NCBI GenBank assembly: GCA_025786725.1
Contig: JAHLTZ010000049.1
Span: 1-64,000, forward strand
Direction: 5' to 3'
DNA from: Syncephalis fuscata
Lineage: Eukaryota; Zoopagomycota; Zoopagomycetes; Zoopagales; Piptocephalidaceae
Length of the DNA: 64,000 bases
Shown here: positions 1 to 64,000 of the stretch, one piece after another
Layout: every line of letters starts with the position of its first letter
Numbering within the stretch: position 1 is the stretch's first letter
Notes under the pieces: model-generated
Told to the model about the DNA's origin: nothing
The model's input: only the letters and a program-made list of their open reading frames with translations
Databases searched by the model: none
Program-made: the position numbers and the translations under genes

Positions 1-908
1 TGTAGATTACTACTATTGCTATTAAAATAATAACACTATATAACGACAAGTATTTAGGCGTCATATCTTTGCAATAGTTGTTTTTTGTTAGTAATTAGTG
101 TTGACATTTGATAGATAGATAGATATTATTATTGTAATTGTTCACCTGTGATTGTTTTTGATAATATGATAGTTTTTTAGGCGTGCTAGCACAGCAGTAT
201 GGCCATAATATTGGAATGTAAGAATATGGCATTGTAAAAACGTAATATCTTTACTTGTATTAGCTTAAAATGCTAATAAAACGCTATTTATAAGTTTAAA
301 AACGAAAATGCTGATTGGATGCTGTGAAATTATGCAGCGATATTAAAAAGTGATTCTAGTGTAATTAGATGGTAAAAGACAATAGCGGAGCTAATAATTA
401 ATTAATTAATAAGCGTTACTAAGATTATTTATGATTTTGCGTAAAATGAGACTGATTGCTTGACATTTTGTACAAGCATGCATATAGCATACATGGAACT
501 ATCGACAAAATATATTGCAATTGTATTGCTTTATGGGACAATGAGTGTGCTAATGCGTTAATAAATGTGCAAAATAGTAGGCTTTTACTGTTTATGGCTT
601 GTATAACTAAAATATAGCAAAACGATTGCCGGATTCAAGTTCTCCATGCTTAAATAAACCGTTTATTATGGCTTGTAGAATAATGATTTTTGCAACAAAA
701 GTTGGCCAAAAATGAGTATTTGAAAGAATTAGTAAGTATAATAAAGCCATTTGCTACCAAAAAACTACTCGGTATCATAATCCATGTCTATCGGCAATAA
801 TTTAAACAAATAGTAGCATTCTTTGCTTCTTTATATTTATAGTTAGAAATGATATTACAGATTATAAAATGTTTATCTTAGATAGCCATATCATTTATTA
901 TAAAAATG
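1..908. other. Non-coding AT-rich stretch with one repeat copy
   Basis: No convincing reading frame on either strand. The part from about 438 to 735 is a diverged copy of the repeat that forms the large palindrome at 30996-31790. The remainder is AT-rich with short direct repeats such as (GATA)n near 110-125. It lies downstream of the minus-strand lumazine synthase gene, so it also holds that gene's 3' region. Confidence 0.6.
438..735 (+). repeat. Diverged copy of the palindrome-arm repeat
   Basis: Blocks such as GCTTGACATTTTGTACAAGC, AATAAATGTGCAAAAT, TTATGGCTTGTATAA and GATTGCCGGATTCAAGTTC match, in order and with the same spacing, the arms of the fold-back structure at 30996-31311 and 31474-31790. 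Divergence from those arms is clearly greater than between the two arms, so this is an older, single-arm copy. No coding potential is seen. Confidence 0.75.
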
Positions 909-1448
909 TTAGTGCTTGTAGCCTAATAATGCCATCTCTACGGCAGCCGAGCCCCAGTCGGCACCGTGGTTATGGCCATCGCTGGTCAAGCCGGCGCGTG
1001 CTTGTGCTTGTTCATCTGTCAAGCACGTAAGAATGCCAAAGATGACCGGAACACCCGTATCGAGTCCGACGCGCATCAAGCCTTGAGTGGCCGCGTCGGC
1101 AATGTATTCAAAGTGCATTGTTTGCCCTTTAATAAGGACGCCAATAGAAATAACGGCATCGTACGCGTATGACGTAGTGGTCATTGCTCGAGGAGCGCCG
1201 CTATGTTTGGATATCACCAATAGTCGGTTAGTGGCAAATGGCAGCTCATAGGAGCCCGGCACCGAGTGCAGTGTAATATTATTACGCTCCACATGATGAC
1301 GTTCAACTAGAGCCTTAATGGCACCGTTCACAAGTTCATTAACAATGTTGGCATTCCAACGGGTATGGACGATTAAAATACGTAATTTGCTTCCGTCGAT
1401 GGGATTCTCGGGTGCCGATAATCCCTTACTGAAATCTTTAGTAGCCAT
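909..1448 (-). CDS. RIB4: 6,7-dimethyl-8-ribityllumazine synthase
   Basis: Penultimate enzyme of riboflavin synthesis; condenses 5-amino-6-ribitylamino-uracil with 3,4-dihydroxy-2-butanone 4-phosphate to give lumazine. A single 179-residue exon, normal length for the family. Visible signatures: HTRWNANIVNELVNGA (residues about 28-43, substrate-binding loop after the first beta strand), VPGSYELPFA (about 63-72), the ISIGVLIKGQTMHFEYIADA core (about 100-120) and the catalytic-histidine region GHNHGADWGSAAVEM near the C terminus. The start is the first ATG, which gives a short N-terminal extension before the core, as in fungal homologues. Intact and intronless. It is on the same strand as the SAMHD1-like gene, separated by about 480 bases. 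Identification is firm. Confidence 0.95.
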   Translation of the reverse strand: MATKDFSKGLSAPENPIDGSKLRILIVHTRWNANIVNELVNGAIKALVERHHVERNNITLHSVPGSYELPFATNRLLVISKHSGAPRAMTTTSYAYDAVISIGVLIKGQTMHFEYIADAATQGLMRVGLDTGVPVIFGILTCLTDEQAQARAGLTSDGHNHGADWGSAAVEMALLGYKH

Positions 1449-1928
1449 TGTAGAGATTTAACAACAAAGTGGATGAACAAGAAAGAGCTAAATAAAACGA
1501 TAAAGTGGCGGATGATACGTCATCTTTATTGAAACTAAACAGTTTCTATTAATACACTTTTTTCTAGATGACAGCATAACAACACTATATGTAACATGAT
1601 AGAGCAGTATAAAAGTGCTACTCATTACAGAAGATGCAATATTTGTCTCAATTAAATGAATGGCTAGCTTACTCTATTTAAATTAATAATTGTTTACTAT
1701 TATGATATAAATTAAATGTACGGTTAACTGTTAGTAAATATATAACATTTAAATTAGTCATATTTCAAGCATAAGCGTATAGAAAGATGACAGCTTTAAT
1801 TATCGATCATTTTTACACGTTATTAAGATTAATCAATAGACAACCAATATATTATTCACATAATATTGAACATTATACATGTGTGTCAGAAACAGTTTAT
1901 ATTTATGTAAAAATAATTAGATCCATTG
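1449..1928. other. Intergenic, promoter side of RIB4
   Basis: About 480 AT-rich bases between the SAMHD1-like stop and the RIB4 start. No conserved frame; small frames here overlap the 3' end of the dNTPase gene or are composed of simple AT-rich sequence. It should hold the RIB4 promoter, but no distinctive element is recognisable. Confidence 0.5.
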
Positions 1929-4015
1929 CTATTCAAGCTGTGTATACGCTGTCTGTGCTTGACCACTTTGTCCGTCGAATGACAATAACAAAGTCTCGTG
2001 GCGATCTTTTTCACCACAAGTGTAGCGACGCTTGCGTGGACTGCTCCAATGTGCAGGTCTTTTATCTCCGGGATTAGGCGTTGATGCCAGGTTATCTTTT
2101 TCAAACTCTACCATCAGTTTTTGAAATGCTTCTTGAATTGCTTTAACCTAGTGTTACTGTTAGCACATTGTAGTGAATAACATTGCTATATGGCTGGCTG
2201 ACTGACTGACTGGCTGACTAGCTGATTAGCATTTTTATATGACTTACATGTTTTACGTCGCGTGCATAAACTCGCACAATTGTTTCTTCAAAGTTTTCTG
2301 GTGCCAAAAAGCTTACTTGTTCTCGCGGAATGTGGAATGCTAGCGATGATGTCAAATGTCGTCTACATTTGTTTAAATAATAACTTACGATTTTCTTGAT
2401 ATTTTGAATAAAATTTGATTGAATCTACCGGATTTTTACCTTTAAAGCCATAACCTACCGTTAGCCAATCGACAATAATATCGTCTGTTTTAATGCACGC
2501 ATATTCGCTTTGATGTGAACAAATTGCTTCTTCGTTAATCTTTCCCTATCTATAGTTATAGTTACTTGTTTGTATAAATAGTGCTATACTTACTCTTAAA
2601 CGAGCTATGTTCTCGGCGGGAATCATACGCTCTTCTACAAATCGATATAGCTGCCGTTGACGGACACGACGAATAACTGCTCGTGCAGGTGCAAGCTCCT
2701 ATAAATAAATCAACAAATGATCGTTACATGTGTATCAGCAGACCTACGTCTCCAGTAGAGAATTCGATATTCTTAAGTACATGATCCGTTAGTTTTAAAT
2801 AGTCTTCGGGTCTATCAATTGCATCCGATAGTTTCAGATATGGATCAGCTAATAGCAATGCATCTGTAATCATGTGTTCTATGGCACACGCTATATTATT
2901 GTAAGTAATGGCTATAATTGTTTGTATATTCCTACCAACTCGATGCGTGTAAATTCGCTTAAAAAGACTGTAACGTGTATTGAATAGTTCGTATAAGTTA
3001 TACACTTCCTTGTGATAATAACATATTTGATTGTCAAGTACTCGACTGAACTGCATCAATCTACACCAAATTAAATAGAATCTATAAGATAACCACTGAT
3101 CTTACCTAGAACTGTCATAGCTTATAGACTCTCCCAAGTTATAGCAATCACGTGCAATATAGTCAAACTTATCCACGTCAACCGAGTTTCTCTTATTGGC
3201 AACAATATCGAATAAAAACTTTTTATCATCTCGTCCACTATTTAGATAGTCGATTGACCAATAAGTGACAGTTTAGTAACAGCAACACGCTTCACCTACC
3301 TGCCAAAGAATGGTTCACCGCGGATTAAATCCTTAATAAACCTTACCTCATCTGATTCCAAATCAATATTATTATCATCGATCAAGTAGTCTAGCATCAT
3401 TTCACTAGCCGTCTCATGCTTCCAGGCCACATTTGGCCTATTAAATCGGTTATCTACCGTAGTTATCACATCTATAACTATTACCTTGCTTTTGGAATGA
3501 AAACGCTATCAAACATATGGCTAAATGGACCATGGCCTACACTCGTTAAATATACCTTCACTTTACCTACTGGCATTTAAGTAAATACCTAGATCGTGGC
3601 AGAGGCCAGCAATTTGGACACATCGTATATCGGAATCGTTAATCTCCAACTCGGGCTGATTATGTCGAAATGATGCCACCAGATTTCCAGCCAAATACGA
3701 GACACCTGCATAGCCCAATTCGTTGTATTACTATTTCAGTCTATTCGTTTATGCAATAAATATTACCAATAGAGTGCTCAAATCGACAATGGCTTGCCCC
3801 GGGAAACACGTAATATGAAGCACCCATTTGTTTAAGGTCGCGTAATCGTTGAAATTGTACCGTGTCTATAATCTCGAGACATATTTCATTCATATGAATG
3901 TAGCCCTGGACATATCGTTTAGTTATTGTGTATATGAATACCTTTTGTTTCCTACATGCACAGGATCGGCAATCACTTTTTCAGAAAGCTGATGTGAAGC
4001 CTGAAAACGGGTCAT
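1929..4015 (-). CDS. SAMHD1-like HD-domain dNTP triphosphohydrolase
   Basis: Predicted to hydrolyse dNTPs to deoxynucleosides and triphosphate. About ten exons joined by short introns. In order: an [20 protein letters not shown] segment, then [28 protein letters not shown] (first metal-ligand histidine), [18 protein letters not shown] (the HD pair and next histidine), a [12 protein letters not shown] segment with the late metal-ligand aspartate, then [26 protein letters not shown] and [14 protein letters not shown], all in the order known for SAMHD1. The C terminus is basic and degenerate. No SAM domain is visible ahead of the HD domain; the protein starts about 10 residues before the conserved core ([20 protein letters not shown]). 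Exons read through without frame errors. An intron near 2190-2225 carries a (GACT)n microsatellite. Substrate and allosteric behaviour cannot be judged from sequence alone. Confidence 0.9.
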
Positions 4016-5959
4016 TGTGTTGCTAGCTGCTGACTTTAACGGAGAAAACAAATAGAAATGACAAATAAAAGCGTAGTTTTTTATAGTAATATATATATAT
4101 ATAAACTCAGAAACAACAATAAAAAACGTATATATTGTTTACTCAAGTAGCAAGTTGAATGGAAAGGTGACGGATAGAATGGGCTTGAACACAATTACAG
4201 CGTTTCCTTTTAAATGTCGTATTAGTAATACCACATGAGACATGGTAGTACGAACACATAATAGCCATTGTTGCAAGAAATGTAAACGGGCTTACTATAG
4301 TAGTTGTATAAATGGTATGCTACTCAATCCTTAAACTCAATGATATTTTATTACAGCAATATGACTTTTATTTAACAACGCTATGTATGTCTGGCTTATA
4401 GCTACATTTTAGTAGAAATAGGAAACAGAACTAGAAAAGTAATAAATATACAATTCATACTAGATCATGTCTTTGGCGATGATTATATTACAGTGTAGCA
4501 TCACTTAATTATCATATATGACATGAGAAAATCAGCGCACTGACCATCAAACTAAATGTTTTCAATATAGCTATTAATAAATTACAGAAATTAAAGCAAC
4601 ATGTTTTTTTTGGAATAACAGGATATGAAAGTACAATCATAATAGTGATTTATGTTCATACATATATATATTAATCATTCCAGTTGCTTCAGTCCTGAGT
4701 GCTTCATGGGCCGATGGCAGATCTGATCTCGCATATAATTCTGCTAATAAGATTTATAGAAAAAGCGGAAACGATACTTTTTTGGATATGCTAATAATAG
4801 TACTTATAAGTTGAGTTTGGTATATCGTTTTAACGGATTTAAACCCATGGTATTTTTTACTCTTTAGAACAAAAGGGATTACAGCTACATACACAAATAG
4901 CACAAGGCAAAAATGAATGTATAGCTATGCAGAAAAACATTATTACCAAATAGCTCTGGACATTTGTCAATTGGGTAGGAAAGCAGACCATCAATGGTCA
5001 TTTCAACAATAGACACCATGATGTGAAGTATCTATGAAAATTTAAATGCAAGCGTTGAATGAGTATTTAGTTTTTTGCATTTACAATCTTGTTATTTACC
5101 TTGCTTTATTACATTGGTGCTTTTGTCTATTATAATTTTCACCATGCCAATATTGCCGTTACTGAAATCTGCCAAGTCTTGAAGCATCAATAGTTACTCA
5201 CAGTGTCGAAATCCAGATTTAATCATGCAAAAATTCTACTAAATATGTTGCCTAGTAAAACTAAACGCTACCTAATACAATTAAATAAGCAGTGCTAATA
5301 CTTTTACAATTGAAAACTAATCAAAGAACATATGTATTGGCGATTATAAATTTCATAAATTAGTTGAAATGCACGTTTACAATTTTTTGCAACCAATTTC
5401 ATTTAAATTATTTGAAAGTTAAATGTCGTAGCAATATTAAAAGATTTTCAGCGTTTTATATTGGTTTATTGCAAATATGTACATGTAAAAGTTATTATTA
5501 ATATTAAAAATGACTGCATTGAAAGTGGGCTAAGGCTTTAGACAATGCGGCAAGAACAACTAACTGTGTGACGTTTATTTGTGTTAAAAAACAAAGACAT
5601 CGTTTGGCATTGAAAATATTCAAAATTGTTTTGAATCTCCGGTTGCAACAAAACATGCAACATTTTTGTAATAAATAATCAACAACGAGAAAAATGTTCA
5701 CGGGTGCAGATAATAGTATGTGGCTCAAACAAGTTTTTGCTTAATGCATGGGTGATACAAGTATAACAAAGTCCTTTGTTTAACAATATCAGCTGCAATA
5801 TTATACATTCTTGTGTAAATAGGCGGAACACGATAAACGCGTTACATACACAAATCAAAATCAATTGTATTTCTAAAAAGGGGCAAATAGCAACTATTCA
5901 GCATTGTATTCTACAACACTTGCTTGGAAAGGATAGACGTTTAGCCGATTTGCATCCGC
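4016..5959. other. Non-coding AT-rich intergenic stretch
   Basis: Nearly 2 kb with only short, low-complexity frames on both strands. A (TA)n run sits near 4090. Nothing resembling a conserved protein, tRNA or known repeat copy was found by eye; it includes the upstream region of the SAMHD1-like gene. Confidence 0.5.
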
Positions 5960-7250
5960 TAACCAGTATTGGTTGTAGTTTTTGATTTGTCAAACAGGTG
6001 GACTGGTTGTCCTTCGGAGACCAGTCGTATCTGGTAGCAGTCACGTCATGCGTTATCTCAAAGGGTTAACAGGTGGCCCGTTCACTGGTTATTACGGCGA
6101 TAATGGCCTTATTTCATGCTGTAATGCAAGCATACAATATAATATGCGATGTAACTTCATTGTAATGGAATTCAGATACATTGAATACTTACTCGAAACC
6201 TCCTGAAATGGAAACTAGAGCCATAAAGTCGCCATATTGTCAATTCTGGAAGGATGGCCATCGTGCCCACTAGACTCATTAATACCGGTTTGCCTGCCAA
6301 CCATGACGTATATGGCGTGCCACTGCAATGTATATGGGTAGAGTCGATGGCTCCTTGGCTGCATGTCAATCCGTCCGTTTTTTGCATTACCAAGGGCCGC
6401 ATGAGTGGGTACGGCTATTCTTTTTCCATTGCCAAGCGTTTGTTGTATCGGTTCCCTGTCTGATTGGTTGGATGATAAGCTAATTGTTTAAAAAATCTTG
6501 TTACTGCTGTAGCACAGCATCTAATGTTAGCATTTCATACAATAAATTTGCAAAAGTGCGATACATAACAATGATTTCCATGCCAATCTGCATCACACTG
6601 TCTTTGCTGGCACGAGCTAGACTTTCACTCACGTGTTCTGTAACAACATTTCACCGCCGTTTTCTGGTATTCTGAAAAATTGCAGAGCTTTGTCTGTTGT
6701 GTTACCAGCACGCTTGCCTTTTGAACATTCCACCTTAATGCTGTTTTATGGCCTATGTTGATCACATGAATCAGACGGAACAAAGAGATGACCGTCGGGG
6801 TCGTGCCAATTGCTTCTAAAATGGGACTTGCTGTTGACGCCTTCATGCGCAGATCCATAGACACATAGTGCACATTCCACCACCTTGGCAAAGAGTAAAG
6901 CAGCAAATTGGTAATTTCGCGTTGGTTGCTGTCAACACGGGTACCATTACTGTCGGCATATGCGGCCACCCCATGGCATGACGACTAATCGTATTTGAAA
7001 CTCTAGGGTAGCGTTACAATCCCAGTCATATGCCACATTCTGGACCAAGTTTAATTGGGCCGGCCAGCCGTTGTACCAATACTGAGTAGCTCATACAGCG
7101 AAATTTTATGCACAATGTCCGCCCAGAAAACCGGCAGATTCATTGTGCCACAGTGTATGGTTCAGGTCCATCGCAGCAATGTTAGAGCCCAGCGCTTCCG
7201 TTTTAGCCGATGTCTACCGACCTAGAATACCTATAAATTCAATGCGAGCC
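5960..7250 (-). pseudogene. Unidentified frame-broken coding region
   Basis: On the minus strand, coding-looking segments with higher GC than the surroundings follow one another in different frames. From about 7150 downward one reads FWADIVHKISLYELLSIGTT, then a segment with YDWDCNATLEFQIRLVV, then SNQREITNLLLYSLPRWW, then ALQFFRIPENGGEMLLQNT, then RASKDSVMQIGMEIIVMY, and towards 6250 a frame with HRLYPYTLQWHAIYVMV. Each switch needs a one-base change. I do not recognise the family. It may be a real gene damaged by the homopolymer errors seen elsewhere in this window, or a true pseudogene. There is no credible start or stop. Boundaries are approximate. Confidence 0.35.
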
Positions 7251-7387
7251 TGCACCTTAGTGTGGCTTCTGTAGTCAATTGTCCTGTGCCAGATTTATTT
7301 TTTATTGTATCTATTTTCAATTTTGTTCTACTCTGAGTAGTTTTTCTATAAAAAATATATCGTCATCGAATCTACTAGCAATACACC

Positions 7388-8236
7388 ATGTCTTTCGACG
7401 GGCAAATGACAACAGGGAGTAGTGGCGGTAAGTAAATGGCGTTTATACTTTTATCTTATTTGTTAATATGACTCATTCTCGTAGACTGTCCAACTATTGA
7501 TAGTCGCTGGATTGAGGTGTTTCAGCAATATCTGAACGTTAGCGGAATCCCCCATATTGATCCATATTTGTTGGTACAGCACGTACTAGCACAGCTTCAA
7601 ATAAATGCCACTACAAATCCCGAAAAACTAGCAGAAAGTTTGTTACTTCAAGATTATAATTCAAGTAGCGAAAATTATTATGGAGAGCTGAATCTGACTA
7701 ACCGTAACATCAGTACGATACTTGAACAGCAATGTCTGCCGAATAGTAAGTTAGTAAATAGTTATATAAAATTATTAACGTAATAAAAGATAATTACAAA
7801 AAAATCATCTTCTCTAGAACAAGCTCAACAAATGCAGCTTCAATATCAACACTATCAACAACAACAACAACAACAGTTGCAGCAACAGCAACAACAAGTT
7901 CAACTCCAACAGCAAGGACAACAAACACAACAGTTACAATTACATCAGCAGCAGCAACGGCAGCAACAGCAATTACAATTACAGCAGTCGCAATCGCGTT
8001 CTATGCGCCGTCGAGTAACACACGTACCTTCAAAACCTCCAAATGCATTCATTATATTTCGCAGGGAGCGTGCCATAGCCATGAGAAATGAAGATCCAAA
8101 GATAAAAAATGGTGAGATTTCAAAACTGACCGGAAAAGAATGGCGCGAGGCTAGTCCAGTTCTTAAGGATGCCTATAGGCGCAAAGCAGAAACATTAAAC
8201 GTGATACCGTGGCCGTGGTTAATATTGATTTACTAG
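7388..8236 (+). CDS. Q-rich HMG-box (MATA_HMG-like) transcription factor
   Basis: Sequence-specific DNA-binding regulator by family. Three exons: 7388-7427, 7485-7745 and 7818-8236, with clean GTAAGT donors and TAG acceptors. The middle exon has no recognised domain. Exon 3 opens with a long glutamine-rich tract (about 50 residues) and ends in an HMG box: SKPPNAFIIFRRERAIAM (helix 1), KNGEISKLTGKEWREA (helix 2), LKDAYRRKAETL (helix 3). The PPNAFI start and EISKLTGKEWR pattern are typical of fungal mating-type or MATA_HMG proteins. The box is cut off early: after AETLNV the frame ends in IPWPWLILIY, so the basic tail after helix 3 is missing. A single dropped A near 8198 would instead give a longer tail ending near 8249. 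It lies 3.2 kb from SLA2 with a crotonase between them. Mating-type function is an inference. Confidence 0.8.
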
Positions 8237-8581
8237 CATCTTCGCTTTAAGCATCGATGCCGGGCTAATTATTGGTTATAGCGTATATTTACCTATCTTA
8301 CAGTCGGCAATCCTTTATGTGATTGCTATTGAAGCATGTTTGCTTTCAACTGTTGCTTAATGGTGTTGCGGCACCAGATTAGCACTTTTTGGGCTTGATT
8401 TTTTGTTATTATTAGTATACTGTTGTTTTTAAATTTATATATCATGGTAAATAATGAGTATTCCTGAATAAACTAGACACTTATAAGTTTATTTTACTAA
8501 TTCAACGTGTATTGATTAATATTACAGCTATTGTACTACAATGTCGTTTGTTTAATAATAAAAATGATTTTTAACTGTTTA
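8237..8581. other. Convergent intergenic region
   Basis: AT-rich DNA between the convergent HMG and crotonase genes, serving as 3' flank for both. No coding potential. An acceptor-like TTACCTATCTTACAG near 8290-8304 could in principle belong to an unrecognised last exon of the HMG gene, but no matching donor is convincing. Confidence 0.4.
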
Positions 8582-9791
8582 TTATAATTTAGCACGATTG
8601 CCTTGATTAATAAAACGAGAAGTTGGTCCCTGAAATTCACGACTGTTTAAAACTTTAATACCAAATGCTACTTCGGTAGCCAATGCCGATTCAAGCGAGT
8701 CGGCATGAGCAGTCATATGAACAGATTGTAAATCCCCTCGCATGCATAGCTGCGGATGAGCACATAACTCGCGCGCCAATAATAGAGCACCATCGAAAGC
8801 AGTTGTAGAAGACATCCGATTTGCTAGACGCAACTGGATGGCTTCTTTGGCCTGAACCTCGCGCCTGTTTAGCAAACCAATTAGTGTTACCTGTGCCATG
8901 GATGGCTAGTAATCCTGTTTTTCTTTACCCTGTAAGAATCATATCCAGTGCAGCACTTTCCCCAATAAGTCGAGGTAATCTAGTATTTTGATATTGCTAC
9001 AGTTATAGTGGCCAATCACTAATGTTTATGCGCTACCTCACCTTATTGTGCCGCCATCAATCAATGGAACGCCACGACGCCGACAAAACACGCCAAAAAC
9101 AGCCGACTGATCAATAACGCGTAAATCGCACCAGCAGGCCAATTCGAGTCCACCGGCAACTGCATAGCCTAGTTTAACGAACTAGAAACATTAGAGCTGT
9201 TCAATAACACTAAAATGGAGCGCACCAGAGATGGCAGCGATGACCGGCTTAGACAGCTGCATTCGTGTTGGGCTAAAACAAAATATAGCAATGTTAGCAG
9301 CACTGATTGTTGTGAATTGGCGGTATAGGCGCAGCTTACCCCATTGGTCCATCATCTTTCATGTTGGTGGAGACTAGATTACTACGATGGCCACCCTCCA
9401 ACACAGCACTTAAATCTAGATTATTGACAATAGTGTTAGCTATACAGCAACATGAATAAGTAACAATGGCCATACCTGCACCAGCACAAAAGTTGCCACC
9501 TAGTACGTGTTTAATACATCAAATATTGCTACTTTATACATCACGGAACTTGCCTGCCCCGGTAAGAATGGCAACATCAGACTAGAAAATAATTTAATTA
9601 ATAGTCTGATACAGTGCTATAGACACGACAATACTAGTTACCTCGGCATCTTGGTCAAAGTTTCGAAATGCAACAGTTAGTGCCTTGGCCGTTGGTCGGT
9701 CAACGCAATTACGTTTATTTGGGCGGTTAATGGTTATCACGGTTACCCGTTCAACTTTATGTACAAGTACTAATGGCTCGCCGCTACTCAT
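8582..9791 (-). CDS. Crotonase-family enoyl-CoA hydratase/isomerase
   Basis: Acyl-CoA enzyme of the crotonase fold; many relatives hydrate enoyl-CoA. Several exons separated by introns of about 50-70 bases. Visible parts in order: VTVITINRPNKRNCVD (N-terminal strand), SDVAILTGAGK, GGNFCAGAG (oxyanion-hole loop), a segment ending LSKPVIAAISG, YAVAGGLELACWCDLRV (oxyanion glycine and first catalytic glutamate), FGVFCRRRGVPLIDGG, IRLPRLIG, then a helical C-terminal domain. The second catalytic glutamate of classical hydratases is not present: the expected PE position reads CRRRG. This is a known subtype pattern, so a hydratase activity should not be assumed. The start could be ATG at 9791 or 9800. 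No peroxisomal SKL or mitochondrial presequence is evident. Confidence 0.88.
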
Positions 9792-10059
9792 ATTGTGCAA
9801 TAAAAAAACTGATACGTCAGCCAGCTAGTCCATCTAGCTCTTGGTCCTTTATTAGTAATCCGGTCACACATAACGGCATTGTTGTTCCGTTCTATATATA
9901 AATATAGAATTTAATCTGAGATACCAACAGAGACAGCGTTAATTATATTCTTTAGAGTATTATTAAATAAATAATTTTTAGTGGTTAAATAACCTTTATT
10001 TTTTAGTACATTCTATATTATACCGACTTGGTGGTGCGATCAACGTTTGTTATCTACGT

Positions 10060-10931
10060 TCCATTTATTACTAAATTAAACTCGCGTCTTTATAAATATT
10101 GACTGGCAGGGATCATAGTTCACAATCTACGTCATCACATTTTCTTTCTCTTTCTTTACACTTGACAGCATATATCCATTGCATATACTTGTACACTCCA
10201 TATATACTAATTAGATAGTGTCAGTAGTTAGTCAGCTACTAGTCAACTACAAACACTATTTACACTATGTACTTGCATTGCTTTTTTATATTTACCTTCA
10301 TCACTCTGATAATTGTTTTTGACAACTTCTTTGACACGATAAGTACATTCTGGCTTTTTTTATGTTATATTGAATATATAACTGTCAAAAGCTCGCTGTA
10401 TACTTTGTTTTTGCTATGGACTGTCATTGCGGGTTATTTGACAATAACCTTCAATCTCAACAGTGATAGTGTGTTTTGCTGCTGTCGAGACTGTACACAC
10501 TGAGGTCAAAACAATTTGCAGTAGCAATCTATGGCAGGCAAAACATACAGTGGCCTTGGTGGCATGTAGTCACCAGTTACTGCGTACATCTGCTGTACAC
10601 ATACAGTAGTAATAGTATAGAAAGCACTGCTATTATAGTCACAGAATAAGTTTTTAGTGTTGGTGCAGTAGTGTGATTTACCACTCCTACCACTGCCATA
10701 TATGCACAGCTACTGCACGATGACTATATTGCTTATATACTTTGTTAACTTTCCAACAATAGAATGATATGCAATAATAAATATAAAATAGTAATGACAT
10801 GTATGAATAGAGGATATATGCATACTGGATAATAATCTACAATGATGAGTATTTTGATAATTGGTGTCATTCACCACTCATCACCATGTTCAATAGACTG
10901 AACATTATTAAATGTAGCCATTTGACCATCA
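10060..10931 (+). repeat. Gene-like dispersed repeat, copy 1 (left side of SLA2)
   Basis: Starts near TTTATAAATATTGACTGGCAG, a TATA-box-like block, followed by ACAATCTACGTCATCACATT, a CT-rich tract, GACAGCATATATCCATTGCA and a TAGATAGTGTCAGTAGTTA block. The same ordered blocks recur at about 27045 and 32380 (plus) and in reverse at about 40250-40110. It carries a 78-residue hydrophobic frame (10267-10503) that is only partly kept in other copies. The unit may be a retrotransposed or amplified small gene or an LTR-like element; type is unresolved. Confidence 0.7.
10422..10931 (+). repeat. Left arm of inverted repeat flanking SLA2
   Basis: Reading the reverse complement of 15657-16173 reproduces this segment almost base for base, for example GGTTATTTGACAATAACCTT, TGAGGTCAAAACAATTTGCA and CACTCATCACCATGTTCAAT. 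Only scattered substitutions and a few one- or two-base gaps were noted. The arm is the 3' part of repeat copy 1 and points toward SLA2. Confidence 0.9.
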
Positions 10932-11389
10932 AGCTACATTAAATATTTATAGAAATAAAGTTTATTCTTGACCATTAATATAGACTGTATTTATTGTGAA
11001 TTGTTGTAATGGCAATTTGTTAATTACTTTGTTACGTATAGTATCCAGCCTAGGATATTGCCATTTAAAAACGAATTGGATTCAGTGCAAGCGCTATTCA
11101 AATCTGTTTAATCCAAGTCTATCTGATTCTTGCATGCTCCTTGACTCTTGGCCTATTTGCACGCTGTCACGTCGATCGTTCTACGCTCTTGTCTTCAACT
11201 GTACCTATCTTTCATCTTTACACTGCTGTCATTCACTAGCTACTTTACCGGATAAGACTCTATCTCGACCGGTAGGCATTTCCTGTGTTTGTCCACGTCC
11301 ATGGTCAGCTAACAATCAACCATTATAACACTTGACGGATTGCGTATATCATATATATAGAAATATAATACCGATAGGCCATTTCAACT

Positions 11390-14300
11390 ATGGCGACCTA
11401 TGGCTCCTACAGTTCTCGGTCAGACCGGACAAAGTCTGACCAAGAGCTAGCACTGCATGTTAAGAAAATGACCTCACCCGATGAGACCTCGCCTAAACAA
11501 AAGCATGTCCGTGGTAAGTAGCAGTAGCAGTAGCAGTAATAACAGTCGTCAGTCTATAATGGTGTAGCTTTATGTCAATACAAACTCGCGCGATAAAGTA
11601 TTAATATTTTGTATTGAATATAGCCTGTATCGTCTATACATGGGACCATAAAACATCCAATCCCATCTGGTCGCAATTAAAAATCCAACCAATTCATGGC
11701 GATGAAGTTATGTGTTTCAAAGCGCTTATATCTGCGCATAAAATCATCCGCGGTGGCCATCCCAATGTAGGCTTAACATTAATAGTAACATCTGTACAGT
11801 TGTTAATATAAATAAACCGATAGACATTAAAAGAAGCGATGCGTGAGGCACCGTTCTTTGAAACACTTAGTCGTTCCGTATCTGGTGATGGTGTCCGAGG
11901 TAATTATCAAATAGGCGTGGCATTACTGTCAGCTATAAATACTAATATATAATGTACTATTTAGGCTATGGTACAATGATTCGCGCATATATCAAATTGA
12001 TTCTAGCCAAACTTGAATTTCATTCACTGCATAGAGATTTCAATGGCACATTTGATTATGAAGACTATATCAGTTTAAAGGGCACCGATAATCCTGATGA
12101 AGGATATGAAACAGTCATGGATCTCATGGTGCTACAGGATAAAGTCGATGCTTTCCAAAAGCTGGTATTTAGACATTTCCGTCCTTCATCCAACAATGAA
12201 TGTCGTATTGCAGCACTTGTACCAATGGTTGAGGAAAGCTACGGTATTTACAAGTTTGTTATGAGTATGCTGATTGCATTACATAAATGTAAGTGACCAT
12301 GGATAGTAAAATTGACTAAGAGCGATAGTAATACAGTCTATTTGCTAATATTAACTACTTGATTACAGTGACCAACTCGGAGGATGCATTGGCTCCATTA
12401 AGACAGCGATTTAATGCACAACATTATGCTCTACTTAAGTTCTATTATGAATGTTCAAATCTAAAATATCTGACTAGTCTAATCACTGTACCGAAATTGC
12501 CTAATGTAAGTTATCTACAGAACAGTATAATAAGCGATGCCAATATTTGTAATGATATTAGGATCCACCAAATCTATTTGATACACCCAATGCTGTTGTT
12601 CCTTATCGTCGACCAGCCACGCCACCACCACCACCACGACAGCCTTCACCGCCCACACCAGAAGTAGCAATTCGGGCTATTGTATCCGAGACTGAACCGA
12701 ATCCACGACCTGTAGTCGACTTCTGGAGTGAAGATCAACAAAAGATTGATGTAGTTGAACGACAATACACAATTCAGCAACAGAATCTACAGCAACAACA
12801 AATGCTATGGCAGCAGCAAATGATGCAACAGCGCTTGCAACAACAGCGCGAATTTGATGAACAACAGCGTTTACAAGCAGAACGTGAACGTCTAGCACAA
12901 GAACAGTTTGCCCGTGAACAGATGCAGCGTCAATCGCAAGGGCAGCTACTGATCTTGAACGAGAATGCTAACTATAAAAATCAACATGAACGCGATCAAA
13001 TGCTTTTAGAGCAATACAATACGGTAAGAGACCAGTATTTTATTAATTAGCAATATTGATTAACATTATTAATATACAACAAATATTTGTTAATAGAGAT
13101 TCGTGCTTGGAACAAGAATGAGTCAAATGAATCTTAATAATCAAGCACGGGATTCCAGTAAGGATTCGTTGATTAAATCACTCCAAGGTAGTGTGTTGAC
13201 ATGGATTGTGATAATTAAGCTTATTTTATTATTAGATCAACTTGCTTTATGGAAATCAAAATATGAACAGTTGGCTAAATTGTACCAACAATTACGCCAA
13301 GAGCATTTAGAACTATTGGGCAAGTACAAACAAGCACAGCAAAGGTTAAAGATGCGTCGGAAGCATTGGAAAAACTTGAAAAGATGCAACTGAGATTCGA
13401 GTAAGTACTATTAGATAAATAGCTATTTATTCTAACTAATGAATAATAATCGTTGTTATTAGAACAAGAATCTACAGCTTGCTGATATGATTCGTGAACG
13501 TGATCGTATTAAGGCAGATCTGGCCCGACAAAAGACGGTAAGTTGATGTAATCAATTAAAAGTGGTACTCATTATATTTATATTTATTAAACAGTCGCAA
13601 CAGGATGAACTTGATCGCTTGAAACGTGAATTGGCACAAAGCCAGGCACAGGCTGAAGAATTGGGCAAAGTAAGTTGGTTAAAAAAGTATAAATTATAGA
13701 TAATTAATTTATGATTCTGTATAGTCAAAGAGTGCCGAAGTAGGTGGCATGTTGGCCAGTTCAATGCTGAGAAAGAAGCATTGAACGATTAATATCAGAA
13801 AAGCAAAATGATATTAATAAATTGCTACGTGAATTGAAGAGCGTAAAGGAGATGTAGAGCGTATGGAGCAGGTACGTATTTACTATTATTAATCTCAATA
13901 TAAGCCAATGGTATAAATATGTGGTAATAGGCGAAGAATGAAGAAATTGCTATTCTACAAGCTGGTATGGATCAAGGTCTTTTGGCTTTGGCCGATCTAC
14001 AAAATGTACGTATTATATAGCATTTAATCGTCAATTACTTACTAATAGTATATTAACAACAACGATTACTTAGGCATCTTCGTCATCAGAAACTGATTTA
14101 CGAGCGGCCATGGAAAGACTCAAACTGGAACATGCTGATCGATTAAGCAAGATTCTAGGTAAGTAATGTGTATAATGAATAATAAGCAATCATTAATCAG
14201 TCTAATGATATTAGACAGTATTTTATTGGGATGTTTACAAAGGTTGATGAGTCGATCTTTGAACTTGAATCGCCGGCCCATCAAGGCAATCAAACAGCCA

Positions 14301-15439
14301 CACCCGAGTATATACTTACTATGGTAGAGAGTGTAAACGATGCCTCTACCGACTTTGCCATTGCTTGTACGCAGCATATTCAAGGACGTGGTGATCAGAC
14401 TGAGGTTATTGCTAGTGCCACAACATTTGCACAAATTATTGGACAATTACTACACAACGGCAAGGGAGTGACTCGACTGGCCGGTGATGGTAGTGTGGCC
14501 GAGAAGCTTATTGATTCTGCAAAAGGCACGGCCGAGTCAACTCAAAACTTCTTCCATAAGATTCTTTCTAGCAATATGAAAGGCATGCCACAATCAGCAC
14601 GAGTTGACTCGGTAGCTCATGCAAATGTTGAGGTCCAAGATCATTTTGGCCACCTTTAGCAGTCCTTACCGAATCGCTTATTCCCAAAGAGGCCAGCACG
14701 GTGACCGATATGAGTGGTGATGTAGCCACTATTGTTGAGGATCAAATGGTGGCAGCTGCTCGGGCCATCCAAGAAGCGGCCGATCGTATTGCCGCACTAC
14801 GTGATAAAACGCACGATCCGCTACTATCGGCCAGTGGATCGTAGTGTCCACGCGGCCATTCTCGATGCTGTTATGGCTATGATGAACGCCATTGCTAATC
14901 TAATTAAATGTGCCACGGATACACAACAGGAAATTGTTGCTCATGGACGCGGTAGCAGTACCAGTACCGAATTTTACAAAAAGATAATCGATGGACCGAA
15001 GGACTTATTTCGGCCGCTAAAGCAGTGGCCACTGCAACGAATACACTTGTCGAAGCGGCCGACGGTGTTATAACGGCACGCATGACTTTGAATACTTGAT
15101 TGTAGCATCGAATGAAGTGGCCGCCGCTACGGTTCAACTTGTGGCCGCAGCCCGTGTCAAATCGGTTGCCATGTCAAAGACGCAAGATAATCTGGAATTG
15201 GCCAGTAAAGCGGTGACCGATGCCGTAAGGCCCTTGTCAATGCAGTGCGCAGTATAATGAACCAAAAGTCGCAAGAGAAGGATATTGATCTCGAGAAGCT
15301 ATCGGCGTACGAATTAAAGAAGCGTGAACTCGAACTACAAGCGGATATTCTACGTCTCAAGCAAGAACTCGATACGCAACATCGTCGACTAGGCGAGATG
15401 CGTCGCTACAACTATCACGCTGAGGAAGGCGCCGAATAA
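11390..15439 (+). CDS. SLA2: Sla2/HIP1R-type endocytic adaptor (ANTH, coiled coil, I/LWEQ)
   Basis: Links clathrin-coated endocytic sites to actin. The N-terminal ANTH domain (from 11390 to about 12500) shows KHVRACIVYTWDHKTSNPIW and ALISAHKIIRGGHPN, which should bind phosphoinositide membranes. Next come a proline-rich stretch, a long Q/E/R-rich region and coiled coil (12750-14150), then an I/LWEQ (THATCH) actin-binding domain (14230-15300) with segments such as AVASNEV-like EYLIVASNEVAAATVQLVAA and RVKSVAMSKTQDNLELASKA, and a final coiled coil ending HAEEGAE. About nine short introns. At least seven single-base frame breaks lie near 13339, 13779, 13835, 14647, 14836, 15000, 15088 and 15228; most are explained by one base missing in a run. 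The conserved protein continues through them, so I call a CDS, but it could be a recent pseudogene. It is bracketed by inverted repeats. Confidence 0.9.
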
Positions 15440-15656
15440 TAAACTAAATGGAATATTCATTTTAACACTAACTGTATTGCAAATAATGATTTTTCTTGTT
15501 TGTCTATCCACTGACAAATATATGTTCTATGATAATGAGTGTGTTTTTGTGCAATTAGCTCTTAGTCTTTTTAATTGATATTTTGCTATACATTTGTTGT
15601 GTTGATGAGCATGTTCTATGATAACAAATCTATGATTATTTAATTATATTGTGATC

Positions 15657-16173
15657 TGATGGTCAATGGCTACATTTAATAATGTTCAGTCTATTGAACA
15701 TGGTGATGAGTGGTGAATGACACCAATTATCAAAAATACTCATCATTGTAGATTATTATCCAGTATGCATATATCCTCTATTCATACATATCATTACTAT
15801 TTTATATTTATTATTACATATCATTCTATTGTTGGAAATTTAACAAAGTTAACAAGTATATAAGCAATATAGTCATCGTGCAGTAGCTGTGCATATATGG
15901 CAGTGGTAGGAGTGGTAGATCACACTACTGCACCGACACTAAAAACTTATTCTGTGACTATAATAGCAGTGCTTTCTATACTATTACTACTGTATGTGTA
16001 CAGCAGAGTACGCAGTAACTGGTGACTACATGCCACCAAGGCCACTGTATGTTTTGTCTGCCATAGATTGCTACTGCAAATTGTTTTGACCTCAGTGTGT
16101 ACAGTCTCGACAGCAGCAAAACACACTATCACTGTTGAGATTGAAGGTTATTGTCAAATAACCTGCAATGACA
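15657..16173 (-). repeat. Right arm of inverted repeat flanking SLA2
   Basis: Reverse complement of 10422-10931 with few differences. The inner end is about 220 bases beyond the SLA2 stop; the outer end is directly interrupted by the fold-back element at 16172-16390, which explains why the 5' half of the repeat unit is absent on this side. Frames inside it are antisense or repeat-derived and are not annotated. Confidence 0.9.
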
Positions 16174-16390
16174 ATTTAGATAGTAGTTATTCAAAGTATT
16201 TTTTTGCTACTAATATTATTGCAATATTAATAGTATGCTTTATGGTAAAAAATAAAGTTATTTAACCACCAAAACTACTTATTATCATAGAACCTATTAA
16301 GTAAATTTATTTATTACCATAGGGATATCATTAATATTGCAATAACATTATTAGCAAAAAATACTTTGAATAAACTACTATCTAAATTGT
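16172..16390. mobile_element. Fold-back MITE-like element
   Basis: A 219-base near-perfect hairpin. The left arm begins CAATTTAGATAGTAG, continues TTATTCAAAGTATTTTT and GCTACTAATATTATTGC. The right arm, read in reverse complement, repeats the same order (CAATTTAGATAGTAGTTTA, TTCAAAGTATTTTTTGC, TAATAATGTTATTGC). Arms are about 75-80 bases with a roughly 60-base centre. There is no coding capacity. It sits exactly at the end of the right SLA2 repeat arm, so it probably inserted into that repeat. No clear target-site duplication was found by eye. Confidence 0.75.
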
Positions 16391-17349
16391 CGTGGCATGG
16401 TGCTTCTAAGTTGGCCCACACAAAATGTAACATGTTAGCGTGTTTAGAAAGGCAAAACGATGGCCTATTAGCCTGTATAAATAAATAAGACCTCTGCTCT
16501 ACTACTTAGTGTTTGCAATAAATAAGGGATATAGGCCAATATCAATCCTGCCTATCTGTATACAATAGGCGCATGGTTATTAGTTACTGCATTTGGTACT
16601 ATAGTTAGTTATAGTCAGTAATAGTACTATGTAAATACATAGTCTCTATTACAGCCGTCATTGAGAAATGGGCAAGGGGCTTGAATATACCATATGCTTC
16701 TAGTGTGGTAAAGGCCACTTAGTGATGGCCATGGCTGAAAACATAGCTTAATGATCTACATATACGCTGTCAAGGCCACGCACTATACACAGTAACGACA
16801 GCCACAGTTATTACACAGAGAGTAGCTATCGCTGTTAGTGGCTAGGCAGCCTTATCGCATGTACTACTCGCCTTGAAATAGATACCGCGTGTAGTCACAG
16901 CAGTTATTCTTGTACACACACACATACACATGCTGTGTGCCATCCAGTTTTTTATATCCTTCCAGGGATGCATGGAATAGTAGCAAGATTGATAATTATC
17001 GTTTGGCCCTGTTACTGCCACGACACTTCATAGAACCTTACTCACCTTTCACTTTTATCTTCTATTGCCCACTTCCTCTTTACTAGCCTAAACCAACCAC
17101 CTTTCTATCAATCCACTCGCTCGTTTATCTACGTTAATTTGTCTTTAATCTCTTATAAAACTTCACATCAATTGATAGAACGAATCAGGCTAGAATCGTA
17201 AACAATAACAGCTCCGCTTCCACACCTTTACCATTATTGCAATAGCAAATATCACCGTAATTAATGAATCAATAGATGCCATTGTGTATGTTTCCCTGCA
17301 TCTACTTATTACTGAACAACTCAATTAATTTACTACATTAATTTGCAAC
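16391..17349. other. Intergenic region upstream of the F-box gene
   Basis: No coding frame. From about 17030 to 17150 the plus strand is strongly pyrimidine-rich (CTTTCACTTTTATCTTC, CCACTTCCTCTTTACT), resembling a fungal promoter and 5' leader for the next gene. The rest is moderately AT-rich with short CA repeats near 16915. Confidence 0.5.
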
Positions 17350-19163
17350 ATGAATCATCGTAAATCTCGTTTGGTGCATTGCCATCAAAAATAATGCTAC
17401 TTCATTTATTGCCATCGTTAAACACCATCACCGACTTAATTAATGTCGCTTGTTGCAGTCGAGAACTCTGGAATCTAATCATCCGTGATAGCTCGAGCGA
17501 AGAATGTGAGAGAACGACTTTCTATGGGAAGGTCGCTATCGTCGAGATTTCAAACCAGACTATGAGGAAAATAAAGCACTGGCTGTAAAACGACTGCTGT
17601 GCACACCGGAACAACTCGCCGCAGCGGCTAATGTCGACTTTGCAGCTTTAGAATCACCCACACGTGATCTGGCTTTACTCGGCCTGCCCGACCCGTTTGC
17701 ATCAAAGAACCGCGATAGTATGCGATCATTTTCCTCTTTGGCCGAAAGTGCCCGCAACGCTGTGCCCGATCCCGAAAGCTGGCTTCAGCTGTATCGGCGA
17801 CGAGCAATTCAAGGCGAGGCTTGGTGCGGTGGCGATCTACGTGGTCAATGGGCACCATCGGTATTTGGTGAATCGATTCAAGATGTGTTATACCTCGATA
17901 TGCGCGATGCCATCCACGAACAGCAAGGTCATATCGTACGTCGTGCCCTTGTACAACGTGTGGATGGCAAAGGTTTTCTATTGTTGGAATCGCGAGCTCC
18001 ACGCGACAATGAACCCATTCGACCCACAAGCCGTCGTGGTCTAACGACTTTACCACGATGCTGGCGCTGGACTAAAATACGCGATCTGCCGTGGAAAGGC
18101 TGGCAAGCTGGCGAAAACGTCAAGTTTGACTATCGCGGCAGTGTTGGCATTATTAACGAACAATATGCTGTGATAACAACTAGGTGCTTAAAACCTGGCT
18201 CATCAATTGATTGGACCTGGTGCCTACTTGCTTGGCGGATACGCGATGGCCGTCTATTACAGGCCACAACGCATCTAGCCGACCCGGCTCATCTCGAGCT
18301 TGATGGCCGTCTTTTATTGCACACAGAAAAGCAGCGTAACACCGAACCAGTCGCCGTTCTTCACGATTTGGAAACAATGTCACGCGACGCTTTAAAATCG
18401 ATGCCCTTACTGTGGTGCCCAGTAATCCAGAAATAGCAAGCTCGCCACTTGTCCGCTATAAGCCGCCAGTCGAACGAGGGCCAGTACACACAACACGACG
18501 CATTTGCCATTTGCATCGTTGGCTCAGCCTTTGGCCACGTTGCACGACAAAAGCGTAGGTGTATTCGAGCACTGGTTTTCGGGCGCCTATTTCCACTGGC
18601 GTCTAGTTTCGAGTTGTGGCGAAATGGCTGTGCGCGAGATTGCATCTGGCAAATGCCGTGGCACTAAAAACGTCGTAGCACTTCGGTCCCACTGTGTGGA
18701 TGACACACTAACGTTAGTGGAGGGCCGATTTGAAGACGACGATGGCGGCAGCTACCTTGCTCTATTTCACTATCCAAGAAACGCTTTATATGGGAGCGTG
18801 TTGAAACAGGCACCAATATACCGCGTAAGTCTATCATACTACCATCTTATAACGTGGTGCTTCGTCAATTGACGGACACTATCGTCGCTATTGATCTGAA
18901 ACCGGCGAGGTAAGCCGCTGGATTCCAATTGAAGAAAACATGATGCAGCCAGCCTGTCGATTGCTGGGATCTTTATGCTTTGTTGGATTCTCTTGGCGCG
19001 AACAGCATGCCATCATTCTGGATGCTGCTACCGGCCAGATCTATTATCATCAGTTTCCTATTCCTACCGTGGCTCATGGGCCAAACTTTATTGCTATTCA
19101 AGGTCAACTTTGCTATTACTCTTATGCTGGGCTGTTAATGACCGAGCCCAATTGTCCTGTATA
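17350..19163 (+). CDS. F-box-like protein with C-terminal repeat region
   Basis: Probable substrate adaptor of an SCF ubiquitin ligase. The N-terminal F-box is seen as ALPSKIMLLHLLPSL, then DLINVACCSRELWNLI, then ENDFLWEGRYRRDF, the W..rDF ending being the F-box hallmark. A central region reads WLQLYRRRAIQGEAWCGGDL. The C-terminal 350 residues show repeated beta-rich segments (for example HWFSGAYFHWRLVSSCGE, RLLGSLCFVGFSWREQHA) that could form a propeller, but I cannot assign WD or Kelch repeats. The frame is broken at least five times (near 17370, 17510, 18400, 18530, 18790 and 18900), each repairable by one base. ATG at 17350 is the only upstream start. Substrate is unknown. Confidence 0.7.
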
Positions 19164-19636
19164 ACTTTTTTTACATTTTACTACTAGCTTCAGAAATGCT
19201 ATTTACTAAGACACTATACGATTTATTGCAATTCAAAGCACATACACATACAAATACCACACACACACAGATATATATTATATAAAGACTTCTTTTGACT
19301 AACCTTACAGTTATAAAATATAAAGATATTTACTTCACACTGGTGGCTACATGTTGCTGATGATTATGATTTTATGATAGTGTAATGAGATACTTACTTA
19401 TTTAAAGTGACTTTTTAAGCATAATACAGTGCCCAAGTTAATTTACGGCCGGGTATTTAATTGTAGGTTAATTCAATAGACGGCTTTTATTAGATTGGAA
19501 TAATATAATTCTAATTGCCATAAATAAATCATAACAAAGCCTGCTTTGTGTTTTATCAAGATAGTCCAATATTCAATAATCGTTGTGTATAATGTGTGTA
19601 TGTTGTGTAACTATATAAACCGGATAATAATATTCG
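19164..19636. other. Convergent intergenic region
   Basis: AT-rich, with (CA)n and (TA)n runs near 19240-19280. It provides 3' flanks for the F-box gene and the minus-strand membrane protein. Nothing else seen. Confidence 0.5.
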
Positions 19637-20622
19637 TTAAAATTCGTTAAGATCAATATGAAAAAAAGATTGCAACTGTGATGATGCAATAGTGTTATGG
19701 TTTGTTTGACCACTATGTGTAAGAGCCAGACCATTTCGAATATCTTTGGTATGGTTTACAAGTAGTACAGATGTAATGGCCCTAAATTAATATAAAGATA
19801 ACTAATTAGTTGCTTGCACTATTATATTAATAGCATATTGCTTACCAATCGGCAATCCACCACGTCTCAGAAGTGTTGCCAATAAATTTAAATGTCACAA
19901 TAAACAAACAAACAATATTGGAAAGAATGATAAGGCACATGGTTCGGACGCCATCCTCCGTCAATTGCTTCCATGCTTCAGAGCCAAATAGTCGATAATG
20001 GCGGTAAACAACATTGATAAAGGCAGCGGAAAATACAATGTTTAACGAAACATCTAGACCAAACTTTAGCCAAGGAAAGTAGACGGGCAGTATTGCGGAG
20101 CAGCCAGCAATAGGATCCATCGTAGCACTGCCTAGACGCCATACGACGTAGATGAGAAACGGCTGTGGCAGCATTAGAACAATGCCTGCAACGAGTAAAG
20201 TACGGCTGCGTTGATTGGCCAAAATGCTTTGTGCAACAGAGCAGTACTAACGGATAGCGTTGATACAACGAGACACAGAAATGCATACCAAACGCTTGTG
20301 TGGCAGGACGGCCATTGGGCAATGCGGTCATCAGGAATAGACACCCAAAGCTAATGCCCATGGCCGACTGGACGAAGCAGCACCAGGCCGGCACCAATGT
20401 AGGGCGGGCGTACAGCATCCGTAAAGCATGCCATGTATTGCGCAAGAATAGATAAAGCACACCGGTATTAATAAGAAGCTGAATAAAAATACCCTGTACA
20501 CGACTGCGCATCTCGGCTAGATCGTCGCCGGCCGCTTCAAAATACTGAATAGCATTGAACTTGCCTAAATGGCTGATTGGCACATTCTCCATAGCATAGG
20601 AGCCATTGCCAGCCTGCCACAT
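19637..20622 (-). CDS. Multi-pass membrane protein, paralogue of the gene at 36788
   Basis: Function unknown. About six or seven hydrophobic segments, among them LLINTGVLYLFLRNTW, LLVAGIVLMLPQPFLIYVVW and CLIILSNIVCLFIVTF. Two exons: the first ends within the tryptophan codon of ADW, the second (starting after TTTAG near 19786) encodes about 50 polar residues. The same intron position and phase occur in the paralogue at 36788-37863, with shared blocks STALLHKAF, IVLMLPQP versus ILLMLPQP, and FPWLKFGLD versus FPWIKFGMD. Two frame breaks near 20218 and 20250 are each resolved by restoring one T in a T run, judged against the intact paralogue. The chosen ATG at 20622 may be internal: the paralogue is about 30 residues longer at the N terminus. 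Confidence 0.75.
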
Positions 20623-21943
20623 TGCGGCAGCAAGTTCAATTAACAAGAAAAGAGCGACTTAGAAAATAGTACAACTATAAAGACCAAAAAGAAATAAAAG
20701 ACATGGAAATACTACAAAAACATGAGCGATAGAGTAGAGTTAAAGGGAAACTAATAAACAAACGTTGTTAGAAAGCAAGTATCCGGTACTAGAATCGATA
20801 AAAGATGGATCGTCAAATGATAGATAGATATATAGAAATATAAATATAAATCAGTATGTACCTGTCGCAGTTAATAAGGCATAACCGTAAAAAGTGCTTT
20901 TACAATTATTTTATTTCATTCATCCACATGATGTGTAATGTCAAGGCAAATAGTCGGGTTGTGTATGAAAATCGCTCGGCGTCATTGTATTGATGTTGCA
21001 CAATGGTGGTGATTGATAGACAATCGCGTGGCAAATGCAATACTGAATGACTACGATCGCTGATTGGTTCTTGCGACGATACTAGGCCTCTAGGTAAGCA
21101 AATACCTGTTCCTTCCTTATTGTTTCATTATAGAAAGCAGAGAAAGAAACAATGCTTGGCCAAGAGTAAAATAGTTTTGCATACCCATGAATGCCAAGCG
21201 ACTTGCAGGCTAGACTCTTACTAGTGCGTTAGAACAAGTAGCTGATAACTACTGCATGGCACAACAGAGTAACGTCACATATGTCCGTTGTTCATATTGC
21301 ATGGCTTGACGTAGATCACAACGTGACCTTTTAAATAATAAATAGATAATTTGTTATCGAAATATTTAGTATTGTGCGTTATCTAGTTATTTTTATATTT
21401 CAATATAAAAAACATCGTTGTGTTGTTTTTGATACATTATTCTGAGCATATAGAAAACTACTGTATAGCTAATTGCTTTTATTACTAGAATAAATAATGA
21501 CAACCTTTTCCGCATATTCTTTTGTGTGTTTTAGTATGTTTGTAATTGCATCTTTTATTACCAAGTACATTATAATGCGTAATACAATTAAATTTATTAA
21601 CGCCGTTTATTGTCTGTGTTATAACTCAAAATAGTAAAAATATGCTTCAAATAAAAATGAATAAAATAGTATCCAGTATAGTAAACATCATTACACTGAA
21701 TTACTATACAAAACAAATCATAAATCGTGATAAAGGTAATAAGTCGTAATAATGTAGGAAAAAAGAAATCGACAATACATTATCTTATCTTATTAACACT
21801 ACTCATTGTAAAATAGTTACTGAGTTGCTAATAACAATAATATAATCCTAATTAAAGAAAAGCAAGAAACAAAGAAACAAGTTGATTCCTAGCTGTAAAT
21901 AAGCCGGGAATGCATTGCTAAAATATTTAAGACGCTGGTGCAC
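20623..21943. other. Non-coding intergenic region
   Basis: About 1.3 kb lying upstream of the membrane-protein gene and downstream of the START gene. It is AT-rich apart from a slightly GC-richer portion at 20930-21330 with no conserved frame. No repeat copy was recognised. Confidence 0.5.
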
Positions 21944-24900
21944 TTATTCAGATTGCATCCAGGCTAGGAAGCCACCGATAAAGTAGCGTTCATAAAGCAA
22001 GCCCAAATAGAATGCTAGAAAGGCGACAAATGCCACAAATGCTACCTGGCCATCAGTTAGACGTTGCCAGCGAATAACACGCACTGGCATTGAAGGGATA
22101 GTTTCGCTACGTGTCTTACGGGTAAGTAAAATACCCGAAATGTTGGTTGTATCATTAAAGAACGAATCGACCGGTGTTGTAGCACTTGTTAATTGCGGAT
22201 CGGGTAACAATGATGCTGCAGTTACGGTGGTAGCTGTAGAAAAGCCTACCGATTTGCGTGTTTCAATACTGCCAACCGATGACTGACTTGTGTGCACAGC
22301 AGCACTGGCACGTGGACGAAGCATGGCATTGCTGCTGGTGCTACTATTAACACTATTAACACTAGCCATGTTATTGACTGTACCACTGCTTTTTACAATG
22401 CTTCGTGGCGTAGCTGATGATACAACATTGGCTGGTGTCGCGGTTGTTGTTGATGCCGTTGTTTGATTAGCTGTTGTAGCAGCTGGCTGGCTAGTGCCAA
22501 ATGGCTTGCCATTAAGTAAAACAGTGCCAGTGGCCTTTTTGCCAGTAGACTTTTCTATCTTGATATCTACACTGCCTGCATCCCGAAGAATAAGCCGGAA
22601 TCCATCTTCAACACGATGAAGCTCGGCATTTGCTGGATTGCTAGTAATTTCATAGCCTGTCTTTGACCAGGTACAGCGACCAAGCAATACTTCAGCACCG
22701 CGCATTTGGCCAGCACTGGTGGCATCCGATGTGAAGGTGGCCGACCAAATAGCTTTGGCGGCATCAAACGTCTCATTAGATCGGCCCAATGTCGTGCGAC
22801 TAATGCTCGGCGGTGGTGCATATTTTGTTAGGTAATCAGCAACCTTTGCTACACACATCGGTGTTTGCGTCTGCACTGCTTTCACCAATGATGACGGAAT
22901 AGAGCCGCGTGGATCAAACTGTGTGATATAGGTCATGTGGACCGTCGTTGTATCCTCGGGGCTTGTTTTGAGTATCCAGGCACTCAATCAAGCTGGGCGC
23001 GTACTCGCTTTGATTGTGCGGGAACACTTGGGTCCTCGACAGACACGGCAACAGCCTGTAGAGTGCCAGTTTCTGGATCACTACGTACTTCATTGGCCAC
23101 ACAAAAGTCACGGCCACTTACGGGGAAAGAGCCTTTAACAGCCGAATGGGCCAGTGCCGTACGAGCATCAAGCCATTCAACTATTTTACCACCATCAAAT
23201 CGCTCGTCCCAATGCTGGCGACAGTCGAGCGATCGCACTACAGCCATCACCTCCTCAATAGTCCATCCTTTGACAACAATGTCGCCACGGACAGCTGGCA
23301 TTGGTTTATCTGGCAATTGGTGGGTGTAGATGGATACGCCGCGCTGTTCGAGCTGCAGCTGCCATACATCTAGCGGCGATAGCTGATTGGTTAGATCACG
23401 TGCAGCCATGATTGCCTTTGCGTGTCGATGAGCTGGTGCTAGAATCGGCGTCGCAGATTGTCGACGTGACAATTGCGAAGATGGCCGTGAAGTATTTGAA
23501 CTGCGTGGTCTCGGCATATCTTCTTCAGCTAATGCTGTATTATTACTATTATTGTGCTGGTTGACAATACTACTGGCGTTACTATTCGTTGCAGTCACCT
23601 CGGGTAGACTGGCTTCTGCTACAAATATCGTGGGTTCTTCAGTAGGTACTATTTCTGGAAGATTGTTAGTATAGCCGGATAAATCAAATGATAATCTTGG
23701 TACGGCAACAGCTTCAAGTTCTGATTCCAATGTATTCTCGCGTGGACGAGTAATTTTGTGGGGATTGTCAGGCTCTACAAAAGATACTTGCAGATTGGGT
23801 CGGCTAGACGACTTTTCGCTAGAATTTGCTTTTAAAGAAGAATCTGCAGTTTGTACTTCTTGCGGTTCATCTGCCTTGTCAACCAACTCTTCTTTGGCAA
23901 TTTCTTTTTCATCTGTGGTCGATGTAGAAGTAATAACCTGTGGGTGGGATGTTTTGCGCTGTACGTACGCCAAGATATCTCCATGGCCTGCGCTAGGCAT
24001 CATTGATACGCGGTTACTGAGCAAATCCTGACTATTATCGTCGTCCTTTTTGCTATCAATGTCGCCATCGACAAATGAGGCATTAAACGGTCCATGTTGG
24101 TGCAAATACTGCTCAATAGCGTGAATAACAAGTGGCCGGCGTGATAGTACTCTTTTTTGCAGTACATGCGGTGCATTGCCACCAATATGAGTATGCAATA
24201 TATAGGTCACTTTGGTCGACAAATGGCCTGTATTGCCAATGCAGCTCTCCAAACACCAGCCATATAATCGTAGATGTGCACGAATCCGGCCGGGTACAGG
24301 CGGACATAGCTCGGTCGTTACCGAGGTGGAAGCAAACAATAGAATGTTTGGATGTTCCTCTAGTCGCTCAACCAAAACAAGATCACGCGGCCTATTATTA
24401 TAAACAAATCAGTGTTAATCAAATGCAATATAAACCAGTATAAATAAATATCCTACTTTGTAGACGGCACATGAACTTTCATTACCATTGATGTTAAGCT
24501 TGTTGAATTATCAAGATTCTCCACCAGATTGCCACGATCATACCATTCATCCCCTAAATAGATAAATATACGTGTTAAAGACTTAATATTGTAATTATAA
24601 CACATTGCTCACATAATTTCTTGTGTCGAGCTATTGACATTACTTCAGCTGGACTAAATCCCTCAATTACTTTATCACCTCGGTAAATGGGCATCTTATC
24701 TCCCTCAACTCGTTTTGTCCACACTTGAACACCACTACGATGTTTTGATTCACTTTTCCAGCCTGGAGAAACAAGCAGTTCCTTTAGCTGCTGAATAGCT
24801 TCCTCGCCCTTTCGAACTAGATCCTGTCGACTTAGCACGGTGGCCACGCTTATATCGGCATCAAAAATTGAGTCAATTTCTGCAGCCATATCTTCGTCAT

Positions 24901-25123
24901 CCGGAAGCATATCTTCGCCCACCGTGCTTTGATCGTTAAGCTGGCTACCATCAGCCCACATACCATCCGACACATGCTCGTCAATTGGCGAATTGGCACC
25001 GCTGTTTATTGGCGACACATCAATCGAGCCTAGCGACAGTTCTTGTCCGCGAAACTTTTTCTCCGAACGGGTCGACGAATGCAGTATCGACTGCTTCACA
25101 GACGGCTGCGACGACGGCGACAT
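21944..25123 (-). CDS. Double START-domain lipid-binding protein with C-terminal membrane anchor
   Basis: Likely binds or transfers a lipid at a membrane. Exon 1 (25123 to about 24617) has a Ser-rich head, an acidic stretch and the first START half (GVQVWTKRVEGDKMPIYRGD, then SIARHKKLW). After short introns the domain continues with DEWYDRGNLVENLDN and RIRAHLRLYGWCLE, followed by a Ser/Asn-rich linker. A second START domain follows: LEQRGVSIYTHQL, VVKGWTIEEVMAVVRSLDCR, HWDERFDGGKIVEWLD, GSFPVSGRDFCV, then TYITQFDPRGSIPSSLV. A Ser/Thr-rich linker leads to one hydrophobic segment near the C terminus (VAFVAFVAFLAFYLGLLY). One frame break at about 22987 (GATTGAG, probably one T short) lies inside the second START domain. 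The double arrangement plus anchor differs from the usual single START protein. Ligand unknown. Confidence 0.85.
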
Positions 25124-27009
25124 AGTAGCACTAATGAATTGAGCTCAACTCCACAGAAACAAAATAAAGGACAAAACAAACGTCAAAAATAGTAGGACCA
25201 AGCGTATGGTTTAACAAGCAAAATAAAAGTCGTTCCACGTTCCGGTCGTACTACTTTTATTTGTGATATGTGGTAAATAGCCGAAAGCTACAGTAAAAAC
25301 GTGAATAGAACGTTAGTCAAGGAGAAAGAACGCGGCAGTAGTTGTTGACATCAAACAATAAAAGAAAATCAAAGAGTGCGGGCCTATTTGTCGGTAAGTT
25401 GGAGGTTTTAGAATCCGCTCTGCTTCGGCTGCTATTTGTAGATATAGAACATCTTCCCCACAAGGACTACAGGTCACATTGAATCACGTGGGTCGAAAAC
25501 AGCGCCTTCCTTTAATTATCAGTGCTAAGACCAGGCCTTTTTGGCAAATTCTATTTCTTATTGCATTGTTCAACAATGTGGACTTGCTTTCTCTTATCAC
25601 GGAACGATAATCTTTTGGATAAGGAGCATTGTAGAATTTAGGTATAACGTGCAACTAGCATCAATGTGCAATCGTGCATAATGCTAACGCAATTGCATAT
25701 CAACGATAAACCATTCCGATAGTCTATTGTCCAATTATAGGTATGCGTCAGTTAGCATAGATGATTAGTTAATTTAATAATAAAAAGGAGCTATTGTACC
25801 TTGACTCACTATCCTTAAACTGAAGGATAAAAAGATCAATAGCCGAATGATAAACTGTCGATCAGTTTTTACTACTGAGAAGGGTTTGTTGGTGCAGTGT
25901 CATAGCAACCCCGATTGAATCAATTGAGTCTTAATTAATCTGCACTATTTTCAATATCCAATATTGGTGTTAATAAATAGTATAGTATTTCATGCTACTT
26001 ACAATAATATAATAAATAGATAAATGTTAATCCATATTATTGTTGCTGTAAAGTATTCAAAGCATTATAATTTGATGTTTAATGTCACTCACCACCCAGC
26101 TCCATGTTCAGTAGAACAACAAACGTGTAGCTCAATCAATAAAACATGTCAATTTTATCTTTTGACACTAAATCACATAAGTCTACTAATAAATTAATCC
26201 AATATTAGTAAGCTATTTTACTTTTACTCTGACATTTTTATTTATCCATTTCACCCCTTAACACTTTTAAATACAATTAAACACTCACGCATCACTATAA
26301 CATGTATAGTATTGCATCCAACATTAATCAACTCATGTGTAATTATCAATACAATAACGTAATTAAATATGCACAAAATGCAATACTAGAAAATTGGAAA
26401 ATGAAACAGACCATTCAAACGCAAGAATTCATGCTGTACGTAGATGCAATGACTGCGGAACGATATGAATCACAATTATATGGTTTCTATTGATATTCGT
26501 CAATCTTTCTACACATGGCCAACAATAATAATCGTCTCAAATGTTCCAAATAAATCAAATAGTATGTTACATTGTTTATTTAAATCAGTTTATTACAATA
26601 TTTTAATAGAAAGTAACATAACTATGTTGCGTATACAACGACATGAGTCTAATTGAAATGAATTGTGCTTTGGGACAGATGTAAAAGCTAAAGTAAAGTT
26701 CAATTAACTATATAGTGTAATTTAGCGCTAAACGACTACATTAAATAATATTAGTTTATTGAACTATACCTTCATTTTATTAAACATGAATCTGATGATA
26801 AGTGACATCAGTTATTAAATATTCTTTTTATAGAATTATGATATACTGGTATTTGATACCAAATATTTTTATTCTTTTAATTGATCTTTTAATATACTGA
26901 ATATGTTCTATATAATGAGTAGTTTTGGTGTCAAATGACCTTTATTCTTAATGCATATTGCTTCACTTGTTGTTCTATGATGTACGACATGTTGGGTAGA
27001 TTGGCTTTT
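25124..27009. other. Gene-poor AT-rich region with repeat fragments
   Basis: Mostly non-coding. Near 26030-26120 there is a fragment matching the 3' end of the dispersed repeat (CACTCACCACCCAGCTCCATGTTCA). Two overlapping 63-residue frames (26302-26493 and 26465-26656) have no family resemblance and are not called. The first 350 bases upstream of the START gene may contain its promoter. Confidence 0.5.
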
Positions 27010-27600
27010 ATTATTTACACTCCATTTATTAATCAATTAAACTAGCTGTTTATAAATATTAACTGACAGGGATCACATCTCACAATCTACATCATCACAT
27101 TTCCTTTCTCTTTCTTACACTTGACAGCATATATCTATTGCATATACTTGTACACTCTATATATGCTATTTACTTTATGTCCTTGCATTGCTCTTTTGTA
27201 ATCTGACCTTTTTACAAAGCATCTTTTCACTTCAATCATTGATATTGGCACTTTATTGACATGTTAAGTGCATTTCTGGCTTTGTTTATGCTATGTTAAA
27301 TAAGCGCCGTGCAAATCTCGTTGTATGCTTTGTTTTGCTATGGGTCGCCATTACAGGTCATCTGACAACGCTTTGCAATCTCAACAAAGGCAGTGTGGTT
27401 TACTACTATCGAGACGGACAGGCTGCTGTTAGCACGATTCATAGTGCAATCTATAGCAAAACTAAAGCATGCAATGACTTTGGCAACATGATTGCTGTAT
27501 TAGCTGTATGTCCTGTTCCCTCTCCGCTGATTGTCTTATTCTTTGCTCTTTCCAACTCGAACAATCTCACTCATCAGTACTTTTTCTAAGCATTGTTGTT
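27010..27600 (+). repeat. Gene-like dispersed repeat, copy 2
   Basis: Begins with the block TTTATAAATATTAACTGACAG, then ACAATCTACATCATCACATT, a CT-rich tract, GACAGCATATATCTATTGCA and TGTCCTTGCATTGCTCTTTT, the same order as in copy 1. The central part aligns with copies 1 and 3 (CAATCTCAACAAAGGCAGTG). It carries a 98-residue frame (27293-27589) that differs in start and sequence from the frame of copy 1, arguing against a strictly conserved product. The segment TATAGTGTCAG seen in copies 1 and 3 is missing here. Confidence 0.7.
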
Positions 27601-28886
27601 TTTGAGGCGCTATATTAGCCTTTTTGTTTTTACACTGCCTTTCCTGATCCAATATTGTGGCTGGTGCCAGTGTTTATGATGGATTGTTGCAGGTTATTCT
27701 TTTGCAACATATCCTACTAGTTTATATTGGAAACGCATCACTTTTTATTTATCAAACAAACATTGCTATGTTTTTATTCAATAAAACATGCCCAACAAGC
27801 ATAAACAAAATCATACAATTTACCGTGTATTTATGGCGTACATTCCAAAAAGACTTTACACTTATCGTTAAATGAAATGCCATGTTTTTATTCAGTTGCT
27901 TAGTAATCTACCTCATTCTATCTGTTCATCGCTAAGCTATTACTCTTACATTGTTTGGCCGTGTAGATTCAAAAGTAACATTACATTATCTGCTATAATC
28001 ATACTATTATACTTTGATTCAAACAATAGAAGCTTTTAAAATAAATTAAACTTAACACATAATAAAATATAACTAATAAACAGCATCATAGCCATTATAC
28101 TTATACTTATATCCTATCCACTATGGTAATGCCATTCTATCCTAGTCAAACATAGTGATTTTAATGACAAAGCTAAACAACTGTGATTTCAAAAGTTAAA
28201 AACAATGATCATTTTCAATAAAATATCTTATCGTAATGCTACCATTTTGATGTTATGTTTGTATTGCTATGACGATGTGACTATTGATAAACCGTGTTAT
28301 TAAACTAATTGTTAGCATCGCATGTAATGGCAATAATATATATATCAAATATGATACAATTAATAGCAATAAAAACACAATTACGATTATATGCTCAATA
28401 ATACTTGCTAGTTGTAAATGTGTGAGCAATCGTATTAAATAATACACTGTGTTAATGGTGCAGTACAGAACATCCAAGTATATATCGCTGACATATTATT
28501 TATTTGTGACATTTATTTATAAATGATAATCCATTGCTATTCTGCATTTATTTTGTTCATTAAAAGCAATAACTAAATACAATGCTGTTGAGTTTATGAC
28601 ATTTTAAACTTGTCTAAACTAATCACTTATAATATACTAGAGTCATTAGACAAACAAATAATCAATTTGCGCTAATAGTGCCAACATCAACAGAATTTTT
28701 TCAAAATAGATTATGCTATTTGATTGTATCTACATTAACAATGACAACCTTTTAAATATAAACTGTTTAGTCTGACTCAAATTCATGAGTAAATTAGTAA
28801 ACTAAAGACGATGGATTGTAATAAAAAACTTTTATTAATTAAAACTCTTGATCTGGTCTAGTTCTAATGTTATCCATTATTCTGTT
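27601..28886. other. AT-rich non-coding stretch
   Basis: No conserved frame on either strand. The last 100 bases, around AAAAACTTTTATTAATTAAAA, are the 3' flank of the CAP gene that follows on the minus strand. No structural RNA was recognised. Confidence 0.45.
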
Positions 28887-29391
28887 TCAATTGTAGGTCG
28901 TTGCTTGTTTAGCATTTTGGGAGTCCTTTGGCAGTCTAACATTGCGACCAAAGTTTTGTGTCCAGTAAGTTCGACCGTTGCTGCCTAAAGCCATGCCACT
29001 GCCGAAATGCGTAGCATCGCTTAGTAAATTCCTGAGATGCCAGGTGAGTTGATCCAGCTGTTCATGACTTGCTCCATAGATGTCTGTCCGCTTGCGATGT
29101 TCTCGCTTGCACTGTTCCATCCGCCACCACTGGCAGAGCAGCGCTGCATTAAACCAGGCTCACCAGCAAACGAATGGCTCATCTGATTATTACGGGCTTG
29201 GAGTGCACTATGGTCCTGTGCAGCCTTGTTTAGGCCGACATAAACTGAAATGGTGGAAGCTTTTTTCCAGCGCGGAATTTGTTGACCAGGCAAATCATCT
29301 TTGTTGGATCGAAGCTAACCGGACCGGCGCTTACTTCGATCGCACTAGCGACGAATGCAGTAATCATAACAAGAGTAGTGAGGAATTGCAT
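28887..29391 (-). CDS. Secreted CAP/PR-1 (SCP/TAPS) protein, frame broken
   Basis: Secreted cysteine-rich CAP-superfamily protein; relatives bind sterols or act at surfaces. ATG at 29391 gives a signal peptide (MQFLTTLVMITAFVASAI). Then come MICLVNKFRAGKKLPP (CAP helix 1), QDHSALQARNNQMSHSF, SENIASGQTSMEQVMNSWIN, HFGSGMALG and YWTQNFG, the last being a CAP family signature. Two one-base frame breaks lie near 29240 and 29030, each after a short run. It is a distant paralogue of the twin CAP genes at 51270 and 52760. It is intronless, as they are, and uses the same motif order. A TATA-like ATATAAATA lies upstream near 29570-29580. Confidence 0.75.
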
Positions 29392-30995
29392 GATGATAAT
29401 GTTCGTAAGTTTGAAAGTTGTGTGTAACATTCGTGAGTTTAGTTGGTTGATCAGACTAGCTGTAATCAATGGCGTAAAGATAATGGCGTAAAGATGATGG
29501 CGTAATTCGTTGCAGAAGCTGTTGCTTTGAGGTGCTGGATCAATCATTGGCCATATACACCGCCGAGTATTTATATTCAGTATTATATTGACAAATGCTA
29601 AAATATGTTTCATGATTATAACCATGACCAAGGGTGTTCTTTTTTAGGTCTTGAATGATGGAATAAACAGCATCTCCAAGCACACCATGCTAAAACATAC
29701 CTGTCCTTAATGGCTCTTACTTTGTGTTTCATGTAGTAACCAACTATCCCATTTTTATCAAAATCGCACCTTCTATGCATTATGTCGCTACAATTTGCCA
29801 ACTATACTTGTATGCTATAAATTGTTTTTATTCTTAAAAAAAGTGATTTGTTAACAAATATACCAGCACACCGATTAATGTGCTATATTGCAGAACTGAT
29901 TTTACTGATTATAGCACACTGCATGTTTCATATTCTTGCACGATACAAGTTTGTGCTTGCTTTATTGCATCAAAGTTTTGACCCAACCTTTGCGGTACTA
30001 ATTTGAAGTTTCATGCACTGCCGTATTACCGATTATAATCTGTGATTTCATTGCACCAGCGATAAGGCCAAGACCCATAAAAACTTTTGATTGTTTGGTA
30101 CAATATCGCTATAACTCATGATATCGATTTAATGAAGTCGTACTTATTATGTATATATCAGTCCAAGGCGTTGTAGTAGACCAGCAGGCAAATGATTGGA
30201 TAATAAATCAATGCTGCTATAAATACGAACGCTTCACGTGCAATGCAAACACAATGCTGCTAGCAACTACAGCGAATCCAATTGTTAAACATGCCAAACT
30301 TGAACATCAAATTGACAAAACGTGCTAATGTTTCAATTTTTGTCTACAATTTGCCTGCTGATAAACCATATTGCATAATTTATCGTATTGTAGGCATAAA
30401 CCACGGCTATACAAGTAGTAGAGATAAATGATTTATTAATACTTGTGCTGGAGAACTAACAAAAAACCTTACTTGCATTACCGAGAATAATAAAAAAAAT
30501 AGTCTTAAACATATCATCGATAGTGCCGCCAAAAACTTCAATCGATACGCTTCTGTCATAAAGTATCTATATTTAATAGCTGCACTGTCAATATTCTATT
30601 TACACATTGTGCTCATCGTTAATATCAAACAGCTTTTGACAGTTGGCAATCAAATCGGCAATACTCAACTACAAACAGAAATGCCAGCAGCACATTCAAC
30701 TGTAGATCCTCATTTCAAATAATAGCTACACTGGTGATGTTAATGTTCTGGCACAATGTGTAATAGTCATGAGCATTGTAAAATGACAGTATCGGTTATT
30801 GTTACTACAGATGCACATTATAAAATTTGGTATTTAATATTTCTAATAACTATGCCATCCTAACTTGTAATATTTGTTATTTCTAATGGCTATAGCAAAC
30901 TCGAAATGTGCCATTTGTGTTTTAATACCTATTACCATCATAAAATGTGAATTAAAAACAATAGTAATCGTTTAATTAATAAAATGCTAAAGCTA
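29392..30995. other. AT-rich non-coding stretch
   Basis: Upstream region of the CAP gene followed by long AT-rich DNA with no plausible frame. A short hairpin (AGCACACCGATTAATGTGCT) lies near 29865. No known repeat except the palindrome that begins at 30996. Confidence 0.4.
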
Positions 30996-31790
30996 CGTAT
31001 AACTTTACGTATAATAAAGCAAATTGCTTGATATTTTGCACAAGTGTGCGTATAACATGTAAGTAGCTACTGGCAACGTATACCGTTATTGTATTGTGTG
31101 ATGGTGTAATAATTATAATAATACGCTAATAAATGTGCAAAAATGGCAGTTTTTAGTCATTTATGGCTTGTATAAACAAACTACAGCAAAATGATTGCCA
31201 GATTCGAGTTCCCCGTGCTTGGCTGTATCGTTTGGTATGACTTATAGAACAATGATTTTTGCAAAAAAATTAACCAAAAATACGATTTACGTAAATATTT
31301 ATTAACAAAAAGATGATTAAACTTTATGATTTCAAAATTAATATTAAAAATTAAATGAAATTAAATAAATTTGAAACTCTCTAAAATACTATAACAACCA
31401 CAATAACAAGTTAATATGAACAAATACCGATATACAGTGGTAATCTATGCTATTGATATACATATAGCTTAAATTTTTGTTAACTATTTACACGTAAATT
31501 GTATTTTTGGCTAACATTTTTTGCAAAAATAATTGCTCTATAAGTCATACCAAACGATACAGCCAAGCACGGGGAACTCGAATCTGGCAATCATTTTGCT
31601 GTATTTTGTTTATACAAGCCATAAATGACTAAAAACTGCCATTTTTGCACATTTATTAGTGTATTATTATAATTATTACACCATCACACGATACAATAAC
31701 GATATACGTTGCCAGTAGCTACTTACATGTTATACGCACACTTGTGCAAAATATCAAGCAATTTGCTTTATTATACATGAAGTTATACTT
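30996..31790. repeat. Large palindrome (fold-back repeat)
   Basis: Arms of about 316 bases (30996-31311 and 31474-31790) are reverse complements with few changes. Shared blocks include CAAATTGCTTGATATTTTGC, ACATGTAAGTAGCTACTGGC, GTTCCCCGTGCTTGGCTGTA and TTACGTAAATA-like ends, separated by a roughly 160-base AT-rich centre. There is no coding capacity. A third, diverged copy is at 438-735. It resembles a non-autonomous fold-back element or two repeats inserted head to head; the mechanism is not decidable from one locus. Confidence 0.9.
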
Positions 31791-32349
31791 AGTATTGTTA
31801 CAACACCAGTAATGTGATGATGTAACGTTGATTAAGCAATCAGGGGAAGAAAGGAAACCAAACAATGTAATTTATTCAAATATTATAATAATAATTCAAT
31901 AAAGTAATTGCTATAAATATTATGTAACTTTAACCTTTAATGGCAGCTCAAATCAGTAGAGTTATAACAGAAGCTGCAACTGTATAATTATGACAATAAC
32001 TATAATAAATAATAAAATTTATATTTATTGTAATTTGGCCAACAGTATTACGTATTTATAATATTGCCGGAGCTCTAATGAAAGCACATAGCATAGAATG
32101 TGTTATAAGAGTGAATGTAGTCACAATAAATGCAACGAAGCTTAATTAAAATTCCGTTGATTTATGTAATTTAGCAAATAATAACAGTATTTTAGCGCTC
32201 TACTAATTAATTATTATTGCTTTTAACTTAAATACCCTGTATTCTATCATTTAACTACATTAAATTGCATTTTACTAATATTATATATTGCTATAGTATT
32301 GACGCGTTATTTCCCGTTTAAATCTGTAAAATAGCATTATTTATATTTC
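31791..32349. other. AT-rich non-coding stretch
   Basis: Lies between the palindrome and dispersed-repeat copy 3. No frames or structures worth calling. Confidence 0.4.
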
Positions 32350-32870
32350 ATTTATTAATAATTAAACTTGGCTGTTTATAAATATTGACTGCAGGCTCAA
32401 TCTCACAATCTACGTCATCACATTTTCTTTTTTTTCTTTACACTTGACAGCATATATCATTGCATATACTTGTATACTCCATATATACATCTAAATAGTG
32501 TCAGTAGTTAACTACTAGTTAAATACAAACATTATTTACATACTCTCTTACATTGCTCTTTTGTGATCTTACCTTCATCACTCTAATCATTAGTATTAAT
32601 ATTCTTGGTGACATAGTAATGCATCTTTGACTTTGTTTTATGTTATATTGAATATGTAACTGTCAAAGCTCGCTGTATACTTTGTTTTTGCTATGGAATG
32701 TCATTGCAGGTTATCTGGCAATGACCTTCAATCTCAACAGTGGTAGTGTGTTCTGCTACTACAGAGATTTTGCAGTATTTTATTAGCACGATTTGCAATA
32801 AAGATCTATGACAAACTAACGAACACAGCAGTTTCGGCAACATGTAGACTGTATGCTATTCTAGATTTAT
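32350..32870 (+). repeat. Gene-like dispersed repeat, copy 3
   Basis: Same ordered blocks as copy 1: TTTATAAATATTGACTGCAG, ACAATCTACGTCATCACATT, GACAGCATATATCATTGCAT, ATAGTGTCAGTAGTTAAC, CTCGCTGTATACTTTGTTTT and CAATCTCAACAGTGGTAGTG. The reading frame is interrupted and the start codon region is changed to CATACTCTC, so this copy cannot make the 78-residue frame of copy 1. Confidence 0.75.
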
Positions 32871-33480
32871 GACTGCTATATACTAGTATATGTGCTAAAG
32901 TATATATATGAAAAACGAACGGTAATTAACATTAAATTGATAACTTTTATGGTTTATTGTTGCTATAATATAATCAATTAATAAATAAATAAACATTAGT
33001 TTATATTATTATTGTTACAGTAGAGTATTCAAGACACTACATTTTGAGTATTAATAAATTTATTACTCAATTTATGTTCAATAGAATGAATATAAAATCC
33101 AGCTACGTGAATGTTATTAATATAGTATTTTACACCGAATCACAATATAATAAAATAAAATTACTGAAGCGGTCTGTGATATATCATAATATAATTGTTA
33201 TAGGCCTAGCCGACTTTTATGTGTAATCGCATCCTTGTAGCATAGGCAATGGGCGTCTATTCCATCTGATTCTTGGAATATCGGTTCAGATTTACGTAGC
33301 AAATGTGTTTTTTGACCAATTATAAATGTGGATCACTGACGAATTTAATACAATCTCACAATTGACTTCACATTACCGACTTATATTTTTGCATATTTAC
33401 TACTGCGATTACTATTTCGATTTTGTTTATTCTTTGCAACAAACACTTTGCTATTCGCTTTTCAAACATAATCCACCGCA
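32871..33480. other. Intergenic region upstream of the PNUTS-like gene
   Basis: AT-rich DNA with a weak match (33000-33110) to the 3' end of the dispersed repeat. The last 100 bases, ending CATAATCCACCGCA before the ATG, should be the promoter and leader of the following gene. Confidence 0.4.
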
Positions 33481-35682
33481 ATGGCGGACCAGCAAGTAAG
33501 TTAATAGTAAATGGCCAATCTATACCAATACATTCTCTGTTTATTAGGAGGTGGGTATGTTCAATGAAGATTCTGCCTCGGCGTCTACCAGTGCAGCAAC
33601 TGGTACAGATAGGATAGATTCAGGCGGTGCATCGTTTGCCACCGGTCAGGATGGCACGACTACAAACGCCGATGAGCGAAAACGTAAAGGCGAATCTAGT
33701 GCGCATCCAATGATGCCAGCACCAAAAAAAGTCCATACTGGATCGACATCAGATATGCAACCGCGACAAATACCTATTCACTCACAAATGCGCCAATTTC
33801 TTGCACCTAATGGAGGATTAGCCTATAGCGCAGATATGGATAGTTTTCGTAAATTAATGAAGAAAGAACAGCTGTTTGATAACCAGGCCTTCTTCACTAA
33901 TGTTTTGCTTAAAACGAACAACCAAACGATGCTAGATGCGTAAGTAATCTATTTGATAGCCATCAAGTAATTAAATAATAGCCAATGCTCTATTAGATTT
34001 GTGCGTAGTGAAGGATTGTTGGTAACGCGCAGTTGGTTATTACGTGCACGCAAGGAAAACAATGATAAATTGATGAAAAAGCTTTTTGAGGTATTTAGAC
34101 CGTTTAGATAATAAGAAAGGTATTTTATTAACAAATAGGTATCAAGCTCTACCATCATCTGCCTATGAATATTGAAACGCTTAAAGATTCACAGATTGGA
34201 AAGATTACACGTCACATCAGTGTGAACTATAATAGCGATGGTATGTTGTTTAGAGTATTTATCGAATAAATGAAGCTAATAAGCGTTAATTTAGAGATTA
34301 AGCAACTTGCTAGCACTTTGATTTCTGCGTGGAGTAAGTCATTTCCACAGCTTTGTAAGTTACCAGTTATATAGATGTTCAAATAAATAATTAGTGTTTA
34401 ATTAGCGTCCGGTGCACCATCACGTACTACACCAGAACCAACACCAGTACCCATTGCATCAAATGCTACTGGTAATTATAATGCTAAAATACAGCTGTCC
34501 AATACTAACTATAGCTGTAGATTCCATTACTGATATTACCGCCATTACACCGGACACTATCAGACCGATGGATATGACACCGGCAATAACAACAGCAGCA
34601 GAAAAAGCAGCAGTCCGACGTCCAGTGATTACACGTCGTACGGAGGCCAATGTGGAAACAGCAGTCGCCAACAGTGCAGGAATTAACGTAACATCCCCTG
34701 CTATTAAAAAGCCCGAAGGCAATACGCCAATCATTTCTATTCTCAAACAAACAAGAGCTGAAGTGTTTTCCGAAGGTATGCCAGAACTAGCGCCAGTAAA
34801 TACGAAGCCAAAGAAAAATGTTCGATTTTTGCCGGATGAACAGCTAGTGTCTATCAGAGAAATTGAATTTCATCCCAATGAACGAGCGTATACAGGCCGT
34901 ATTCCCGATGGACAAGGTGGACATATACCTAATCCGCGTGCACTTGATGTAGCTGAAGGAAAAATTGTATTCCAAGAACGTAGTATGCATCTAAGACCCA
35001 CTGGTGTTTGGCGAACGCCGATAGGTACGTCAAATGTGCTGGATAAACATAATGGCTAATGTGAGATTAGAGTTGGAATTGACGATAGAATTGCCATTTG
35101 GCCGTGATAGCATGGAAAAGAATATACAAAGCGAAAGAGAGAGATCAACATTGGCAGCTTTATATGGCTCACCTGATATGATTCCAGACTCACCGGCTGA
35201 ACCAGCTAGCGAAACAGCGTCCACTAATATGGATGTCGATTATACAGATAATCTTATTGGCAATGGACCGACGCCTAAAACAATTTCCTGGGCGATGCTT
35301 GAAGATATGAACACAGTATGTTGTTGACTTTGTACTATTAGATTAATAATAACTATTGTATAACAGAATGAAGATGAAGACGACGATGATGAAGACGACG
35401 ACGATGATGATTTATCGGATGTAGCTAGACAGTTTATTCAATTGCTTTATAGTCAATTACCGCCGGCTACTAACCAATTGCCTGCGGAAACATCTAATGC
35501 TTCTACCGCTTACGGTTTAGACCCTCATAGTCTTGCGTCGTTATTAACACAAAATCCAGTGTAAGTACATAGATTACTCAAAGATGAATCAATGGATGTT
35601 AATATTAATCAATAGATTGGCTCAACAGCTATTACATAGCCAACCCGAATTAACTGCTATGCTACGTTCATCTTTACAATAA
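33481..35682 (+). CDS. PNUTS/Ppn1-like PP1 regulatory subunit with TFIIS-N domain
   Basis: Probable nuclear regulator of protein phosphatase 1 in transcription termination and 3'-end processing. About nine short exons; exon 1 encodes only MADQQ. After a Ser/Thr-rich head come QMRQFLAPNGG, a helical TFIIS-N/LW-type domain (MLDAFVRSEGLLVTRSWLL, VLKLYHHLPMNIETLKDSQI, EIKQLASTLISAWSK), a Pro/Thr-rich linker, then KPKKNVRFLPDEQLVSIREI. The KNVRF core fits the RVxF PP1-docking pattern and is followed by the charged tail found in PNUTS relatives. It then has ERSTLAALYGSPDMIPDSP and a very acidic run encoded at 35365-35420 before the helical C terminus. The intron at about 34470-34513 ends in TACTAACTATAG, a canonical branch site close to the acceptor. 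No frame errors noticed. Assignment rests on domain order and motif, not overall identity. Confidence 0.75.
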
Positions 35683-36787
35683 ATTTGTTTTTTTGTTATT
35701 ATTTATTAGTATTTTCACAAATGTCGTAGCTAATATGCTATAATTAATATAACTAAAGCTTGAAGGAAGGAAGGCTTACCAGCATCTATGGTTTATCAGC
35801 AATAACCTGCGGCAAATATCGGATCGCCGCTGATTCAATATCCGCCACAGACTGATATGGTAAATTCAATTTCAGCACCAATACTATGTTCCAATTTCAC
35901 TAATCTTTAACAATTTTTTGTGTATGCACCTGTAATAGATGATAGTGTTATATAAATTGAATTAAACTAAATCGTATTCAAATTAAATACTGTAAATTTT
36001 ATGACAATTAACAACTAGACGTTTCATGGCATTGATAGGGACAAGGATTGGCAAGTTGTCACACCATATGTTGATTTATGATCAATACAGTGTAGACATG
36101 TATCAAAGTACTGGCATTTTGTATGTAGTTGTCAGCTAATATGTGGCCAAAATTGCTGACTCATATGGCCTTTACTTGCATAACATAATCAACGAGCGGT
36201 ATGTGCATAAATTGGATAAAGATTATCCGGCATTCCCTTTAAAAAAATAACATCCGACTAACCATCATGCGGTGCAATAGATCGCTCATGGAGTGTTGCT
36301 AGATCCACAAGTCTATTAGACATAGTATAACTAAGGCTTGAGCGAAGGAAGGCTGCACTGGCCACTTGCCGCATGATCATAGTAATGTGGTTTGCTATAA
36401 ATAAATCTTTTGAGTTAAAAGAAATATCAAGTGGATTGGTTTGTTAAGTATTTTGGTATGCACAACCAGCTCTCTTCTATTTGTTATTGAACCTATAACA
36501 TTCCTCCTTTAAATCGAGATATTTAAAGCAGCAGTATCAAGCAAATGTACTACTTTCTATTAGCTATTTGTTATTATTCCTTTCTCAACACTTTGTGCTC
36601 GCTTTTTGTATAACTTTAATCATCTTCAGCAAATATTCTATTGTTTCTGTTTATTATTAAGACGATTTAATAATACTGAATTATTGTAAAGTGTTTCTTG
36701 ACACCATCCTATTACTGCATTGATATCTATTAATTGTATTTGGCCAGCTGCCGGCTTTATTGCCAAGAATAAACAAAGCTAGCTATT
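35683..36787. other. Left end of inverted-repeat block and upstream region of the membrane protein
   Basis: Contains the 166-base repeat at 35775-35940. Short direct repeats flank it: ATAACTAAAGCTTGAAGG near 35743 and ATAACTAAGGCTTGAGCG near 36328, both followed by AAGGAAGGCT. From 36000 to 36330 the GC content rises slightly and short frames resemble decayed coding sequence, but no family is recognised. Confidence 0.45.
35775..35940 (+). repeat. 166-base inverted repeat, left copy
   Basis: CTTACCAGCATCTATGG through CACCTGTAATAGAT. The reverse complement of 42521-42686 matches this over its whole length with about three substitutions (for example AGCATC versus AACATC and AATCTTTAAC versus AATTTTTAAC). 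It contains GC-rich blocks (ACCTGCGGCAAATATCGGAT, CGCCGCTGATTCAATATCCG) unlike the surrounding AT-rich DNA. Confidence 0.92.
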
Positions 36788-37863
36788 ATGGCAACTCACC
36801 CTCTTGATCGTCTTGCTATGTTAGGCGAGGAGTGGAAAGTTAATGCCACTCGCCAGTGGAATATACTGCTTCATCCGCTTGGCGAGTTAAATGCGGGCGA
36901 TTATATCTTTCAAGCAAGCGACAACGTCGAAGAAATGCGCCAGCGATCACGCGGTGTCTACATGCAGCTATTTATTAATGTCATTGTTTTCTACATCTTT
37001 ACGCGCAATTTCGTTCATTCAGCCAAAATGCTTTGCACGCGTTGCAATTCGGTCCCAAATTGGTGCTGTATCATTCAAACACTTGCAGGATTGGTTTTTT
37101 CTGCATTTTCTTTATCGCTCGTTCTTCCTGGTGGTGCATCGTGTCGAACGACTATGTGGTGCGTCGCAGTCTGCTTTGTCTGTAGTACGCTTTGCACAAG
37201 CACTGCATTACTGCATAAAGCATTTCTAGCTCATGGCCGTCACGCAGGATTACTGGTTCTTGGTATCTTGCTAATGTTACCGCAGCCGTATATTATCTAT
37301 GTGATGTGGAGCAGTCCTACCACTGTAGACGGATCGATCGGCTGTCTCCTTCATTATCCAGCTTCCTTTCCATGGATCAAGTTTGGGATGGATGCGCCAC
37401 TGAATATTATTTTTTCAATCGCCTTTCTCATCGTAATCCACCAGCATTACAAACAGTTTGGCTCCTCTGCATGGGGAGAACTAATACGTAATGGAACGCA
37501 AACCATGTGCTATATTATTATTTCCAATATTGTATGTATGACACTTGCCGCTTTTGAAATTGCTGGCCTATTTTCGGAAATGTTTTTTGTTTTTGACTGG
37601 TAAGTATGGTGTGCCATATATGATCGTCTTGCTGATTGCCATTTAAAAGGATTATTACATCATTTCTACTTGTCCAGCATTGTGAAACTTTTCATAATCA
37701 GTCTAATTTATCGATGAAACCAAAAACTATTGCTATTTTACAAGGCTTTTCTCAAATTATTACCGCAATAACTCAGGTAGGATCTGAGAAAAAACCGTCG
37801 AATCAATACACAGATACAGAAGGGCTGACACAATGCGAGGATAAATCAGTAAATTTGGTATAG
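36788..37863 (+). CDS. Multi-pass membrane protein, intact paralogue
   Basis: Unknown function. Two exons: 36788-37599 and 37650-37863, the intron splitting the tryptophan codon of FDW exactly as in the paralogue at 19637-20622. About seven hydrophobic helices, for example QLFINVIVFYIFTRNF, IIQTLAGLVFSAFSLSLVL, VLGILLMLPQPYIIYVMW, PLNIIFSIAFLIVIHQHY and CYIIISNIVCMTLAAF. Between helices 1 and 2 is a cysteine-containing loop (KMLCTRCNSVPNWCCI). The cytosolic-looking tail is polar and ends EGLTQCEDKSVNLV. The reading frame is unbroken. It lies inside the inverted-repeat block. Topology (seven helices, receptor-like) is suggestive but no receptor family is recognised. Confidence 0.8.
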
Positions 37864-38052
37864 ATATTTAATAAATTTATCCTTTTATCCTTTTATTCGG
37901 TTATTTGTTTGTCTTTATATTTGTCTTGCTGCTACTTTTTAATAAACATTATGCAAACTTGCTTAATACAGTTATTTAAAACAAACGTTACAGTAATGAA
38001 ATTTATTTAAATTAATTATTGGCATACTACTTAAGCAAACGACAATGTATGT

Positions 38053-38911
38053 TTACATGGTCTTTTGCATTTTTTGTATACGTTCGACCCATTCATTCAC
38101 AGACTTGGACATGTCGAGGTTATTAGAGGGATGTTCGGCCGCATCACGAATTTGGTCGGCAATCCGATACAGGTTATGGTTTTTAACAATGCTAGCTACA
38201 GCTCGTGTATGGATATCGAACCTATGCAGACTGGCTGATGTAAAATCTTTAGATTTGGCAATTCGGCTACCAACGTCGGCTAGTGTTGTAAGCTGCTCAT
38301 TACGCTCACTAAAATTACGTTAAATTAGCAAAAAGACTGGGCTATATACAGGTTTCCACTTACATCGGTGGTATTCTGAGAAATCGGGTAAACTGTTCAA
38401 TGGTCCATATGTTCACTGGGTTGCCGCGAAATAATGGTTCCAAATTTAGATATAGTGACACCAGTGCATCTACAGATTTATACGTTTTGTCTATGCCCAT
38501 AACTTGTTGCAGCTTTGATGATATGACTTGCACCAAGTTTTTAGCGCTTCTAACACCACTTCCTTGGCCGCGTGTATCCAGCCACTCATTGAGCAATCCG
38601 ATTTGACGCAAACTATCGTCAGTTGAGCCAGAATGCTGGATTGCATAGCTTATTTGTGCATGGGCGATTCTATCCTCGTCGACAACGCCTGGAGTACCGC
38701 CATTAACATAGCGGTCGTTTTGTAAAAAGCTTTCGATTGCCGGAGCCACACTAGCACCCGTTGATTCTTTATAATTATTTAAAAAGTTGGTGTAGGATGT
38801 GACAACACTTCCACCGCCTGCTGCGCCATTAGAGCCGGTAGTGGCAGTAGCAGCAGCTATGCTTGCTGATAAAAAGCAAACAACATTAGCAACCGAAAGA
38901 AAGTAACGCAT
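38053..38911 (-). CDS. Secreted protein of unrecognised family (two exons)
   Basis: ATG at 38911 opens a signal peptide (MRYFLSVANVVCFLSASIAA) followed by a Gly/Ser/Thr-rich spacer and a helical domain of about 230 residues. The donor GTAAGT lies at 38363, and exon 2 begins with an IERNEQLTTLADVG segment and ends VERIQKMQKTM. A paralogue lies at 48747-49376: both share D-x-DR...A...I, then S..DSL, then L..W at equal spacing (DEDRIAHAQISYAIQ versus DPDRAVAMWIAHQV; GLLNEW versus RILHTW), and both end exon 1 with a ..Q....(F/L)..PI pattern. No known domain is recognised. It has few cysteines, so it is not a typical small cysteine-rich effector. Confidence 0.75.
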
Positions 38912-39699
38912 ATTAGTACGTTTGATATTTTTAGCTAAATATGGGTATAAAAGACACAGCAAAGACAAAATGTTAATTGTAAAGTGCAGCGGGTATTCGT
39001 CAGCATTTTATGCAAGGCAATAGACCGACGAGTTCTCTTCAGTAAAATGAATGCGATGTGTGTAGATGGCCTGAATAGCCGTAAAGGCATTTGATTCGGC
39101 AATAGTTCTGCTAAAAAGGGGAACTCACCCATCCGCCTACTAACATGTGGATGTGCTTGTGGTTACACGGCAGTTCTATGCCGTTTTAACATTCAATGGG
39201 CTGTTTTCCAACTCTGTTTGGCATTGCTGTGACGCCGAATATTGGCCACCCGGCAATAGAACCACCTAATTACTGTAAATTACGTCATGTTGTGCACATA
39301 ACAACAGCATGGTTTCTATATATTGCTATTATTCACATGGAAGTAGCATTTTTAATAAGCAATTTCTATTTATTACTAAAACTTGTGCGGGGTTCACGTG
39401 TGTGGAGTATACACGTTTTAAGGGAGCACTGGCAAGTGATCAATGCCGAACAAGACTGCTTCGGTGCCTATATTTTTACCTATTCTTAAAAATACTATAA
39501 ACAGAGTTTCAAATCTATATTTGTATCGATTTATTTATTGGCATAAGTTTATCCTAATAACACGTGTATACATGAAAGAAAAGCTAAAAAACTGAATAAA
39601 GATTAAAATAATACTTTGAATACTTTACAACAATAAACACTATGTAATAATATTTATTTATTTACCTACTAATTATACTATAACAATAAATAATAATAA
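38912..39699. other. Intergenic region
   Basis: Upstream flank of the secreted-protein gene followed by AT-rich DNA. Frames of 60-100 residues at 39196-39500 overlap one another on the same strand and show no conserved features. Confidence 0.4.
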
Positions 39700-40270
39700 T
39701 GAATCTAATATTACTTATTGTTTATTATGATTTTTTCATATACATCCTAGTACACATGCTAGTATGTAACCTGTATGCAGTCATAACTTTTAGTACTACA
39801 TATAGCTACTACACTCATCGTGCTAGCAATTGCGCATATACAATAGTGGAAATATTAAAGCACTGCTGGTATAGCCGCTAATCAAGTCTTCAACGCCAAC
39901 ACAGCAGTGCGATATGTAATTGCGATCAATAGCAAATAAACAAAGTATAAAGCGATATTTTACAGTGTATGCTCGACATGACATAAAAACAAACCAGAAA
40001 TGCACTTACAGTCGCAACAAAGCTGCCAGTAGTAATGATCAGAGTAATGAAGATGATGTGTAAAAAAGGTCAGATTATAAAAAGTGACACAAATACATAG
40101 TATAGAAGGTGTTTGCACTTGACTAGTAGTCAGCCAACTACTGACACTATCTATGTAGTATATATAGTGTGTACAAGTATATGCAATGTATATATGCTAT
40201 CAAGTGTGAAGAGAGGAAAGTCTGGTGACGTAGATTGTATGTTATATTGTTAATATGAGTGAATTAATAA
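39700..40270 (-). repeat. Gene-like dispersed repeat, copy 4 (reversed)
   Basis: Read on the minus strand from about 40250: ACAATCTACGTCACCAG, a CT-rich tract, GATAGCATATATACATTGCA, CTTGTACACACTATATATAC, ATAGATAGTGTCAGTAGTTG and later TATCGCTTTATACTTTGTTT. These follow the order of copies 1-3 at lower identity. It lacks the TATAAATATTGACTG block at the start. The frame is decayed. Confidence 0.65.
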
Positions 40271-40530
40271 TGGTGTGAAAATAACATCATCAGAAATGTG
40301 AACAAATGAGATGTCATTTAATTTCCAAAAAACACTCATTATTGTAGAACAATTAAAAGCGATTACGTGATACAATGCCATCTTATGCATGATGTACTAA
40401 AAGAGGTAGTACTTTATGCTTTTTATAGCTTTTTTATATGTGGTACATATATATGATATACATTCATCTAAAATAAACGTACTCAATTATACCCATATTT
40501 TATTGCTTTATAACAAACAATATGTCTTAG

Positions 40531-42512
40531 AATACATGTTTGTTGCGCGTCAATTTTCTTAAATCAAGTATACGTAGTATTGGCTGGAAACAAGAGTATT
40601 TAACCCGTTTAGAATGTCTTGTTATCAATGCCAATACCATTGTCACGCATACCTATGCTTTTGCAAGGTACATATTTATAAAAGAACTTGGCTTAAATAA
40701 GGACTTTGATATTAAAACATATATAAGCCAGAGGTTTTTTAAACAAATATTTTTATTGTTAGTGGATTATTCTATTTGCAAAGGGGGGTTGAGTGATGAA
40801 ACCATCCGAATCAGAGAATTAATAGAACGTCGTTTGAATGAATACCTTGAATATACGAGTTACACACGCATAGAACTTAAATATGCCAGCAAAATAGCCG
40901 AATATAAAGCACAAAGATTGCAACTGCATATTTAAACAATGTGCAAGAACATTTTAATCAACAGTTTTGAAGAGTACTTAATCTTGTTTTGGATGTAAAA
41001 AAAGACAAGAATGAACTAGCAAAGTTTATGCGTGAAAAGAAATTTTCTAAGCAAGATATTAAATTTAACACTAAATTAAATATTATTGATCCGCCACAGT
41101 ATTGAGACAGCATTTTGCAAGTGGCAAACTTTGCAATATTGCTGAAAAGAATCCGCATGCCCATCAAATAATAAAGCCCGTACTTGATGCGTATCCAGAA
41201 AAGCACAAATCTGGTGGATAAAATTACAAGTTTAGCAAAGATTCGATTTACTATGATGTCAAGGCTCATCCAATTAATCATGTAAATGCCTACTTCAAGC
41301 TGGCCACCACCTGTGAGGCCAATTTTTCAAAAACATTTCAATGTTTTCCGATACGTACTTATGGGTACCATCCTATATGCAAATTGACACAGAAATACTG
41401 TGTCGCCATATATTGGATAAAATCCATGAGATTTTTCTAACAAGATGGACGCATGGGAGCAAATTGTTGATTTGAATAACAGAATATTTAAACGCAGCGG
41501 ACCTTTGGAAGATTCAATGCAATTCTATGACTCCATTCAAACAGATGGCGTAAGTGTTACAATAATTAAACAAAATAAAGACACCAAAAACAAATACAGC
41601 GCTGGTCATAAACGAAAAGATGCCGCACTATCTACCGAATTTCAATATATACATGGAATAAATAAAGAAGCTTTGACACAAACTGTCGGCAAGTGTGTGT
41701 TAATTGACCCGCACAGAAGAGATTTGATGAACTGCATGCATGAAAACAGTAAAAGTAATGATCGCAAAATTTTTAGATACACTTCCAACCAAAGGCACAA
41801 AGACATAAAAGACAAAAGATACAGAAGAATCATGGAAACCTAATGAGAGAAAAGCTTACTGTTCAAAATGATGAAAAAGATTTATCTAATAACTTGACTG
41901 CTCAAAAGAACGATAAAAAAGTATTTGATTTGTTACCTGTTCAAAAGGCTAGAACAATTTATCCATTTATTCGTGTAAATCGGTTTATTTGGAAAAGTAT
42001 ATCGTGTATATTTCTGCTCGTGCAGAAGCCGCTGTTACTCTGGTTCCATATTATAGCACCAAAAGAACCAATCATTCGCAATCAAATAATTCTTTATTTA
42101 AAAAGCTTAAATTATTGGCTTATATCAGAAAACTGCAAGCTGATCAAAAACTGGTAAAAAGATTGAAAGACAAGTTTGGACAGGATACTGTGTTGATTTT
42201 TAATAATTGTTCTGCTTGCAATGTACAATTTCAAGGGCCTATTCGAGGCATTGGCATAAAAGAAATGCTTTAGAAAAATGGATTTGAAATTTTTTTATTG
42301 ATGAGTACAATACATCCAAGACTTGTCCATCTTGTGGAAATTGTACTTTGGAAACATTTCATAAGGTTGTCAATACTTGCCTTATTCAAGACAAAAAGGG
42401 CCAGCTTTTATTTGTTCCAAACTCTTAAAACGATATAAAAAAGGTCAATGGTTACATGTCATGAGCTATTAAAGTGCATAATTTGGATATAGTATATTTG
42501 ATTCATCTAACA
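40531..42512 (+). pseudogene. Decayed Fanzor (eukaryotic TnpB-like RNA-guided nuclease)
   Basis: Fanzor proteins are transposon-encoded RuvC nucleases guided by an omega RNA. Collinear fragments in shifting frames: LTRLECLVINANTIVTHTYAF and RFFKQIFLLLVD (helical N terminus), VQEHFNQQ, LNLVLDVKKDKNELAKFM, HPINHVNAYFKLATTCEANF, FQCFPIRT, WVPSYMQIDTEILCRHILD, then a 132-codon open frame with FYDSIQTDGVSVTII and the RuvC-I-like LIDPHRRDLMNCM, then NCSACNVQFQGPIRGIGIKE (RuvC-II region), DEYNTSKTCPSC (zinc-finger start) and CHELLKCIIW (zinc-finger end). At least eight frame changes or stops occur. The final RuvC-III aspartate segment (WNRD-like) is not seen; coding resemblance stops about 10 bases before the right inverted repeat. 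Some breaks may be base-calling errors, but the missing C terminus suggests true inactivation. Confidence 0.82.
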
Positions 42513-42520
42513 TTATTGTA

Positions 42521-42686
42521 ATTTATTACAGGTGCATACACAAAAAATTGTTAAAAATTAGTGAAATTGGAACATAGTATTGGTGCTGAAATTGAATTTA
42601 CCATATCAGTCTGTGGCGGATATTGAATCAGCGGCGATCCGATATTTGCCGCAGGTTATTGCTGATAAACCATAGATGTTGGTAAG
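42521..42686 (-). repeat. 166-base inverted repeat, right copy
   Basis: Reverse complement of 35775-35940 with about three substitutions. It begins directly after the Fanzor relic. In known Fanzor elements the guide (omega) RNA is transcribed from the region at the 3' end of the gene and overlaps the element end, so this segment is a candidate for that RNA; this is inference only. Confidence 0.92.
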
Positions 42687-42922
42687 TTTATAAAAAGTCG
42701 CTATATATAATTTATTAAAATAAAATTATTCATTATTATAAATGCACGTGATTGATCGTGTGGAAAAATGGCACTACCGATCGGCATAGCCATTGGCCGA
42801 TGACGCGGCAGTGCGTAATTTCTCGTTGCCGCTCCGTAGACGGACAGTAGCTTCTTTCTTTTAACATTATTGTTTGCACGTTTATTTGTTTAATAGTATA
42901 CAAAGATTACACATTGCCTGCC

Positions 42923-44085
42923 ATGGCCGACACTACAATTGACACAAAAAATGTTGCTGTCGCTTCACAGGAGGTAGCTGCTGCTGCCAATTCCACACTG
43001 GCCAACTCGGTCAAGTCATTTGTATCGGGTGGCTTTGGCGGTATGTGTCTTGTGGCTGCAGGCCATCCGCTCGATCTTATTAAGGTCCGCTTGCAAGCAT
43101 CGACGCAATATAGCGGTATGATGGACTGTGTTCGCAAGACGGTGGCCAAAGATGGCATACGTGGCCTCTATCGCGGCATGGCAGCTCCTCTGGTTGGTAT
43201 TACGCCCATCTACGCTGTCTGCTTCTGGGGCTACGACCTGGGTAAACGTCTATCACAAAAGTTCTATCATCAGGTATGTGCTATTGTTGGTTAAACACTG
43301 AATACAAACGATTAATAATGTGTGTGTATGTATGTGTGTATTAGGACGCTAGCGAGCCATTAACCATTGGCCAAATCTGCTTTGCGGGTGGATTTAGTGC
43401 ACTACCAGCTACTGTACTAATGACACCAATTGAACGTGTCAAATGCATTATCCAGATCCAATCTACACTGCCTGATAGTCAAGCCAAATACGCTGGGCCA
43501 ATGGATGCGGCGAAAGGCATCTGGCGCGAATCAGGTATTCGTGGCCTATACAAGGGCACGACCGCCACACTGCTACGTGATGGTCCAGGCAGTGTAGCTT
43601 ATTTTGGCGCATATGAATTCTTCAAAAAAACTTTTACACCAGCTGGAAAAGGTCCTGCAGATTTAAGTCCCGTGGCCGTATTTTGCGCTGGTGGTCTAGC
43701 TGGCATGGCCAACTGGTCGGTCGCTATTGTAAGTCATTATTTAAATAACGCCAATCACTAATCTAACACACTCATTTATTAATCGTTAATCTAATACGCA
43801 ATCTATTTATTATATATAGCCGGCTGATGTATTAAAGTCTCGTCAACAAACGGCACCGCCTGGCACCTACACCGGCCTTACCGATGTATTTGTAAAATTG
43901 ATACGCAATGAAGGACCCAAGGCATTGTTCCGTGGTTTAGGCCCAGCAATGTTGCGTGCTTTCCCGGCAAATGCAGCCTGCTTCCTTGGTACGTATATTT
44001 GAAATAGGATGTGTGTTAATCAATACTGATTTGCGTAATTTTAGGTGTTGAAGTCTCACTCAAAGTGATTAATTCCGTTTTCTAA
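42923..44085 (+). CDS. CRC1: Mitochondrial carnitine/acylcarnitine carrier
   Basis: SLC25-family inner-membrane antiporter that exchanges cytosolic acylcarnitine for matrix carnitine. Four exons. Three mitochondrial-carrier repeats: the first with [12 protein letters not shown], the second with [13 protein letters not shown], the third with [17 protein letters not shown]. The last of these, together with [15 protein letters not shown] near the C terminus, is characteristic of the carnitine carrier subgroup. ATG at 42923 is chosen; a TTG codon lies in frame nine bases upstream. Total length is about 300 residues, normal for carriers. No frame errors noted. It follows the Fanzor block by about 240 bases. 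Confidence 0.93.
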
Positions 44086-44513
44086 TCGGCATTTCTACTT
44101 CTTGTTAGCTCATAATGTCTTTCAGAATCAATAACTCTGGATAGTACACAAAACAATGTGTCATAATAAACCAATCAACTTTCCTCCTTTAAACTTTATT
44201 TATAAATCGCAATAATTGTGTAGTTAAAACAGGTCCAAGAGACTGACTCGCTGTCTCAGTGAAGCTATTAAGCTACCTTCTTGACAACTCGATCAATAAG
44301 TGCCTGTAAAACAACAAGGTAGACATATGAGTCAAACCTGTCAACGCACTTTAACAACCATGTTTTAGATGCTTGTATTAAAAGTACTTAGTGGCAGCTT
44401 TCGCGTCTGTCGATGTTCTTTTGCCATCAATTCATTTTCAACTGCTACCATTATAGTATATTCGTTATAGCATTTACTGCTTACCATTCATTAATATCTT
44501 ATAATCGTTCATT
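44086..44513. other. Intergenic region
   Basis: About 430 bases between two plus-strand genes, holding the 3' end of the carrier gene and the promoter of the flavoprotein gene. No additional feature seen. Confidence 0.5.
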
Positions 44514-46002
44514 ATGTCTGGAACTGCTGCTGCTGCTGATACTGCTGCTAATACTGCTGCTGCTGCCAATATCGCTGCACAGCCTACCGCTGCTGCTGCC
44601 AATAATGCTGCTGCTGCCAATATAGCTGCACAGCCTGCCACCGCCGCTACTACCGCCGCAACAGACCCAACGCCAATCAACCCAGCCACCGACAGCGCGG
44701 CTGGGGGAGCACAAGGAAAGCCATATGTGATCTATATCATCTTTTACTCGATGTACCATCATGTGTACAAGATTGCACAAAAGATAGAAGAAGGTGTCAA
44801 AAGAGTGCCGAACGTTGAAGTGAAAATGTTTCGTGTAGAAGAAACATTGCCAGCTGAAGGTAAGTTTCATTATGGCTTATACAATGTTTATTTATTTGTA
44901 TAATAGTTTTGACACTAATGCACGCCGCACCAACACTTGATATTCCGGTTATCAAGGCGGCCGATCTGCCCAATGCCGATGGCTATTTGTTCGGTACACC
45001 GTAAGTACAGCTATGATGATCCAATGATTGCAATGCTTATTGTTGATGTAGAACACGATATGGTATTATGTCTGGTGCAATGAAGGCATTCTGGGATACT
45101 ACCGGCGGATTGTGGATGAAGTAGGTATAGCAGCGTTTAGCTAATTAATGATATATTACTTACACCATCAACAGAGGTGCATTAAAAAATAAAATGGCTG
45201 GTTTATTCTTTTCAACCGGCTCCCAGCATGGAGGGCAAGAAACGACCGCACTTACTTTCCTTACAACGTTTGCGCATCAAGGCATCATTTATGTACCATT
45301 AGGTAGGTAGCTGTTCTATTTATAATAGCTGTGCTAATGCTAGCCTATATTCAGGTAATTTGGAACCTATGACCAGACTAGACCAAATTGTAGGTGGTAG
45401 CTATTATGGCTCTGGCACTATTGCTGGCGCTGATGGATCACGTAATCCATCCGAAATTGAATACGAACTAGCTTTGACCCATGTAAGATACTTCAAATAT
45501 GATTAACAATTCATTAATCGCCTATATTCTTGGTTACTAGGGCGAGCAATTTGCTACTACACTGTCCGACTACATGACAGGCGTACGAAACCGTCATGGA
45601 GTGGCTGCACCATCGCAGGCTCCTGCTTCCACTGGCGCCACCAATGTAAGTTGGCATGCACGCAGTTTATTAATATTTGTTTTACTAACTTAACTGGTTA
45701 GGCTGCCACAACTCAGTCTGCTACAAGTGCACAACCGGCGGCTGCTGGTGCCCAGCCTGCTGCTGCTGCTGCACCCACTGCTGCCGCACCTACTGCTGCC
45801 GTGCCCACTGCTGCTGCGCCCACTGCTGCTGCTACCGCTCCAAACCCTGTAGCACAAGGTAATTAAATAAATGCTAGTTACCAATTACCGTGTATTTACT
45901 AATTTATTATTAACGATCATTAATTGAATTATTTAAGCTGCCAGTGCGCCCATAGGCAAACGGAAAAGTTTGCTAAGTCGTGTGATGAAGAAGCTTGGTT
46001 AG
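44514..46002 (+). CDS. WrbA/Pst2-type NAD(P)H:quinone oxidoreductase with Ala-rich ends
   Basis: Flavodoxin-like quinone reductase; relatives bind FMN and protect against quinone stress. About eight short exons. The first 70 residues are a low-complexity Ala-rich head with an internal repeat (AAAANIAAQP occurs twice). The flavodoxin domain then reads PYVIYIIFYSMYHHVYKIA (the FMN phosphate loop position), ADGYLFGTP, TRYGIMSGAMKAFWDTTGGLW, KMAGLFFSTGSQHGGQETT, HQGIIYVPLG and GGSYYGSGTIAG, all in family order. A second Ala/Pro-rich run follows in the last exons, and the protein ends in a basic tail (IGKRKSLLSRVMKKLG). Fungal Pst2/Rfs1/Ycp4 proteins sit at the plasma membrane; the basic tail here could help binding, which is inference. 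Confidence 0.88.
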
Positions 46003-46142
46003 ATTGCTTCTACGCTAGCTATTAGCATTTTCTTTCAATAAATCGCACATGTTTATGCAAAGTATCGTAATATTTATATTATTGTTGTATTTGGTAAAGA
46101 TATTTATTTAGCAATTACATTTTGTTGTTATTAATATTATCG

Positions 46143-46174
46143 AAATAAAGCAAGTTTTGTATAAACATTTAAAT
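46143..46174 (+). repeat. 32-base direct repeat left of the MULE
   Basis: AAATAAAGCAAGTTTTGTAT continuing to AACATTTAAAT is repeated at 48621-48652 in the same orientation with one mismatch. The pair brackets the transposon. Confidence 0.85.
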
Positions 46175-46189
46175 TCTAAAAAAATTCTC

Positions 46190-48343
46190 TTTTTTTCTTG
46201 TTTTATAAAATAAATACACCGCTTTTCAATTTTATTTAGAAACACACTTTGTTTTCTTGTAATGGCGTTCACCACAAATTAAACATTCTTTAATAACACG
46301 CTTTCTTTTTTTGATAGCCGTTTCACTAGTAGTTTGTATTTTTTCTTCAATAAAAATGCTTGTTTCAATGTTATTAATGCTAGTGTTTACAGAGCATGTT
46401 CTTGTATTGTGTCCTTTTGAGCTACAATTGTGACAAGCATATCGCTGAGAGGCTTCCAAAGCTTCACCACAAATCTAATTCTTTTAACTTTTGGTCTACT
46501 AGCTTTCTTCGTTATTGTCGGTGGCAAAACAAAATGTCTGCGTAATTGATGCATTTCAACCGGACAAATTTCTAGAGCATATACTTTTTTTAGATAATTA
46601 ACGGTGTAAGATTTATCAATAAAATCATCTAATAAGAGCTTAAGATTCTTCAAAATTATTGCCACATGACTACAAACAAACTTCATCTCTTCCCAGTATC
46701 CACATGTGCAGGTTTTTGCAGTTAAATCTACTGTTCTGACAATACCAGACTTGATATCTTTAACTTGAAATTTGGTATCAGAATAATCGTCAATTATATA
46801 ATTATTAGCGTCAGTTAATGTTGATTTATACAACAAATAGCTATTATTAGTTAACAATCCTTGAGCTTGTGAATACTTAATTCTACGCTTATTCAACAAA
46901 GTTCCAACTTTGGCGACAAATCCAGTAAAAAAGTGATAATGGGATTTGTTCCAAAGATTGTTCATCCATGAGTTCAATGACTCTGATGAATTTGAAGTAA
47001 CGCAACCAAATCTTAGCCATTTAAAAGATGATCTAGCCCAGTTTTCTGCTGAGTCTATTAGCTTGTTATAAGCTGGCTCATTTAATGACCGTATCACTTT
47101 CATTGAATCTAAAAATAAATTAGTACTTTGAATGTAATTTAAATAAATATAAATACCATTAAATTCTTTACTAGTTAAAGCTTTTGCAGCTTTCCATATT
47201 AATCCATTAAGCTTTGTTTTAAATTCAGCATTGATGTTTCTTTCAATATGAGCAACACATGCAGAGTGGTGTGCCAAGGGAAATACAGTCCTTATCGAAG
47301 ACTCTATTCCTTTATCTCTGTCGCTAATGATGACTTGATTTTTTTCTCTTAATTCAGGTATTGAATCTGATAGATGTTTAAGAAAATAGACCCAGTTGTT
47401 TTTATTTCATAAGATACTATAGCAACAGCCAAAGGGAAAATATTGTTATTTCCATCTTTAACAACTGCAGTAAGAGCAACACCGCCATAAGAAGATCTTA
47501 GATGGCAGACATCAATTAGCAGTACTTTACGAGTATAGTGGTAAGCTTTAATAGCTGATGAAGGACATAAAAATGCCCTTTCAAAGTTACCAGACTGGTT
47601 CTGCGAGAAGTGCTGAACAGAACCCGGATTAAAATGTTTGAATTTGATAAGGTAATCTTTAATAAATGAAAAAGAATTGATATTGCTGTTAATATCATTC
47701 TTTTTCATCGAATTAAGGGCGGACCAAGCTTTGTAATAAGAAATATCACTCCTGTTGAACTATTACAGCTGTTAGTGTATATTAAATAATCAAATATGTA
47801 CTACTTTGATAATTTTCTTTGTACATCTTTTGGTTTTACAATTGAAAATGTAGCAACATCATTCGTAATATATTTAGCAATAGACTTAATAGTACCATTA
47901 CCCGTGTTATATGGACAGTCATTAAATGCTCAAGATTGCATTGAACAATCTTTACTAAGCCAGTTTTCTGCTTTCTGGCAGTCAAAACAAACTGATATTT
48001 GTTGCTAAAATGGTCTTCATGAGGGCAAATAAGCTGTAATCTTGTTGAATCACTATTTTTCCTCTTAAAATTGCAACCGTTAACAAGCTTAAACTCGTCA
48101 ACAGCAATCCTCGGTTCTTCAATGCTGTTAAATATAGCTTTTTTAAATAGTTTGGTAGACATTGCGATAGGTTTTTCAAAACGGCGTATCTCGATAAATA
48201 AAAGCAAAGAACAATTTATTTTTATTTATTAAATTTATTATAATAAACTTAAAAAATAATTTATTACAATAAAGTTTAAAACAATGTATTTTTCTAAATA
48301 AAAGTGAAAAGCAGTGTATTTATTTTATAAAACAAGAAAAAAA
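46190..48343 (-). mobile_element. MULE (Mutator-like) DNA transposon
   Basis: A 2.15 kb element with 38-base terminal inverted repeats: 46190-46227 (TTTTTTTCTTGTTTTATAAA and on to CACCGCTTTTC) and 48306-48343, which read as reverse complements with one mismatch. It encloses a MULE transposase on the minus strand. Several GTGTATTT-containing copies follow each other near the right end (48230-48380), possibly subterminal binding sites. The typical 9-11 base target duplication was not identified directly outside the TIRs; a longer direct repeat lies further out. Confidence 0.75.
46232..48162 (-). pseudogene. MULE transposase with SWIM zinc finger, frame broken
   Basis: Cut-and-paste transposase. 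From ATG at 48162: an N-terminal DNA-binding part (IAVDEFKLVNGCNFKRK, then LQLICPHE), NTGNGTIKSIAKYITNDVAT, FNPGSVQHFSQNQSGNFERA, first catalytic D in VLLIDVCHLRSSYGGVALTA, second in IISDRDKGIESSI, HHSACVAHIERNIN, the glutamate region FGCVTSNSSESLNSWM, and the SWIM finger CTCGYWEEMKFVCSHV. The C terminus has a CCHC knuckle (CHNCSSKGHNTRTC) and a second Cys/His cluster (CLICGERHYKKTKC). Four or more one-base frame breaks interrupt it. The three catalytic acidic positions are all present, so if the breaks are read errors the element could be functional. Confidence 0.85.
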
Positions 48344-48746
48344 GTATTTCTGTAATTAAAGTTGAGAAACGGTGTATTTTTCAAAATTTTCTTAATAAAA
48401 ATGATAGAATAAATAACATAGTGGCTAAATAAATTAAATATATTATTTATCCAAAGTTACATATACACAGATACGTGCGACTAACTCAAATGTAAATCAC
48501 TCAATAAAACAATCAAATAGCACAATCTAGTATAAACATTGCAAATATTGATTTTATAACTGTTATATTTATTTATTGTCCAGCTGTAAAATAAATTATT
48601 TATAACATTTCTGTTATTAAAAATAAAGCAAGTTTTGTATGAACATTTAAATGAATTTCAATTTGTGTGTGTGGCAAACTGATGGTAAAAATTGCATATT
48701 TTAAAATCCAATTGGAAAGAAAATGGCTCATTTATCGAATTTATTA
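48344..48746. other. Intergenic AT-rich region right of the MULE
   Basis: Very AT-rich with the second 32-base direct repeat at 48621-48652. It holds the 3' flank of the secreted-protein paralogue. No gene seen. Confidence 0.45.
48621..48652 (+). repeat. 32-base direct repeat right of the MULE
   Basis: Matches 46143-46174 at 31 of 32 positions, in the same orientation. Confidence 0.85.
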
Positions 48747-49376
48747 TTATGATATAGGTGAAAGCCAACAGTACTTCAAGTATTGATTGCCTGTAAACGT
48801 TGCCTGGACGCCAACACTCTTCATTGCATTTACTAGAACGGTGTAGTCGGCCAGTATTTTCATTGCAGCCAATTCTCCTTGGCCACCCAATTCCACCGCA
48901 TCCACGAGAAAAGTTGTAAGCATCTGTTGTGCTGCTGTATCTTTGCGTTGAAATTCGGTATTATGTTTACTGACCCACGTATGAAGTATACGGAATTCCA
49001 TTAGCGAGTCTGCCTTGCTTTTGCCTGTATCCGTTACTTGATGAGCAATCCACATAGCGACCGCCCTATCTGGATCGTAGCCTACACAATCACCAAAATG
49101 CCCGTTTAGAGCAAACTCTTTTAGACTTGCTACCGCCTTTTCAGCGCCTTTGATCGGTAACTGATCATTCGGTTGAGATACATATGCTGTCAATGACTGT
49201 ATATTATCCAGTGTTCTTGGCTTATTAGAATAACTTGACAAGTTATTGTTAAAAAACAATACGTTGCTTATTGTGTCTGTAACTGACTCGGCCGCTATCG
49301 AAGCTACATATGTTTTTGTCGACAGTATGAGTAAAATTTCAGCAAAGAAACCTACAAAAGCTACAAACTTGAACAT
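48747..49376 (-). CDS. Secreted protein, apparently truncated paralogue of 38053-38911
   Basis: ATG at 49376 gives a hydrophobic signal segment (MFKFVAFVGFFAEILLIL) and a helical domain of about 180 residues. It shares with the 38 kb protein DPDRAVAMWIAHQV, KADSLMEFRILHTWV and a tail FTGNQYLKYCWLSPI, which aligns with the end of the other gene's first exon. At the matching exon end the GTAAGT donor is replaced by ATATCATAA, so the frame stops three codons later and no second exon is visible. It is either a shortened functional copy or a degenerating one. A (TA)n TATA-like run lies just upstream. The larger frame that starts further upstream is not used because it lacks an ATG. Confidence 0.65.
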   Translation of the reverse strand: MFKFVAFVGFFAEILLILSTKTYVASIAAESVTDTISNVLFFNNNLSSYSNKPRTLDNIQSLTAYVSQPNDQLPIKGAEKAVASLKEFALNGHFGDCVGYDPDRAVAMWIAHQVTDTGKSKADSLMEFRILHTWVSKHNTEFQRKDTAAQQMLTTFLVDAVELGGQGELAAMKILADYTVLVNAMKSVGVQATFTGNQYLKYCWLSPIS

Positions 49377-51070
49377 GATATATATATAAAAGAATGAACT
49401 AGGAGAAGAAGAAAATGTAGTAGCAATGGCTGTAGTCAAGACTGGGAACATTACAGAACTGCTTTGATGCATGTGAAACCAAATTGGTCCATATTAAGCT
49501 GTATGCCCAACTTGAAGTTTCTTAGTTATATTTCTATTGGCACTGAGAACGTGCTTTTAATACTATATCCATACATATTTATTCCTATTTTGTACAACAT
49601 TGTCTTTATTGATATGCAATAAATATTTAAATCATATATTGGTATTTCTATTACTCTGTTACTCCTTTTAACCATTGATTGGTATCTAATGTACCAGCGT
49701 TACTGTTTTATAATTCCGCACAGGGTCTTGTGAAAGTGTGACCAAGAAATATATTGTGTAATCAATCACAAGAATAATATATCTATTGGATATTAGTACC
49801 GATTACTAGTAACAAATGCCTATTACGACAATATGACGAGTAGCTACTTGTTAGTTGTGAGCATATGAGCAGTCACCTGAACTAATATGCTGCATTAATG
49901 ATGAAATACTACAAGGCACTCAAGTTTTATTATTAGTTGTGTTTACTATATAATGATAGCTTTATTCAATATCAATAAAGGAATAATCAAGTTTCTAGTC
50001 CACTATTATTTCTACTTAGTGTCATACAAGTTATTCAGTTTATTATAGTTAAACTGTGGTAATTAATGACCAATAAGAAATAATTTATTATAAAAGCAAT
50101 ACAACCAAACAACACATTGTATTCTGAGCGTTAAGGTAAGCGTTAATAAGCATCAGAAATTAACGTTATAGGATAGCGACAGGATAAGTGTTGCTTGGTC
50201 ATCTAAGTTGCGATTTCTAAAACTAGAAGCGTAACACCAGCTTTAGCGTTTAAAAGAATACACTGAAATGTTATAATTATAATTCATTTGATTAGCACAA
50301 ATAGTCACTATTTAGCTTTATTTAGTTAAGAAAACTAAGCTGCTTTAAACTAATATGTGTTCAATTATTTATTATAATGGTTTATTTATAATAGCTAGAA
50401 TGTTGAGTCCAATTGGTACCACAAGCGCAAATATTCAATAATCAACAATTCCTTAAATTACCAGCTACTATTATTGATTTGAATCAAAGCATTGTATTGT
50501 AAATCATATATCAATAATCCTCAAATTACTTAACTAATCTAATAGTATTTAAAATTTACTAAGAAAATATAAAGTGTCAGTCATAAATGGCTAAATAACG
50601 ACATAGTGTTCGTTGATGCCAGACATCAGTTCAAGTACTCAAAACTGGTTATAAATAATAATGATTAAAACAAACAATGGCTTAATTATTTATTTCGAAA
50701 AACTGGAAAAAACAAAGAATGTACACGATTCACTAAACAACCTTATTGGATGGATTAGTATGCGATGTAACATTTACAAAACAAAACAAAGAACTGTCTG
50801 GGTAATAACCTGTTATCCACAACACCACACAGCCTGTACCCATAACTATACGGGTCGAATACCTTTTTTATATTGTTTTAATATCTAATTCTAGCAATAC
50901 TGCGTTTCAATATTTGTAATTTTATATAGATACGCGCTAATAAAAATACCATTTATTTGAAACACGAATTTGATCTGGGTAACAAATCGCCTGTATACTG
51001 ACCCATTTACTCGCAGTTCATTATTTTTGTCTATACATGCTCTCTTTGTCAGTATTCTTTGGACCAACGC
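49377..51070. other. Long AT-rich intergenic region
   Basis: No gene recognised. From about 50780 to 51000 it shows interrupted similarity to 52290-52420, the corresponding region upstream of the second CAP gene (AATAACCTGTTAT, CACACAGCC/CACACAGGC, ATTCTAGCAA), evidence that the tandem duplication once covered more than the now-identical block. Confidence 0.5.
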
Positions 51071-51086
51071 TAAAACATCAGCAGCA

Positions 51087-51094
51087 TATAAATA
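51087..51094 (+). promoter_or_regulatory. TATA box of CAP gene 1
   Basis: TATAAATA about 180 bases upstream of the ATG, followed by a CA-rich leader (CATCATCACAACAACTC). The same box, identically placed, is at 52577-52584. The long leader suggests transcription starts about 30-60 bases after the box. Confidence 0.6.
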
Positions 51095-51269
51095 TCGACT
51101 AATTTTATAGCTTAGTTTTTGTTCATCATCACAACAACTCTTCTACACTCAAACACTAAACGATTCAGCTATACTTGTTACAGCTAGACTGGCAAGAATA
51201 CTCTACGCTCTTAAACACGCTACAAACTATCAAATTGGCCAATCTTTTATAAATACTATCAAAATTATC

Positions 51270-51857
51270 ATGAAATTCTTCATTGTTCTTGCTGCCACCG
51301 CTCTCTTGGCCATTGGTATCGCCAACACTGATGCCGCTTCATCTAGTGTTAGAACACCTGTCGGCAATGCTAATGTCAACACAGGCAGTCGGCCTGCTTC
51401 TAAGCCCGCTTCGCGGCCTAGCTCTGCTCCCCAACCTGCACTCGACACCAAGTCCATGGAAGTGCAAATGCTATGTGCAGTTAACAAGTTCCGCTCCAAG
51501 TATGGCCTTCAGCCATTGGGTTTAGATCAAGGCTTAAATAGGGCTTCTCTGCAGCATAGCCAGGCACAGGCCAGCCGAAGACAAATGGAACACCGGTTTC
51601 CTGGTGGAACCACTCCAACTCAGCGTATGGATGCAGTTGGCAATTGGATGCGAACTGCCGAAAATATTGCTTATGGCTCGTCTACTGTGGAAGGGGTTAT
51701 GGATCAATGGATCAAATCACCCGGTCACAATGTAAACATGCGCTCTGATACTACTCACTTTGGTGCGGGTATGGCTAAGAGCTCAAATGGTACGCCATAC
51801 TGGACACAGAACTTTGGACAAGATCGTAACAAACCAAAGAACATTCCAAAATGCTAG
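51270..51857 (+). CDS. Secreted CAP/PR-1 (SCP/TAPS) protein, copy 1
   Basis: Intronless, 195 residues. The signal peptide (MKFFIVLAATALLAIGIA) is followed by a Ser/Pro/Ala-rich spacer (about 23-60) and a CAP domain: MLCAVNKFRSKYGLQPLGL (helix 1), LNRASLQHSQAQASRRQMEH with the CAP1 histidine, ENIAYGSSTVEGVMDQWI with the conserved glutamate, SPGHNVNM with the second histidine, HFGAGMA and YWTQNFGQ. CAP proteins are secreted and some bind sterols or act in host contact. Only the segment IAYGSSTVEG differs from copy 2. The third CAP gene at 28887-29391 has the same order of motifs. Confidence 0.92.
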   Translation: MKFFIVLAATALLAIGIANTDAASSSVRTPVGNANVNTGSRPASKPASRPSSAPQPALDTKSMEVQMLCAVNKFRSKYGLQPLGLDQGLNRASLQHSQAQASRRQMEHRFPGGTTPTQRMDAVGNWMRTAENIAYGSSTVEGVMDQWIKSPGHNVNMRSDTTHFGAGMAKSSNGTPYWTQNFGQDRNKPKNIPKC

Positions 51858-52007
51858 AAATACTCAACTTAGATTATGAATTGATTTCTGCTTTTACTGT
51901 AATTATATAGTAATTAGCTAATGCTGAAACATGAACATTATGACGAATATTTTTGAATAAACTTTTATGTTTGCCTATAAAAAGCTATCTGAGTTTGTAT
52001 TGTCACA

Positions 52008-52560
52008 ATAGAGTTATTAAAGATAAAAGTAATGCTGAAAATTAATATATAATTGAAATTACTTATTTAAGCTTATACTTAATGCTTTAATAAATAGCAA
52101 CTGGTTATTCTTTAATTAATCATGTGTATATTTGAATGTTATATATAAACTACTTTTAAATACTTAACGGAAAAATACATTTAATAGTATAGCTAGAATG
52201 CACAATAAAACCATCAATAATGTCAAACACAATCACGTAGTTACAACAAACATTCATTTATGGTGCAACAGCCACGTAACAAAGCAATAGATTGTTCAAT
52301 CAATAACCTGTTATTTACAATGCCACACAGGCTACGGCCATTGCTTGTATGCTTCAAATACTTTGTTTCAGTTTTAATTCTAGCAACATTGTCACTCAGA
52401 TCAAATTCGTGTTTCAAGAAAATAACATTTCTATTAAAGCACATCTATACAAAGTGCAAACAATGAAACACCATATTGTTTGTCCAACAATCTATTTGTT
52501 TTTAAAGCATTGTTCCTTTGCATAGCATGATCTTTTCTTTGTCATCGCTGAGCCAACAGC
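52008..52560. other. Spacer between the duplicated CAP blocks
   Basis: AT-rich, unique relative to copy 1 except for patchy similarity of 52290-52420 to 50800-51000. No coding feature. Confidence 0.5.
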
Positions 52561-52576
52561 TAAAACATCAGCAGCA

Positions 52577-52584
52577 TATAAATA
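52577..52584 (+). promoter_or_regulatory. TATA box of CAP gene 2
   Basis: TATAAATA at the same distance from its ATG as in copy 1; surrounding promoter and leader sequence are identical, so the two genes are probably co-expressed. Confidence 0.6.
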
Positions 52585-52759
52585 TCGACTAATTTTATAG
52601 CTTAGTTTTTGTTCATCATCACAACAACTCTTCTACACTCAAACACTAAACGATTCAGCTATACTTGTTACAGCTAGACTGGCAAGAATACTCTACGCTC
52701 TTAAACACGCTACAAACTATCAAATTGGCCAATCTTTTATAAATACTATCAAAATTATC

Positions 52760-53347
52760 ATGAAATTCTTCATTGTTCTTGCTGCCACCGCTCTCTTGGC
52801 CATTGGTATCGCCAACACTGATGCCGCTTCATCTAGTGTTAGAACACCTGTCGGCAATGCTAATGTCAACACAGGCAGTCGGCCTGCTTCTAAGCCCGCT
52901 TCGCGGCCTAGCTCTGCTCCCCAACCTGCACTCGACACCAAGTCCATGGAAGTGCAAATGCTATGTGCAGTTAACAAGTTCCGCTCCAAGTATGGCCTTC
53001 AGCCATTGGGTTTAGATCAAGGCTTAAATAGGGCTTCTCTGCAGCATAGCCAGGCACAGGCCAGCCGAAGACAAATGGAACACCGGTTTCCTGGTGGAAC
53101 CACTCCAACTCAGCGTATGGATGCAGTTGGCAATTGGATGCGAACTGCCGAAAATGTTGCTTATGGCTGGCCCTCTGTAGAAGTAGTTATGGATCAATGG
53201 ATCAAATCACCCGGTCACAATGTAAACATGCGCTCTGATACTACTCACTTTGGTGCGGGTATGGCTAAGAGCTCAAATGGTACGCCATACTGGACACAGA
53301 ACTTTGGACAAGATCGTAACAAACCAAAGAACATTCCAAAATGCTAG
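52760..53347 (+). CDS. Secreted CAP/PR-1 (SCP/TAPS) protein, copy 2
   Basis: 195 residues, identical to copy 1 except for five residues between positions about 133 and 142 (VAYGWPSVEV instead of IAYGSSTVEG). Same signal peptide, spacer, histidines, glutamate and YWTQNFG signature. Intact and intronless. The changed residues lie next to the conserved CAP glutamate, so they could alter the cleft rim; that is inference. Identical flanks on both sides argue for a recent duplication or for ongoing gene conversion. Confidence 0.92.
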   Translation: MKFFIVLAATALLAIGIANTDAASSSVRTPVGNANVNTGSRPASKPASRPSSAPQPALDTKSMEVQMLCAVNKFRSKYGLQPLGLDQGLNRASLQHSQAQASRRQMEHRFPGGTTPTQRMDAVGNWMRTAENVAYGWPSVEVVMDQWIKSPGHNVNMRSDTTHFGAGMAKSSNGTPYWTQNFGQDRNKPKNIPKC

Positions 53348-53497
53348 AAATACTCAACTTAGATTATGAATTGATTTCTGCTTTTACTGTAATTATATAG
53401 TAATTAGCTAATGCTGAAACATGAACATTATGACGAATATTTTTGAATAAACTTTTATGTTTGCCTATAAAAAGCTATCTGAGTTTGTATTGTCACA

Positions 53498-54115
53498 GTA
53501 GAGCTAATATAATGTAATAGAGCTTGATCAGATGATAATAAAATATTACTAGCATAAATAACAATGTTTTATTAAAAGATATGCACTTATGTATGTATTT
53601 ATATAAGCACACGTTATCCGTATATTTTGAATCTAGAAATATGTACATAGTTTAAAAACAGTAGTCAACAGACCTTTTAATCCAATTTATAAATATACGT
53701 TCATTCTCCATTTAAACAATAACATCAGCGATTTATTTAGTTAACAATGTACGTCTATATTATTATATACTACTCTATGGTATACTAGATACATTCCATT
53801 TATTATATAACTCAAGTATATAGTTTGATAAATGAAAGAGATAAAAGACTCAAAATGTATTTGTAATAAATATAGAGAAGAACAGAAACAGCTTTGGCTA
53901 AAGAAAGACTAAACGAGTATATAGTTGTATATAAGATAATAAATATAGTTAAATGTAGTTATTTTAATATATTAATATTTTCAAAAAAATTATGTCTAAT
54001 TAATAGGTGTGAGAAATGGCAATTATTCATTTATTTTCCATTAATAACACTACAACACTACAACACCATATTTTATCTATTATTGCTACTGTACTATTGT
54101 CATCGCCTTACAATC
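53498..54115. other. Intergenic region upstream of the Tls1 gene
   Basis: AT-rich; the only longer frame runs into the Tls1 start and is not coding upstream of the ATG at 54116. No recognised repeat. Confidence 0.45.
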
Positions 54116-55376
54116 ATGGAGAATTCAGCCAGTACAACACGGAAAAAGAACTACCGAAGAAAGCCGCGTACCAATGAAGATACAGACGCAGCGGTAGACG
54201 GCGAATCACCAGCCACGTCCATGTTGACGTCCACGGCTGAAGAACCGACCAGGTACGTTGTAGCAGTAGGCGGCACGCTATTCCATAACACTAACATAGC
54301 AATTATAGTGAAACAATTGAAGATTTATTAGAAATACGGCGTATGCGTAAACGTACACCAGGTATGGATACACAAAAACTACAAGCACCTTTAGAAAAGA
54401 AGAAAAAGAAGACAGAAAATAAGAAAGATGGTTCTAAAACGGCCGTCACTAGTCATGATGCAGCGTAAGTAGCGTTCACTGCTCACTCCGTCATAGTAAT
54501 TAATAGTAACTAACCACAATAAATGAATACAGTGCCAGTGCCGAAACAGAAAAGAAATCGACCCTAGCATTTACAGGCCAGACAAATATTGTTGATGTGG
54601 ATAAACACATGTAAGTAGTTATTAAAAGTTATATAGCCAATATATTAATGTTATTATTGTGTAGGATGGCGTATATTGAAAAAGAGATGCGCAAGAGAAA
54701 GACTGACAAAAGCACCCCTACCAATGATACAGAGAATAGAGACGATAACCACGACGATAATAGTGACAACGACAACGACGATGAAGAAGAAAAGGATACA
54801 ACGGCTCCTAATATACTTGATCCATTCTATGCGTTGTATGTAGCATCAGAACAAGCAAAGGTAGCTAATTCATACAAATATTACGTAAACACGATTAACA
54901 CCGTAACCATCATACTAGATGAATATCAATAAGAACAAAGATAAAGAAGGCAGTTTAACAAGCTCATCTACTATGCTTACTCAAGTACAAGAAGTTGATC
55001 TAGGCATGGAGTAAGTAGTAGCTAGCTATTCTATTGTATTGGTTATGATTAACATTTGCATTTAATAGTGCTCGATTGCGTAATATTGAAGAAACAGAAA
55101 GGGCAAAACGTAAACTACAAGAAGACGCTAAATCATCAGTAAGTAATAAGTATTTGTTATTAATATAACATAAACTAATAGCATACCAATAGAATATTAT
55201 GAATAATGTTCCTTCTCACCGATGTAAGTAATTTATTATTTAATTAGATATGATATTAATATATATGTATATGTGGTATTATAGTCTTCCAACATAGACT
55301 GAATATACAATCTAGTAGTCACTCATCAGATCAACAAATGGTCGATCGATTCCGTAAAATACAACGTCGCCGTTAA
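54116..55376 (+). CDS. tls1: Tls1/C9orf78-family spliceosome-associated protein
   Basis: Homologue of human C9orf78 and fission-yeast Tls1, which bind spliceosomal components and affect splicing of shelterin and heterochromatin transcripts. About eight small exons. Matching blocks in order: KNYRRKPRTNEDTD (basic head), ETIEDLLEIRRMRKRTPGMD, FTGQTNIVDVDKHM joined to MAYIEKEMRKRK (compare the family motif D..MMKYIE.EL.KRK), an acidic linker, NILDPFYALYVASEQAK, MLTQVQEVDLGME with RLRNIEETERAKR, NVPSHR with FQHR, and a C-terminal MVDRFRKIQRRR. The blocks match the family's order. The start is the first ATG that opens the basic head. No frame errors found. Its own gene is intron-rich. Confidence 0.85.
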
Positions 55377-55593
55377 TACCCACACCAATCATATCAATCA
55401 TAAACTATTTGATCGAATGAGCCAGTGACAAATTTATTAATCATGGCCACACACACACACACACACACATTAAACTCTTTCATTCACAAATACGAATCAT
55501 AAAAACGACATGGTTTATCTTTTCCATAGGACGCAGTAGTTATTATAATAGTGATGGTGACAATGTGACCACCAAATGGATAACACAGATATA

Positions 55594-57188
<1,595 letters not shown>

Positions 57189-57895
57189 GATGATTGTACT
57201 ATAGCTATTGATTGACTACCACCCTACACACTAAATAGTTCTATATTGACATATAGTTATAGAGGTGTTAGTTAAAGATCCAAGCGTCTATTTTTAGATT
57301 CATAGCCATCCAATCAAGATCTGATCTACTCTATCTTTATTGATTGACTGCCTGGTAATCTAGACATAGCTTACCAATTCACGTATGTTGGTTCACTTTG
57401 TGTGTGTATGGTGTGGTGTGGTGGGTGAGCGAGTGTTGGTGGGTGGGTGGGTGAAGGAAGAAGAATGTTTTTAGTCTTATCAATCAATAAAAAGGAAAGA
57501 ATACTTGAGCCCCAAAGCCCATTCAATAATATAGGAAAGGAAAGGAAGGACACACCCGTTAACAACGACAGAGATACAGCATTGAAGTAGGCTGACGTAA
57601 GTAATAAGTAGTAATGCCCAAGTACAAACAATAGAATCAAAGATAGAAAGCAGAAAGAAGGATGGATATGAAGATGTGAATAGAAAATCAATAAAATTAA
57701 TACATATATATATTATGTTATAGACCTTTTTTACTAGTTATTTTCTCTTGTAATTGGATATGAATACAGCAATACAATTGTTTTATTGTTCTTATCTAGT
57801 ATGGTTATGATAAGTGGGACTAATAATAGTAGTGGACAAGCCATTATTACGTATGGATAAAGCAAATATTCGTTGATATAATGGCTTGGATGATA

Positions 57896-57932
<37 letters not shown>

Positions 57933-58687
57933 GTTAGCAGTATTATCCTAAGCCACCTTTAATTTAATTAACTAATTAATTAACTAATATAATTCGATGA
58001 TTATAACTAGAATAATTTATAAAGTTTAATTTGTCTACTCCGATAGTTAATTATAAACACCGATTGCTTGCTTTTTATTTTATTTTATAAAAATATTCAC
58101 AGCATCGATATTTGTGTATACACACACCTTCACTACTCGCTTATTTCTTTTGCTACATTGTATTTGATTGTTGGTCGAGTGTAGATATAAGCATCTATCT
58201 TATACTACTATTACTACTACTACTACTCCTACTACTACTATTCATTGTGGTCTGTAGTTACAATGTAAGTAGTAGAAACTATAGATAGAAATGATACCTT
58301 TGATGTATCTCTTTCTACTGACACGCACGTGTTAATAAATGATTGCTCTATTGGTGGTGTGGTTAGCTGTGTTCCGGTTGGGGCAAATAGTGGCATGGAC
58401 ACTGAAACATGACGAATAAAAAGTGCGTAAAAATAAAAGTACGCCATAGTGGATGTTTATGGTTCGCTATCGCTATCGTTATTGTTATTGTTTTGTTATT
58501 GTTTAGCGGTATCTTTTAATTAATAGCGACTATATCACTTTATGATTTGCTATTAACTAGCTACTATTAACTACTAACGGTAGCATCTATATTATCATTA
58601 TTACAGATAGTGCAGCCGTTATATACCACTGTTGATTCTACGTCTTTAGCTCATTCAGCTTATTGTTAGCGTATTGCAGTTACCACT
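57189..58687. other. Divergent promoter region between CK2 alpha and CPT1
   Basis: Microsatellites: GGTGGGTGGGTGGG near 57440, (TA)n at 57901-57927 and (CTA)n/(TAC)n near 58200-58250. No conserved frame. As the two genes diverge, both promoters lie here. Confidence 0.5.
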
Positions 58688-60026
58688 ATGGCTAAAGCCG
58701 GTCAATCTTACGTCTCTAAAGAGGCGCTAGAAAACTTGAAATACTATAAATATGCAGCCATCGATCGGTCCTATGTAACTAAATACGTGCTCCGTCACTA
58801 TTGGGAGTGGGCCACGACACTGTTTCCACTCTGGATGGCGCCAAATCTTATTACACTTTGTGGATTTGGTTTTGTATTGATCAATGTAGCGTTTATTATT
58901 GCGTTTATTCCTGATCTGGCTGGACCCGGTCCTTCTTGGTTGTACTTTTCGTTTGCCGCGGGCATTTGGCTCTACTCCACCTTCGATAACGTCGATGGCA
59001 AGCAAGCACGCCGCACCGGCACTTCATCACCCTTGGGTAAGCACGGCTAATACTATATACTACAGTGTATTAATAGGTGGTGGATAGGTGAATTGTTTGA
59101 TCATGGTTGTGATGCACTGAATTGCTCTTTCGGCGCACTTGTTCAAGCTGCAGGCATGGGATTCGGTCACACGTGGTATACGGTATTTATCGTGGCATTG
59201 ACCACCACACCGTTCTACTTCTCTACTTGGGAAGAATACCATACGGGTGTGCTATATCTGGGCTATGTTAACGGTCCTACTGAAGGCCTTATTATTTCTT
59301 GTGCGGTGCTTATTGCTTCGGGTATTTATGGGCCTGGCATTTGGTTTGAATCATTCCATAAAGTATTGGGTGGCACACTACCTCAAATAGTACTCGACTA
59401 TGTACCGACTGATTTTATTATGGCCGATATGATGGTGGCCAGTATGCTGTTTATGCTTATCTTTACTCAGCTGCCTGCTAGGTAAGTATTGAGTTTATAA
59501 TAATTCTATTATATTGATACGCTATTCTATTAGTTTGTATGGTGTTTATAATGCGTGTCGTCGCAAGGGAACGAGCTTTACTGCGGCATTGGCCGAACTT
59601 GTACCAATGGCAGTCTATTTGGTGGCTGTTATAAGCTGGGTACTATCGCCGTATTCGTCTATTCTACCCGATGGCCATCTTAGCATATTCATTATTGCTG
59701 TGGGTCTAGTGTTTGGTCGAGTGGCCACAAAGATTATTCTAGCTCATCTTACGCGTATGCCCTTCCCGTGGTTCACCGTTATGATGATTCCAATGGCGGG
59801 TGGCAGTTTATTGGTCAATGCGCCTCTTCTACTTAACGGACAGGTGCTATTGTCACCACAGCAAGAATACTACTATTTGATTGGTTTTACAGCATTTGCC
59901 GCTATTGCTTATGGTCATTGGGCTCTACTCGTGATTGATCGATTCTGTGAACATTTAGGCATCCGCTGCTTAAAGATTCCCTATCCTAATGCTGCTTCCG
60001 CTCCAAAGGAAAAGAAGGCCCAATAG
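58688..60026 (+). CDS. EPT1: CDP-alcohol phosphotransferase (choline/ethanolaminephosphotransferase)
   Basis: Final step of the Kennedy pathway; transfers phosphoethanolamine or phosphocholine from the CDP-linked form to diacylglycerol. Three exons (58688-59035, 59090-59481 approximately, 59534-60026). The catalytic signature DG-x2-AR-x8-G-x3-D-x3-D is complete across intron 1: DGKQARRTGTSSPLGELFDH then GCD. N-terminal YKYAAIDRSYVTKYVLRHYW and WMAPNLITLCGFGFVLIN precede it. About eight hydrophobic helices follow, and the C terminus is lysine-rich (APKEKKAQ). Length is about 400 residues, normal for EPT1/CPT1. Choline or ethanolamine preference cannot be told from sequence. No frame errors. 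Confidence 0.92.
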
Positions 60027-60191
60027 CGATACTATGATGGGTAAGGATATAAAAGACATGAGTTTTACAGGTCATCTTTCTTAGTTCTTCGCTCTTTTGT
60101 TCTTAATTTAAAAGAATAGAGAAAAAGAATTTAAAATAAATCATTAATTGATCAATAATTAGCCATCAATTATTTGTTTATTTATTTACTA

Positions 60192-60910
60192 CTAAGTAGA
60201 TTTAGGCTTGAAATAATTACGAAGTGACATCGTTCCTTTAGGAGGCACAGCTTTCTTGGCATTATTATCGGTACTTTTAGTCTTATTAGCACCATTAGCA
60301 GTAGCAGTCGATGTTGTCTATACCATTTGGTTATTTAATATAGATTAATTAATATACATCAATCTACCTTTCGACGGCCCTTTCCCTCTGATACTACAGT
60401 TTTGGTCTCTGTTGCAGCTTGGTGCGCTTTTTGTCGTCTAAATTTCACCAACAATGCTTCTACACTGCTTAAACTGTAAATAATATTAATAACTCGTTGA
60501 TATTCATTATTATACACTTACTTGTAGGCTGCACGTAATAGTGTTCTCCATTTATCGGATAGATAGTCATCAATAAGTGTCATAGATAACCAAATACGCA
60601 ACGCTATATTACAGATAAATAGCTGTAAATGACACCAAATGTATTAATTACCTTGACGTTCCTCATCCGTATCTGATGGTGTACATGATGCAGTCTGGTT
60701 GTTATTAACATTCAAGTAACTGCGTTCCATTTGTATTAATGTAGTAAAATTGTCAAAATGTTGTACAATACGATCAATCTTAATATTTGTAATACCATTG
60801 TTATATTAGATTAACCAAATATTTAATTTACTACACTTACCTTATGTTTTAACCATGTAATAACACGCTGATCATTTAACCTATACACAGTTGTATAACC
60901 AGAAACATCT

Positions 60911-60941
<31 letters not shown>

Positions 60942-61662
60942 AATTGTATTATTATATATCCATAATAGCCATTGTGTAGTAAATTAACTACCTTGCGTAT
61001 CACAAATTTGACATAACGATTGATCTAGTTGAGGCAAACTATTTAATACAGATCCTTGTCCATTAGCTACAGCCTCTAATATATCTTGCTGTGAACAATA
61101 GACACCCAGACTATCTCCAGTCTATTATTGCATAACTAAATCTAATTATTGTTCTGTAGAATATCTATTTACCTGACGACGACATTGAATCAAGATAGGT
61201 AGTAGAATAAATAACACATCTACCGGTGTAAATAACAATAGACTACCATCTATTATTTATATTAATTAACTTAATAATAACCATAATAGTATTGTTTAGT
61301 ACCTTTCTGTACTGTATTATCTATAAACCAACTGGCAGGTATGTTGTCTGGATTTACATGCTGTATCTCCAATAATTGAGTGGCATCACATACATACTGA
61401 ACAATAATTCCTATATATATGTGTGTGTGTATATATTCTATAGTTATTACAAGCTATCTTTTTTGCTAATATCTATACCTGTACGTGGATGTGGCAGTGT
61501 AATAGCCAGTAGGTCAGACGACAACGACGACAATCTAGTCATAAGCAGTTAAGCAAATACTGACTTGTAACTGCTAATAACCTGCCTGTTATTCGTGTTA
61601 TCCGTGTTGTTGTTGTTGTTGGACACTTGCGCCTTTCTCTTCAAGCAAATACGCGTCTGCAT
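60192..61662 (-). CDS. Ribonuclease H2 subunit B
   Basis: Accessory subunit of the heterotrimeric RNase H2 that removes ribonucleotides from DNA. About nine small exons. Segments in family order: LAITLPHPRTG, DATQLLEIQHVNPDNIPASW, DGSLLLFTPVDVLFILLPIL (the strongest RNASEH2B match), LNSLPQLDQSLCQICDTQ, VYRLNDQRVITWLKHK (compare RYN..K...WL..K), ALRIWLSMTLIDDYLSDKW and a basic linker. The C terminus ends TMSLRNYFKPKST, where MSLRNYF resembles a PCNA-binding PIP box (hydrophobic-x-x-aromatic-aromatic). The start, MQTRICLKRKAQ with an Asn-rich run, is tentative because the first donor (GTTATT) is weak and the phase to exon 2 does not fit; a one-base error there is possible. Confidence 0.8.
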
Positions 61663-61878
61663 TCTAGTTAATAGTACGAGCTACTACGATAGATAGTAGA
61701 GTAGACGAAATAAATAACGCGTTGCTTATGGTGGTGGTGTGTTTTTTGGGTGAGTTGTGTGGGCGAGTGTGGGCGAATGGAAAACTGGAATTGAGTGAAC
61801 GCCACTCCTACTTTTGGTTCCTCCTCTCTTTCCATCTGCCGAGACGACTACTTCGTACTCGCATCGATAGCAGCACCC

Positions 61879-63001
61879 ATGGCGCCAACTAAGCAAGCCG
61901 GTAAGCATCTCTATGCATTAAGCTGATTAATGTATATACCATCTACGCGATGGATGAATGGATTAATAAGACAGTAATTGGGCTGTCAACCAGCACACTG
62001 AATGGATGGATGGATGGATATACGTATATATACATACATATACATACATATATTTATTCAGTCTATATAACACTATGAAAGAAGCGACTATGACTATCCA
62101 TAGACTATGACTATGGATGGATGGATGGATGGATATAATGAAATACAGAAAGGCGGGATATAGAGTTATGTAATGACAGAATGGCATCTGTATGAATGCA
62201 AGGGTCTATGTTATAATAGACCATGGATAACCTATTTGTAGTTGATACTGGATAATGAGTAGTGTCTATAGGCAGTATAGCTATTCTACTGAGTAATAGA
62301 ACGAGTGACGGGTCTTGTAGATTCATAACATCTATATACTGAATATGGAATTCATACATGTACACCCTACTTACAACAAGCAATGTTATTCTACATTTTA
62401 TTGTTTTATTAGGCAAGTCCAGCGAGAAGAACAAGGCGCTCGCCGCCCGCAAGGCCGCCCTTAAGGGTACCAATAGCACGTCTACCCGCAAGATTCGCAC
62501 TTCGGCCACTTTCCGTCGCCCCAACACCTACCGTGCGGCTCGCAACCCAAAGTACCAGCGCAAGTCCATTGCCGGTACTTCCCAGCTCGACCAATACTCG
62601 ATCATCCGCCAGCCATTGACCACCGAGAGCGCGATGAAGAAGATTGAAGACCAAAACACCCTTGTCTTTTTGTGCGATGTACGTGCCAACAAGCACCAAA
62701 TCCGCGACTCGATCAAGAAGTTGTACGGTGTCCAAGCCTTGAAGATCAACACTTTGATCCGGTAAGTAGTAATGTAGTAAATATAGGCTAGAGTGGATAT
62801 TAATGGATGTGTGTTGTGGATATAATAGCCCTGACGGTATCAAGAAGGCATACGTCCGCCTTACCGGTGACATTGATGCCCTTGAGATTGCCAACAAGGT
62901 AGGTATCATTCTATGTATATGTATAGACTATATGTATATGTGTGTTGAATAAGAAGCAATATTAATGTATTGCTATTATTATTTAGATTGGCGTCATCTA
63001 A
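61879..63001 (+). CDS. RPL25: 60S ribosomal protein uL23 (L23a/L25)
   Basis: Large-subunit protein near the exit tunnel, docking site for SRP and nascent-chain factors. Four exons: a 7-residue first exon (MAPTKQA), a 510-base first intron, a long exon ([68 protein letters not shown]), then [14 protein letters not shown] and the last four residues IGVI. The C-terminal uL23 domain is complete. Codon use in the long exon is markedly GC-richer than in neighbouring genes (CGC, GCC, AAG), as expected for a highly expressed gene. Start chosen by the short lysine-containing head and clean splice. Confidence 0.95.
61900..62412 (+). other. Long first intron of the uL23 gene with GGAT microsatellites
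   Basis: GTAAGC donor after seven codons and TTATTAG acceptor. Contains GGATGGATGGATGGAT runs near 62003 and 62115 and TATACATACATA repeats. Several times longer than typical introns here. Long first introns near the start codon are common in fungal ribosomal-protein genes and can regulate expression. No snoRNA boxes could be assigned with confidence. Confidence 0.7.
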
Positions 63002-63764
63002 ATGCTTTTGCGTTATTTCCTACGACAGTGTGTATGGCGCATCTTTATTTAGGCGGAAGAATAAATACGCCTTTTGCCTGCATTATTATATTATTACTAT
63101 TAGCATTATTATGATTATTATAATTATTAATTAGTTGTTATTGACATTATTATTACTATCAAGTAGTTGTTGTTATTTCTATTGTAAGCAGGTAACATAT
63201 GCAGGAACTGAAAACAACAAAGTGTAATGGACAGCCTTACAAAATACAAGACATCTACATGATCACGTAGACGGTAAATAGATTAATTTAGTAAAACAAG
63301 TCAATCATACCTGTATACGCTGTAACTATTCTTAATACTTTCAGTGTGTGGAAAGGACAAGAATGTTGCAATTTGTATATTAGAAAATAATAAAACAGTT
63401 TATTAGTATTTGTAGATATGTACTTGTTATATATAGCTGCATTGTTATGTAGTTAATGGCTGATACTTGTAATAATGATAGTTGTAAAAAATAGTGGAAA
63501 ACATACAAGATAATTCTAGTATAGCTATTGTATTAGTATAATGGGAGACATATGGATATGTTCAATGTCAAGTTAACGTTTGTCGTGTATTTATGTGATT
63601 TGTGTTAATTACCCATTATTGTTAGTAAAAATGGAATCATTGTTTTAAAGCATGACCTGTTATTATTACTAAATTAGTTAGTTATTATTGATGAGTTATT
63701 ATAGTTGTATGGTTTTAAAATTTATTTAACGAAAAGCCATGACGATAAACAATAATAGAGGTTA
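63002..63764. other. Intergenic region
   Basis: AT-rich with ATT-repeat tracts near 63085-63180. It forms the 3' flanks of two convergent genes. Nothing else recognised. Confidence 0.5.
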
Positions 63765-64000
63765 TCAACGATGCAAAGGACGATTGTTATTATTATTCGG
63801 ATTTATAGACGATGGAGATGGTGTATTTTGTGAATGGCTATCAATGGTAGTTGGCGGTGTTGAAGATGGTGATGGTGATTGAGGGGATTTTGACCATTAA
63901 AAGTATTTGGCGTTGTGTTAGTGTTGTTGTAATGATTCTGTTGTACTGATGATGATGGTGCTGATGGTAATGGAGCGCTATTACCTTCATTACTGTCCAA
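63765..64000 (-). CDS. C-terminal fragment of a low-complexity protein (partial)
   Basis: The minus strand is open from the window edge: SNEGNSAPLPSAPSSSVQQN then an Asn/Thr-rich run. In the strict frame it becomes His-rich and stops at 63803. If one C is restored in the CCCC run near 63885, it continues as a Pro/Ser/Asn-rich tail and ends at 63765 (NNNNNRPLHR). The latter has composition consistent with the upstream part. No domain is visible, so no function can be given. The gene continues beyond the window. Confidence 0.4.

Follow-up and report, generated by a model that had tools for sequence, protein, structure and literature searches.

Published accounts already describe Fanzors present in hundreds of copies, ghost loci and Fanzors that are partial or degenerate (PMC10432273, PMC11423790, PMC3627910, PMC10711439, PMC6784888). 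The ghost Spu-1 loci of Spizellomyces punctatus are reported as short, gene-less repeats of ~550 nt that keep a Fanzor 3′ end, bear 30-nt inverted repeats and yield working guide RNAs (PMC10432273). PpFz1, the Fanzor1 of Parasitella parasitica (PDB 9cf0–9cf3), is an intact protein reported to have an FRI (cyclophilin-binding) insertion (PMC11423790). Continuous annotated Fanzor1 proteins of 679–793 aa (P0181, P0182, P0186 and P0189) are found in Syncephalis plumigaleata, and in the Helicostylum pulchrum Fanzor1 proteins the RuvC and zinc-ribbon blocks are largely continuous, with P0125 being without its C-terminus. In the literature searched, no paper mentions both Fanzor and either Syncephalis or Zoopagomycota.

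Here we describe a locus from Syncephalis fuscata that can be compared with each of these systems. Within a 64,000-nucleotide stretch of contig JAHLTZ010000049.1 (termed the window), we found a feature that, judging from its sequence, is very probably an inactivated Fanzor1 gene, a eukaryotic relative of TnpB. The relic is an ordinary example of an already known kind. Like PpFz1, it carries RuvC-I, DEF/DEY and CHGLLRC blocks, and the two are collinearly homologous in three pieces (E 1.5e-23 to 8.8e-11); unlike PpFz1 and the largely continuous H. pulchrum proteins, it is broken, and it lacks the FRI of PpFz1. The S. plumigaleata proteins come from the same genus, but they are uninterrupted and fall with Mucor Fanzors in our tree, not beside the relic. 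As with the Spu-1 ghosts, the Fanzor 3′ end probably recurs in short gene-less repeats, here ~615 nt long. In contrast to those ghosts, neither inverted repeats nor RNA structure could be demonstrated here.

Collinear pieces along the locus

The plus strand between positions 40531 and 42425 encodes pieces of a single protein in three frames. A Fanzor profile, built like our tree from 62 of 117 relatives (each at least 480 aa; the 55 others were excluded as shorter), matches these pieces collinearly and in strict order over profile positions 102–687 of 780. The initial annotation had quoted fragments of a Fanzor nuclease relic, and these are indeed present in the plus-strand translation at the place and in the order given, with CHELLKC at 42457. 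Comparison with this Fanzor profile gave significant matches for the six main pieces (E 4.5e-48 to 2.2e-6), and the proposed identity was borne out and narrowed to Fanzor1 by matches to solved structures, by the extent of the profile match and by an alignment with 8gkh.

The N-terminal Fanzor1 piece (RVNFLKSSIRSIGW..., 40531–40932) has an open frame and matches PpFz1 at chain residues 511–640 (E 3.9e-20) and the profile at 102–226 (E 2.6e-36). It is followed by two short collinear pieces (40908–41102) that flank an in-frame stop at 40968 and match profile positions 223–240 (E 1.7e-4) and 243–283 (E 4.1e-4). The piece at 41123–41359, which has FQCFPIRT at its end and an in-frame stop at 41219, was recovered by tblastn with the S. 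plumigaleata Fanzor P0182; its profile match (322–367, E 8.7e-19) spans 41222–41437. In a shifted frame lies the WVPSYMQIDTEIL piece (41356–41430; profile 363–389, E 2.2e-6 over 41317–41472). The region from IQTDGVSV to RuvC-I (41430–41840) matches PpFz1 (E 1.5e-23), SpuFz1 (E 1.5e-8) and the profile (E 4.5e-48). The mid RuvC block ending in VLIFNNCSACNVQFQGPIRGIGIKEML (41953–42270; profile E 5.5e-31) aligns with PpFz1 residues 950–984 and then 1096–1153 (E 8.8e-11), passing over the FRI insertion. The first half of the TNB zinc ribbon, IDEYNTSKTCPSC, occupies 42288–42425 (profile 653–687, E 6.1e-9). The N-terminal and RuvC parts remain recognizable, as had been proposed, through the profile and PpFz1 matches to the N-terminal, RuvC-I and mid RuvC pieces.

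When five pieces were searched singly against solved structures, PpFz1 was the best solved match for three. The zinc-ribbon piece (42288–42425) returned no Fanzor, its best match being a chain named Transposase (E 0.57), and the piece at 41317–41472 returned no match at all. Among the matches listed, chains named transposase or TnpB appeared only at E 0.57 and 2.4, both for the zinc-ribbon piece. In Pfam, the PF07282 zinc ribbon matched one of seven pieces (E 1.5e-4; 22.3 bits, below the curated cut-off of 26.3); otherwise only two weak, unrelated families were reported (E 0.024 and 0.088).

Catalytic residues and zinc ribbon

The catalytic residues given for SpuFz1 are D383, E541 and D606 (PMC10432273, PMC11423790). 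The RuvC-I aspartate corresponding to D383 is kept (LIDPHRRD vs VIDPNKRD; codon GAC at 41706). The RuvC-II glutamate corresponding to E541 is also kept, as the E of DEYNTS (codon GAG at 42303). Through P0182 this glutamate aligns with the E of LLDEY, chain residue 935 of 8gkh, which equals E541 because the numbering is offset by 394 (D383 is chain residue 777). The RuvC-II region had been placed elsewhere in the initial annotation, and this alignment moves its catalytic glutamate to DEYNTS. No RD motif carrying the counterpart of D606 follows the zinc ribbon, and the window has no profile match past position 687. The missing RuvC-III motif is in keeping with the status of the locus as a relic. 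Of the C4 zinc ribbon that follows [TS][TS]xx (a motif taken from PMC3627910), the first half, TSKTCPSC, is present; the second half is damaged and is interrupted by a probable intron.

The right end of the relic

The sequence CHELLK (42457–42473, plus strand) is the counterpart of CHGLLR in intact relatives, according to the protein sequences and alignments. In six other relics of the lineage, an apparent intron lies directly after CHGLLR and before CTNQNC. The window carries GT...CTAAC...ACAG, which we take to be intron signals, after the same residue (alignments by eye). An intron therefore probably occupies about 42474–42531, and a degenerate last exon, holding the second zinc knuckle and a ruined RuvC-III, probably extends from 42532 to 42686. 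Sequence after 42532 resembles WNRD-LAAALNF only as ruins, with the RD motif gone (DNA alignment by eye). The exon is followed by a 3′ tail (42687–42763, plus strand) in common with locus L011, the last common base by eye being 42763; 42556–42763 is 83% identical to L011 (C24:713368–713567). Fanzor similarity thus probably continues past 42512 through the intron and the last exon.

It had been proposed that RuvC-III is cut off at a right inverted repeat. Instead, this segment is probably present beyond the intron but ruined, and the repeat (most likely 42451–42686) reflects this 3′ end being present twice, not a terminal repeat: it is 88% like 35775–36012 on the minus strand, a separate copy recognized by DNA similarity and alignments. 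The two have a 25-base deletion in common. Over 42531–42686, 154 of 156 bases agree with that copy; agreement falls to 59 of 90 columns on the upstream side and to 56 of 112 on the downstream side. This island of agreement is most simply explained by a local tract of gene conversion.

We also considered 42451–42763 as an unrelated repeat that the Fanzor ran into. This reading was dropped because an apparent intron at the same residue, with a similar exon start after it, recurs in six other relics, and because a C-terminal DNA profile matches L011, L017 and L012 in the right place and orientation (12.0, 8.8 and 6.2 bits; control maximum 4.3 in 343,018 reversed bases). L015 (4.7 bits) barely exceeded the control, neither L014 (4.1) nor the window (4.3) did so, and L010, L013 and L016 gave no match at the expected place. 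A larger C-terminal model, for which no control was run, matched L011 (E 7.5e-8) and L012 (E 2.8e-5), and the protein Fanzor profile had no match in any of L010–L017. A Fanzor-derived origin of 42451–42763 is probable on this sequence evidence.

A twin copy with the same lesions

The reading frame of the relic shifts at least four times, and stops break conserved blocks. A twin of the locus on another contig (C24:576543–578655) is 97% identical to window positions 40417–42544. When 39001–43500 was compared by blastn with the 5,113-base twin locus, a single match was obtained (40383–42544), and no similarity was found between the flanks. Stops are common to both copies at all seven positions checked, one being TGA in one copy and TAA in the other. 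The sequence was therefore dead before it was copied, and the common stops also speak against assembly error. The locus as it stands today cannot give a functional protein. Some stops that we counted as lesions might fall in unrecognized introns. An alignment of the twins has 77 differing columns, which are densest over the first 120 bases. RIP-like mutation between them was considered and set aside, as 24 C>T/G>A changes compared with 17 reverse transitions reveal no strong bias.

The 3′-end repeat family

This 3′ end also forms part of a ~615-base repeat, which occurs whole or in part at no fewer than 13 loci besides the window relic; 12 of the 13 counted extend past the exon start. This count was drawn from 43 rows, among the best 40 of 199 candidates scored, the remaining rows matching a different end or being second rows of the same loci. 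With three of eight loci tested clearly above the reversed-sequence control and one more barely so, we judge with moderate confidence that the repeat is Fanzor-derived. Together with the twin, these loci indicate past mobility or duplication.

No terminal inverted repeats were evident, in that the score between left and right ends was reached by 108 of 200 shuffles, and when the window stretch and five 3′-end-repeat loci were searched for inverted repeats, nothing recurred at the same place (by eye). The 3′-end RNA structure predicted from seven sequences has 17 pairs with one compensatory change (covariation term +0.7), and the window has no Rfam match at gathering thresholds.

On contig C278, loci L014 (~81 kb) and L015 (~71 kb) have 2.5 kb at 98.6% identity, ~9.5 kb apart, a recent duplication that takes in the 3′-end repeat. 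Two further copies of this repeat lie at ~133 and ~159 kb of the same contig.

Search for intact copies

Intact relatives had been expected elsewhere in the genome, and none was found. P0182 matched the S. fuscata genome 50 times at 26 loci; at each of the 26, one or more of the matches contain a stop. PF07282 identified 87 places, 26 of them above the cut-off, where the largest listed frame among rows without internal stops is 131 aa; the overall listed maximum is 168 aa, but this measure appears to read through stops (it is 635 for the broken pieces of the window). Inspection by eye of 20 of the 87 places with ~3.5 kb of upstream sequence revealed no Fanzor frame above 200 aa. None of nine Fanzors gave a tblastn match at these 20 loci, so their link to Fanzor comes from PF07282 and zinc-ribbon sequences alone. 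It is likely that S. fuscata has no intact copy, although introns could hide one. Of the 87 places, 30 cluster by DNA similarity into groups of 15, 7, 7 and 1. Three Fanzor or zinc-ribbon relics, L069, L070 and L068 (on C190, C35 and C231), adjoin subtilase-like coding sequence, which was recognized by PF00082 for L068 only, by PF06280 below its cut-off for L070 and by eye for L069.

Relatives and phylogeny

With the RuvC-I piece as query, four of 37 candidates passed, all from H. pulchrum (Mucorales; P0123–P0126, 41–42% identical). The Helicostylum alignment, used in turn as query, recovered at least 117 relatives among the best 8000 candidates scored. They are mostly from Mucorales, including Parasitella, with four from S. 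plumigaleata and several from Coemansia; the names are fungal or without an organism, and S. fuscata is absent from the names shown. When tblastn scores of nine Fanzors against the window were summed, P0182 was best (396 bits), followed by P0181 (377) and Parasitella (359). The margin of P0182 is small (396 vs 391 when this place is taken as a 5.5 kb cut), and a shorter cut of the twin (L002) reverses the ranking (Parasitella 346, P0182 333).

A FastTree phylogeny was built on 70 rows, made up of 62 relatives and eight S. fuscata loci, with L018 left out as too short at 21 columns. In it, the relic of the window groups with seven further relics from S. fuscata in a single clade (support 0.999). 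We do not claim a recent transfer of the relic from Mucorales: its clade is S. fuscata's own, and the position of that clade deeper in the tree has weak support (0.87 or not given). Separately, P0181, P0182, P0186 and P0189 of S. plumigaleata group with Mucor and Benjaminiella Fanzors (support 1.0), a sequence-based grouping that may point to transfer having taken place between Mucorales and mycoparasites.

Alternative explanations

The pieces might be exons of a domesticated Fanzor in a living, many-intron gene. One or more genuine intron positions probably lie near the zinc ribbon, both the RuvC-I D and RuvC-II E codons survive, and between the twins 41103–41942 has only seven substitutions and no indel, compared with six substitutions and three gap columns in 40983–41102. 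Against this, stops and shifts interrupt conserved blocks that are unbroken in intact relatives, private 1-base indels within coding blocks distinguish the two copies, and the last exon is without an intact RuvC-III, so that we regard a living gene as very unlikely. Derivation from Fanzor2 or a bacterial TnpB seems exceedingly improbable: a zinc ribbon and RuvC are described as common to all three groups (PMC3627910), but the best solved matches are Fanzor1 proteins and the relatives recovered have fungal names or none. Furthermore, the TnpB domain PF01385 (OrfB_IS605) had no match at E ≤ 1 across the S. fuscata genome, whereas the same search was positive in eight of 14 control genomes.

Contamination from a Mucorales host would account for the close Mucorales relatives, and related mycoparasites are reported to be cultured with their hosts (PMC6784888). 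Yet the twin and 24 further P0182-matched loci are spread across many assembly contigs, a protein on C235, a contig with another zinc-ribbon remnant, is 100% identical to an S. fuscata record, and the eight relics in the tree stand apart from the sampled Mucorales Fanzors. This origin is accordingly hard to credit, and we continue with an inactivated Fanzor1 gene of S. fuscata itself.

Surroundings of the relic

A mitochondrial carrier gene (42851–43758, PF00153 in two exons) has its probable start codon at 42923, only ~160 bases from the 3′ tail of the relic. Directly to the left, at 39915–40238, is a dispersed repeat that is a few hundred bases long and has copies at 10011–10536, 26973–27458 and 32336–32767 (70–84% identity); it also occurs in other zinc-ribbon or 3′-end-repeat loci (L065, L041, L059, L054 and L011). 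Elsewhere in the window, 800 bases (30993–31792) match their own reverse complement at 85.5%, forming a large foldback element. Near-identical 248-residue open frames lie in tandem at 51111–51857 and 52601–53347, inside 51043–52019 and 52536–53509 (98% DNA identity), and presumably resemble secreted CAP/PR-1 proteins.

Discussion

By analogy with characterized Fanzors, the intact product would have bound an RNA derived from the 3′ end of the element encoding it, and its RuvC site would have cut DNA of matching sequence beside a short target motif; such cutting may have helped the carrying element persist. The dead DNA was still duplicated afterwards, passively or by the enzymes of another element, because the 97% twin has the same stops and at least 13 loci carry the 3′-end repeat. 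A bolder and rather unlikely extension is that a whole Fanzor1 lineage is dead in this species, with the 3′ ends living on as this separate repeat family, some copies perhaps still being transcribed like guide RNAs and usable by another surviving RuvC nuclease or silencing remaining elements.

What is mildly new is the presence in Syncephalis of apparently dead Fanzor1 copies, together with a repeat that shares their 3′ end and occurs at no fewer than 13 loci. By comparison with the Spizellomyces ghost loci, this arrangement suggests that Fanzor 3′ ends may multiply without the protein. With S. fuscata, a zoopagomycotan mycoparasite is added to the organisms known to carry Fanzor1. The present searches revealed only wrecks in S. 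fuscata, whereas its congener S. plumigaleata has continuous annotated genes, so that gain, loss and transfer of Fanzor between mycoparasites and Mucorales could be studied in this setting.
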